From NCBI RefSeq assembly GCF_027942865.1, contig NC_134526.1:21619784-21683783 (forward strand): DNA of 64,000 nt, read 5' to 3'. Each line of letters begins with the position of its first letter. Position 1 is the stretch's first letter. Made by a program: the position numbers and the translations under genes. The stretch is from Odontesthes bonariensis (Eukaryota > Chordata > Actinopteri > Atheriniformes > Atherinopsidae). A model generated the notes under the pieces. The model was not told the origin of the DNA, made no database searches, and saw only the letters and a program-made list of their open reading frames with translations. This document shows, one piece after another, positions 1-64,000 of this stretch.

Positions 1-890
1 AACATTACGGTGATAAATTGAAAGCATTTTTTAAGGCTATTAAAATGAACGACTCTCACTTCTTGCCATTTGGCAGCTTTGTTGTAAACTTTAATAAAGA
101 ATTCAGTCTTTCTGCACATCTTCCTTTCTCTCTTTTTCATCTTCCATTTCATTCACTCCGGTCCTCTGTAATCACTGAAATGTGAAATCTGGACGCCCCC
201 TTCCCCCTTTTATTATTCTCTCTTCCTCTTACACTTTTTTTCAACCCACACTGTCTTTCCCTCTATCTCTCTCTGATGCCCCCTCTCTCTGTCATTGCTG
301 GTCTTTTGTCCCTGACAAAATGAAAACCGATTGCTGTTTGGCACCAGGCCAGAATCCTGCAGAGTTGCGAGGGCAGCACACACTCGCACATCTTTGCACA
401 TTTACACAGTGTACACAGCAAAGGTTTTCAAGGAAAACATCATGTGGAAAGTCAATATCAGAGTTGTGCATGAATATTATTCCTTCAAATAGCAGATTAA
501 GTAACTACATTTCTTGTGGTGTCTGTTGTTAATAACCCTGCTGAGGTTATTGATCTCTATTTGACCACTGACACTGTAACTGAAGAAGTTGCCATTTCAT
601 ATACATTCTGGCTTACAGACCTCTGAATAGTACTGAACTGGGATTCAGAGAAAACGTGACTGTGGCAATAATGAGAGGAAAAGGAGCTGTCATTGTAAAT
701 AAACTCAAATGTCTGACATCAGGGTTCTAATATTTACAACTTCTAAATCTAGTGCAGACCTGCTTCAGTTCATCCTGAGGTCTTAATGTTAACTGTGAGA
801 CAACTCTGCCTGGTGGCTAACATGGTTGAGCTTATTTGAGGAGGTTCTCATCTTTCTGGGCTTTTACACCAATAGAGCAGATTATTCTGA
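1..890. other. Intergenic sequence, nothing recognised
   Basis: AT-rich sequence with pyrimidine-rich patches around 120-300. The open frames here are short, low-complexity and have no recognisable protein features or flanking splice signals. I see no gene, RNA or repeat that I can name. Confidence 0.5.
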
Positions 891-1760
891 GTTACAGTGG
901 TGAGAAAAAGAAAGTAGATCCTCTTTCATTTCTAATGTTTTACTTATGTGATTTGGTCCTAAATAGAATTAAGTCTGCTCTTACTTCTTCTACAGGAATT
1001 AGGGGGGTAAGTCGCAGCCAGGTGCTGCAAATGAAATGATTAGCTGGTCAACAGCAAGTGTGAGCACCTCTCTAAATCAGTCAGTTTTGTTGGTCTGGAG
1101 CATTTAGGTATGTGTAAACACAAAGCCAAGGAGGAAAGACATCAGCAATGATCTTAGCGAAGCAGTTGTTGCTGGACATCAGTCTGGGAAGGGTTATAAA
1201 GTCATTTCTTAAACATTTGGAGCCCATCAATTTACAGTGAGAAAGATGATTCCCAAGTGGAAAACATGAAAGAAAACGGAGTGTTCTGAAAGGTCGGCTA
1301 TCCCAGCAAGTTTACCATAGCTCCGACTGTGTGGCTTGGCAACAACTATGGCTTGTTTGGAAGGGCTGTCAGGAAAAAGCTTCTCCTCTCTTAAAAGAAC
1401 ATGGCAGCGCAGCTTAAGTTTGCAAAGTTACATCTGAACAAACTGCAGAACTTCTGGAACAATGTCCTTGAACAAAGACCAAAGTGGAGATATTTTGTCA
1501 TAATGCACAGCAGCATATTCGGAGAAACCAAACGCAGCATATCAGCACAAACACCTCATACCAACTGTCAAGCACGGTGGTGGAGGGCTGATGATTTGAG
1601 CTTGTTTTGCAGTCACAGTCAACCATGAAGTCCTCTGTATGCCAAAGTATTCTAAAGTAAAATGTGAGGCCATCTGTCAAGCTAAAACTTAGCAGAAATG
1701 AGGTCATGCAACATGGTTACCGTCATGGTCAGTACTTGTCAGCACTTTTAAACCAACAGA
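891..1760 (+). mobile_element. Decayed Tc1/mariner-like transposon
   Basis: The left end (from about 893) resembles the CAGTGGTG-GAAAAAG terminus common in teleost Tc1-like elements. Inside, broken frames on the + strand carry transposase-like patches. Near 1552-1600 the translation reads HLIPTVKHGGG, the highly conserved patch before the second catalytic Asp of Tc1 transposases. Several stops and frameshifts interrupt it, so it cannot encode a working enzyme. I could not place the right terminal repeat with confidence, so the right boundary is approximate. Confidence 0.7.
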
Positions 1761-2861
1761 AAATAAACTGATTTCAGATTATTATCACACAAGTGTTTGT
1801 CTCTTGGATTTTAAATCATAGCACTGTCACAGCTATTCTGATTTCTACAGCACTGTCAAACTCACAATGGCCAAACCTGTTCATTCCTCTTTCTTTTCAG
1901 AGCCTTCGATGAACATGATCCACAATGTATTCCCAACTGCTTGCTGTGAGGTTTGGTCTCTCTTGGTCTTCTTTTTTTTTTTCTTTTTCTTTTTTTTTTC
2001 TTTTTGTAATTTATGTCCACTTTTATTCAGAGACTTTGCATCAAAGTTGTTTGACATTAGATATTAATTATCTAATAGGCCTTCTGTCAAAAGTTCTAGC
2101 AAAATCTATCAAACCAGAAAGGATTAAACATCAAATTGTTGCAACCAAATGTGTTTCGAAATAAAAAAAACATCTCACTAATACAACATCTTAAGATTTT
2201 CTCAGTTTTCTTTCTTTCTTGGATTAATCTTCAGGGGACCTTTGTATGTCTGAGTGTGTGTGTTTGGTCCAATTGTAATTCTACGCTGGAATTCTGCATG
2301 AATAAGTAATGTTGATAGAAACTCTACACACATGCAATGGGGCACATACACGCACACCCCCGCCACACACACGTTTACACTCCCTATCCCTCAACACCAC
2401 CCCCGTCCCTTCCTTTTTTATACACTCCCTTTTGTCTCACACACAGTGTCCTCTACACTGCGGAGGATTAACGGCGCAAGTAACTAGTTTTATTGGGGGC
2501 GCCGCTGAGAGTTATAGCTGAGAACAAGATAGGGGGAAAGGTAGTGAGGTTTGACAGGAAGGGATTAGAGAGGGAAAATAACCTGTTTTAAAAAAAGAGA
2601 GAGAGGTAGAACATGAGTACAGGAGTGAGTAAAAAAAGTGGAAATGAGCAGAGAGAAAGAAAGAACAGATTTTGGTATGAAGGCACTGGTAAAGGATAAG
2701 TGTTTTTTGTGGATGCACGATTCTACCCATCATTTTTCGTCTGTTAGATGGTAAATGTTGCAATGCTAGAAACAATATACCGCATCAAAAATGATGAATA
2801 TAATCCAAAATGTGCAGATGTTGGATGTGTTTTACAGTGCTAAACCTCAAATTCTGTGTTC
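1761..2861. other. Intergenic sequence with simple repeats
   Basis: No gene recognised. It contains a T-rich run near 1971-2006, a CA-rich stretch near 2325-2400 and a purine-rich stretch near 2521-2660. Confidence 0.5.
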
Positions 2862-3028
2862 AGAGTGGCTGTTGCTCGAGAGGAAGAATGATCAGTATTC
2901 AACTGGAAGGTTGCTGGTTCGATCCCCAGTTGAAGTGCTTTATTAGGCAAGACACTGACCCCGACATCATACTCCACTGTTTGTAAGTCACTTTGGATAA
3001 AAGTGGCTGCTAAATTCATGTAATGTCA
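2862..3028 (+). repeat. tRNA-derived SINE-like copy
   Basis: A tRNA-like head has a weak A-box region near 2866-2885 and a clear B box, GGTTCGATCCC, at 2916-2926. It is followed by the tail motif TAAGTCACTTTGGATAAA and CTGCTAAAT, which is widespread in teleost SINEs. It is too diverged and too long to be a functional tRNA. The same tail motif recurs near 29,083, showing that the family is dispersed. Confidence 0.65.
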
Positions 3029-4973
3029 TTCAAGCTTAATTTTTTTTTGTAAAAGAGCTTATACATATCAATGCAAACGGAAAATGGATGAGTCACGCTG
3101 ACATAGCAAACATGTTACTTGTACCTGATCAAATGAACAATCAACTCTTTCTAAGAATAAACATGAACAATGTTTTACTGAAACAGCTAAAGCTAACCAG
3201 TGAGTTTCTAAGCTCTATGAATTCTGAAACAGACTAATTCAAACAGTAAATCTAACGTGTATTCCATACAAAACAGTTTAATTCCTTATGCCAGCTAAGC
3301 TCAATGACTGAGCTTAAATATATTTCAAGGACACATTTGAGAGTAGTTACTCATCTCATTTAATGTATAAGCAGATAGGGGGTGTGATGTTAACATTTAG
3401 GTACAGAGAAAAAAATAAGAGTTTCCTTTGAAGATGACTACTAATTAAACGTGTTTATACTTATAGTGTGTGTGAGTATCAGTGAAATGTCTCTGAATTT
3501 AGGCTGCCAATCGTGCTTCTCTGAATAGAGAAGAATTAAAGGGGAGAAGGACATTCGCTTGAGAGTAAGTCCATCACGATAAAAGGCAGTGTGCATGGTG
3601 AACCGAAAGTCTACTGACAGTTTAATGCGTGTGTGTTCTTGCATGTGAGTGTGTAGCTGTACAACATCCTGTAGAAATATGATGCATTACATCTGGAACC
3701 TGCTCTGGCGTTGCCATGGAAACGCCCGTCACGCTGACAGGCACCCGTTGCGCACTCAAACACACACATTCACACTTATACACACACAGAGGTAATGAGA
3801 GACTGAAGGACTGGCAGCATGCCAGGGCAGTCGACACACTCACTCGTGCACACACACGCACACACGCACCTTCCCCCATTCGCTGGAACATTCTGAGCAC
3901 ACAAACTCCGGCCTGGCGCGTACATCTCTTTCTGTTTGTGGGAACAAATTTCATTGGAGACATTTTTTTTCTTAAGAGAACATTCCACTTTCCTCACAGC
4001 TTCAAAGAACTGTCCGAAGGGTTTGGGTTCCAGCTTACGTTTAAAAAAGTAAAGGTCTCCACAACAGAATATATGATTAGATATGTGAGTGCTACGTGTT
4101 ATATTGAGCGTTTAATGTGATTAAATCTTAACTTGTCAGGCTTTTTGTAGCTCTCTTTCCCCCTTTCCTTTATCTTTTAGGCCTGCCACTTCTTCCCCTC
4201 CCATCACATCATTCTCTTCTTTGTCATTCACACTTTGAAGTGCATTTACAATCTCTCTCTTTTTCCACCAGCATTATCAGAAGGCCAGTATTGATTCTGT
4301 CCATGATGATGGTTCTCAGGTCAATCTGGGTGAAACATGTCCTATCAGAGAGAGGAAGAGACACAGAACTTGGATCTACATCACAAATGTTAAAAAGCAA
4401 AAATCTAAATATATATGTGAATTTTGTCTTTAAAAAATAGTCTTCACTTGTACTCCACGAGGATGAATCCATGAACCACATCATTGTTCTACGCTAAATG
4501 ACAATCGAAAGCGTGCTAACATTCGGAAAATTGTTACGCTAACATCTATATTAGGTAGAAATTCTTTACTTGTGTCTAATGTTTAATGTGATCACATGCT
4601 ATCATTTGCCAAATAGCTAAAGCGGCTTGAGAGAATTTACGTTCTTTACTGACTGCAGTTTCAATTTCCAACTTAACAACAAACCAACTGTAGTTTTGCG
4701 TGTTTACTGTGACACATAAGGACACTTTCACACTACACAAATGATATAAAAGACAACCTTTTTTCCAAGTGTGCTGACTGAACTCTGGAGAAATAGTTAA
4801 GTAGCAATTTGATTGAACTAGGTAAGCTGCTTCCAGCAGTTGTGCTGTGCAAACCCAATAGTTTTAGGTGTAACTGAAGCTAGAACCAGATTTGAGATTG
4901 ATTTTCTTCTCATCCGACCTGTGACCAGAAAATAAACATATATCCCAAAAGGTTGAGCTAATATCCATAAGAG
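3029..4973. other. Intergenic sequence, no gene seen
   Basis: AT-rich unique-looking sequence with CA-rich stretches near 3760-3870. No coding exon with splice signals and no RNA gene recognised. Confidence 0.45.
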
Positions 4974-4987
4974 CAAAAATGGATCTT

Positions 4988-5098
4988 CCATCCATTTTCT
5001 ATACCGCTGAATCCGTCGGTCGGGTCGCGGGGGGGCTGGAGCCCATCCCAGCGGTCAATAGGCGAGAGGCAGGGTACACCCTGGACAGGCCGCCAGTC
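4988..5098 (+). mobile_element. Short retroposed repeat fragment with 14-bp target duplication
   Basis: The 111-bp insert begins CCATCCATTTTCTATACC and contains the GGTCGCGGGGGGGCTGGAGC and GGGTACACCCTGGACAGG motifs of a very common teleost LINE/SINE-type tail repeat. It is flanked by identical 14-bp copies of CAAAAATGGATCTT at 4974-4987 and 5099-5112, the expected mark of retroposition. I recall such tails from CR1/L2-like (Maui-type) elements, but the family name is uncertain. Confidence 0.7.
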
Positions 5099-5360
5099 CA
5101 AAAATGGATCTTTTCTAACCATTTTGTATGTTGCTGTTAGTGTCACAGTCTGTGTGTGATGAAGATGACCCAAATGCAGACTCAATCAGGAGGCAAGTAA
5201 TAGGAGAAAATTAATAAGAATTGATCAATTAAAGGAATAGTGGTGCAATGGCAAGATGTCATGAAAAACAATCCAGATTCAACAGAAAACTGTGGCAGGA
5301 ACAAATCTAACTGAGGTCATGACACTAGTATCCACAATGGAGGACAGAGACAAATTATTA

Positions 5361-6000
5361 GGCTACACGAAAACGAAACGAGGTTTTTTTTTAAAACGGG
5401 TACGAAAATTATTGCGACCACACAGGAAAGCTTCTGTAAAGAATCAGGTCCAGATGGAAACGATGAAAACGCTGAAAACGATGCAGTACACACGCCACAC
5501 CTAGGCCTATATGTGCGCTGTAAGCCACCCCCACCGGTTACACCAGAAAAATAGAAGAAGCAATGCGCATGCGTGTACGCCCCTACTTCTACCAGCGCAT
5601 CACCTGTAAATGTTCCTTCAACAACGCCGCTGTAGTTAGCAGTGTCTGCAGCAGTGCTACTATCAATGTTGTGGGGTCCATGATGATCGCTGTCTGTCCT
5701 TGTTGTGTTGTCTTCTTCTTCCGGATTTTGAATGGAAGCCGCTTTTTGTTCTGGTCACTGACGTATGTGTATACGTCACTGGCGTTGGCCATGTGGCTGT
5801 GACGCAGATGTAAACGAATCCGTTTTGGCTGTAACAATGGAAACGAAACGACGCCGTTCTCAGATCTTCCCACTCTGGAACCCGTTCTCCAAAACTATCG
5901 TTTTGGGGTAGTGGGAACGCCGGCTCCGTGTGGCCGCGACAGCCAAACGATAAGCAAAAGTATCGGTTACAGTGAAAAACGTTTCCGTGTAGCCGTAGCC
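5361..6000. mobile_element. PIF/Harbinger-type MITE, copy 1
   Basis: The element begins GGCTACACGAAAACG and ends with the inverted counterpart CGTGTAGCCGTAGCC. TTA flanks both ends (5358-5360 and 6001-6003), the 3-bp TWA target duplication typical of PIF/Harbinger. The left end lacks the first six bases of the doubled GGCTAC seen in the copy at 16,019. It is 640 bp against 381 bp for that copy, the extra sequence being internal. No transposase is encoded. Confidence 0.75.
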
Positions 6001-6003
6001 TTA

Positions 6004-8945
6004 GAGCAGAGCAACAGTCTGGAAACTTTAAACAACTGCGAGTTGATGGGCTGCATGTAGAGTGATTTGATCCCCTATTGTTTTGAGAAGCTTGATTTTT
6101 GCATGCTTTTGCTTTGGACTAACATGTTTACACGCATTTTGATTGGTCAGTTTTGTCAGACGAACATGTCAACATGTTTAACCAGTAGTGAGCATGCAGT
6201 GCTTCTGAAAGATGCAAAACATTTAATGTTACCGATATTTGAATGTACTCTGCTGAGCCGAAGGCCATTCCTCTGTTCTTCCCTCCCCCCAAACCTACCC
6301 CCCACAGACCAAAGTGCTCCACTGACAACAATACAAAGATGCAAGGAATGTCTTTACTACTTTCAAAGACACTGGCACGTTGTGGGGTGCAGAGTGGTTG
6401 TATGTGTGACTGTATGTTCATGTGATTGCATGTGTAACCCCAAAGCCGTGTATAAGCGTTTGTTCATCAGCCTCTCCCTGCACGGTAAAGAATGTACAAC
6501 AGTGATAAATGACGATAAGCCCAGCCAATCACTGTACCCTGTGACCATGGATCTGCATGAGTTCCAGCAGTAATAGTGGACCAACGCCGGCCTTGAATCA
6601 GTGATATGAATATAAAAGAGGGTGAATTTGAATATAGTGGTACATTTGAATGTGTTATACCGTCACCAGCACATTTATCAAGATTAACTGCATATTCAAG
6701 GTCTGGTGATCAATTATAGGAGAAGAAATGGGAGGCTCTCATAGAAATAATGGTCTCTACATATTGCAAAATGACCCGTACATTGTATGTGTGTGCATAC
6801 TGAGCTGATTCCAACGGTGTTGGTCTTGATAATTGAGCATGCGTGCATGTCTGTAGGTTAATGTACTTAGAGCCGAGGAGCGGTGAACAGTCAGGCAATT
6901 GGTTGGTATAATTTTAGCCACGACAAATCCATTTTGGCTGGAACTCTATCACAAAGCAAGGCAGGGGTTCAGGTCAAAAACAGAGAGCTTTTTGCTTTAC
7001 AAGATAAAGCAAAAATCTAATTCAGTCTAATCCAAGTTCCAAACTCACAAAGCCAGACTATTAAAAGCACAACGTGTTTTACTTCATAATATGTCATGCT
7101 TTTGAGGGGTTTTCTTTCAGATTGTCATGGACATTGAGCTTTAAATCAGTGAAAAGATATGCTCACTGTAATATCTCTGAATGTTATCTTTCACATTGTA
7201 ACAACTATGCTCAACTTGTGCTGCACCTGAAGGGAGAAAATGTTGTCAGTACGATTCATTTAAGCATGGTGATTTACTGGATACATGAGTATTAATAATA
7301 ATATAATTTTATGGTGGCACTAACCCTTCACTCAAAGCAACCACACCCTTTTTTTCCCATCACTAAATGATGAAAATACCATATTCTATTGGACCAAAAG
7401 CCCAAGTTAGTCAGTTGTTGTCTGTTAAAGTGGATATCGTAATTTCCATCTTCATAAAAAACAATTTGGGCCATTTTTTTCTTTTTTCCCTCCATCATTT
7501 CATATCTTTGGTGCTTAAGAAGATTTCTTTGTGGGTGGGGGGTGGCAAAGGCAATATTATCTTTCAAAAAAGTTTCTGACGTGGTTGTAATTATTGTAAT
7601 GAATCTTTGAATAAGTTCTACTTGTCTCTATGCTTTCTGTTTGCCACTGATAGCGCGGGGTACTGTTACATTTTGTTGTTCTTCTTTTGGTTCCAGCGCA
7701 GAATAGACGGTGGCTCGGTGACTTACAGTCCATCTAGTGGTACTGTATATATGTACATATATATATACTGTATATATACATATATAAATATATATTCATA
7801 TGGATTTTCCCAAAGGTGTTCATAGCTGCAGTTGAATTTTAAGTGTTTCAATCTTTTTTCTACAAAAAGCACCTTTAAGTTTGCTGTAATGCGTGACAAA
7901 AAGTACAAAATGCTCGTGTTGGAGAAGCTAAGCATTTATATTAGCGGCGCGCATTTAGACGCATGCAAACACAACAAGTTGTACAAATGCCGTAATCAGA
8001 CTGAAGACGCGAGTAGAAATGTAATCTGACACTGTACGCACAAGAAGCGTGCACACAAACACACACTGCAGCCCTATGACCACTGCAGCTTATGAGTGTG
8101 CATGTCTCTACTCAGGACAAGCCTATTACTACTTGACATGCAAATCTCTTTTCTGACCTTCTTCTGTCTGTCAGTCTCTCCCTTGCACCTCACCCTCGGA
8201 ATGTATTCTGTCTCACTTTCTCTCCCTCTCCTCACAAACTTCTTCCCCTGCTCCAGTCTGCTTTTTTTCCTCTCTTCCCTCCCGTACATTCACATTTGCA
8301 GAACAATGGACTTTTCATGTCTTTTTTACACGCTCCCCAGCACCTGCAGCTGCAAGGGCTGGTATGAGTTTGTGCTTGCTTAAAATACAGACTGTGGTTG
8401 GGATAAAACATGCAAAAGCACGCTAAATGAGCCACATTTAAAACAATACACCCCTCAAAAAGTAAAAAGCCAGTGTGGGCTTGAAAGTGTACTTTAATCA
8501 AATGTGGTTGTGTGCACACATTGGTTCCCTTTTTATCAGGGCTGTGCTAGTAAAATGGATATACATGTGTAGTGTACCTGTGTGTGTTTGTTTGCCCGAG
8601 TAACCAAGTCTAATTTCTGCTTTCGAACCTGTGTGTGTGCATGCGTGTGTGTGAATGATTAAATGTCGGCTTGCTGTGTACTGCTCTGCAAATCAAGCCA
8701 ACTGCCTTGTCATAGACTATCGCCAAAGACTCTGATCCCCGTGAATCTGTTCATCATTTATTGACTCAAAAAAACAGGCCTACACGCACACACTTGCAAC
8801 TATACCTTTTTAGAATTACAATTACAAGCTCAAGATGAAGGTATTAGACTCCAGATGTTACCGCAGATGTTGGGGTTCACCCTTACCTCATGTGAAGTCC
8901 CACAAAGCTGTTTTGTGCTGTTCTCTGAATGTTTGGATGCTGTAG
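6004..8945. other. Intergenic sequence with an AT microsatellite
   Basis: No gene recognised. A degenerate (TA)n tract lies at about 7743-7800. Pyrimidine-rich tracts occur near 8150-8280. Open frames here are short and carry no recognisable domain. Confidence 0.45.
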
Positions 8946-10292
8946 ATGTGGGGAAAAAACCCAGAATGTAATGATTTGCAAATATCACAAAGTAATTATT
9001 TATTCAGAATAGAACATATAAATTACATCAACTGAGTGAGAAATGTGACTATTTCATGATAAATATTGGCTCATACAGAATTTGATGGCATCAACGCAGC
9101 CAAAAAAAAAGTTGGGACAGTGCCATGTTTGCCACTGTGTAGCACCCCCTCTTCTTTCTCCCCTCTTCACTCTGTAAACATCTGGGAACTGAGTAGACCA
9201 GTCGCTGGACCTTTGGCAGAGGAATGTTTATGTCTGATTGCTCAACAGACCTGGGGCTTCTTTGTTGTGTTTTGTGTTTCATGATGCACTAGAATGTTCT
9301 GGTGAAAGGTCTGGACTGCAGGCAGGCCAGTCCAACACCAAACTATTCAACTACGAAGCCATGCTGTTGGAATAGATCAATTTAGCATTTAGCATTGTCT
9401 TGCTGAAACATGCAAGACCTTCCCCCGTAACACATGTTGTCAGGGTGGCAGCATGTGTTGCTCTAAAACCTGCATGTACCAGAGGTGCAAGTTGCCAGTT
9501 CCATAGGCACTAATACACCCTCATACCATCGGAGATGCAGGTTTTTTTTTTTAACTGAGCCCTGATACTAAACTGGATGGTCCCTCTGCTCTTTAGTCCA
9601 GCGTGCAACATCCATTATTTGGCCCAGAGAAGACACAAGGTCAGACATGCTCATATATGGGTTGTCCTTTGCACGATAGAGCTTTAACCTGCATCTGATT
9701 CTGGTTTGTTCTGATTTCCGGAAGTGTTCTTGAGTTTCATGCATTGATTTTCATGAAATGTCCATTTTTATCATAAGCATATTTTCACCTGTGTCCCTTG
9801 TGCACAGAGATGTCTCCCGATTCTCTGAAGTGGTGACAGAATATTCAAAGTCTTTGCAATTTTTTACACAGAGAAGAATTATTCTGAAATAGCTACACAA
9901 TTCATATATGCACTTTTTTGGCAGACTGCTGAGCCTCTGCCAATCTTTACTTCTGTGAGACTCTGCCTCCCTAAGGTGCTCTCTTAATGCCAGTCATGTT
10001 ACTGTTCTGTTACTAATAAACCTAATTCATTTCAACTCATTCATCCAGACGTTTCTTTTTTAGTATTACTTGTTTTTCCAATTTTTTATTGCCCTTGTCT
10101 AAACTTTTAGGAGACATAATGCTGCTATTAAATTGAAGATGAGCTTGTAATTTGAAGAAACGGCAAAATGTCTCTCTCCTAACATCTGTTGTGAGAAAAA
10201 TACTGTTTTATGAGATGCGCAAATCATTGCATTCTTTTTTTTCTCCTCACATTTGACACAGTGTCTCAACTTTTTATGTAACTGGGATTGTA
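8946..10292. mobile_element. Large decayed DNA transposon of a common teleost family
   Basis: The ends are imperfect inverted repeats: AGAATGTAATGATTTGCA at 8963-8980 against GCAAATCATTGCATTCT near 10,219-10,235. The right end continues through a GTGTCTCAACTTTTT motif to about 10,292. Internal phrases such as AAAGTTGGGACAG near 9107 match what I remember of a very abundant teleost DNA transposon. No intact frame survives. I leave the superfamily open because no target duplication could be fixed. Confidence 0.6.
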
Positions 10293-12188
10293 TTTTGCAT
10301 CATTTGCTGCATCTGCCGGATGGGTGGATATTCACTGAACAAGCCCCAGTTTTTTAACTTGGGCTATTTTTGGTTGGAGGTTCTTGTACAACTTGACCTA
10401 TTGTAAAGATGCACCGCAATGCTGGGGTAAGAAAAAAACGCATTAACACTTGCGTCACAGACCAACAAGTAGATTTTTTTCTCCACTCTCACAGAACGTT
10501 TCAAGGCTGGTTAAGTAAGTATGAGTTTGTAAAAGACATGTTGCCGTGCTGCCTGACAGACCTGTGGGCTCTGAGGCTTGTATGCTTGCATGCATGTGTT
10601 AAAGTGCCCCAAATCACCTGCTATTATGTCAGCACATCCTGCTGTGTCTTTTATTTTCCTAGGTGCCTACAGCTTATATGGTTTGAACATGAGGTTTGAA
10701 GGATGATTCTGATGTCAGATATTTCTTAAATTTCAACAACTTGACTATTCAAAGTGGAGCAGAGACTCAGCAACTGTGTAATAGCTGTTTTATGATAACA
10801 CACTTACAGACTGCTCATATCGTTTTAGTCAATGTATCAGCATGTTTCGGAGCAGGCTATATCTGAATCCCCAGTCATAAATGCACCATCAACTGAAGCA
10901 ATAAACAGGATAACCGAGCTACTTGTAATATTTGTTAAAAGTTGCCCTGTGCGTGGGGTTTACTCCCTTATTCATATACTCTATAATCTAATCTTGCCTT
11001 CAAAATCTGGTCAAATAAAATCATTACTTGGCAGATGACAAACCCTGCCTCTCACTCTTCCTCATAGTCAAAAACACGCAGATAAGAGAGGTAATTTGCG
11101 AACAAGGTTGGGGGTTGTTTTTGCCATTGGTGGGTCAATGGTCATTGCTTTGCACACACACACACGCTTTGCTGCTCTCTCCTGTAAGCAGCAACAGCCT
11201 TTGTCTCAGTGGTGAAACGTTGGCAGATTCCACACCGTATTTGTTTCTCTGGTGTTCAGGCACCTCTCTCCTCTCCTCTCCTCTCCTCTCTCTCTTTTTT
11301 TTCTTCTTATATGGCAGCCAAAGCCATGCATGGATGGCAAAGTCAGACCCCTCCATGTTCCACATTCTTTAGCTGTAAGTGTGTGACAGATTCACTGTCC
11401 TCTCTATAGGCATACATACTTTAATGCCAAGGTGTTATGGAGAAATACTTCAGCAATCTCTGTCGCAGTAGAACAGCGTGAAACAGCATCAACCGTATCT
11501 GGACATAACACGTGTTATTTTGATAAGTGGAACATCCCTAAGACTAAATAATGGTGGTAATAACTGTGCTGGAATGTTTCAAATCCTGGGTACAGTTATG
11601 GGCAACAACATGGTTTTCTATGTCTGGGCAGAAAGTTTTAGTTCACTGATAATGCTACTTTTCAAATTTGTCAGCCCTTATTTGTGAAGTCTTTATGATA
11701 CTTTCTAAGCTGCAAACAGCACCAGGCAAAACACAACAAATAAGATACAAGCAAAAACACACATTCAGTGAGAAAACACGACACAAAAAACTTCAAATAA
11801 CACACATTTCAGAAAACACAACAATTTAAAAAAAAGAACTTTTTTTTTAACGTTTTGATATTTTTATTTTTTGTTTAAGCTTGGGTTTTTATTTATTTAT
11901 TTAAAAGCCACTGCACAAGTAGCTAAATCTGGAATGTAAGATGAAAATAACTGAAATGAATCCATTCGTGTGCATCATCAGGCTTCAAATTCCACTTAGC
12001 TTTTTTCATTTAAATGAGCTGCTTATCCTCAACAGGGTCACCATGTTTTCACTCATCATTTCTCTCGATACCATTTGGCCACTTTTAATTGTGTTTCGTC
12101 TTCTCAGTCAGAGGAAGTGGTTATGTGTTTCCTGCCCCCCACCCCCACCCCACGAATCACACGCACACACCGACACACACACACACGT
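10293..12188. other. Intergenic sequence upstream of tnrc6a
   Basis: AT-rich sequence with a TC-rich run at about 11,262-11,310 and CA-rich sequence at 12,158-12,190. It probably holds distal regulatory sequence of tnrc6a, but I see no specific element. Confidence 0.4.
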
Positions 12189-12392
12189 ACACACAGCCTG
12201 AGCTGAAGTGAATGCAGAGAGAGGAGGGGAAAGCAGAGCACAAGCGAAAGAAGGTTAGCCAGCACCGAGTGAAGAAAATGGCGATCTCACAGGATGAATG
12301 CCTCCCCTCGTAGATGCTGCAAACGCGTTGAATTTCTTTAGCCTTACAGTCGGCTTTCCTTTCCACTCTGTTGCACTTTATACTTCAATGAG
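12189..12392 (+). promoter_or_regulatory. tnrc6a: Putative first (non-coding) exon and promoter region of tnrc6a
   Basis: A consensus splice donor, CAATGAG|GTGAGC, follows 12,392. The upstream sequence is purine-rich and of 5'-UTR character. A CpG-richer block with few repeats follows at about 12,430-13,050, as expected just inside the start of a housekeeping gene. The transcription start is not visible; 12,189 is only the end of the CA-rich run. A short ATG frame near 12,277 closes quickly. The exon is inferred from the donor, the CpG context and the downstream leader exons. Confidence 0.4.
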
Positions 12393-13692
12393 GTGAGCTT
12401 GCTTTTGTGGTGTTTTCTCAAGCTTTTTCTGTCGAGCTAATGCAGACCGGGAGTGTGGAGCAGGGAGACCGGGGGTCGGTGTAGATAAGTTGAGCAGCCG
12501 CTGTTGTTTGGTTAGCCGCGACCGAGCTAACACTGCAAGCCTTTTGCCCGTACAAGGGGCACTTGGCAAGGCGACTCAATTGCAGCACAGTTTACAAATG
12601 CGTAGACAAAATGCGGGGTTGTGTTTGCCTGCACATTACCAACCATTTCAAAGCGTCTTACGGACAAATACTTGTATTTGGAGGCGGCTTAACCTTGCGC
12701 CAAGCATACTAGTTAACCTCAGCTCGCCAGCTGTGCGTACATATCTGTCAAAATAGGTTATTCTGTCATTTGTAAGATATAAATGTCTATCTAGATTTAC
12801 TTCCCAGAGAATTGTGCGGGCTGGGCTTTGTGTCCCATTATGTTTTCTACATTCACGGTTTTACAGTCGCTGCATTCGAAGTAACACCGGGTAAGTCAGC
12901 TAGCCCCTTCGTAGCTCTTAGCATTAGCAGCAATGCTAATTTGACGACGCAGGTTGCTCGGCGGTTACAGCGGTCAGTCGTCTGGCATTTTGGTCACTTG
13001 CGCCTTATACGCAGCTCTGTAAATGTCGATAAGCACCCACATTTTTGTGGCCATCTTATCATTTACTTGAATTGCTTATTGAAATTGTAAAACCTGCAGA
13101 ATTGTGTTTCGAAGTGAGTGTTCAACGCCCTCTATCGGTGTAAAAAGCATCAACAGATCAACACAAGACCTCCGCTCCTCTGGTTTTGCAGTCATATTCA
13201 CCGTACTTAATGCAGTGAGCCGACGGCAGTGTAAAGGCGACTCAACCGCGTTGTAATTTAATAAGATTATGTTTTTTTTTTTCCAAAAAAAAAAGACATC
13301 CCCTCAAGGCCATGTTTTTTTATTGCTGAACAAACCTCTGGCTCGAGAGAAGCCATGTTGGTTAAGCTGTAAGTCAGGCAACAGCTGAGATAATGGCCGA
13401 TCAGGACCTGAGCTGTAACTTTGACCTACACGCACACTCTCACTCGCTGTCATCTTTACACGATTTCTCTTCACGTTGTAGGGTCCGAGCTTTAAGGGTC
13501 CCCGGTTGTGCATTGCCGTGTTTAGCAGCTCGACCTGCACTTCCACGCAGGCTACCTGCTTTGCACACCGAATTTACTGATGAGTCAGTTTGTTTTTGTT
13601 TGTTTTTTTGTTTTGGGGGTGGTTGCTGGAATGATGCGTTTCATCGTGTGCATTACTGAGATGTTTTGATTACGATGTTGCTCTCAGGACAG

Positions 13693-13723
<31 letters not shown>

Positions 13724-13877
13724 GGTCTTTTTCACTCGTGGCTGCTTTTTCAATGTAAACCGGTAAACTAAAGCAGGCACATGTCCAGGTTAAATAATAA
13801 TTGCGTGTCACTAATGTGACGATTTTGTTTGATGGCAGTGTTCTTTTTTTTTTGTTTGTTTGTTTTTCTCCATTCAG
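12393..13877 (+). other. tnrc6a: Putative intron 1 of tnrc6a, CpG-rich 5' part
   Basis: CpG-richer sequence at about 12,430-13,050 and 13,190-13,560 with no mobile element recognised. Frames such as the one near 13,393 lack splice or protein support. Confidence 0.35.
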
Positions 13878-13929
13878 AGATTTGGAATTGGAAGCTGTTG
13901 CCACCAAAGAAACTGAAGCATCATAACAG
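13878..13929 (+). other. tnrc6a: tnrc6a leader exon 2 (non-coding, ancestral coding frame)
   Basis: A 52-nt exon lies between a strong acceptor (TTTTTCTCCATTCAG) and donor (ATAACAG|GTCAGT). Read with its first base completing a codon, it gives DLELEAVATKETEAS followed by TAA and CAG. This resembles the start of human TNRC6A as I remember it (ELEAKATKDVERN). The in-frame stop means the exon cannot be coding in that frame, so it most likely sits in the 5' UTR. It joins in the same frame (phase 0) to the exon at 19,882. Confidence 0.65.
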
Positions 13930-13949
13930 GTCAGTCTGTCACCATAAAC

Positions 13950-13950
<1 letters not shown>

Positions 13951-13999
<49 letters not shown>
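13951..13999. repeat. (CA)n microsatellite
   Basis: Pure CA dinucleotide repeat of about 24 units, starting 21 bp after the donor of the upstream leader exon. Confidence 0.95.
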
Positions 14000-14003
<4 letters not shown>

Positions 14004-16018
14004 TCACTCGTATTCAGTTATTAGAAGCTGAAGTGCTGTAGGTGTTTTTAACACAAGTTATTACAATTCAGCTGCACACCAAGCTAGTTAGCACATTTTT
14101 TATGATAATGGCCCTCACTTTCAACAGGGTTTTCAGTTAAGAGTCGGTGTACATACGTGCCAGTCTAAGAGCATCAGTTTGCGTCAGTTTTCTGGCTGTT
14201 TCTCTTTAGATTATACAGGACTCTGTGTGGTGTGCTACCGAAGTGGGTGGGTGGGGGTTGTGTGTCTGTGTCTGTGTGTTTGGGGGGGGGGGGGGGCGCC
14301 TCCTGCTTATGCTAGCACATGCAGTTCCGTTTGAATTGAATTGGAGGGTCTGGGTTGGTCTAGGCCACATTGTGCTGATTAAGCTTTGCTGTTTTAAAAT
14401 CGCTAAATGAGAAGCCAGGGTCCTGATGTTTTGTGTGTGTGTGCGTGTAGAGGTGTTTGAGCAGCTCATTGTTGTCATACAGTTGGTTGACACGCAGACA
14501 CACAATAGCGCAACGAACCGCAACTTGTTCATCGCCTCGCTCAAAAGACACAGTTTTAATCTGTTCTCTGTTTTTGGAAGCTCGCATCTCTTGGCAGATC
14601 TAGTTTATCTGCTCAGTTTCCTGAACGGAGCTCTTGTTTTTTTTTTTCTTCTTTCTTGGTTTGATTTTGCTGTAATTGTCGAGACCCACATGATCAACTC
14701 ACCGCTCCTCTGTTAGATGGAATGATGTGCTTTTGTGTTTGGGAATCATTAAAAGAAGATATCTATCCTCCTGCTGTGTGATAGTGATTCGTGGTTTTTG
14801 TGGTTTGGTAAGGTCCTCTGTTATGGTGGTTTGTTTGGGGCCGGTTGCTAAAGCTAGTTTATGTTTCACAGTTTCCGAGCACAGGGCCATATTTTCCAGC
14901 TGTGTGAATGACGGTGAACTGTTGTATTAATACTCTTAATATAAAACAGTTTGGATGAGTTGTCATTTATTTATTTTATTTATCTTTTTTTTTTTTTTTT
15001 TTTTCCAAGGCACGCTGCCGTCAGAGAAGTTTCTGCTTGAGGTCATTCCATCAAAGTTTTTAGGAAGTGTCTTTGTTGTCATGTTCAAAAAGACACTTTG
15101 TCCTTAAGTTAACAGATGGCGTTCTGTGGACGTTTCTGTAGCGGGCAAACAGTATCAGAAATGTGATTCTTTTGAGGCCCTTGTGGGGATTACATTCCTC
15201 TGCGCAAAAACTGAATACATGCACAGCACTCTACTCTGAAGCCCCTTAGCACGAGGAAACCTCAACTGTTAGTCATACTCTAGTCCCCTTTTGTTTTCTG
15301 GAGCCCTGTTCCTTTTTCAGTCTTAACAGGGGGGGGGGGAGAAGAAGAGGAGTGTCATAGGTAATTAGTTTGGAATGTTGCTATTTTACCTTTTGACTCT
15401 ATCACTTTTGGCTATGTGGGCCCTTTTTTATGTTTTATTTTTTTTTTACATAACTTTTCTCTGATCTTGTTGTCGATCTAAACTTTGTTCTTAACAAAGT
15501 GCTAAAGCAAGCGCAACACAAAATGACTCCTAGCTAAAATGGCCAGGCTGAGATTGTCTTGTTTGGAATTTAATACTGCAGTGCCATAAATTCCCAAGAC
15601 GTTGCAACATTTCTCCATTGGCTCTGCATTGGCCGGGGATCAGGTAGTTGACCATTGCCCCTCTGAGCCATTAAGCCACACCTGCAGATGGTCATGAGAT
15701 TGGAACAAGTAAGGACAGCCGTGGAGAATTTGATGCAGTTGACCCTGCGCAGGCTCAGACAGGATGTGAGCCTCGCAAAGCCAGTTTTGCATAAACAAGT
15801 CGTCAGACTGTGGCTCTGCAAGTGCATCTTTAAAGTTTGAATCACAGTGTTAGTGTTTATGTTCAGCTGCATCAAACGGATTCATAGTTTTACAAACTGA
15901 TCCAGGTCCTTTTTTTTTTTTTTTTTTTTTTTTTTACATCCCGTCACATTTACTTTTCAGCTTGCAGAACAACATGTTCCCAAAAATTTACATAATGCTC
16001 CTTTTATTCCTACACTAA

Positions 16019-16399
16019 GGCTACGGCTACACGAAAACGAAACGAGGTTTTTTTTGAAAACGGGTACGAAAATTCTTGCGACCACACGGAAACGCGCTGC
16101 TGTCCAGACGAAAACGATGAAACGATACAGTACACACGCCACTGTGTCACGCCACGCTGTGAGACAATAGAGAAGTGTTAAAATTGGCTCCCAGCGTCAA
16201 CGTGTGACTGACGCAAAAACGTTTTAGCTGTAACAATGGAAACGAAACGAGGCCGTTTTCAAACTTTCCCACTCTGGAACCCGTTTTCAAAAACTATCGT
16301 TTTGGGGTAGTGGGAACGCCGGCTCCGTGTGGCCGCGACAGCGAAACGATAAGAAAAAGTATCGTTTACAGTGAAAAACGTTTCCGTGTAGCCGCAGCC
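16019..16399. mobile_element. PIF/Harbinger-type MITE, copy 2
   Basis: 381-bp element with terminal inverted repeats GGCTACGGCTACACGAAAACG (left) and CGTTTCCGTGTAGCCGCAGCC (right), and TAA duplicated on both sides (16,016-16,018 and 16,400-16,402). Internal sequence such as AAAACTATCGTTTTGGGGTA is shared with the copy at 5361-6000. It is non-autonomous. Confidence 0.8.
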
Positions 16400-18924
16400 T
16401 AAGATTGATGCCACATGTCAACCTTTGCTAAAATAAAAGAAGGTGATTTAATCTTTTAAAACTGTTCCTTTTTTTTTTTTTTTTTTTTTTTTTTAAGTAT
16501 AGCTTGGTTAAATGAAAAACACTGCTGTGAAAGCTGGAAAGTTGAGTTGCTCTTTTCAGAGATATCACATTGCCTTCCTTGATTTGCTTTCACCTGAAAT
16601 GAACTGGCCTCATTTTGACTGCAGCAAACGGATATGATGCAGCTTGGCTGGAGACGTCACATGTTGTCGTCGGCTCCAGGAAGCCTTTGCTGTTGGGATG
16701 TTTGTGGTTAAAAGTACCTGTCGTCTATTAATTGGCGATTACTTTCCTGTGCCGGCCTTGGCGCTGACACGCTTTGAGAACACACTAATGCAAATTAATG
16801 CAAACAATGTGCAAATTAGCCACGCGACTATCCTTCTGGCTTTTGTTCTTCAGGGACAGGCACATCTCAAGTCCTATCAGCTTATGTTTGAGTGTATGTC
16901 TGGTGTACTTTCCTGCAATCGATACAGTCTTTGACTTTGGTTGCTTCAATGGAGGACTACTCCTACGTAATCTTATAGTTTAAATCCTCAGATTTCTGAT
17001 CACCACTTCATGAGAAGCCCTGGTTTATTTTTAGCGTTCCAGCTGTATTTGACAGCAGGCACGAAGAAGTTCACAAAGAGGACAGCTAAGTTTCAACAAG
17101 ATCTCTTCTTTCTTGTGAATCTTGCAAGAGTAGTTGGCTTTGAATCATTCTCTTGACCGTCACAGATCTTTTAAAGTTTTGGAGATATTTGGGGCCAAGT
17201 TGTTGAGGCGTAACTGGGGCAAGTAGTAGACTTTTAGTGACTCAGCATGTTTGAAAGCTTTAATTTTAAATCTGCCCTCACACAGAGCATAACGATACCA
17301 ACACAAGCCGATTAAAGCCTTTTCGCTCTGCTTGTAGTTGCAAGTTTGTCACCAGTGCTCTTGGAAACCACAGCTTCTAAGGATCCCAACTATCTGAGAT
17401 AATCGGGCTTGTTTACAACTTATGATTGGACCACGGGCATCAGACCTCTTTACGGCGGGCCAGTGAACAGGGCTTCCAGCTGTCCCGGCCACGGGTGAAT
17501 TTAGAAGAAAGAAAAAAATGAGACGTTACACTTGGTAAATGTGTGCCTCTGTAGAAAAAGCGAGCCATGTCCATTTGTGTCGTCCTGACCGCAGCATCCT
17601 CAGTGCAAAATAACTTGTGCGTCTGGGGTGTTGTGTTACCATTGTTGTGTCACCGAATCCTTTGGACTGGATGCCGTCAAAAGGCTTTCACGTTGCACTC
17701 GAACCAGATGTTTGCAGGTGTTTGCTGTTTTATTTTTCGACCGGTGAAAAAGGGTTCCAGCGATCTATTTCCAATATTTACTAATCTTTCATCCATCTGC
17801 TTCTAATTTTTTTTTTTTTCCCTCAGTCTCAAAATGTGAATTCATTTATTGACGTTCAACACGCCAAAGATTATATTTAGAGAGTAAATATTTCTGGAGA
17901 GCAGTGCCTTGTCGGCATCCAGCTGATGTGTATGTTAAAGTGAAAGTGTTGCATGTTTTGGTGTTGGCTTGGAGTACGTGTTTACACTCAGATTTGATTT
18001 TCTAGTACCAAGATGTGATAATAGCGAATCGTATAATAACTTTTGTGCACGTGAGACTTAATGGTGATGGAATAAGTTGTATAAAAAGTGTCGGTTGTCG
18101 TGTATTTAAGACAATCGCGGATGGGCGGTTATCGTGTAACCGGCCGTATTTGTTGTTACACATTAACTTTGACTCGGAAAGAGGACAAACGGAAAGCACG
18201 TGGTCGTTGCTTTCAGAAGGAGAGACGAAGTAAATGTGTGGAGGGTATTTTATTTTCAATGTTGAGTTGTTGCTTAATGAGCCAAATGTTGATCAGCAAT
18301 TACTTGTCACGTGATTGGCAAAACTGCTTCATCTTTGTTGTATCCAGTTTCTTTAATGTTTACATGAAACACCTCTGAACTTTGGACTGGTGGTCATATA
18401 AAACAATTAATATGTAGGTATCTGCCAGGGTCACTGCCTTGTCTGTCCTACGTTTGAATTCGCAGATCGAGTGTCAGGTGCTTTATACAGGCTCTTGTAA
18501 CTGAGTAGTTATTTAGTACTGTCTGACAGGAGAATAGGATAAAACCACCACCACCTCCCATTTTATTTTGGGGGAAGGGTGGAGGGGGGGGGGGGGGCTT
18601 GCTCGCAGTGCCCCCCTTCCCTCTCTCAGCTGTAGTTGTTGGGGGAAGGGCATTAGATGCCCCCATTCATGAACAGATGCTGTATGTGATGCGTATGCGT
18701 GCTCTCCAGGAGGGCTCCCACCATGCTCTGCGGTGGTTGTTGAGCCCAGAACCATCTGCTGAGGCACCTGATGGTTGAACGGGTGGGAACCGAGGGGGGA
18801 GGGGGCACATAAAAGGATGTTACAGAGATTTATTTGATTTTTTTTTAAAATCTCGAACAAAGTCGGTTAAAGCAAAAAGCTGTTATCAGTCATTTACACG
18901 TTGATCAGAGTAGTTTTGGTCAGT

Positions 18925-19130
18925 TGGCAGTGTTGGGTTGTGGTTAGAACTGGTGCCTCATAGCTTGGAGGGTCCTTGTTCAGATATCAGCTGGTTCGAG
19001 ATCGGGGGCTTCTCTGTGGGATTTCTCAAGATGCTCCAGTTTCCTCCAGCCGTTCTAACAACTTCTGCTCACATTCTTGTGTGGGTCTGCTTTGGTATAA
19101 TTAACTGGTAATCAGGTATACCAAGCCATT
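18925..19130 (+). repeat. Degenerate tRNA-derived SINE-like repeat
   Basis: The stretch GTGGTTAGAACTGGTGCCTC followed by CTGGTTCGAGATC and a CTCCAGTTTCCTCC block matches, with divergence, a common teleost repeat whose head looks like a tRNA gene (A-box and B-box-like parts). Edges are approximate and no target duplication was found. Confidence 0.55.
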
Positions 19131-19881
19131 CCTGTATTCTAACTGTCCAACAGGGAAATCATCTTTAACGTAAGAGCTGCATGCGCTGCATAGATTAAAC
19201 TCCTCTCACCACAATAGTGCCACAATATTCCTGAGAACCACTGTGCAATTGTGAAGTGAAGATGCTGCCAAATGATTAAGATCTGATGTTGCTACCATCG
19301 TGTGGGAGTCGTTGCAGCATCTTTGTGTGTATGTGCAAACGGAAGGGAAATGCTGTTCAGTAATCTATTTATCGGATTAGACTGCAGCCTGCAGCTCTCT
19401 CCTCGGGGCTAAATGGCACACCCACCAGGGCCAGTGCAGCTAAACTTAACTCTTACTGAGGGATAAGCGACAACCTCCCAAGAACACATTTACAATTAAA
19501 TAAGTTCATCATTCCAGACCTCAAAGAGTAATTTTGTGTTTTCTTTCAGATATTATTAAAAATATTATGACTGAACCTTTGCAGCCCGTTTTGCTTTTCA
19601 TAGTTCTGGTCAAAATCCCGATTGTTTGCATCCAGATTGTTTAGAGTTGGGTTTAGAATATGCAAGGAATCTTCACATCAAAGACGTTTAACTAAATTTC
19701 TTTGAACAGCGTATTTTGTCTGTAAAGAAGCGCATATTTATTAGAAAAACATTTGGATATGCGGTTTGATTTCAGTCCAAAACTTTTGAAAGTTTTCAAG
19801 CTCTTTGTCAGTCACTGTCACAGAAGTTCCATATGAAGAACAGACTATTTAGACTAAAGAATGTCCTCCTGTCGTCTACAG

Positions 19882-19980
19882 GGAACGCACCCACAGAGGG
19901 AAGAACAGTGGATGGAAGAGAGAGAAAGACGGAGAGTGTAACAAGAGAGGAGGATAAGAATCTACAGGACTGGAGAAAAG
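19882..19980 (+). other. tnrc6a: tnrc6a leader exon 3 (non-coding, ancestral coding frame)
   Basis: A 99-nt exon between acceptor CGTCTACAG and donor GAAAAG|GTGAGA, phase 0 at both ends. In the frame inherited from the 13,878 exon it reads GTHPQREEQWMEERERRRV and then TAA. The QREEQWMEERERRR part resembles QEEEQLMEEKKKKK near the human TNRC6A N-terminus (from memory). A short upstream ORF (ATG at 19,912, stop ending 19,941) lies in the same frame. A second frame is open throughout but needs an unidentified upstream start. Confidence 0.65.
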
Positions 19981-20910
19981 GTGAGATGCTTGTTTTAGTG
20001 ATTTTATTTAGTTCAGTAAGTCCCTAATTTGGTGGACAGAATCTCACAATATTTTCTGCCTCTAATAGTTGACACGGTAAGCTCTTGCTCGGCGTTAAGC
20101 CTCACTGCTGGGCTCAAAACGTGAACTGGGAATAATGAATACCCATATTGAGTCATTTAGATGATTATCTTTGTAGATCTTGATGTAAAATAAGTGAACT
20201 CTGGAGCTGTGTGGTCCGTGCTCTTCTTCATTATTTCTGTCTCATTAGTGCAGGGCGCTTTGCTCCAGTGACAAAGCCGGTGTACTCTGCCATGTGACGT
20301 AGTGGTGTTTTCCATTTGAGTTGCTGCTCGTTTCCACTGAGTCCCGTTCTTAGGAACCTGCTGCTGTTACAAGGGAAACCTTCATAGCTGCAGTACGCAG
20401 GAAGTCCATTTTTGACCTTGAGGCTTCTTTTACTCTTTCTTTTGCTTTTGTCCTTTCCATTGCTGCCCTGAGTCGTCAGTTCTGTCTCCTTCTCTCACTC
20501 CTTATATCTGTAGATATTCTCCAGACAGATGTGCATTTCAGACTTGAGTTCTGTTGTATCACACTGTGAGCTGGTGCAACCATTTGCTTCTCCCAGATAA
20601 TGGTTATACAGTAACAAGAGTGTGGTCATTGTCCTTCTGAAAGGCTCCGTCTCTTCTTCTCTAATCTTGGTATAATATGACAGTTTGATCCTACATTAGT
20701 GGAGGACCAGTAAGTTGTTAAGTGGATCATTCACTAATAGTGAAGCCAGTAGTTCTTCAGTTCCAGCTTTTGAAATATTTTCATGAGAAACAATCAGACA
20801 TTTATGGATCAAACATTTTTTTTTATTGAAGTTGAGGCCCGACACATTTGGCCTGTGCCAAGAAGCTGCTTTAAAAAGGTCCTAACCTCAGTTGGTAACC
20901 TCTTTGGTTT

Positions 20911-21768
20911 TAGGGTGACCAGATGAGGTTGGCTGAAATTCGGGACGGGGCGCGCGCGCATGCGCATGCGCGGGTGGGCTGACTTACATGTACAGTAATA
21001 AAATGCTTTGTCGTTGGTGTTCTAGTGTAGATTGGGTATAATTGCAATAAAAGACGCACACTCCGGTAATATCGTGGCAAGTTCCAGTGTATTGGTATAA
21101 CGTACACAGTCCAAAATTCCGGGGTTCATAAAATTAACATTAAAGTTAAAATTAACTTTAACTTTTAACATGACGAACGTACAAAACATCAAAACAGCGT
21201 GTTTCTTCCTACTGTTATGGCATTCGTGCAGTGTAGTTTACTACTAGCATGCAGTTTAACATCAGATTCTCCTCCGTGGGAAACGCCAAACTCCTTCCTG
21301 CACACTTTACAGAACGCCTTAAATTCATCCGTCAATTGTAAGCCATGAATATTTGCCCTCCCATTCCTTCCTGTACCTGCATTGTCGCTTTTGTTTTTTT
21401 GCTTGGTGGTGTGGCTCTTCGTCTGCCATTTCGCTAGCTGTTGTGTGTCAGTGAAAGTGAATTTTCGCGCCGGTCATTGTTCGCGCTTACTGTTGCAATG
21501 GAATGGAATTAGAATGTCCTAAAGATAACAAAATAGATACATTGTAGCCGGGGCAGCACGCAGCCACTTAACATTTGGGGCTGCGCAAGCAAGCAGCCTC
21601 TAGGTGGCACAGACGGCAGTAGCATTAGTTTGAGATGTGTACTTTACCTGGGGTTAAAAAGTAATTATTTGGCATAAGTTTAATTTTCGGGACAAGTACA
21701 GCCAGATTCGGGACAAAAGCTTAGAATTCGGGACTGTCCCGAATTTTTCGGGACATCTGGTCACCCTA
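20911..21768. mobile_element. hAT-type non-autonomous transposon (858 bp)
   Basis: Perfect 15-bp terminal inverted repeats, TAGGGTGACCAGATG on the left and CATCTGGTCACCCTA on the right, are flanked by an identical 8-bp target duplication TTTGGTTT (20,903-20,910 and 21,769-21,776), the hAT signature. Subterminal ATTCGGGAC motifs occur at 20,938, 21,706 and 21,726, with an inverted copy at 21,736 and TTTTCGGGAC variants at 21,684 and 21,745. Such subterminal repeats are typical transposase-binding arrays. No transposase frame is present. The intact termini suggest a fairly recent insertion into the tnrc6a leader intron. Confidence 0.9.
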
Positions 21769-24700
21769 TTTGGTTTAAATGGCTCACTAGCCTTTCTCAC
21801 GTATACGTTTTCAAGCCGGCACCGATGCACCTTTGCTGCGCATCATCTGTGAAAGTGCAGATGCGAGTTGGGGTCCGAAGTTGATCCGCAGCTGGTATCT
21901 TTCTCTGATTGACACGTGTGAATTATGCTCTGATAAAATGTAACCCGAGTGTGAAAGAGGCTCTTTGAGTTTAAAATTTTTTCTTACTTACTTACTTACT
22001 GAAAGTGATGGACATATGCTGCTTAAGCACGATAATTAGCTGGAGTAAACCTAGCTATTGAAGAATTTTCCTTTTATGTTAAGGCAGTTTGTTGTTAAAT
22101 AGATTCAATTTGGGCTAAAATGACTTTGCAGCTCCCCTGCACTGCACTTTAGTTATGGTACAGGAATCTGGCATATGTGCCGGGGATCGGCACAGTACTA
22201 AAAGCAAAGTATAGTTGGCTTCAGCGAGAGGAAAATCCTCTGCCAGGCTAAAAAACATCAACTTCGCAGGAAAATTAAACACAGGTTTTGGCCAGTTATA
22301 GCAATTTGTTGAGCAGATGAAGCAGAAATATGTGGTTAGACAGTTACTTGAAAACCAAATGGATGACTGAATGATGGACAGTCTGATCAAGTCATACCTG
22401 CAGTCTGTTCTTTCATGCACCTTGTCTATGATTTCACTTTGGCATGTGTGGGGGGGCCCCCTCCAAACTCCTCCCAGAGCAGATGCGACAGCGAAGAAAT
22501 GTGACAAGTGCTCTTATCTGCTCCTGCACACACTCACGCCGCACATGTAATCGCCTGCGCTGCACGCTGTTTTGATAGGGCCGCGTTCGTCACCCACACC
22601 TGCACCTCTGTGTCGCAGATCGAGCCTTTTCCTCAATACTTCCCTTTTCTTATTTGGTCTTTGAGTTCGACAAGCGAAAGGTGCAGGTTGTGTGTTTTTC
22701 ACACCCTGGGTTCCCGTCGTCTTAAATGTTTATCCTTGAAGACATTCCCGTAGTTGAGAGGCACTGGTATGTGCTCCAAACACTGATGTCATCTTGCTTG
22801 GACAAGCCCAAAGGAATAAGGAGTGTTCGGGAATGTTCCCTTGACAACGGGGTCTTCCCTAAACAAGAGTTAAGTCAGCTCAAGAAAATGTATTTGGGAT
22901 GGATTTTTTTTCTTCCTGAAAAAGGTTTTTCATTTAACAGTCGTCAAATAGAATAAAAGTTGCCAATAGTTTGGTTATAGCTTAGTATATGTGTATTGGC
23001 ATCCATGATACATTTGTGGCCAAACATATGTGTTGATCTATGAACATAGTTACTTATGATAATGCAGAGCATGCTTTAAACTAAGAAGACTGCTAAAATC
23101 TGCTAAAATCTGGGTGGTTCATTCTGTCCCAACTCTCTCTACTTCTTTGTCTCTGACACACAACTGAGTGTTATACTATGTTTCAATTTAATTTGTATTT
23201 AATTACTATTCCCAGCTAAATTTACAGGTAATGGGGATGTTCCAAAATAAATTAACACTGGTTCAGCAAATATAACAAACTGCTCGGCCCTGCTCGCTCT
23301 ACATCCACAGCTGAAATTTCTCACACAGACACACAAGACTTGTGCTAACAGTGAATTCTTACGGCAGCGGCAGCTCTTCAGGTGAGCCTAATGAGCCGGG
23401 CAGCTTAAACTAATAGTGAATTGGAATACACTTGAAAAAGACTCAGTATTCAGAGACTGTGTTTCTTTTTATGCGATGCACATTATGGAGGAGATGATGG
23501 CCGATGTTGAAAGGTTATTGTACGTAATGACTGAAGTTAAAGGGTTACACATTTTGTGGTCTGCACTATTGACAGCTTGTGTTTTTCCTGTTGCATCGTC
23601 TGTCCTCTGGTCTTTGTTGTCAAAGCAGTTAAAGAAAAGCTATTAAAAAGAAAGAAAAGAGAGAAAAAAAAAGCTTGAAAGTCCAGAATTCCCTGAATTG
23701 CAACACACCGTTAATATTTGAACAATTTACCAGATTCAGCACATAGATGAGTAAAATGCAGTGGTTTAGACATGTGACGTCATTTTCATTATGTTTATTG
23801 TGACATTGTTTGATGAATAGTTCATTCTTGTGACCTTCGTGATGGATTTTCTGTCAAATAGAAGCACACACTGTGTGTGTGACAGACTACAGGCTGTTCC
23901 AAATGTTTACAATGCGGTAATGACTGCTCAGCACTGAAAATGGTGGACACTCTAAACACTGATGCTATCTCGGGAGAAATGCATTCCATAGAACTTTTTT
24001 GTGATATAACGTGTGATGTTGTCTCACTGTGTCGGCCATAACAAATGAAAAGCATCATCCAGGGCAGCAATATTACTCGCAAAAGTGAAACGTGCTCGAT
24101 CTTCTCAGAGCTGCAGCACTACATTGTTAACATCCGACGACGATGAACATTTCCATGTATCAGGAACGTTTGAGACTCTACGTCTACACCACTGATGTTT
24201 TTTGCCGTCGCAGCAATCCCTCTATCCTTCAGCCTCCTTTTCTCACTGCGTCATTTTGCATCAATGTTGAAACTGAGGTTATGTGCCTTTTTTTTTTTTT
24301 TTTACAGCTGAATTAACTTTTTAGATTCTCCATAACTGTAAACGTGACGCACACTGCCTTTTCTTTTTCTTTAACATAACTTTTCTCTGAGGGCACGTTG
24401 TGTTGTACCGTGATGCAAATGATGTTTAAAAATACGTCGGGTTTTGGGAAGAAAGCACAGTGCTTCAAATAGATTTTCCTGTTGCATAGCAACAGCAGGA
24501 CACACGAAGAAAGCTTTGAGCTAGATACAATGTTTAGTTGACAGCCACTGCACCCCAGACTTTTTAGATATTTAGTGTGGTCAAATGAAACCTGGAACGC
24601 TCACATAAAACATTATTGCATTAGAAATGGCTAATGCTGTTATGCAGACATTACCTCTACAGTAAACACACAGTTGTACTTTTCTCATTCTGTCAGTCGA

Positions 24701-24785
24701 AAGGAGGTGTGGTGACACCGATGCTGGATGAAAATGCAACGAGTGTTTGAAATTTTCTTCAGGAAAGACATGTTGACTAAATAAT

Positions 24786-24866
24786 TTGCCAGCAAATAGT
24801 CCGGAAATCAATCTTATTGAAAAATTATGGCGGAATTTGGAGGAGAAAAGGTCCATAAACAAGAAA
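24786..24866 (+). mobile_element. Tc1/mariner transposase fragment
   Basis: The translation PANSPEINLIEKLWRNLEEK matches the pattern around the third catalytic residue of Tc1 transposases (family form about P-D-L-N-P-I-E-N-L-W). No continuous upstream transposase frame is present and the sequence passes directly into a GT/TA microsatellite. It is a relic. Confidence 0.7.
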
Positions 24867-24870
24867 AATT

Positions 24871-24883
24871 GTGTGTGTGTGTG

Positions 24884-24937
<54 letters not shown>
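24871..24937. repeat. Compound (GT)n(TA)n microsatellite
   Basis: A GT run at 24,871-24,884 passes into a long TA run ending near 24,937. Confidence 0.95.
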
Positions 24938-24940
<3 letters not shown>

Positions 24941-27036
24941 TTTAGCCACAGATGATGAGATGACTCTTTTCTGTTTGAAGCTCACTCTGCAAGAACTGGC
25001 GCGCCGAGTGGCATCGGCCCGGATTGTCGTGCTTTTGGCTTGGTCGCTGGCGGTGATTAAACGTTTTGGTTTTGTTTCCTGCTTTGGCGTTCACCAACAG
25101 ATGACTGACGTTTGCACATCGTATTTAGCCTCTTCTTTGTCATTTTTACTGAATCCAGACCACTTCCACATAACAGTGGGACCTTATTTGTCAACAGTCC
25201 GGGTTCAGTCTCACTCCTGCTTTCGTGTCTCTCCTCGGCGGCCCTCGTTCTCTCCTTCGTTTTCTGCTCAGTTTCCTTCCTCATTACGCCGGCAGGTCGT
25301 TATAATTTTCTTTTTTCCTCTTGGATTTTCTTGGCATTTAGCAAGCGGCTTAGATGTGCATTACTGCCAACTAGTGGACTGGAGTGTGCTGAGGGATACA
25401 CATGTAGACAGATCCACTGAAAATGTTGCACGCTGATCACTGGGATTGGCGTAAATCGAGTTTTACGATCACCCAGCCCTTTATGACGCCAGGACACATC
25501 GTTAGTCAATATTTAATTGGACTGTTGGCATGCGTCTGCTGGTTCCTTTACTTTTTTCACTGTGTGTTCTTCGACACTTCTTCTCTGTTCAGTTGAGTAC
25601 ACATTGTACTCGATCAATGTGCTGCCGACTTGAAGCTTTTCTACATGTTGGAAGCTGCAGCTGCATTCTTTTCAAATCACCCTCAGTGACTGGCTTCTGT
25701 CCATCCATTCCTACTTTTTAAACGCCCGTTTTTCTTTTCGCCTCTAAAATGAGTCCCTTTTTTTTCTTTCTTCCTTTTGCTGTTTATTTACATTTTTCTC
25801 ATTTTGTTTAGTCGCTGCGCACCCCCACCCCCAACCTGCTCCCGACTGTAAGATGATAGGAACAGCCGAGTTGCTGCCAACTCCAGGGGCCCTCATGAAA
25901 GCCGTTCTCAGATGGAAGCAGAGCTAAAGAGGAACAAGCTGTACTCTCTGTACCGAGCTGCAACAGTGACCATGCTTATATTCATTTGAAATGAACGATA
26001 AACATTTGAAAGAAAAAAATGCAGTGCAGCAAATGACTGTTTTTAAACGGGCATCTTAATGAAAACTTGCTCGTTTTGAAGAGTGCTTTCAATTGGATCT
26101 GAACTGAAGTTGCGGCAAAAAAAATGAACATTAATCTGCCAGTTTTGCTGACGCATCATTTGGATGATAAATTTCAAACGGTAAAAAGTTTCCATCGGTT
26201 TATGACAGCCCGAGGTGATTTGATCAAGTTGCTTGTGCGGTCTGTGAAATAATCCAAAACACAATGATGGGTTTAGCGTTGCATAACAAAAGAAAAATGA
26301 TCACTCTTGAGTTCTGGAACCATCACAGATCCCTCAATTATTGTCATCTTTGTCATTAGATCAGTCAATTTACTTGTCTTAATTGCTTCATCTCAAGAAG
26401 TCATATATATGTAATATTATTTAGACAACCTGACAAAAGTTTCTTTTTTTATGTCTTCATATATCTTTCAGATAATTAGGATAATGTGCTTTTAGAGTTC
26501 AGCGAGATAATGACATTGATTTGTCCATTTCTCTTTCTTTGATAGATTATTTTCAGAGGGTGGTTAAGCACCTTCTGGCAGACAATGTGTCTATGTTTTG
26601 GAGGAAAGCCCAGCTATAGCCAGTCAGTTGTCGGTGAAAAAAGTTGGGGTTTAGTGGTCAGTTTGTCGCGTCACTGCTTGACACAAATCCACCACTGATT
26701 TTTGTATCTCAAGGAAACCTCTTTCCTGGAATCATTTATACATTTTTACTTTTCCATTTCTTTTTTCGAATAACTCTCTTCACACTACAGGAGGCGAACC
26801 AATTGTTGTAGATTTGAATCGTTAGAAATGGCATTGTAGTCTCCAAACACATTTGTGCTTAATAGGATCTGCACACTTGCTAGTTGTCCACACATGGGTT
26901 TGTTTGTTCTCTTATCATGTTGGCTAGTGAACAGGGTGGTTGCTATTTGAACTGGAAATGTATAAATAGAGCTGTGTACTGCAGGCAGGGAGGCAGAGCT
27001 AACACACTCGAACTTGCACTAAGAAAAGGTTTGGGA

Positions 27037-27040
<4 letters not shown>

Positions 27041-27071
<31 letters not shown>
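27041..27071. repeat. (CA)n microsatellite
   Basis: Pure CA run of about 15 units. Confidence 0.95.
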
Positions 27072-27074
<3 letters not shown>

Positions 27075-28201
27075 ATTACAAACCCACTAGTTAATTTTTT
27101 CCTTTTGACATTTTGTTTCTTTCTTTGTTTTTTTTTCTTTCAGCTGCTTGTCCTGTTCCTTTTTTCTTCTTTTTACCTCCCATTTTAACTGTGTTGGGTC
27201 GTCTTTGTCCCATTATTACTGCTCTCGCTTGTCTCGGCGTCTTCGTGCAGGGCTGCCAGCTTTAAGCCTGTTGCCAGGGGTGGGCGATCTGACCGTGAGA
27301 TCATATGACAATCTTTAGGGGGTAGAATTACAATGAATGATCTGCATGACAGTTCTCCCCACAGATTTTAGTTGAGCTTGTGTGTTCACATGTTAAGTTG
27401 TGCATGTGGTTGCCTTGATACAAAGCCTGATTGCATATTGAAAGATCTGTCACAATTCTATCTCTGCTGCTTTAACATATTATCAGGATGTTGGTCTATC
27501 CACTGATATTCCTCTTTTAAGATATTGGCTTTTGTTGAAATAGAAGTTGAAAGTCACTGTTCTGGCGGTCGTCCATCATTTAGTGGGCTAAGTAAGTCTG
27601 TAGTTCTGAAGATGCATTCAATTGACCTGAGACTGCAGCAGGCAAAGGTGACCGGCTGTTTCACCACAGCTTGACTTGATGGCGTCCTTGTTCTCCTCTG
27701 CAGTGTTTGTAAGCTTCGCATCGCGACACAACAGAATCCTAGATGGTAGAGGTGCACGTTGCCCATTGAGGAAGATCAATAATATCGAGCTAACACTGCT
27801 ACAACAGAGACTCGGTCAGCTTGTTGGTTGGGGAAACACACAAAGGGACATGGCTAGTTATTTAACAGACTTTTTCCAAAATAGGAAATTTGCATTGTAG
27901 GTGCTAATGATACGGTCTGCATGTTTTATCTGAAAACCAAATGATATGCCATCAGATCGTCCTGATTTGGATGTCACATACTCGAATGAGTTGTTTATTT
28001 ACAGATAGTAAATGCACATTTGTGCCATCCCACTATGAAAATAAAATGTGTTCATGGCAGAGTTTTAAAATCCTTCAGCAGTACTTCAGAAACTGTTTTG
28101 TTCATGTTGTAACTGATGATTATCTCTGAAGTTATTGATTAGGTGTGCACAAAATTTGTTAACAGTACTGTTTTTCTTTTTCCTTCTCTTTTTTTCTGCA
28201 G

Positions 28202-28522
28202 TACCAGAGCATACAAAGTCAAGAAAGAGTCCTTAATCTTAACCACATCCCCCCTCCCCTTCCCCACACATAACTGACACACTCACACAAACCCCAACAC
28301 ACACAGATTGTCTTCAGCGATGCCAAGGGGGGCTGATCAGCTTGCTGCCTGCTCTGACAACCCCTGCCTCCTTACCTCATACCCCTGAGGCTGTGCTCAC
28401 TGAGCTTTGACCTTTAACCTCCGCTGCGTCGACCTGGGAACCAAAGGTCACCTGTTCTCCACCGACGCCGAGGACCCCGTCCTGCCCAGCCAGGAGTTGC
28501 AGCCACCAGTGGCACTCAGAGG
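28202..28522 (+). other. tnrc6a: Putative tnrc6a leader exon 4 (5' UTR with an upstream ORF)
   Basis: A strong pyrimidine tract and acceptor (TTTTTTTCTGCAG) precede it and a good donor (CTCAGAG|GTAAAC) follows it. No frame runs from an ATG to the 3' end. A 22-codon upstream ORF lies at 28,320-28,388. The frame open at the 3' end begins only after a TGA at 28,401-28,403 and has no ATG. It is therefore most likely 5' UTR. Whether it is constitutive or alternative cannot be told from sequence. Confidence 0.5.
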
Positions 28523-29677
28523 TAAACCGAAAAGAAGAAAGAGAGCACTACACTCACTTTTTATTCCCGCTTGCTTACAGGGACGCTAGCTTAGACAAGT
28601 ACGTGGCCTACGTGATGTTGAGTATGTGTTCCTATACATGCTATCTTTCGGTGCAGCTGTGCCAACATTTTCCTTGAATGGGGATGTAATCAGTCTGCAG
28701 TAAAATGAAGGGATGTTAATAATGCCGACTCTCCTAAAACGTCTGTCCCCACAAAGCGTTCATGTTGTTCCACTGTAACACGTCGTCTTTGTCTGGTATT
28801 TGTATTTTCTAAAAATCCAGGTTCACGCTGGTTTAAAGGTGGTTAGAAATAATCCCAGATCACTCGTTTGTGCACACGTTTAGCATACTGCGCATGGCTA
28901 CTAATTGGATCGTGTTTATTAAACCTAACTATGAATTCACAGATCAATCTTTTTTTGTTTCTACTGACAGGAGTCGAACCCTGTAGCCCTCGGACGTTAA
29001 TGACCTCTCCCGAAAAACAAAACTCTTCTAAACTAAAAGCTTGTCGCAAACTCATTCGGCACAACAAGCACTCTGTGTTTGTTCGTAAGTCGCGGTGGGT
29101 AAAGGCATCTGCTAAATTAATGCAGTGTAATAAACGCACACGCAGCGAAGCTGTGCGTCTTCTGTGTCGCTTCAGCTTCATACACACTGCGCTGAGGGGA
29201 GGGCAAGACTATAATGCAAAGGAAAAGCAATCACTGGGGAGCTTAAACTCTACCGTGTCGTACCCTTCCATGTAATGGAAAAACACACCATTTTAGTTGT
29301 GATGTCATTCTATTATCAGAGAATGCAGATTTTTGGGCTAATGGGCCAAATATGCTAAAATAAACTTATAATGCTAAAGAATTCATATAAGACATCTCGA
29401 TGATTTGTAGAGACCCTGGCTGAATTTAAAAATGAATAGGACTTTAATTCTTTATTACATTATAATGTGCATAACTAACTGTACTGGAGACCAGCAGTAT
29501 CTGTGTACTAATATACTTACACTTGCAAGCCCCTCCCCCTTTGAACTTTGGCTCTTTCTCTCTGTTTGCTTGATTCTCATTGGATTGCCAGTTTGTCCCA
29601 ACTATTTCTCATATCTCAACACTTTTTCTGTCTATCTCCCTCCAACTCTGTTTGACAGTCTCCCTCTTTGTTTCCAG
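28523..29677 (+). other. tnrc6a: Putative intron 4 of tnrc6a
   Basis: No exon seen. It contains a SINE tail copy near 29,083-29,130. Open frames of 114-135 codons here have no recognisable domain and overlap that repeat. Confidence 0.4.
29083..29130 (+). repeat. SINE 3'-tail fragment
   Basis: TTCGTAAGTCGCGGTGGGTA and GGCATCTGCTAAATTAATG match the tail of the SINE at 2862-3028. The tRNA-like head is not clearly visible. Confidence 0.5.
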
Positions 29678-29679
29678 GC

Positions 29680-29848
29680 ATGGCTCCCATTCGGGATTCC
29701 GTCAGCCATTCCCCTAATCAAACAGGTGACTACATATTGCCTTCTCTTTTTTTTCCCCCCTTCCTCACAGTGTCTTACTTTGGCTGTCTGCAGAGAAATC
29801 ATCGAACTAGCTTTTGACCTTGACCAATGATGAATTGTATTCTTTGCT

Positions 29849-29884
<36 letters not shown>

Positions 29885-32800
29885 ATGAGTGGGAAAGAAA
29901 GTGGGTGTGAAAGGGTCCAAGAGGAGACTTGGCAAGCTAACATGATAAGCTGCTAGAGCTGGCAACCATTATGTGAGAGAGACTTTGAAAGTGAGAAGCA
30001 CTTTAAGTTACAAGGACAGAAAAATAGGCAGCTGAGCTGATTCAAAGTTTGTGCTGTCGGCATGCTATGCTCACAGCACCTGCATCAAAACTTTTCACGT
30101 TCTTATCAAACTGTGAGGATCTTTTTTTTGTTTGTTTGTTTGTTTTTGACCGTATCTCCAAAAATCACCAACTTTCTGTCTTCAGCTAAACTTAATGAAA
30201 TCTAGGTGGTTGCTGCTGACGTAACATTCTCTCTTTGTAAGGCTTTACAGTTTTACAGTAACATCAGAAGTATCATAAATCTGTTGTACTACTGCAGGAA
30301 TTTGGTTTGAGACCGAATATTCTGCTAAATAAGGCATTACTACAGCATTGAAGATTTAGGTGCTTGCCCCTGTGATAGGATGAGCTTGTGCTGAATGGTC
30401 ATGAAAGCAAAATTGGATGTGGTTTGTGAGATCTAATTTTAGACGCATGCCAGGTCTGAATGCTGGTCTCTGGCAGTTAACATATTATATGTGATTACCT
30501 CCTCTTCTTTGCCAAATCCTGCCCTCACTTCCTTCGTCGCGCCCCCCCTTCTTACTCTGTTGCCATCTTCGCTATGCTCTCCGACTGACTATCGTCTTCT
30601 GCCTCACTGAATCTTAGTTAACTCCTTTGGCATGCTTTTGGGTCCTGCTGTGGTGACAAAATGGTGACAGTCGTTTCCAGGGGCAGGCCTGGCAGTGATC
30701 ACATCCAGAACAATTGGGTAGCTGAAACTTGGAGGGAAAAGTAAAGCATAAAAAAAGTGTGAATGGTGGTTTAATATAGTACACCTTATAAGCTCATGTT
30801 ATTAAATGCTTGTATTTTCTTTCCAAAATAGCTTTTTTTTTTTTTTTTACTTCATATTAATCAGTGTCGTCTGCTATGTCCATCTTTTTCATCCAGGTCT
30901 TGAGCATCCTGGCTTGGACTCGCAGTATGAGCCTTCCCCCTGGTCCTCTGGCTCCCCCTGCAGCAGTGACGGCAACTGGGGCAAAGTCCTAGTGGACGGA
31001 AGTACCGACAAATCCAATAACCCTTGTTCAACCAGCTCCTCTGTCTGGCCTCCCTCCTCCTCTTCATTTTCTTGCTCGTCCTCCTCTTCTTCTTCTGGCT
31101 GCGGTTCAGGATCAGATCCTGAGTTGGCATCAGAATGCATGGACGCAGAATCTAGCTCCCCAGTTGGCTCAGAGAAAAACCTTGGCGCTATTGCTGCAAA
31201 TACAGTGATGATGATGTCAACAAATGCTTCTTCCTCAGTGTCCTCTACAGCCTCTTCCCCAGCCTCCTCTTTGGGGACTGCCACCATGATGGTCGGTGTT
31301 ACTGTGAATGGAGATACCAACGGTTGTCAGGTAATTGGAGGTTTGGGAACCATTAGCAGCGCAAATAATGGAAACAATTTCACAGGATCCTCACACTACT
31401 CCATAGCTGGGTCCAGCAGTATTGGCAGCAATAATATGAGTAACCACAACCACAAGATAGCTGGCAACAGTGGTGTATGGGGTACCCAGTCAGGCAGCAA
31501 CATGAACAGCACTGGTGGGAGTAACCCCTGCATTAATGGAGGGTTAAACCCAAACACTTTAAACCCAAATGCCAACCATGGTGCCTGGCCTCAGAATCAA
31601 ACCCCAAGTCCAGTGTGCCAGGGCCAACGGCCTCTACAGGCCCCGGGGATGAGTTCCAAACTGGGTTTGACTGCTCGGCCCCAGGGCCCCATGCTCGGCT
31701 GGGGTGGCATGGCAGCTCCAGACAACAGCAGTATGATGGAAGACACTGAGGTGAATAATGGTACATCGAACAGCAAGGTGTTAGGAAGCAGCAGCAGTGG
31801 AAATGGTGGTCTGCAGTCTGCCAACCTTAACACTGAATCCAATGGACCAAATAACACTATCATGATAAATACTACTACTACTACTAACACCACAATGACC
31901 TCTAGTCCACCAAACTCTACCGCCTCACCCCAAATTAGTGGGGATTGTTCCTGGGGTTCCATTGGAGGAGGAAATGGGGGTCCACTGGCCAATGGAAACT
32001 CATCATCTGCTCCCCAGCACCCCCAAGGAGAGTTGGGCAGTACTGGGGCCTTTGGTACGCCTTGGGGCGCAGCTACCTACCCTGTAGACAAGGGCCCCCC
32101 AAATGCAGACACTGTGAACCCCCAAATCTCCACTGCTGCTTTCAAGAGTAATAATAACCACAATAACACTGGGGCCCCACGCTGGGACCAGGGGCCCACC
32201 AATAACTCAAACCAGCCTCAGAGCAACTTGTCCTGGGGTGTTGGCTCCAATCAAATCCCAGGCTCTGCAGGCCAAACTCCAGGAAATGGAAACCAAACTA
32301 CTATGGGCCCTCCAGCAGGGATACCTCGCCCCTGGGGGAGCAGCGCGTCCTCTTCTTCCTCATCGTCGTCTTCTTCCACATCTAACAACAAGAATTCGAA
32401 TGGAGAATGGGGACCGACAGCTTCTGGAAACAACCATTCAGATGCTGGAAGTCATAAAGGAAGCTCTGCTAACAATGGCTGGAAAAGCCTTGAGGATGAC
32501 GCCATGGGGATGGGAGGAGCAGGTAGTGGAAGCCATGGCTTAGGAAGTGTCCCCGGAGGCTGGGGTCGCTCAGGAGGAAGTGAAGGAAGTGGCGAGAGCT
32601 CCGGAGGTAGATCTAGCTCAGACAGAGACAGCAACCAGTCTAAAGGAGGAAACCGCAGAAAAGGTACCCAGCCAGCATCAGTACTATCAGCTGTGGCCCA
32701 GGCCGACGTGGACCCAAGGGTTCTGTCCAACACTGGATGGGGACAGACACCAATACGGCAGAACACTGCTTGGGATGTCAATTCTCCCTCTAAAAATCAG

Positions 32801-33295
32801 CATCAGGGTCCCAGAGCAGAGGAAAGAAAGCAAAGTAGTGGAGGCTCCGGCTGGGGCACAGCAACTCCGGCAGCTCCCTCCCAGACCTCTGGAGGTACGA
32901 ACATGTGTATTTTAATGTGTACAAAAGTTGCTATTACAGAAATGAACAATAGAATAAAATAATCAATGTACTCTTCGTGTACTTGCAGGTTGGGGCGGTG
33001 GGCCAAGCAACTCAGGCCCAGATAGTGGAGGTTCTGGCTGGGGAGAGAAAAGACAAACATCTGGTTGGGACAGTAAAGTCCCTCCTAATGGAGGTGGGCA
33101 AAGTGGCTGGGATAATGGACCCAGTTACAAGAATAGTAACAATAGTAACACCTGGAGCAACAACATTAAAGACGACAGGTTATTAATATCTTTACTTTCA
33201 GCCATAACTGATTTTCAATTTTTAAATGTCCTCCTTTGGAAGTCTTTTTTTTTTTTCTTTTTAAACTGCCTAATTTAAACTTTACTTACCATGTT

Positions 33296-33329
<34 letters not shown>

Positions 33330-35489
33330 GTCCAATACATGGACTAATGCACCCAAACCACAGCAGGGCTGGGGTTCCAACAGTGGAAATGGAAATGATA
33401 CTTGGCCCGGTAGTGTTGATGGTCCTCGAGCAGGGGCCAAAAGCCACTGGGGGGAACCTCAAAAAGGTGCCGGCTCAGTGGGCTGGGACAGCGACAGCGA
33501 CCGGTCCGGCTCTGGATGTTGGAGTGAGCCAAGCCGAACCAACACCAGCAGCAGTAACACCTGGGTAGGCAGCGGAGGATCAAATACTCCAGACCAGAGC
33601 ACTCCAAACCCAGGCTCCAACTGGGGAGACTCGGTCCACAAACCTAACCCTCAGAGTAACACTCAAAACTGGGGTGAGCCGATGAAGAACAACCATGGAA
33701 CTCAGAACTGGGGAGAGCCAAATTCTAAACCCTCTGAGTGGGGAAAAGGTCCTGAATCCAACATGTCTAGAGGCAATCAAGTTCCTAATAAGCCAACAGG
33801 TAGTTATCTGGATTTTTCATCTTATTTTGATCTTAGATCTTAGAATTGATTTTTTGATTTTTTTATTTTTAAGTTTTATTCATATGTTAAATAAGAGTTT
33901 AGACAGTAAAACATTTCAGTGAAATGATAACTAATAGTTTTATTTATATTTCAGGCTGGCTTGGAGGCCCTATACCCACAGTAGGTCAGAAGGAGGAAGT
34001 GTCAACTGGGTGGGAAGAACCTTCTCCAGAGTCTATCCGTCGGAGGATGGAGATCGATGATGGAACTGCAGCTTGGGGAGATCCTGGTAAACACTTAACA
34101 AATAATAAATCTCTTCTTTAGAAAGCTTGTATGAAATCATTCGAAATGGTGGGTTAATCATTTTCAACTATCAAACTTGACTTTTAGGTAAAAACAGCAG
34201 TGGAGGTGTCAACAAGTGGAACAGGACTAGTCAACCAGATCAGGAGGCCACCGGCCCATCCTCTCAGCCCCAGTCCCACCCAGCACACAAAACCATGCAG
34301 CATCTTAATGAAGAAAAAAGCTGCAACTCTGGTAGGTTTGAATATCTTAATATGCATTAATGAACTGCAGTTACGGGTTAGAGTTTTTGCTTTTTCTATG
34401 TCTTTAATGTTGAGGGACATGCAAGCATCTGGCCATGACACGAGGCAGTCATTAAAATGCGACCAGCATGCATGTACAAGCCCTCTGGTGCTGTGTTTGT
34501 CATGAGACGTCTCTGCATTGACAATTTTAGAGTTTAAATGGTACAAACAAAGTAAATGAGAGATGTGCACAGAAAAAAATATTCTTAGTGTGACCATAAC
34601 CAGACTTTTAACATCCATATAAACAGTTAGTCCAACCAAAACTGTATGAAATTTCCAGACTGTCGCTCTGCTCTAATGAAATACAGTTTTTTATAACAAC
34701 ATTGTCACTATCTCTATCTGTGTAGCAGTTAAATTCAGCTCTACTTACTTATACTATGATCTTCCACAGAAAAAGGTTTACCCCCCTTCCTGGTTGCCTG
34801 TGTCGAAAGGGCTTTTTGTAAAGCCAGTTGAGTCATCCCTTTGGAATGCTAAGAGCATCCATTTTTCTCTTCACCTTTTTTTTCTTCTCTTCCCTTTCTC
34901 GCTCGCCCGCCAGTTTTACAAGAAACGCACACAAACTTTTGTTGAGCTTCTGTATGAGAGAACAAGAGAGGCCGTGAGAGGCAGAGGAGCTGTGCTGCCT
35001 CAGTAATGGGAATAGTTCCAGTGTAAGATGGGGAAATCTAAAACAAGCAGTGCAGCGTTTCTGTGGAAGGGGCCTGAGAAGGAAAAAAGCAGAAGGGATT
35101 GTTAATTATTCAGAGTTCCTGGTGTATGAGCTAATCGAAGCCGATACGTGGACAGATAGGAAGGGCAGGAAACTGCACTGTTTAGCATTTTGACTTATTT
35201 TCATTAATTTTGTTCGTACGTTGGTGCAAAAAAAAGTCATTGAAAAAAGAAAAACCAGACTCAAGTGTTGTTTTCTTAGTTGGAGATGTCTTAAAGCAAC
35301 GGGCTGTACTTTTGAGCAGATAAACTCCAATCAAGTTTATTTTTGCATGAGCTAAGCAATAGATTGCAGATTGTGTCCTGTCCGCGGTGTTTTCCTTCAT
35401 GATGAAGACCTAAACCTGCCAAGAAACCCAACTTTACCGTGACCTCCTGGTAATGTTGGCACCAAATTGCAGTGCTCACGGGTGCAGAG

Positions 35490-35539
<50 letters not shown>

Positions 35540-38500
35540 TTAAGACTGGATTTTGGGGCAGAATGAGGTTTGGGCTAAGGGTTGGTTATTCAGTTGTGAT
35601 GGTTAAGATTTGCGTAATTGGGCCCACGTGTCTCATCTCGTATCTCAGTCTGCTTTGCTTTGTGTGCTTCTTTGGGATGTTATGTATGGAAGCCCTCATG
35701 TACATGCACAATCACAAGAGGAACTTGGAAGCCTGAAGCCACCCCATGATCTGTCCTATTTTTACTGAGTGGTATCCCTGGCATCTCCAGAAACTCCTCC
35801 TGTGAAGGGAGAAAGTGGTTGCTCTGGCTGGTCAGCTGTAACGGGAGCCTTTTGAACTCGGACATGCACTTTAAAAAATACATATACTCGCATCTGAAAG
35901 GGTATATATCTAAATAAACTCTTACACGGTCACATTGACACAGGCTTCCCTGGTGACATGAGCCACGGCCCTCACTTAAATTTCCATTCCCTGATTCCAG
36001 CAGAAATGACAGTGAACTTTGTGAGTTGGGTCCTGTCACCCTTCATGTAATGCAGACCACCTTCCAACTCTGGGCAAACACCTGGTATGACCCCTCAAAG
36101 ACCAGCTGCTTTACTAACTGCCGGCGTTAGCTATGACATTGAAGCAGAAATCTATTATTGCCGCCAAATACCAGTGATGTCTAAGCTATGTATGAGTACG
36201 CTCAACCTGTGCCATGGTTCAAATGGGTACCATTTTCTTTTTTTCCTCCAGGTTGGGGTGAGTCTTACCCCCAGCAGAAGGAATCCTTAACATGGGGGGA
36301 GCCTAAGGCTGCTCCACCTGTGACTGTAGACAATGGAACATCTGCCTGGGGGAAGCCTATGGACAGCAGCACCAGATGGGAGGAACCCAACAGGGATAGC
36401 AGAGAGTCTGGGTCTGGATGGGGCACCCAGCATAAAACGGGTGAGTGCACACTCACCTTTATTATCTTCAAAAATAAATTTGTGATGGAAGAGTTACTCT
36501 GTAGCAGGTGTCTATGTGCAGCACTGTGTACATGAAATGTGCCAATATTGAGTTGCCATCTTTCCCTTCCTCCGTAATAGCACCAGGTCCTAAGCCCATG
36601 GAGACATGGTGTGGTGAAGACGTGTCCATGAGCAATAGCTGGGATCAGGAAGAGGAGGTTGAGATCGGAATGTGGAGCAACAGCCAGCAGGACAACAGGC
36701 CTCATGACCAAAACACCTGGAACTACAAGCATAAAGGCTCTAACAGGGTTTGTGCACCTCAGCTTTCTACATTCAGTCATCTTAAACATGACATGAGAAC
36801 ATTTTATTTTAGTGAAGCTTGTTCTGGAGACAAAATGATTGCAGGTTTTTGTTTAAAAGTCCTTAAGGTCTCATTTCTGTCTTGTTTCAGATGAACAAAC
36901 CAGTCAACAAACAGGATGAACCCTGGATGAAACCTTTCATCAACCAGTTCAACAGTATGAATTTCTCTGTAAGTACCACCTCTGATTCACTTTTAAGTTC
37001 TGTCTCTTCAAATGGCTGAGTTGTGTTGGTATGCACCTGATTTCTGATATTGTCATAAAAGTTTTGTGAAGAAGAAAGATCATCTGGAACCATAACGGAT
37101 GCATCAAACATTTGACCTGTAATGTGTATGGAACATCCTCTGTGCCTGTTGCTACCTGATCAGCATTCTTAAGACTGTTTTCTGAAAACTTTCTTTACTG
37201 ATTAGCTTTGTTGTCTTTGAACCTGCAGAGAGACTCTCCTGACGACTCCATGAAGACGGGAGCAGGGATGGTGGCAGACAAGCGTATGGACATGAACAGT
37301 ATGGGAGACTTCAACGGAGTCATGGGGAAGAACCCTGGGTCCCGTCAGCAGCTCCACAAAGAGTCTGCCATGGATCGCAGTCCTTACTACGACAAGGTAT
37401 GCAGGCTTTGCCATTTTTACCGCCATTATAGCGTTCAAGTCGGAGGTGTTCTCAGCCCTGTTGTGCCCCTTGGTGGCTGTTCCATCACATTGCACTTGGG
37501 ATCTTTGAAAGGCGCGTTTCGTCTTGTTTGCTTTATGTTGCGTCATAAGTAATTCCCTGTCACAAACTACTGTTTGGCTCTGCCCTTGTCTCCAACTTTC
37601 AACCTTACTAGTTTATTTTTCATCCTCCCAACCGCTCCTTTTCTACTTGGCACACATCCTTCTCATTTCTCACGTCACCCCTGCTCGTTCATGAGTATCG
37701 TTTAGCTCGTCAAACTTCCCTACTCTGAACCTTCCATTTCCCGTCCCCGCATTCTTCTCTTTCCCCCTCCATCTCCTTGACTTTCTCCGTAAAATTAACT
37801 CAATTTTCTTTTCTCCTTCCCTTGCTGTGCTTCTTTGGCTGCTGATGTGCTTCCTGTCCCTCTGTGCAACCCGGCATCTGCTTCTGCAGCTTTCTGCTTA
37901 TGATAATCCAGCCTCTGATGAGCTCCCATCCAATCAAAGCATGAGCCTTTCCCCTAGAAATTCTGCTCAGCCTATGCCCTGTTGCAACTCTGGGCCATCC
38001 CCTTCCCTCTCTAATTCTGGGGCTGCTCAGCAGGTGAGTGTGGAAGGACGAGGGTGTGGTTGTCTTTTTGGTCTTGAGCCAGTTACCACAATCTACCGTC
38101 TACTGAACAGCATATGATCATCATTTACTTATTGAACTGTTTCTGTGTTAAATCATGACGTACAAAACAAAGGTTGAAGTGTCTTGTTGCACATTATAAT
38201 AATTTGCTCGTGTTTTGTGTTTCCCCTGCTCAGAATGTAAACCCCATGTTGGGTGGCAGCAGCGTAGCACAGGGCCGAGGCGGCCCCCAGTCCCAAACCC
38301 CACCTCAACCCAGTTTTCGTAACCAAGTGCCTCCACCCATCCTGCCCTCTCAGGTACTAAATGCTACACTTGGCTCTGACAAGCCCCTGAAGCGTTTGGC
38401 CCAGGAAATTAGTTTTTCACTGCTGGAGAAACCGAAAGAAAGGGTTTTGAAGTTGAGCTCTGGCTCCAGATAGCACTGGAACCACTTTGGTGGAAAAAAC

Positions 38501-40358
38501 CACTTTGGGTGTTTTGGCCCATTACAAACTGATTGCCCAAATCAAACCATATATTTGGTAATCATGTTTTTTTTTTTTTTTTCTCCCGAGCAGTCCCTTA
38601 GTTTCACAGAAGTATGAGAATAAACACTCAGGAGTTTGACATATAGCTTTTCCAATGTTAAAAAAATGTAGTGTCAACCAGTCATTACTGACTGAAGTGG
38701 CTTAAAGAGATTTGAAATTTTAGTCCAAACATTGTCAAAAAAAATTACCCAGCCAAAAAGATGTAATGCAATAAATGTTCCATCCCCAATTTAGCCACTT
38801 TCTTACACTTTTTGTTTTAAAAGTAGATTGTAGATACAAACCTGAATAGCATTATATAAACTTGAACCCTCGTCACATATGTATCCAGGTCCCTCCATCC
38901 CTGTTGAAGTACCCCGGAGGAAATGGAGGTCTGAACCCCCTGTTTGGCCCTCAGCAGGTGGCTATGCTCAACCAACTTTCCCAGCTCAACCAGCTGTCAC
39001 ATCTCAACCAGATCAACCAGTTGCAGGTACAGATGGAGATATTCTGCCACAGATGTAAAGGCTACATTTAAAAAATAACTAAGCTTTAATTAGATGTGTA
39101 GTTTATGACATTAAAGTTGTATTACAGACTTACAATCTCCATATTTTATGACCCCTGCTGTATAAAATGTATTCTGTTTACATTTTGTGACCCCCTCGTG
39201 TCTTTGCAGCGTCTTCTTCTTCAGCAGCAGCAGCAACAACAACAACAGCAACAGCAGCAGCAGAAGGCTCAAAACCAGAGAGCCATGTCTGTGGGTCGTC
39301 AGACAGATCAGGTGTGTGTCTCTTAAAACCTTCTGTAGTTATGCTAATTACACTTCTGGTTAGATAGTTATGTAACATTACATGGTGATTTCTCTAACCT
39401 TCCACCTCCTGTCCCCAGACACGTCCTATTGGTTCATCTCCATCAATGATGCAGCCGCCAAGACACCTGGACCCCTCCCTGCTGAAACAGACCCCACCAC
39501 ACAAACCATACCCAGACAACTACTTGTCCCAGAATGCTCCTGAGATGCAGAAGGATGCTGCCACTCTTGGATCCTTCAGCAACTTCCCTTTAAGTATGTG
39601 AACTACTTGCAGTATTTTTTTTCCTAAATTAAGTCAACCATATCCCCGTACTAAAGTGAAAAAATATCTTAATCCATAAACCGGTTGGTAAGTTGTGACT
39701 GACTTCTTCTCTTCCTCCAACCCCCACATTAGGCTTGAACTCTAACCTGAATGTATCCCTGGACATGGGTGTTGGTGGTGGAAGTAGTGGTGGTGGACCT
39801 GTGAGCTACAAAGAGCCACCCCAGTCCAGACTGAAGAGTCTTTGGGCTACTGACCCTCTGGAGCAGAACAGCAAACCTGGTACATATGAACTTCTTAGTG
39901 TTAGTGGCAGTGCATGCTGTTTGAACAACAATTACTCTAATGTAGAGCTGATTCAATGCGTTGATTGTTTCCAGGGTAACGAGGACAACAACTTACAGTC
40001 CTCAAACCCTTTAGAGACTTGAAATTTGCATTTGCTTAAAGATGCTTCAGTGCAGTATTCACTGATTATTATTTATTTATTTATTTTTAAAAACAATACC
40101 TGAGGCTGTAATTTTGTTACCCACGATGGTGCATGTGACTATATCTGTATTCTTGTTTGTTTTTCCCCACAGGTGCTATGTCGTCTGGCCTGCGTCTGGA
40201 GGACTCTCCCTTCTATGACTTCCTGTCTCCTGGCACATCTCACCTGAGTCCTCCTGGCCAATCAATAGGCTCGGTTGGCGATGGCTGGCCGCCCCGTGCC
40301 AACTCCCCCCCGCCCCATGGAAACACTGTCACCTGGCCCCCAGGTACATGTTGCCCAC

Positions 40359-40416
<58 letters not shown>

Positions 40417-43021
40417 TGCCAACACTTAGCAAAATGCGGAATGGTTTGAGAAATGGCTAATCTGTGCGTGTGCTTGTTTGCAGAGTTCCGGCCCGGGGAG
40501 CCTTGGAAAGGTTACCCCAACATTGACCCTGAGACTGACCCTTATGTGACCCCCGGCAGTGTCATCAACAACCTCTCCATCAACACCGTCCGAGACACAG
40601 ACCACCTCAGGGACAGGAACAACGGTGGGTCTAGCACACAAGCTGTTTTTTTTTTTTTTTTTTTTTTTAAATCAGCTGAAATTTTAGACCATTTTTTAGA
40701 TCTTCTGCCTTGGTGAATATCAAATAGGCAGATACGATGCAGAATTCTGTCAAATGCGACAGAGCCCATCATAATCTACTAACACTAACCCCCTGCCTCA
40801 CCCCCTCTTTATGTTTCCCAGGGCCATCCTCATCACTGAACACCACGATGCCTTCTAACAGTGCCTGGTCATCCATTCGTGCCTCCAGCCTCACCAGTAC
40901 AGCACAAAGCACTTCAGGTAGATTTGAAATTCAGCCAGTACGATATTGTTTTTCCTCCACTTCTTGAACCTAACAATAGTTGAAGAAAAAAGTAAGCTCA
41001 ACCCGAGTTGACAGTCACATAAATTCAGTTTCCTTTAAAGTGTGATGGAGAATAGTGAGATGTTTGAATCTAACAGCAGAAAGAGTTTTTTTTTCTTCTT
41101 ATCATGCTTGTTTTAAAAGCTGTTCCTGTAAACGCACCGTTTTCTCCGAGAACGTTTTGAAACATTTAGAAAGAAGACGCTGAACCAACATGTAAAGTGG
41201 ACTGGAGGTTGTAAACGCGTTTTATTCTTCTTCTCTTCCCTTCACAGCTAGACCCAGTGAGTCAAAGTGGTCTCCTGGCGGCGGTTCTGTGTCCAACTCA
41301 TCCCTTGCCCACGAGCTTTGGAAGGTTCCCCTGCCTCCCAAGGCGCTGCCAGTAGCAGCCCCCTCCAGACCACCCCCAGGCCTCACCGCTCAGAAGCCCA
41401 GCCCTGCCCCCTCCGGCTGGGATGGCTCTGCTCTGAGGCTGGGGGGCTGGGGCTCCACTGAGTCCAGATACACACCTGGTGAGAGAGGAGCAAAGACACC
41501 AAGCCTTTGCTTAAGATTGTATTGTAAAAATATGCAACAATCCTTTGGTTTGTTGACTCGCAGAACAAAAATATTGCCTTAGTTATTAATTTGGCATTAC
41601 ATTTTAATTAGCTTTACACTACAGTCAAAGTATGCTTGGTATGATCTCGACTTCTCTGGTAAATCAGATGACAGCAAGCAGCTTTGCATATTTTTCTTTA
41701 TCTCTGCCTGAAAAAGAATTTTGACTAAGTTCTGAAGGACTGTAAGTAGACTTCTTTTAAATCTGTGATATATCTGTTATATTCACTGCCACGAGTGACG
41801 ATTTCTGTGCTGTGGATTTCTTGGACTTGGATGTCTGTTAGGCAAGAGCTGCTCCAGTTGTTAGAACTTGATGCACGTAGGACCAGGACTGTCACAGTAA
41901 TCAAAGGTTCCTGATTATAATAATTTGTGCCGCCCCCCCCCCTCCCCCCAGCAGATTTCTGATTGCCTACTGTGTTTGTTTTCAGGTTCTAGTTGGGGTG
42001 ACAGCAGCAGCAGCTCAGGAAGAACTCAATGGCTCGTATTAAAAAATCTCACACCTCAGGTACTCACATGAACAAAAGTGGCACATTTTATTTGTACACT
42101 TGGAACTGAATGTAATGGCTGATTATCAGCTCTGTAATCTTTCTTTTTTGTGGGCTTCGGTTTTTTCTAGATTGACGGCTCTACACTGAGGACCTTGTGC
42201 ATGCAGCACGGCCCTCTGATCACATTCCACCTCAACCTGCCGCATGGTAACGCTGTGGTTTGCTACAGCTCAAAGGATGAGGCCGCCAAGGCCCAGAAGA
42301 GCCTGCACATGTAAGAAGATCGGACACGAAACAAACTCCAAACCTTCCTTTTTAGTCTTCATTATTATTCAGAAATGAACTAGAGAATCATTTGTCTCCT
42401 GACTTCCTAACGGCTTCATACGTGCATGAAAGTTTATTTTCACACACAGCTCATGTATTGTTGCTAATGTCACCTAAGTCTTAATCTTGGACTGATTAGC
42501 GGTTAGCTTCTTACCTGAGAGCGCTCACGCTGCTCAAAAGCACTTCACCCAACCCCTCTTGGAAAACTAAACAGAATATCTCTTTAAGACAGTGAATTAG
42601 TAAAATGACTAGCCACAGTAATAATGTGAATATGCTGATTGTAACCCACAGTCACCTGCTGTGTCTCTACAGGTGTGTTTTGGGGAACACAACTATTCTG
42701 GCTGAGTTTGCCAGCGAAGAGGAAATCAGCCGTTTCTTTGCACAAGGGCAGTCAATGGCCACTCCCTCCTCCGGCTGGCAGGCCATTGGCTCTTCTCAGA
42801 GCAGAATGGATCAGTCTCACCCTTTTCCCAGCCGCGCTCCCGAACCGAACCAGTGGAGCAGCAGCGATCTACACAGCTCTCCTCTCTGGGGCAGGCCCAA
42901 CTTTTCCAGTAGCCTGTGGGGGAGCCCCAGTGGCACCGAGCCGGGGGGGATCAGCAGCCCCTCTACAATCAGCTCCTTCCTCCCAGTGGATCACCTGACA
43001 GGGGGCGGAGACTCCATGTGA
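29680..43021 (+). CDS. tnrc6a: Trinucleotide repeat-containing gene 6A protein (GW182 family)
   Basis: Cytoplasmic P-body scaffold of miRNA silencing: its GW repeats bind Argonaute and its C-terminal silencing domain recruits PABPC1 and the PAN2-PAN3 and CCR4-NOT deadenylases. Inferred coding exons: 29680-29725, 30897-32894, 32989-33178, 33330-33799, 33955-34086, 34188-34331, 36252-36440, 36581-36747, 36891-36968, 37229-37396, 37890-38033, 38234-38353, 38889-39026, 39210-39311, 39419-39593, 39733-39879, 40173-40343, 40484-40624, 40822-40917, 41248-41478, 41986-42059, 42171-42310, 42673-43021. All junctions are GT-AG and keep frame, giving 1869 residues (human TNRC6A is about 1962). Conserved motifs include [19 protein letters not shown] (about 620-640), [19 protein letters not shown] (about 921-940), a UBA-like region (about 1113-1194), 14 Gln (about 1333), PRPPPGL-type SRPPPGL (about 1645) and an RRM (about 1698-1775). 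The C-terminus, ending [10 protein letters not shown], fits paralogue A (human HLGGGGESM) rather than B or C. The start ATG at 29,680 is inferred because it is the only upstream ATG exon splicing in the required phase. Confidence 0.93.
29855..29880. repeat. (GA)n microsatellite
   Basis: Pure GA run of about 13 units in the intron between the start-codon exon and the large coding exon of tnrc6a. Confidence 0.9.
30897..32894 (+). other. tnrc6a: Large GW-repeat coding exon of tnrc6a
   Basis: A single 1998-nt exon encodes about 666 residues, low-complexity and rich in Ser, Asn, Gly and Gln with dispersed GW/WG pairs. This is the Argonaute-binding half of the protein. It carries the family landmark [15 protein letters not shown] near its start and the Argonaute-binding motif [14 protein letters not shown] near its end. 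Ser runs and a Thr-Asn run come from TCC/TCT and ACT codon repeats that may vary in length. Both boundaries split a Gly codon (phase 1). Confidence 0.9.
39210..39311 (+). repeat. tnrc6a: Polyglutamine-coding CAG/CAA tract within tnrc6a
   Basis: Fourteen consecutive Gln codons (39,222-39,263), a mix of CAG and CAA, follow RLLL and precede KAQNQRA. They lie in the Gln-rich segment between the UBA-like region and the PAM2-like region. The CAA interruptions should make the tract more stable than pure CAG. Confidence 0.9.
40361..40413. repeat. (CA)n microsatellite inside a short tnrc6a intron
   Basis: About 26 CA units, starting 17 bp after the donor of the 40,173-40,343 exon. The intron is only 140 bp (40,344-40,483), so over a third of it is microsatellite. 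Confidence 0.95.
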
Positions 43022-43356
43022 ACTACCTGCCAATCACACAGGCTGGAGGGAGGGTCAGTAGAGAATTATCAATAATCAGCAAAATAAAATAGGTGGGTAA
43101 AGAAAAAAAAAAAATTAGTTATTAACGCAATGGCACTAGTTGGACTCTTTCTCACTTACAAGATATTCAACAAAGCGGGGTCTCCCCTGTGGAATACAAG
43201 TTACGTTTCTCTCTCTGCACATATGTCCACTTTGTTTTCGCCCAAAAACATATCAGTCGGAATACTTGAATCATGCAGGCCAATTCTATAATGTGAACGG
43301 ATGGATATTTGCTTCCAGGTAGTGCTCTTTCAGACCGAAAAAAGCTTCAGTCGAGC

Positions 43357-43387
<31 letters not shown>

Positions 43388-43616
43388 TTTTTGTTTTCAT
43401 TCGTCATGTTGAATTCCAATTCTTTTTAACTATTTTTTTTGGTTTTTTTTTTTCTTTTTTTCTTTTGTTTTTGCATTTGTTTGCTGACAATGTTGGAGTA
43501 TGAGCTTTTTTAACTTTGCACTGAATGTGGTTTTTTTTCTCAGTATATATAATCTGCAATATAGAGGGAGCAGCCAGTTTTTCCAGTGTAGCTGTTTACT
43601 CATTGAGGTCCTTACC

Positions 43617-43620
<4 letters not shown>

Positions 43621-43657
<37 letters not shown>

Positions 43658-43660
43658 TGT
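43621..43660. repeat. (GT)n microsatellite
   Basis: GT run, interrupted once by AT, in the tnrc6a 3' UTR. Confidence 0.9.
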
Positions 43661-44097
43661 AAGTACTTTTGTGTGTATGTGATTGCGATTGTTGAATGAG
43701 TATGTGTGCGCTCCTCTCTGCCTTGGCACGCCTACCTTACTGCGTTGTCGTGGAGTTCAAGATCAACAGATAGTCAAAGAATGAAACCTGACTTGGGATG
43801 ATTATCTGGTGATAGAAAAAGTGACATTAAAAAAAAGTATTGCACCGATTTTTGTTTTAAAACTAAAGAACGTTGAGCTCTGCAGTGCAAAGGACTGTAG
43901 CCGCAGCTGGGACTAGCAAGCTCCGCCCACTTTAATATAGGGGCGGGGCCTATCTAGCAAGCCCTCTCATTAGCCCCCTTGTGGGCAGGGAGGGGACAGC
44001 ACTTTCAGAATAGGCTTTCAATGTTTTGGAGGTGCCACACTGCAACCTCTTGTTTACAAGACTTAGGAGGCGGAACGTGTGTTCATTCTTCATTTTA

Positions 44098-44252
44098 AAG
44101 AGAAGATTAAAAAAAAAAAAAAAAAAACGAATTAAAAAAAAAATCGAAAATGCACAAAAAAAAAATTCAAAAGCCAAAAAAAAACTTTAAAAAAAAAATT
44201 CTATTAAAAAAAAAAGTATAAAACAAAGAAAAAAAACTGAAAAAAAAAAAAG
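44098..44252 (+). repeat. tnrc6a: A-rich block in the tnrc6a 3' UTR
   Basis: About 155 nt consists mostly of A-runs of 8-19 bases separated by short non-A spacers. On the sense strand it would give a strongly A-rich mRNA segment. Confidence 0.85.
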
Positions 44253-44394
44253 TAAACTCTTATCGAGGATGAAGACGATGCTTTGTAACTCTGGGAAATC
44301 GGATCAGTGTTTTTTGGCCATGGCGTTGGTTATTTAAACTATTCCTCTTTGTCTGCTAAATAACCAGCAGTGGTTCTCAGGAAATCAAGCCAGT

Positions 44395-44398
44395 CCCC

Positions 44399-44429
<31 letters not shown>

Positions 44430-44432
44430 AAA
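44395..44432. repeat. C25-A13 homopolymer junction
   Basis: Twenty-five C (44,395-44,419) are followed directly by thirteen A (44,420-44,432). This is prone to sequencing and assembly error, so exact lengths are doubtful. Confidence 0.85.
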
Positions 44433-45262
44433 TACAACCCCCTCCCCCCTTGTAGTTGAATTTAAAGAGAAAAAAAACAAGAATAAACTACTACTCCTTG
44501 TAGGAAAGGAAAATCCAACTTCTAGCACTGAAAACTATGTATAGGTCTGTAAGTTTTCTTTTTTTTTTTTTTTTTTCCTTTTTCTCTGCCAAATAACTGC
44601 TTTAAGCTGGAGAAGCTCAACACACTGCTTTCAATATGCTGTCTTTAGAGGGAAGGGGAGGGTGGAGGACGGGCTGTTGAAATTCCAGCGCTCCTTTTCT
44701 CCTCCTCCTCCACTCCACTGATGTAAAAAATTGTGGGGCGTGTTTATTGTGAGTGTACGACTGTCAGTGGAAAATGTTCTGTCTCGTCAAGACTTATAAA
44801 CCAAGAGAAAGGTGAATCTGTACCTATGCATACTGTAGCCTCTCGCATTCACATGGCCTACCGAGAGGATTATTATCATTTTTTCCCCCGCCCCCGCGTG
44901 TCTCGAAAATTGTTTTAAATGTTTCATTAAGTACAACGAACACGAAAGCTTTTTTTTGCTTTTAAATCATTGCCACAAATCGTGTTTAGAAAAAAAAAAA
45001 GGAAGAAAAACTTTAAATCCTGTTTCGGTTGAAGATATTTTTAACAGTGAAAAAGTCGTCCGCATTTCATTGCCTTGATCCTAATTGTGTCCGAAGATGC
45101 AACAAACAAGTCAAGTGGCTTCTACCTGTTTACAAATAGAATATGATTGTATTGTTGTACTGTTTTTTTTTTGTTTGTTTGTTTTTTGTCCTCCTTCGGG
45201 TCAGGGGAGGGTGGGGTACTCATCTGAAGTTCCTGACGTCATGAATTGTGCGTGTGAGGATG

Positions 45263-45263
<1 letters not shown>

Positions 45264-45317
<54 letters not shown>
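45264..45317. repeat. (TG)n microsatellite
   Basis: Pure TG run of about 27 units in the tnrc6a 3' UTR. Confidence 0.95.
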
Positions 45318-45319
<2 letters not shown>

Positions 45320-46283
45320 AACAGCGTGAATGTAAACCCACCAGTGGTGTTTGTTGGAATTAAATAAATACAAGCGTGAATAATAGATTTACTTACCTAC
45401 CAGTGATTGTTAAGTTACTACGATGCACAATTGTTCGGTGCGAAAACGAACGCTTCAGAGAGTGCGTGAGCGAGAAATCAGCATTAGCGAAGCCATGGAC
45501 CTTAATTTTCTTTTTTCTTCATTGTGATGTGTTTTTTCCCGCGTTGCGCCTGTTTTTGTGTGTTTGTTTAGCCCCCAACCGCCCCCAGCGATTTACGTTT
45601 ATGTTTCAGAAGTACTACAAGCGTCGGCTTTAGTTGTGTTTTTAAGTTTTAGCCGTGAATATTCAACAACTTGAGACGGCGCGTGTAGTGAGACGGAAAA
45701 CCTTGAGTATTAGCCAGACTTTGACAGTGGTGTGTGCCAGTATTGAATGCTTTTTACCAAATAATTCAATCATACAAAAGATTAGTTTACTTAATTCCAC
45801 ATCTCTTTGCTTAGGATATGTATGTTTATTGTTGTTTGTTTCGTCTTGTTGGACAGTTTTTTTTTTTTTTTTTCAATGGAACATCTGAACTGCGTTTTCA
45901 TGTGTTTTTGAGCTAACTTGATTTGACAAATTGAATTGAGGAGCCTTGGATTTTGCACTCGGGCAGATTAGAGGAAAGGCAGAAGCAGGAAGAGCAAAGC
46001 CGAGTCGGTCGCACAGGCAGCGGCGGGGCAAACTTAGTGTGGGTGTGTCTGCTTGCATTCAGCTGAAGTGAAAGGTGTGTGCGTTTAGGTGCGTTTAGGT
46101 GAGTGAGCTCCGGCCAGAGACGATGGTGCTTTGTATGGCACAGTGAAAGAAGCAAGAGAAGGTAGAGGAGAGTCGGGGGCTGTTATGCCCCCTTCTGTGT
46201 TCACTTCTCCTTTCGCCTGGGCTGGCCAGTCAGAGCGGTAAACTCTCCTCGCCACCTGAACTGAGCCAGAATGTAGCTGATAC

Positions 46284-46287
<4 letters not shown>

Positions 46288-46320
<33 letters not shown>
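46288..46320 (+). repeat. A33 homopolymer
   Basis: Thirty-three uninterrupted A on the sense strand of the tnrc6a 3' UTR. It has no AATAAA immediately upstream and so does not look like a processed-transcript end. Confidence 0.9.
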
Positions 46321-46323
<3 letters not shown>

Positions 46324-48850
46324 TCTCTGGCACCTCCTCAGCCTCAACTATGAAACCACCGCATGGGAAAGGTCAAAAACAACAACCACCGCTCATGGTT
46401 TGTTGGATATGAATTAAGAATTCAGCTGCTCTGACCATGCCTGGTTGTCATGGTGATTGCTGCTGGTTGTTGTCGTCGCGATGCTCGTGTCTTGAGCTTG
46501 ACTGAAACGAGGCGGGGTTTCACGTTGGCCCGCCGTGACTCGGGCAGAGGGGTGTGACCTGCGATCGGCTGGCTCTTCTCGGGTCTTCAGGGACACAGGG
46601 TTACGCTTGCCTCTTTGCCGGCTCATCCAGAACCGGCTCTCCCTCTCCGAGCCCCTGAGCTTAACTACCAGAGAGGGGATGGAAAAACTGACAGGAGCCA
46701 CGGGGCAAGTGAACTTGAAATTGTCTTTTTACTGCTCGTTGAAATGACTTAGTTAATTCTGATTTTGGCAGTGTATCTTTCTTCGGGCTGATCTGGGAGC
46801 AGCTTTGTCCCTCTTCTGTACCCTTACCTTAACCATTTGGGGGACATTAACTGACCCCTGATCAGCAGCCCGGGAGTCGGCATTGCTGTGCTGTTAGAGA
46901 AGGGACAAGCGACGTCTGTAAACCGCCTCTTGATAATGTTGTTACTGTTTAGGTCCCCAGCGTTACCTCGCTGTCTTTCTGTCACGTCCAATCTACTGTC
47001 AGCTTCTGTGTGTGCGTGTGTGTGTGTGTGTGTGTTTGTGGGTGGGTGGGTAGGGGAAGAGGTTGAAACCCATTCTTGTGCAGAAACATTGCGTGCGTAT
47101 GTGTGAACTCATTATCATGCCAAATCGAGGAGGGGAGGGTAAGTGGGGAAGGAAAGGGATTGATTTGTTGTTTTTAGTTGTGTATGTGTGCAAAATGTGT
47201 ATTTAAAAAGCTGGACAATGTTAAAAATGCTTGAAGAAAAATTTTTTGCAAAAAGGATGATGTGAGGAAAACCACCAAGAGCAATGTACAATCCCCAGGG
47301 CTGCCAAGCAGCTTCCCGACAGGGCCAGAGGAGGGGAGGAAAGGAAGCAAGGAAGGAAGGAAAGAAGGAAAGAAAGAGGGGCGGGGCAGGAGAGGAGAGG
47401 AGGGAAGCTGGCTGGTGATACTCTACTACTTTTTTAATATTTAAGAAAAAAATAATGTGACTCGTTGTGTTTCTCTTAACTATCCTGTGAGTAAATACTA
47501 TATTATATCATAACACACACACAACACCCAGCGGCTCTTACAGTCGATCAAAAGCGCTATGGCTATTGTTTTTCTCTTTTCTTTTTTTTTTTCTTTTTTT
47601 TGACTGAAAAAAAAAACAACAAAAATGCCAAAAAAAACAAGAAAGAATAAGAAAAAGAAAAAAAAAACATAATACAAAAACTGTGAGAATCTGCTGTCTT
47701 TGTCATTTTACATTTAGTATGACCACACAAACAAAACCCTGAAAAGCTTTAGTCTAACCAGCACAAAGATGTGGGTGGGGCAGCGGGTGGGCTTTGGGGT
47801 GGGCAAGCAGGGGGGTGGGGTTGGGGTGTCGTTCAGAGAGACTATGCAGTGGAGTGTTGAACCCAGGCTTCCATGTCCACCTTGGGTTTTATTTTTCCCT
47901 TCTTTAAATAAAAATGATGAAAAAAAACTAAAGGAAAAAAAAGTATCCCAATTCTTTTCTTTTCTTCTTTTTTTTAAAAAAAAAACACAGCTGAGATGGG
48001 ATTCCAAGTAATATTCCTCAAACGTATTGTGCCATCTTTGAATCGTACTTCTAGTACTACTACTAATAATGAAAACCTGACAAAACCTTTATAACCTAGC
48101 AACCGTCGGGCCAGTTGTAGCAGGAGAGGACAGGTAAAGATTTGCAAAGTCCACGTCTTTATTTTCACAGCTCGTCTCCTCGTCACTCCGAGGGGAGCGA
48201 AGGCCGGTGAAACTGCAAATTTTACACCACGACGATGTTTTTTATAGAGATTCTATCAATCCAGTGTGTAGTTGAATCACCTGTAAAACCTATTATGCAC
48301 ATTGCTTTGAGGAGACTGTTGAAACTATATATAATATATATGAGAATCTAAACGTACAGTGTCTATAATCACAGAGGGGACGTCTTCCTCTCAGACAAAC
48401 AAAAACAGGAAGTAACTTTTTATTTTCAAACGTCTTCCTTGGCTCGTCAAAGGATTTTATCTTAAACTTCGGTGGAATCTGCACTTTTTGAAGGACAATC
48501 TTTATTTGTATGGGTATTAAAAATTGACAAAAAAAAACGAAGTCGCCTGATATTAATGGTGTAAAAAAACCAACTCCAGTGTGCTCTAATAATGAATGTC
48601 TCCACTGATGCTGTCTATTTGTTTGGTTTCATTTAATCTTTTTTTTTTTTCCTTTGCTTGGTTTGTTCTGTATTTTTTTTTTCATTTCTCATTTTTTCTG
48701 GATTTTAGTGCTCTTAAGAGAATCTGTACTAAGGTGTAGAGTAGTAAGTAGTAGGTCTTCTGTTGGCTGTACTCGTATACTGATTACTGTTTGTAACCCT
48801 CTGGCTCCTGCAGCCGGCATACAAAGCTGTATAACTTGGGTACAACCCCC

Positions 48851-48856
48851 AATAAA
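48851..48856 (+). terminator. tnrc6a: Polyadenylation signal, distal end of tnrc6a
   Basis: AATAAA, followed within about 20 nt by CA-rich sequence and then by GT-containing sequence. It is the last clear signal before the convergent gene ndufab1. Confidence 0.55.
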
Positions 48857-49120
48857 AGACTAACAATGACACAGTGGTCACATCTGATTATTAAGGACAA
48901 ACACTTGTCATCCTTTTTTTCTCAAATTGCATGTTTTTGTTGTCCTGGCTGGGCGGTGGTTTCCAGGCTGCCTTTGCAGTGTGAATGAAATTGCGCGCAA
49001 AGCAGCATGGGAATTCCCAGGCTGTGAAAGTCCACGAGAGCCAATAAGGTGGCTGACAGGTGTTAGCGTGAAAGACCCGAACAGCAAGAACAAGACCATA
49101 TGAGACGTGTTTCTTTTGAT

Positions 49121-49126
49121 TTTATT
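49121..49126 (-). terminator. ndufab1: Polyadenylation signal of ndufab1
   Basis: TTTATT on the + strand is AATAAA on the - strand, 392 nt beyond the ndufab1 stop codon. It lies about 265 bp from the opposed tnrc6a signal, so the two genes end tail-to-tail. Confidence 0.55.
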
Positions 49127-49517
49127 CATGAGAAATTCTGCATCAGAATCACAAGCTGGATGCTGGAAGAAAAACAAAAATCAAAGCTTTGTCGTAGTCT
49201 CGTTTAATTAACTTTTTTTAATCTCCGAGCTCCCAAAAACATGTTCAATTAAATACAGTCAAACACAAGACACAGCAGGAGACGCAGACGTCTCTGCAAT
49301 GGACAAAAGAGCTGACGAGGTTCAAGTGAGAAATGGTTCGGCGCCCATCTGCTTCACACAAACTTTCTGTGTGGGGGAATATCACCCTCTGGAGGCAGAG
49401 AAAAAAAAATAAAAGTCAATACCAACAAATGATTTCTGAGGAGTGTATGATGTTGGAGGGATCTGACAGGCAGAATAAGAGGCTGACGCACCTGCCTCTG
49501 GTGAACTATAGAACAGA

Positions 49518-51669
<2,152 letters not shown>

Positions 51670-51739
51670 GACGGAGAGAACTTACTGGTGGTTCACCAGC
51701 GTGCAAGGCGAAGAAGAGTTGAGGTCAAGGGCTCCGTGG

Positions 51740-51750
51740 TGCGCATGCGC
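51740..51750. promoter_or_regulatory. ndufab1: NRF1-type site in the ndufab1 promoter
   Basis: TGCGCATGCGC, a perfect match to the palindromic core bound by nuclear respiratory factor 1, lies 71 bp upstream of the ndufab1 start codon. NRF1 drives many nuclear genes for mitochondrial proteins, so the placement makes biological sense. Binding is inferred from sequence alone. Confidence 0.65.
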
Positions 51751-52556
51751 GCAAGAAAAGCCGGGATTTTATTTAGCATTTTACGGTTAATCTATGCTTT
51801 ATGTTATGTAATTTACCAAAGATACGTTCAGAAAATGTTTACCACTAAACATGAATTTTGATCAAAGGTAAAATTATCAAAGTGCCAAGAGATAAATATT
51901 CGACTCAGGGAAGACTAATCGATCACAGAACACCTAATGACATGGTTAAATTACCTAAAAGGGCAGAAAATAGTCAAAAACTGTATATGCTTTAGTATGA
52001 TATACACATCCATGGGTGAACATCAGTATTTGCCCATCCTGTCGCTTCATCAGACTAAAAGTTACTTCCTTTAAGTCAACATAATACAACATAAATTATA
52101 GATATATATATATATATATATACACATATATTATAATTCTGAATTATAAGAAAATGGTGGAGGGTGGTTACCCTATCTATCTTTAACAAAATTTTTGTTT
52201 TGGACTGATTATTTCCTTATTTCCTTATACCTATTTTAATACATGGGTGCATTTGAGTTGTCTATAATGGCACATTTAGGGTATAGCAAATCATACAGTA
52301 ATCATGGGTAGAAATCAAATTATCCATAGAAACAGAGCAGTGTGAGTCTCATTAGTTTATCTAATTGATTAGTTCACTCATTTTTGGATGCTTTTCCTAT
52401 TTTCTATTTTAATTTTTGCCCCTTAGAGCTCCTCGGGACTGATGTTTCTATTATTATCCTTATTAGAATATTTGTTTATTCTGAAATGTTATATTTTGGT
52501 TTATTGTATGTAATTTGTGTGTCTATCTGTTCGCTCGCTTTCCTGTCAACGTTAAA

Positions 52557-52564
52557 TGACGTCA
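52557..52564. promoter_or_regulatory. dctn5: CRE (CREB/ATF site) in the dctn5 promoter
   Basis: TGACGTCA, the full palindromic cAMP response element, lies 125 bp upstream of the dctn5 ATG. It is followed directly by an ETS-like ACATCCGG. This pairing is common in housekeeping promoters. Function is inferred. Confidence 0.6.
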
Positions 52565-52688
52565 CATCCGGCCCATCGCAGAAGAAAGGAAGCGGCAACG
52601 TTCTGCCAGCGGAACCCCTAGAAGAAATAGATGCTTTCGCTAAATTATCGACTGTAAAGAGCTGTCTTTGATATTCGAATTTTTCACC

Positions 52689-55175
<2,487 letters not shown>

Positions 55176-55906
55176 GTCCCACTCCCAAACCCTCAACCAG
55201 GGCCTGTCCTCTGCTCAGCCAGTCACAGCCGGATGTTGGGGGCTCGCGCCGGACACCAATGGACTCTAAGAGCTCAGCCTCAATCCTTCATCGTCGAGTT
55301 TCACAAACGTCCAGTTTGAGGTATTGATTATAAGAAAAGGCCCTTAGAATGGTCTAATACAGCTGCTCAAAACTATGATGCGTTTGTGCCACTTAGCTTT
55401 CAAATCCAGAAATCCTTTGAGACGCTTAAGTGCAGACGCAGCACACTACCATTTGTCACCTCTGAGACACCCGAAACTTGTCCTTCATACAAGTACCAAC
55501 GTTTTCCCTGCCAGTGTGTCATGGAAAACTGAAGGACCTGCTGAAAATGTAAAGTATCGGGTCTGTGGCTTTCTGACGGCAGTTATGTCAGAGCGAAGAG
55601 GTTGAGGAGCGATGAAGGATGAGTTAACACGGCTTATGATATTTAACACCAACGGACCAAAACGGTAGCAATGATTCCTTAATGTTTGCGACACTAGTTC
55701 GGCACTCGGTGAAGAAAAATGTTGTTAAAGGACGTACTCTCTCATTTTTTGCTCTCCTTCACTGGATAACTTTTCAACACTTTAATCATTTTTATTTAAT
55801 AGTCTCAATGTGTTCATTTAAACATGTTGCTGCATAAGTCTTTCTTTTTCTGAGTGTGCAAATACTGCAGCGAGCTCTTAAATATTTAAGCATATAAATA
55901 AATAAA
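55176..55906 (+). other. dctn5: 3' UTR of dctn5
   Basis: Non-coding sequence after the stop, ending at overlapping AATAAA signals at 55,897-55,906. The extent is inferred from these signals. Confidence 0.5.
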
Positions 55907-56522
55907 TGTAAATGCGTCTCAAAAGTATGAAGTGCGTAGCGTTTGTGTTGGATTACCTTCTAATCACTGGATACAAAGGTACCTTTAGGAGCCTGGCATG
56001 CAGTGCTACAAATTAAGTCTTTTCGTGTGTGATCTTGAATATGATACAAGTTTCTGGCTCTGGTCATATGACACCTTTTCTTCTTATAGTGTGCACTTTT
56101 GAGGGTTACTCTGAAGTTGAAAGATGCCTTTCCTGAACGTGACTTTAAATGGCTACACTAGGAGCAAGACGATGAATGGTCTTGTCTTCCCTTATTTTCC
56201 TCACCAGTCCCTTTCTAATGCAAGCTTCTGGCGCCCCCTCGTGGTTACCATCAGTACTTCATAGCTAACTCATCTATTTATAGGAGAGAACCTGTGTTTG
56301 AAAGCAGCTTCCACATTTAGACTTAAAATATTCACTCTCGAAAAATGTGACTTCTTCTAAATCAATTACCAAAAGCGAAAGAGCTGCGAGAAAATAAAGT
56401 CTCTGTGTGTGATCTGTGATTTAAGAGCTTCGGAAATCAAAACAGTCAAAACCAAATGTTCCATTTTCCTTCTTTTTTGTTTTTTTAATGAAACATAGCC
56501 CATCCAAGTCAAACTCAATTGT
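55907..56522. other. Intergenic gap between dctn5 and hapstr1
   Basis: Short AT-rich gap between two convergent genes. No gene or repeat recognised. Confidence 0.45.
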
Positions 56523-59500
56523 TTTATTTCTTTTACAATGTGGACCACATATATCATACCAATAATTAAATGTTAAGTATATAGATTAGCCATTTATCTT
56601 TTTATTCTTTTTTTCTTTTTTAAACAAATAAGTATCAAGAAACAGCTGATAATAGTGTTGGCTCCAGAAACATGTGGCATGAGTCAGCCTTTTGAAACTA
56701 TGTTGGTGATGGCTCCGACTGGCTCAGGGAAGAAACAGAAAACGTTAAGTGCCACCTCTATCCTCTATTGTAACCACGCTAACCAGTGAAGGGTGGGGGG
56801 GACGTCTACAGATTCAGTATTAGTTTTGAAACATAGAACAATCCGCCTTTGCTGCCAACTTTGTATTTAAACCCGGGGGAAAAAAGAAAAAGTTATCGTT
56901 CAGTCAGAACACTTTCCACCATCCCTTTAACTGACATGTTAAAAAAAAACAGAACACAGTGATGTCATAGCTGTTTTTTTTTTTTCCTTTTTTAGTTAAA
57001 ACACCCAGTTCTGTTTCAGTCAAGTCTGTTACCAACACCAAAGCGGAGCGTCAAGACACAACAATGAGCTCAGCTTGGAAAAGAAGTATTTTGAAAAGAA
57101 TTCCTCTGATTGAACAGAGCATGTGGAAAGGGTCATCGATCAGGATCCACTTATCTGAGAACTCTGCCAGGAGTGCTCCGTAAGGTCAAAAGATTGAACT
57201 GCAGATGACTTGAAATGTGACTTTTGCGTCGTTCTTCTTCCGGACTCACGGAAGCATCTCATGTTATTTTATTCACTACACCCGACACGGCTGGAACTAA
57301 CCGCAGCGAGCACCGCGACGGTTGCCATTTTCCACCCATCACCAATTAAAGAGATGCTGCAGGCAAACTAAATACGTGTTTTCCCCCCCCTCCCCAAGTC
57401 GAAGTCTCCAATTTCATCCGTCTCATTAAGCGGTTTTATTTACAACCACTTGAAAGCTCCAGATGCTGAACTTCTTTTCAACGATTCTCGGCCTAAAATC
57501 TTGTACGAAAAAAAAAAAAGGCAACTTATAACGCAATAAACATGAAATCAGTGACCAAAGTGTAACAGAAGTTAACAGCTAGCATGCTTTGAACAACTGA
57601 AGAAAATCCACTTTTTAGGGCAGGAAAAGATGAAGGTGTGAACGAGTCAAAATGAGGGAAAGGCAGTAAGAAGCAAATATCTCTCAAATGAGCTCCAACG
57701 GGTATTGCGGGTAGAAATGTAGACCGGCTTCCACCCCTGACAGTTCAATGATGACCGAGTACGGCGGGCGTCACTATAAATAATTCTAATTGGTATCTGA
57801 ACACAATTCAAGATTTGCTTTTGAAATAATTTACTGTATTCCACAGCACCCACAAACAGGGTAGCTTTAGCTTCTATAATCTGTTGTTACCACCCTAAAA
57901 CATGCCGAAAATTGTTCACCGACTCCCAAATATACCCATATTTACAGATTTATTTTTCTTCCCATATCTGCGGCTTTTCCTGTACTCCTACACTGAAGGA
58001 TGGAAGGCGGCAATCATTGAGAAGTTAATGAGCCCAGAGTTGCGTCAGTCATTACAAAGAATAAAAATTTTGACCCATCCACGTTATTAATGCACACATC
58101 CCTTTCACACGAAGCAGACGATACTAACGCCATGTCCGACACTGTAAGCCAGGTAAACTGCTGTGCTGTAGCACGTTTGGTGGTCATCAATACGTGCTTT
58201 GTTGAAATAACATTGCTGAAATTTTACAATTTTTTTTCCCTACAGCAATTCTTTTCTAATAAGTTAAGTTAATTTGTCTGACAGCGAAGGACTCCAAGCC
58301 TCCAAATGTTGACAGACAGAAAATGCTCCACCACGTGGTTGAATACTTTTGAAGGAGTTGCTCGAATCAAGTGCTCTACTTTTTCCTAAGCACCTAAAAA
58401 CACAAGCGGACCTGCTTAGGGGCTGGAGAGGCTACAAGTGGAAAACGATGGAAGAGTTGATTTATTTGCTTGAGTCAGAGGTGAAAGCTAAGTGCAAAAA
58501 TACTTATTGCAACTAATCAGAATCATCACACGACCACATTAAACAGCAGCTGTGTTCATGAAAAGACTAGGGCTAAAGGAGTGAGGGCATCACAGTCAGA
58601 AAGGGGCCGTCTGAGAAGCTGTGTTCACACACACGCGCACACAAACACAATTTCTTTGCCATTATGCAGAACAACAACAACAAAAAAAAGCAGAGAAATT
58701 ACGTAAATTAACTTGGCTATTGCAGCTGCAAACCTAGATTTTTTTTTTTTTTTTTTTTAACACTGGTGGTTGACTATTTAAAATAAAATAAAATGGTGAC
58801 TGCAGAAAGTCAAGCCACAGTTGAAGCAAAGTTGTGAGCAGAGAATGTGATCTGAATGTCCAAACATTAACAGCCTGCTATTAGAAATTAGATGCCGTCA
58901 ACCTAGTCGCCAGAGATATGTAACTGGTACCGAGTGGCAGCTGAGGCCACACATGTACGACTCGGCGAATTAGCTCCACCGCTGACAGACAACATCATTT
59001 AAGAGCTGCAATGATGACGTAACAGAAAACACAAGTGGGTTGTCTGATCAAAGGGCGAGTCTGACAAAGTTAGGTCCAACATTTGGCGAGCAACCCAATC
59101 CACTGAGCGAAACGATTTGATCATGGCCCTCACTTCCTTATTAAGGTGGTGGGTGAGGATGAGTGGGTTTAAGGGAGGGAAGGGCACAAGCGTGTTCCAA
59201 AAAAAAAAAAAAAAAAAAACACAAGTTGCTTTTGCTTGTTAAAGCAGTGCGGCCCATCTTCACTCGTTGAGAACTGTCGGCATCCCAGAATCAGTCAGTG
59301 ACCTTCTTCATTGTCTCCTTTCCAGGGCAGCGAGGTATGAGGAATGTGTGATGTTGTCCCGACTTCCCCCTCACACATACACGCATTGTACTGATTGTGG
59401 ATCGGTGATTTGTACTTAGTGTTGGGAAAGGAGACAAGGAATAGAATTCATTCAACAGAACTAACCCGACTGAGCGCATTCAGGCCCCATCTCCATTTTT

Positions 59501-59627
59501 AGCCCATGCATCCGAATGTCTGTCTGTATGCCGGCACATCTGTACCACATCAGCCATTCCGTCCCCTCTCCTGGACTTGGCGTTGAAGACTACCCCCCCC
59601 ACCCCTCACACATAGGCAGACAGCACA
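56523..59627 (-). other. hapstr1: Putative 3' UTR of hapstr1
   Basis: Sequence beyond the hapstr1 stop with no other gene. Minus-strand AATAAA signals (TTTATT on the + strand) lie at 56,523-56,528 and 56,601-56,606. As I recall, the mammalian gene also has a long 3' UTR. It contains an A20-type run near 59,199-59,219 and a T-run near 58,740-58,758. The end point is inferred. Confidence 0.45.
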
Positions 59628-61276
59628 TCAGATCATCCTGTTACGTTTATGCGTAGGAGAGTCTGTGATGACATCACTACACTGGGTGGAGTTTCGTTTC
59701 CTGGCCCCTCCCGTGGAGCCGGAGCCTGTAGAGTCCAGATGCAGTGCCATCTCCTCTGAGATAAAAGTGTTCAGGTCGACATCTTGGAGCCCATTGCGCC
59801 TGCTGCGGCACACTGGCCCAGAGCCAGAGGAACCACCTCCACTTGCACCGCCTGCGTTACTGCTGCTCCCGCTCACATGTGTGGGAGAACCCGGAGCACC
59901 GGAACGCACACTGATACTGGCCATGGCCCCACTCAGACCTGTGGACGGATGTGAAGACACAGAAGACATCACGGCGGAGAAATAACAAAGATAAGCAAGA
60001 AAAGGCTACATTTAAAAATGACCTTTGATTAAATAGTTGCGAATACACGATTGGATCATTAGTAGCAGTCAACCTATAGTCAATTCATTGTATTCAGCAT
60101 TTTCAGACTGACAGGGAAATCTTTCATAATGCCATTAACACGAAAGGCTGAAAACTCAAACATAGATCTTCTCAGACGTTCTGAATGGAGGGGGAAAAAG
60201 AAGAAGAAAAAAAGCATTGCCGTGGCCAAGTATGAGCTTATAGTATCCCCTGAAGAACTCATTTAAATGCTAAAAAGGGCAGGTCCCTCGTCTTGAACTG
60301 TGACAAGTTTGTGCTGTTAAAATGTGTCAAGGTGAGTCTCTCGTGATGGGGAAGGACGGCGTGTAAACAGGACCGTAAATAGAACTTCACCTTAGAAAGC
60401 AACAGGAGCTACAACTGTAGCAAAACTGAGGGCCTGCAAAGTTCTTTAAAAGGTACTGAAAACACAACTCACAAAGGGCTCCAGGGAAAAAATAAATTAA
60501 ACTCAAACTGTCATAAACTAATCAAGGAGCCCCTTTTTCTTTTAGCCACTACTGCAGACCCAATACACCAGATTTAACACATTTTCATAATAAATATCAG
60601 TGCAGTAAATATCAAATATCCAGCAAACCATCTGTGCCCCAGATTAGCTAAAAGTACATTGATGTTATCAAGTTTGTGTACAGCATTTTTTACATGTTTC
60701 CAACGTACAAGTAAACATATTTGAGTCCCTTTATACAAACATTACTTGTGAAATACGAAGTGTATCAAATGACTGAGGCATGAGACGCACGGAAGCAGAG
60801 TCTTAAGTTGAATTTCTGTAACCTATTCCATTAAAAACCTAACCCCATCCAGCCTTCACCTCAGGTACACCCTTAACTGGCCCCTTTAACATGTGCACCC
60901 CTCCACATAAAGTACTGTATTTATTTATTTATTCATCTTGAGTGCAACAGAAAAACCAACACACGGTGCTATAACTAACTAATATGCATCTGCATATCTA
61001 AAACAAGAAAACAAAACCAAAATATCTTAAGTAGATAAAACAACACAGCTTCTCATGTGCTCTCTCACATTCACACAGAAAGTGTGAAACTGAGGCCCTC
61101 TTTCGCTATTGGCCAATACGCACACAAGCAAAACATACACTTATCTTTATGCCACATGTTGCAGAGTTGGGTTACTAAAGGACAAGTACGCTGTCACAAA
61201 CACGCAGAATCTCTTGATCACAAACTAAGATACTGTGTGTGTTTTTTTATATATGTATATAAATACATACATACAT

Positions 61277-61313
<37 letters not shown>

Positions 61314-62477
61314 AGTGGTGGGCCGTTATCGGCGTTAACGTGCTGCGATAATTTGAGAGTCTTATCGGACGATATAAAAAAAATATCGCCGTTAATCTAT
61401 TCTCAAAATTGGGTTGGGAACTGGGTCAAAATAGGTAAGCAAACTGTGATGACTTTTACCTTGATATTTTAGCTCGGGTGTAGGCCGATGTACTTTGTCT
61501 GCCGTTAGGTGTGATGAAAACAGAAGAACGCCACTTTGCAGAAGCCTGTGCTAGGCAGTTTATGGAGGTCGGAGATAGTTGACAAAATCTGCTCTGTTGG
61601 AACAGACAGCACTCCTAATATGGTGGCCGCAGGGAGGATACTGCCCTTCGAGCATCTGCCGTGTGTTGCACATGTTGTACAGAGAGCGATTGTAATGTCA
61701 CTGTGAGAAGGGGGTTGATGCTGCACTTGCCAAGTGTCGTAAAATGGTGGGACATTTCAAACACAGTCCGGCAAACGCAGACGAGCTGAAAGTCCAGCAA
61801 ACCTCCCTTGGGCAAGTTCAGGAGCCGCTCGTGCAAGATGTTCCAACACGGTGGAATTCCACCCTCGAGATGATCAAGCGCATGAGGCGCAACAGAGACG
61901 CACTGCACACAACGCAACAGCAGCACCACCTGGCCCTCCCAACAAGTGCTGAATATGAGAAGTTGGCGAAGCTAGAGAAACTGCTGGAGCCATGCATGTG
62001 AATAAGCTGGTCTGCCTAAGTGACTGGTAGAAGAAGGAAAAGTAGCGCTTGGACTGATTAACAAAAAGCTACTGATGTAAACCTTGTAGGCTTACCGTAC
62101 TAATTTCCATGTTTAACTGAATAACCCGTTTAACACAAGTACATTTTATTGAGCATGTTTTTTTTCTTCTTCACCAAATAGCAAAGTAGAACAGCTTTCT
62201 CAAGCAATCAGCGATGGGTTTTGGAAACAGGAAATGAGCCCCTGGTTTAATGCACCCCCTGTATTAAGAAACCCTATCTCAAAGACTGATTTTTAGTCAT
62301 TACTTGGGTAGCACGCATATTCTGAACGAGCCATTTTAATCTAGATTAAATTTCAAGATGTCAGTGAGATTAATCTAGATTAAAAAAAATTAATCTATGC
62401 CCACCACTAATATATATATATGATTCAGATGATAGAACCATATTATGCAACAACCACTTATAAAGTAGAAAGGAAGG

Positions 62478-62512
<35 letters not shown>

Positions 62513-63970
62513 TAATTTAACTTTCCTTACCGTGCAGTGCTATGGCCTCCCTGAAAGGCTGGAGGTCTGCTTCCACAGATGAGCCAGTCTCAGCTGGTGA
62601 GTTAGCCCGGCTGGGGGCCACCATGGCCAGCCGAGAGCTAGTCCTACTGCTTCTGTGTGGTGGTGCTTTACCGCAAAGGAAGCTGATAAGGTCCTCCCTG
62701 CGGATGGTTCTTCTACGCTTTTTCACCCAGGCCAACATGTCCTACAATGAAATGTGAGCGCAATCCAGCCGTTAGTTAGTAAATTTATCATTTTATGATA
62801 AGCAGATTAATTATTTGGTACCTTTTGTCACCTAAATATAGAAGACCTAATCTAATCTGTAAGCACTAGGTAGCTGCAACAACTTGTCCAAATACAAGAG
62901 AATTACGGTTCCTGACAAATGAAACAAAGTTAATGAAACCTACCTTGTTACGACGTTGGTGGCCTATCTGGATACCCCGATCAAAACTTCTCTGATGGGC
63001 CTCTGCACTCTCTGATGTGGAAGGACAACATTAAAATAATGAAGATTGTTTGCTTCCATGTATTCCAAAGTCGGACAGTTAATGATGGCATCTTTGACAG
63101 TATCTGTCCATTTATATGTCTCAATTGAATTCATAGTACTTCAATGTTTAATAACATAAAAGACTAAAGTACATAATGTGTAGTACTTCAACATGTTAGT
63201 CTGACCAAACGTCTATGACATTGCGCTTCTCACATCCAGGTATTGCGGTTTGAGCTTGGATCCCTCTGCAAGTAATCGCTCAACTAAACCAATATGGGCC
63301 TAGATGCTCTGCACTCTGTTCACAATTCCATCTTTTTTAAATCGTTTTGTAAAATCTGTCAAGTTTTCGTTTATATCAACACAGCCGATTTCCAAATTAA
63401 ACTGCTCACATTTATCTTTCACTTTCTTTTGTCAGAAGTAAACTCCACTAATTTCAACTTTATAACCACAGCATCATAAGATAATATCACTATTTCAATA
63501 TATTAAAATCATAGTAAGTGCAGTGAATTCAGCTATATTTACATTTATGATGAGATATACTTCATTCAATAACTTCATTCCTCTCCAAGTGCATGTAAAC
63601 TGGGACAGGAAAAAAAATTGTCCAAACACCTTTTTTTTTTTTTTTTTTTTAAAAACCCAACAACGCTCACTTCTTTCAGTGACGTGACCTTTTAGCCCTG
63701 ATCAGTATACAGTAAAGAGTGATAATGACCAGATCTGTTTACCACTAGATGGGCCCCTTCAATAAAAATGACATCCAGTGTTTACATATTTGGTAAGTAG
63801 CACAAACAACTTTTTAGTTGTAGTGGGTGACAGATCAAGACATCCTGCTTGAAAGCACAGGGGCAAAGGGAAGTGATGTGGATAGTTACCTTTGTAAAGG
63901 TTGGTTACTGCTGTAGCAGCATTCTGAAATGGCACCCACAAGGACAGGCCCTGCTGATGGCATGCCCGGT
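59628..63970 (-). CDS. hapstr1: HAPSTR1 (C16orf72 homologue), 5'-partial
   Basis: HUWE1-associated protein modifying stress responses, a mainly nuclear regulator that acts with the ubiquitin ligase HUWE1. Four coding exons read on the minus strand: 63890-63970, 62944-63011, 62531-62741, 59628-59938. All have GT-AG boundaries and keep frame. Landmarks matching the human protein as I remember it are LSLWVPFQNAATAVTNLYK, HQRSFD-GIQIG-QRRNK, LAWVKKRRRTIRREDLISFL, VDLNTFISEEMALHLD and the C-terminus DVITDSPTHKRNRMI. The first exon, with the human start MEEKKEE and the conserved FSKWER part, lies beyond the right edge. The last exon has a Gly/Ser-rich expansion compared with human. Some teleosts may carry two copies, and I cannot tell which this is. 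Confidence 0.94.
61282..61310. repeat. (AT)n microsatellite
   Basis: AT run next to the left end of the hAT element at 61,313. A similar TA stretch follows the element's right end. Confidence 0.9.
61313..62409 (+). mobile_element. Decayed hAT transposon in a hapstr1 intron
   Basis: Terminal repeats CAGTGGTGGGC (left) and GCCCACCACTA (right) are flanked by near-identical 8-bp AT-rich target duplications (61,305-61,312 and 62,410-62,417, 7 of 8). On the + strand, opposite to hapstr1, broken frames encode hAT/ZBED-like transposase pieces. LPFEHLPCVAHVVQRAIV is near 61,645-61,695, and KMVGHFKHSP and VPTRWNSTLEMIKRM follow at 61,741-61,885. The frame is disrupted and stops at 62,001. Only the middle of the transposase remains. 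Confidence 0.8.
62481..62509. repeat. (TA)n microsatellite
   Basis: TA run ending 21 bp from the splice donor side of the hapstr1 exon 62,531-62,741. Confidence 0.9.
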
Positions 63971-64000
63971 CTGTTGCAGAGAAAGGAAAAATATGTTCAG

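What the first reader, a model, noticed from the sequence alone, without database searches (positions are those of the whole stretch)
13878..19980. Two tnrc6a leader exons keep the frame of the mammalian N-terminus but are broken by stops
Spliced together, exons 13,878-13,929 and 19,882-19,980 continue in one frame. That frame aligns without gaps to the human TNRC6A N-terminus as I remember it: ELEAVATKETEAS against ELEAKATKDVERN, and QREEQWMEERERRR against QEEEQLMEEKKKKK, with the same spacing. The fish frame has TAA after the first block and again after the second. Either an ancestral N-terminal extension has decayed into 5' UTR here, or the mammalian extension arose from leader sequence. 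Both would change how the GW182 N-terminus is understood.
Basis: partly seen in the sequence, partly recalled or inferred. Interest (0 to 1): 0.7.

Follow-up and report, generated by a model that had tools for sequence, protein, structure and literature searches.

The report
Fish tnrc6a leader retains broken N-terminus
In this fish, the gene for the microRNA silencing protein TNRC6A appears to keep the first exons of the mammalian long form as non-coding leader exons, so the locus probably makes only the short form; this looks like an ordinary but informative case of coding exons decaying into untranslated leader.

Summary
Both exons have highly ranked splice sites. Joined in frame, they match the human TNRC6A N-terminus (recalled, not from a database) better than chance: score 67, reached by 0 of 2,000 shuffled queries, best 59. 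Each block alone is at chance level (tblastn E 15 and 3.9). Both TAA stops are there (13,924 and 19,939).

The homology predicts a start exon ending ATG-AG|GT. ATGAGGT[AG]AG occurs once on the + strand, at 12,388, and its donor ranks 2 of 2,002. The old reading is MRDLELEAVATKETEAS-stop; a direct TTGGAA repeat (13,882-13,893) can explain its two extra residues.

The old frame is also out of phase with the GW-repeat ORF, and no PREVPPRFR-like or Q-rich exon was found upstream of that ORF. A candidate exon at 29,678-29,725 supplies an in-frame ATG, so a short GW182 form is probably made.

Best reading: an ancestral TNGW1-type extension decayed and its first exons survive as 5' leader. No transcript and no second fish genome could be checked.

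The parts
12200..12392 (+). Putative first exon E1; ends ATG-AG|GTGAGC (ATG at 12,388), the site predicted for the old start exon (codon M and two bases of R). The 5' edge is a guess.
   Evidence: ATGAGGT[AG]AG occurs once on the + strand of 64 kb and twice on the - strand; donor ranks 2 of 2,002. CpG o/e in 300-base bins rises from 0.31-0.57 to 0.67-1.11 from 12,201 on, but a 500-base bin at 5,501-6,000 is higher (1.05) than those at 12,501-13,500 (0.91, 0.87).
13878..13929 (+). Exon A: DLELEAVATKETEAS-stop-Q in the old frame; TAA at 13,924. Contains the direct repeat TTGGAATTGGAA at 13,882-13,893.
19882..19980 (+). Exon B: GTHPQREEQWMEERERRRV-stop-QERRIRIYRTGEK in the old frame; TAA at 19,939. 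Its third frame is open, but no leader ATG reads through it in the splice forms tried.
29678..29725 (+). Candidate exon C carrying the likely main start ATG at 29,680 (GGCATGG), [15 protein letters not shown], in frame with the GW-repeat exon.
   Evidence: First of the five candidate exons with an open frame listed between 12.4 and 30.8 kb; sequence; ORF continues into the GW exon.
30897..32959 (+). Large GW-repeat exon of tnrc6a: acceptor at 30,897; donor not determined (32,959 is where the open frame ends). Holds [12 protein letters not shown] with a second candidate start at 31,139.
   Evidence: tblastn to recalled human TNRC6A, E 3.8e-18; acceptor rank 17 of 1,818.
33903..43018 (+). Rest of tnrc6a (not modelled exon by exon): PABC-binding region, RRM and C-terminus.
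   Evidence: PF16608 TNRC6-PABC_bdg in three pieces; RRM piece matches PDB 2wbr GW182, E 1.9e-12, while its best Pfam hit, RRM_occluded, is below the curated cut-off; collinear tblastn hits.

Best explanation
E1 (ending at 12,392), A and B descend from the first coding exons of the TNGW1-type N-terminal extension of TNRC6A. In this fish that frame is broken by two TAA stops. It is also out of phase with the GW-repeat ORF, because the exons that would have bridged it (Q-rich, PREVPPRFR) are gone or unrecognisable. The splice sites stayed strong, so the exons most likely persist as a spliced 5' leader. Translation most likely starts at ATG 29,680 in exon C (or at 31,139), giving a short GW182-type protein. 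The old start ATG at 12,388 would now begin a 17-codon upstream ORF that ends in exon A, at most dampening translation. Shown here: sequence, frames, stops, splice-site ranks, and similarity to the recalled human peptide. Inferred: transcript structure, start codon, direction of change, effect on translation.
For: Joint score 67 against null means of 32-33, 0 of 2,000 shuffles. The prediction ATG-AG|GTRAG is met at a single + strand site. Splice-site ranks. No leader ATG enters the GW ORF in any of 5 splice forms tried; ATG 29,680 does in the 4 of 5 that include exon C. No VPPRF, KRGQ, KVPE or PRYPR motif on either strand; no run of 4 or more Q in any + frame between E1 and the GW exon. The downstream gene keeps GW182 features.
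Against: The human TNRC6A and TNRC6B letters are recalled. There is no RNA evidence and no second species. Each block alone is at chance level. The tail of exon B after the second stop shows no similarity (43% of 5,000 shuffles do as well). Two residues are extra near the start. The old start has a weak context (T at -3, A at +4), and a further ATG at 12,298 lies upstream in the same frame (47 codons to the same TAA). The CpG rise at E1 is not the strongest upstream of A.
Confidence: 0.7

Rival explanations
1. The mammalian extension arose from leader exons: E1-A-B were always non-coding, and tetrapods gained an open frame.
For: The exons are non-coding here with good splice sites; one fish alone cannot polarise the change.
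Against: The similarity is in amino-acid register with conservative changes (E/D, K/R), which is odd for sequence never translated in the fish line. The recalled TNRC6B N-terminus shares the MR start and the Q-LMED-KK block (6 of 14 identical to exon B, score 41).
Confidence: 0.12
2. Chance similarity between low-complexity Glu/Lys/Arg peptides and two ordinary leader or cryptic exons.
For: Each block alone gives tblastn E 15 and 3.9. Lysine-rich sequence at 44.1 kb scores better than either alone (E 0.012).
Against: Composition-preserving nulls are not reached in 2,000 tries; the best pair on the minus strand scores 39; the start-exon prediction is met.
Confidence: 0.07
3. The extension is still made here by an alternative splice form or by stop readthrough, or the stops are assembly errors or polymorphisms.
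For: Exon A keeps 8 of 13 residues, which suggests recent loss or remaining constraint. Exon B's third frame is open and in phase with exon C.
Against: Two stops, a phase mismatch with the GW ORF, and bridging exons not found; none of the 5 splice forms tried connects a leader ATG to the GW ORF.
Confidence: 0.11

Closest known systems
TNGW1, the long isoform of mammalian TNRC6A (Li et al. 2008; seen only as cited in passages of PMC10726160)
   Same: Exons E1, A and B align with its first residues (letters recalled) in one frame, with the same spacing between the two blocks.
   Different: In the fish the frame is stopped twice and the Q-rich and later extension exons were not found.
Short GW182 isoform of TNRC6A
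   Same: The open fish ORF keeps the [12 protein letters not shown] region, where the short human form starts (recalled), and GW182 features downstream.
   Different: The fish ORF can start further upstream, at exon C ([15 protein letters not shown]), for which I know of no human counterpart (from memory; not searched).
Coding exons turned into 5' UTR (a known mode of gene decay; recalled)
   Same: Splice sites retained, frame lost, gene otherwise apparently intact.
   Different: Nothing in principle.

Membership tests
TNRC6/GW182 gene | PABC-binding region, RRM and GW repeats downstream | tested here: met
   PF16608; RRM piece matches PDB 2wbr GW182, E 1.9e-12, Pfam RRM only below cut-off; GW-rich ORF.
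TNRC6A rather than TNRC6B or TNRC6C | Closest to human TNRC6A | tested here: inconclusive
   [11 protein letters not shown] and 95.6% over 45 aa against recalled TNRC6A; with N-terminal queries the best hit is E 3.8e-18 for TNRC6A and 1.4e-8 for TNRC6B among the rows shown. TNRC6B was compared only by its N-terminal part, TNRC6C not at all.
TNGW1-type N-terminal extension (homologous exons) | MR start exon in phase 2, then the ELEA...-Q.EEQ.MEE block in one frame | tested here: met
   against recalled human letters; the human exon junctions themselves were not checked.
TNGW1-type N-terminal extension (functional) | Open reading frame continuous with the GW region | tested here: not met
   TAA at 13,924 and 19,939, and phase mismatch.
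TNGW1-type N-terminal extension (functional) | Q-rich and PREVPPRFR segments | tested here: not met
   No PREVPPRFR-type motif in six frames; TNRC6A tblastn rows shown that lie wholly within residues 55-137 of the query have E 0.99 or more (output cut; most of the Q run was left out of that query); no run of 4 or more Q between E1 and the GW exon on the + strand.
Spliced 5' leader exons | Joined in a transcript | not testable with these tools
   Only splice-site ranks are available.

The most novel reading that the evidence does not exclude
The old start codon and exon A survive as a translated, selected 17-codon upstream ORF (MRDLELEAVATKETEAS) that now tunes production of the short GW182, so the extension was turned into a translational control element rather than simply lost.
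Probability: 0.1. Interest if true: 0.6.

Novelty: new member of a known kind. Interest (0 to 1): 0.33.

Why it matters
One T-cell paper says that TNGW1 has five more exons than short GW182 and that it is the short form that associates with Ago2 on activation (passages in PMC10726160). A vertebrate lineage that cannot make the long form from this locus would be a natural knockout for what the extension does, and would show that GW182 can do without it.

Tried and rejected
The whole-genome search that could have shown tnrc6b, tnrc6c or a second tnrc6a copy (genome search, own) did not complete. A literature search for human peptide strings gave 0 papers. In the listings I saw no title about the teleost tnrc6a N-terminus: all 11 papers, all 7, 20 of 27, 12 of 316, 12 of 90. 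Of three papers I saw passages only (PMC5785596, PMC10726160, PMC6885777); the rest were seen as listings. Li et al. 2008 is not held. Rfam: 0 matches at gathering threshold in the window. Pfam has no hit at E 0.01 for the big GW exon. I considered that exon B codes in its third frame (NAPTEGRTVDGRERKTESVTREEDKNLQDWRK): it is open and in phase with exon C, but no leader ATG reads through it in the splice forms tried.

Full report
What is there. The window carries a tnrc6a gene on the + strand. The GW-repeat exon opens at 30,897. The PABC-binding region (PF16608), an RRM piece matching PDB 2wbr GW182 (E 1.9e-12) and a TNRC6A-like C-terminus ending at 43,018 follow in order. The gene looks alive downstream, although I did not build a full exon-by-exon coding sequence.

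The two exons. With a simple weight matrix (frequencies recalled), their acceptors rank 22 and 11 of 1,818 and their donors 9 and 4 of 2,002 in the first 31 kb. Among the 28 candidate exons there that pass both thresholds, B is third and A seventh.

Chance. tblastn of the recalled human N-terminus against the window gives E 15 for block A and 3.9 for block B, and lysine-rich sequence elsewhere scores higher (E 0.012 at 44.1 kb), so neither block stands alone. The joint test asks for an ungapped match across a splice junction over all ordered pairs of candidate exons and all phases. A-B scores 67 and ranks first, tied with rows that differ only in outer edges (acceptor 13,551 or 13,688, donor 20,076). 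Shuffled queries reach at most 54 (whole query, 0 of 1,000 reach 67) and 59 (shuffled within blocks, 0 of 1,000). On the whole + strand, 0 of 300 whole-query shuffles and 0 of 5 block shuffles reach it; with lax splice thresholds, 0 of 76 and 0 of 1. The best pair on the minus strand scores 39 with the real query.

An independent prediction. If A is the second coding exon of a protein beginning MR (recalled for TNRC6A and TNRC6B), and A opens in phase 2, the first exon must end ATG-AG|GT. The shorter pattern ATGAGGT occurs five times on the + strand; with a good donor, ATGAGGT[AG]AG, it occurs once, at 12,388, 1.5 kb upstream of A, and twice on the minus strand. Its donor ranks 2 of 2,002. It lies where CpG o/e rises to 0.67-1.11, though 5,501-6,000 is another CpG-rich stretch, at 1.05. 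The spliced reading is MRDLELEAVATKETEAS-stop. An ATG at 12,298 lies upstream in the same frame (47 codons to the same TAA, weak context). Exon A holds a direct repeat TTGGAATTGGAA at 13,882-13,893; with one unit set aside the fish peptide runs MRDLEAVATKETEAS beside human MRELEAKATKDVERN without a gap. That last step is my reading, not a tool result.

Lesions. TAA at 13,924; TAA at 19,939; and E1-A-B ends in phase 0 while the GW exon needs one base from upstream, so even past the two stops the frame runs into a TAG in the GW exon, with or without exon C. After the second stop exon B shows no similarity to human (43% of shuffles do as well). PREVPPRFR-type motifs were not found on either strand. 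TNRC6A tblastn rows shown within human residues 55-137 have E 0.99 or more (output cut, most of the Q run left out of the query). No run of four or more Q occurs between E1 and the GW exon in the + frames.

Where translation starts. Exon C (29,678-29,725) comes first of the five candidates with an open frame listed between 12.4 and 30.8 kb. It carries ATG at 29,680 with G at -3 and +4, and its frame runs on through the GW exon. Of 5 splice forms tried (5' edge of E1 assumed at 12,200), none connects a leader ATG with the GW ORF. Start 29,680 is usable in the 4 that include C; without C the first in-frame ATG is 31,139, the MDAE start that corresponds to short human GW182 (recalled). The E1-A-B-C leader holds seven ATGs upstream of the one in C, among them 12,278 in a strong context (11 codons) and the old start (17 codons, weak context).

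Interpretation. Decay of an ancestral extension is the better reading. The match is at the amino-acid level, exon order, frame and block spacing are kept, and the recalled TNRC6B shares the MR start and the LMED-KK block, so the extension should predate the A/B split. Because exon A still keeps 8 of 13 residues, the loss is probably recent relative to the fish-tetrapod split, or the exon is under another constraint (splicing, or the upstream ORF); one species cannot tell. A passage in PMC10726160 says that mammalian TNGW1 differs from short GW182 by five additional exons including a Q-repeat domain, and that the short form is the one associated with Ago2 in activated T cells. The fish locus would then be restricted to the short type.

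Limits. The human letters are recalled; no other fish sequence, transcript or genome search was available. What would settle it is listed under next steps.

Noticed in passing
window 29,678-29,725: Strong candidate exon with a good-context ATG ([15 protein letters not shown]) in frame with the GW exon; likely the true protein start.
   Followed up: partly
window 13,882-13,893: Direct repeat TTGGAATTGGAA, the only one on the + strand of the window, that can account for the two extra residues against the recalled human start.
   Followed up: partly
window 12,212-12,388: Six ATGs in the putative first exon, one (12,278, AAAATGG) in a strong context with an 11-codon ORF and one (12,298) in frame with the old start.
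   Followed up: partly
window 5,501-6,000: CpG-rich stretch (33 CpG, o/e 1.05) upstream of the putative first exon; could be another promoter or gene.
   Followed up: no
window 59,628-60,005 (- strand): Piece of a TAPR1-like gene (PF15251, E 3.3e-20) downstream on the opposite strand.
   Followed up: no
window 19,882-19,980: Third frame of exon B is open for 32 codons and in phase with exon C but has no ATG upstream in the splice forms tried.
   Followed up: partly
window 44,101-44,247: Lysine-rich low-complexity sequence gives a better tblastn hit to the human N-terminus (E 0.012) than either block, a warning for similarity searches with this region.
   Followed up: no
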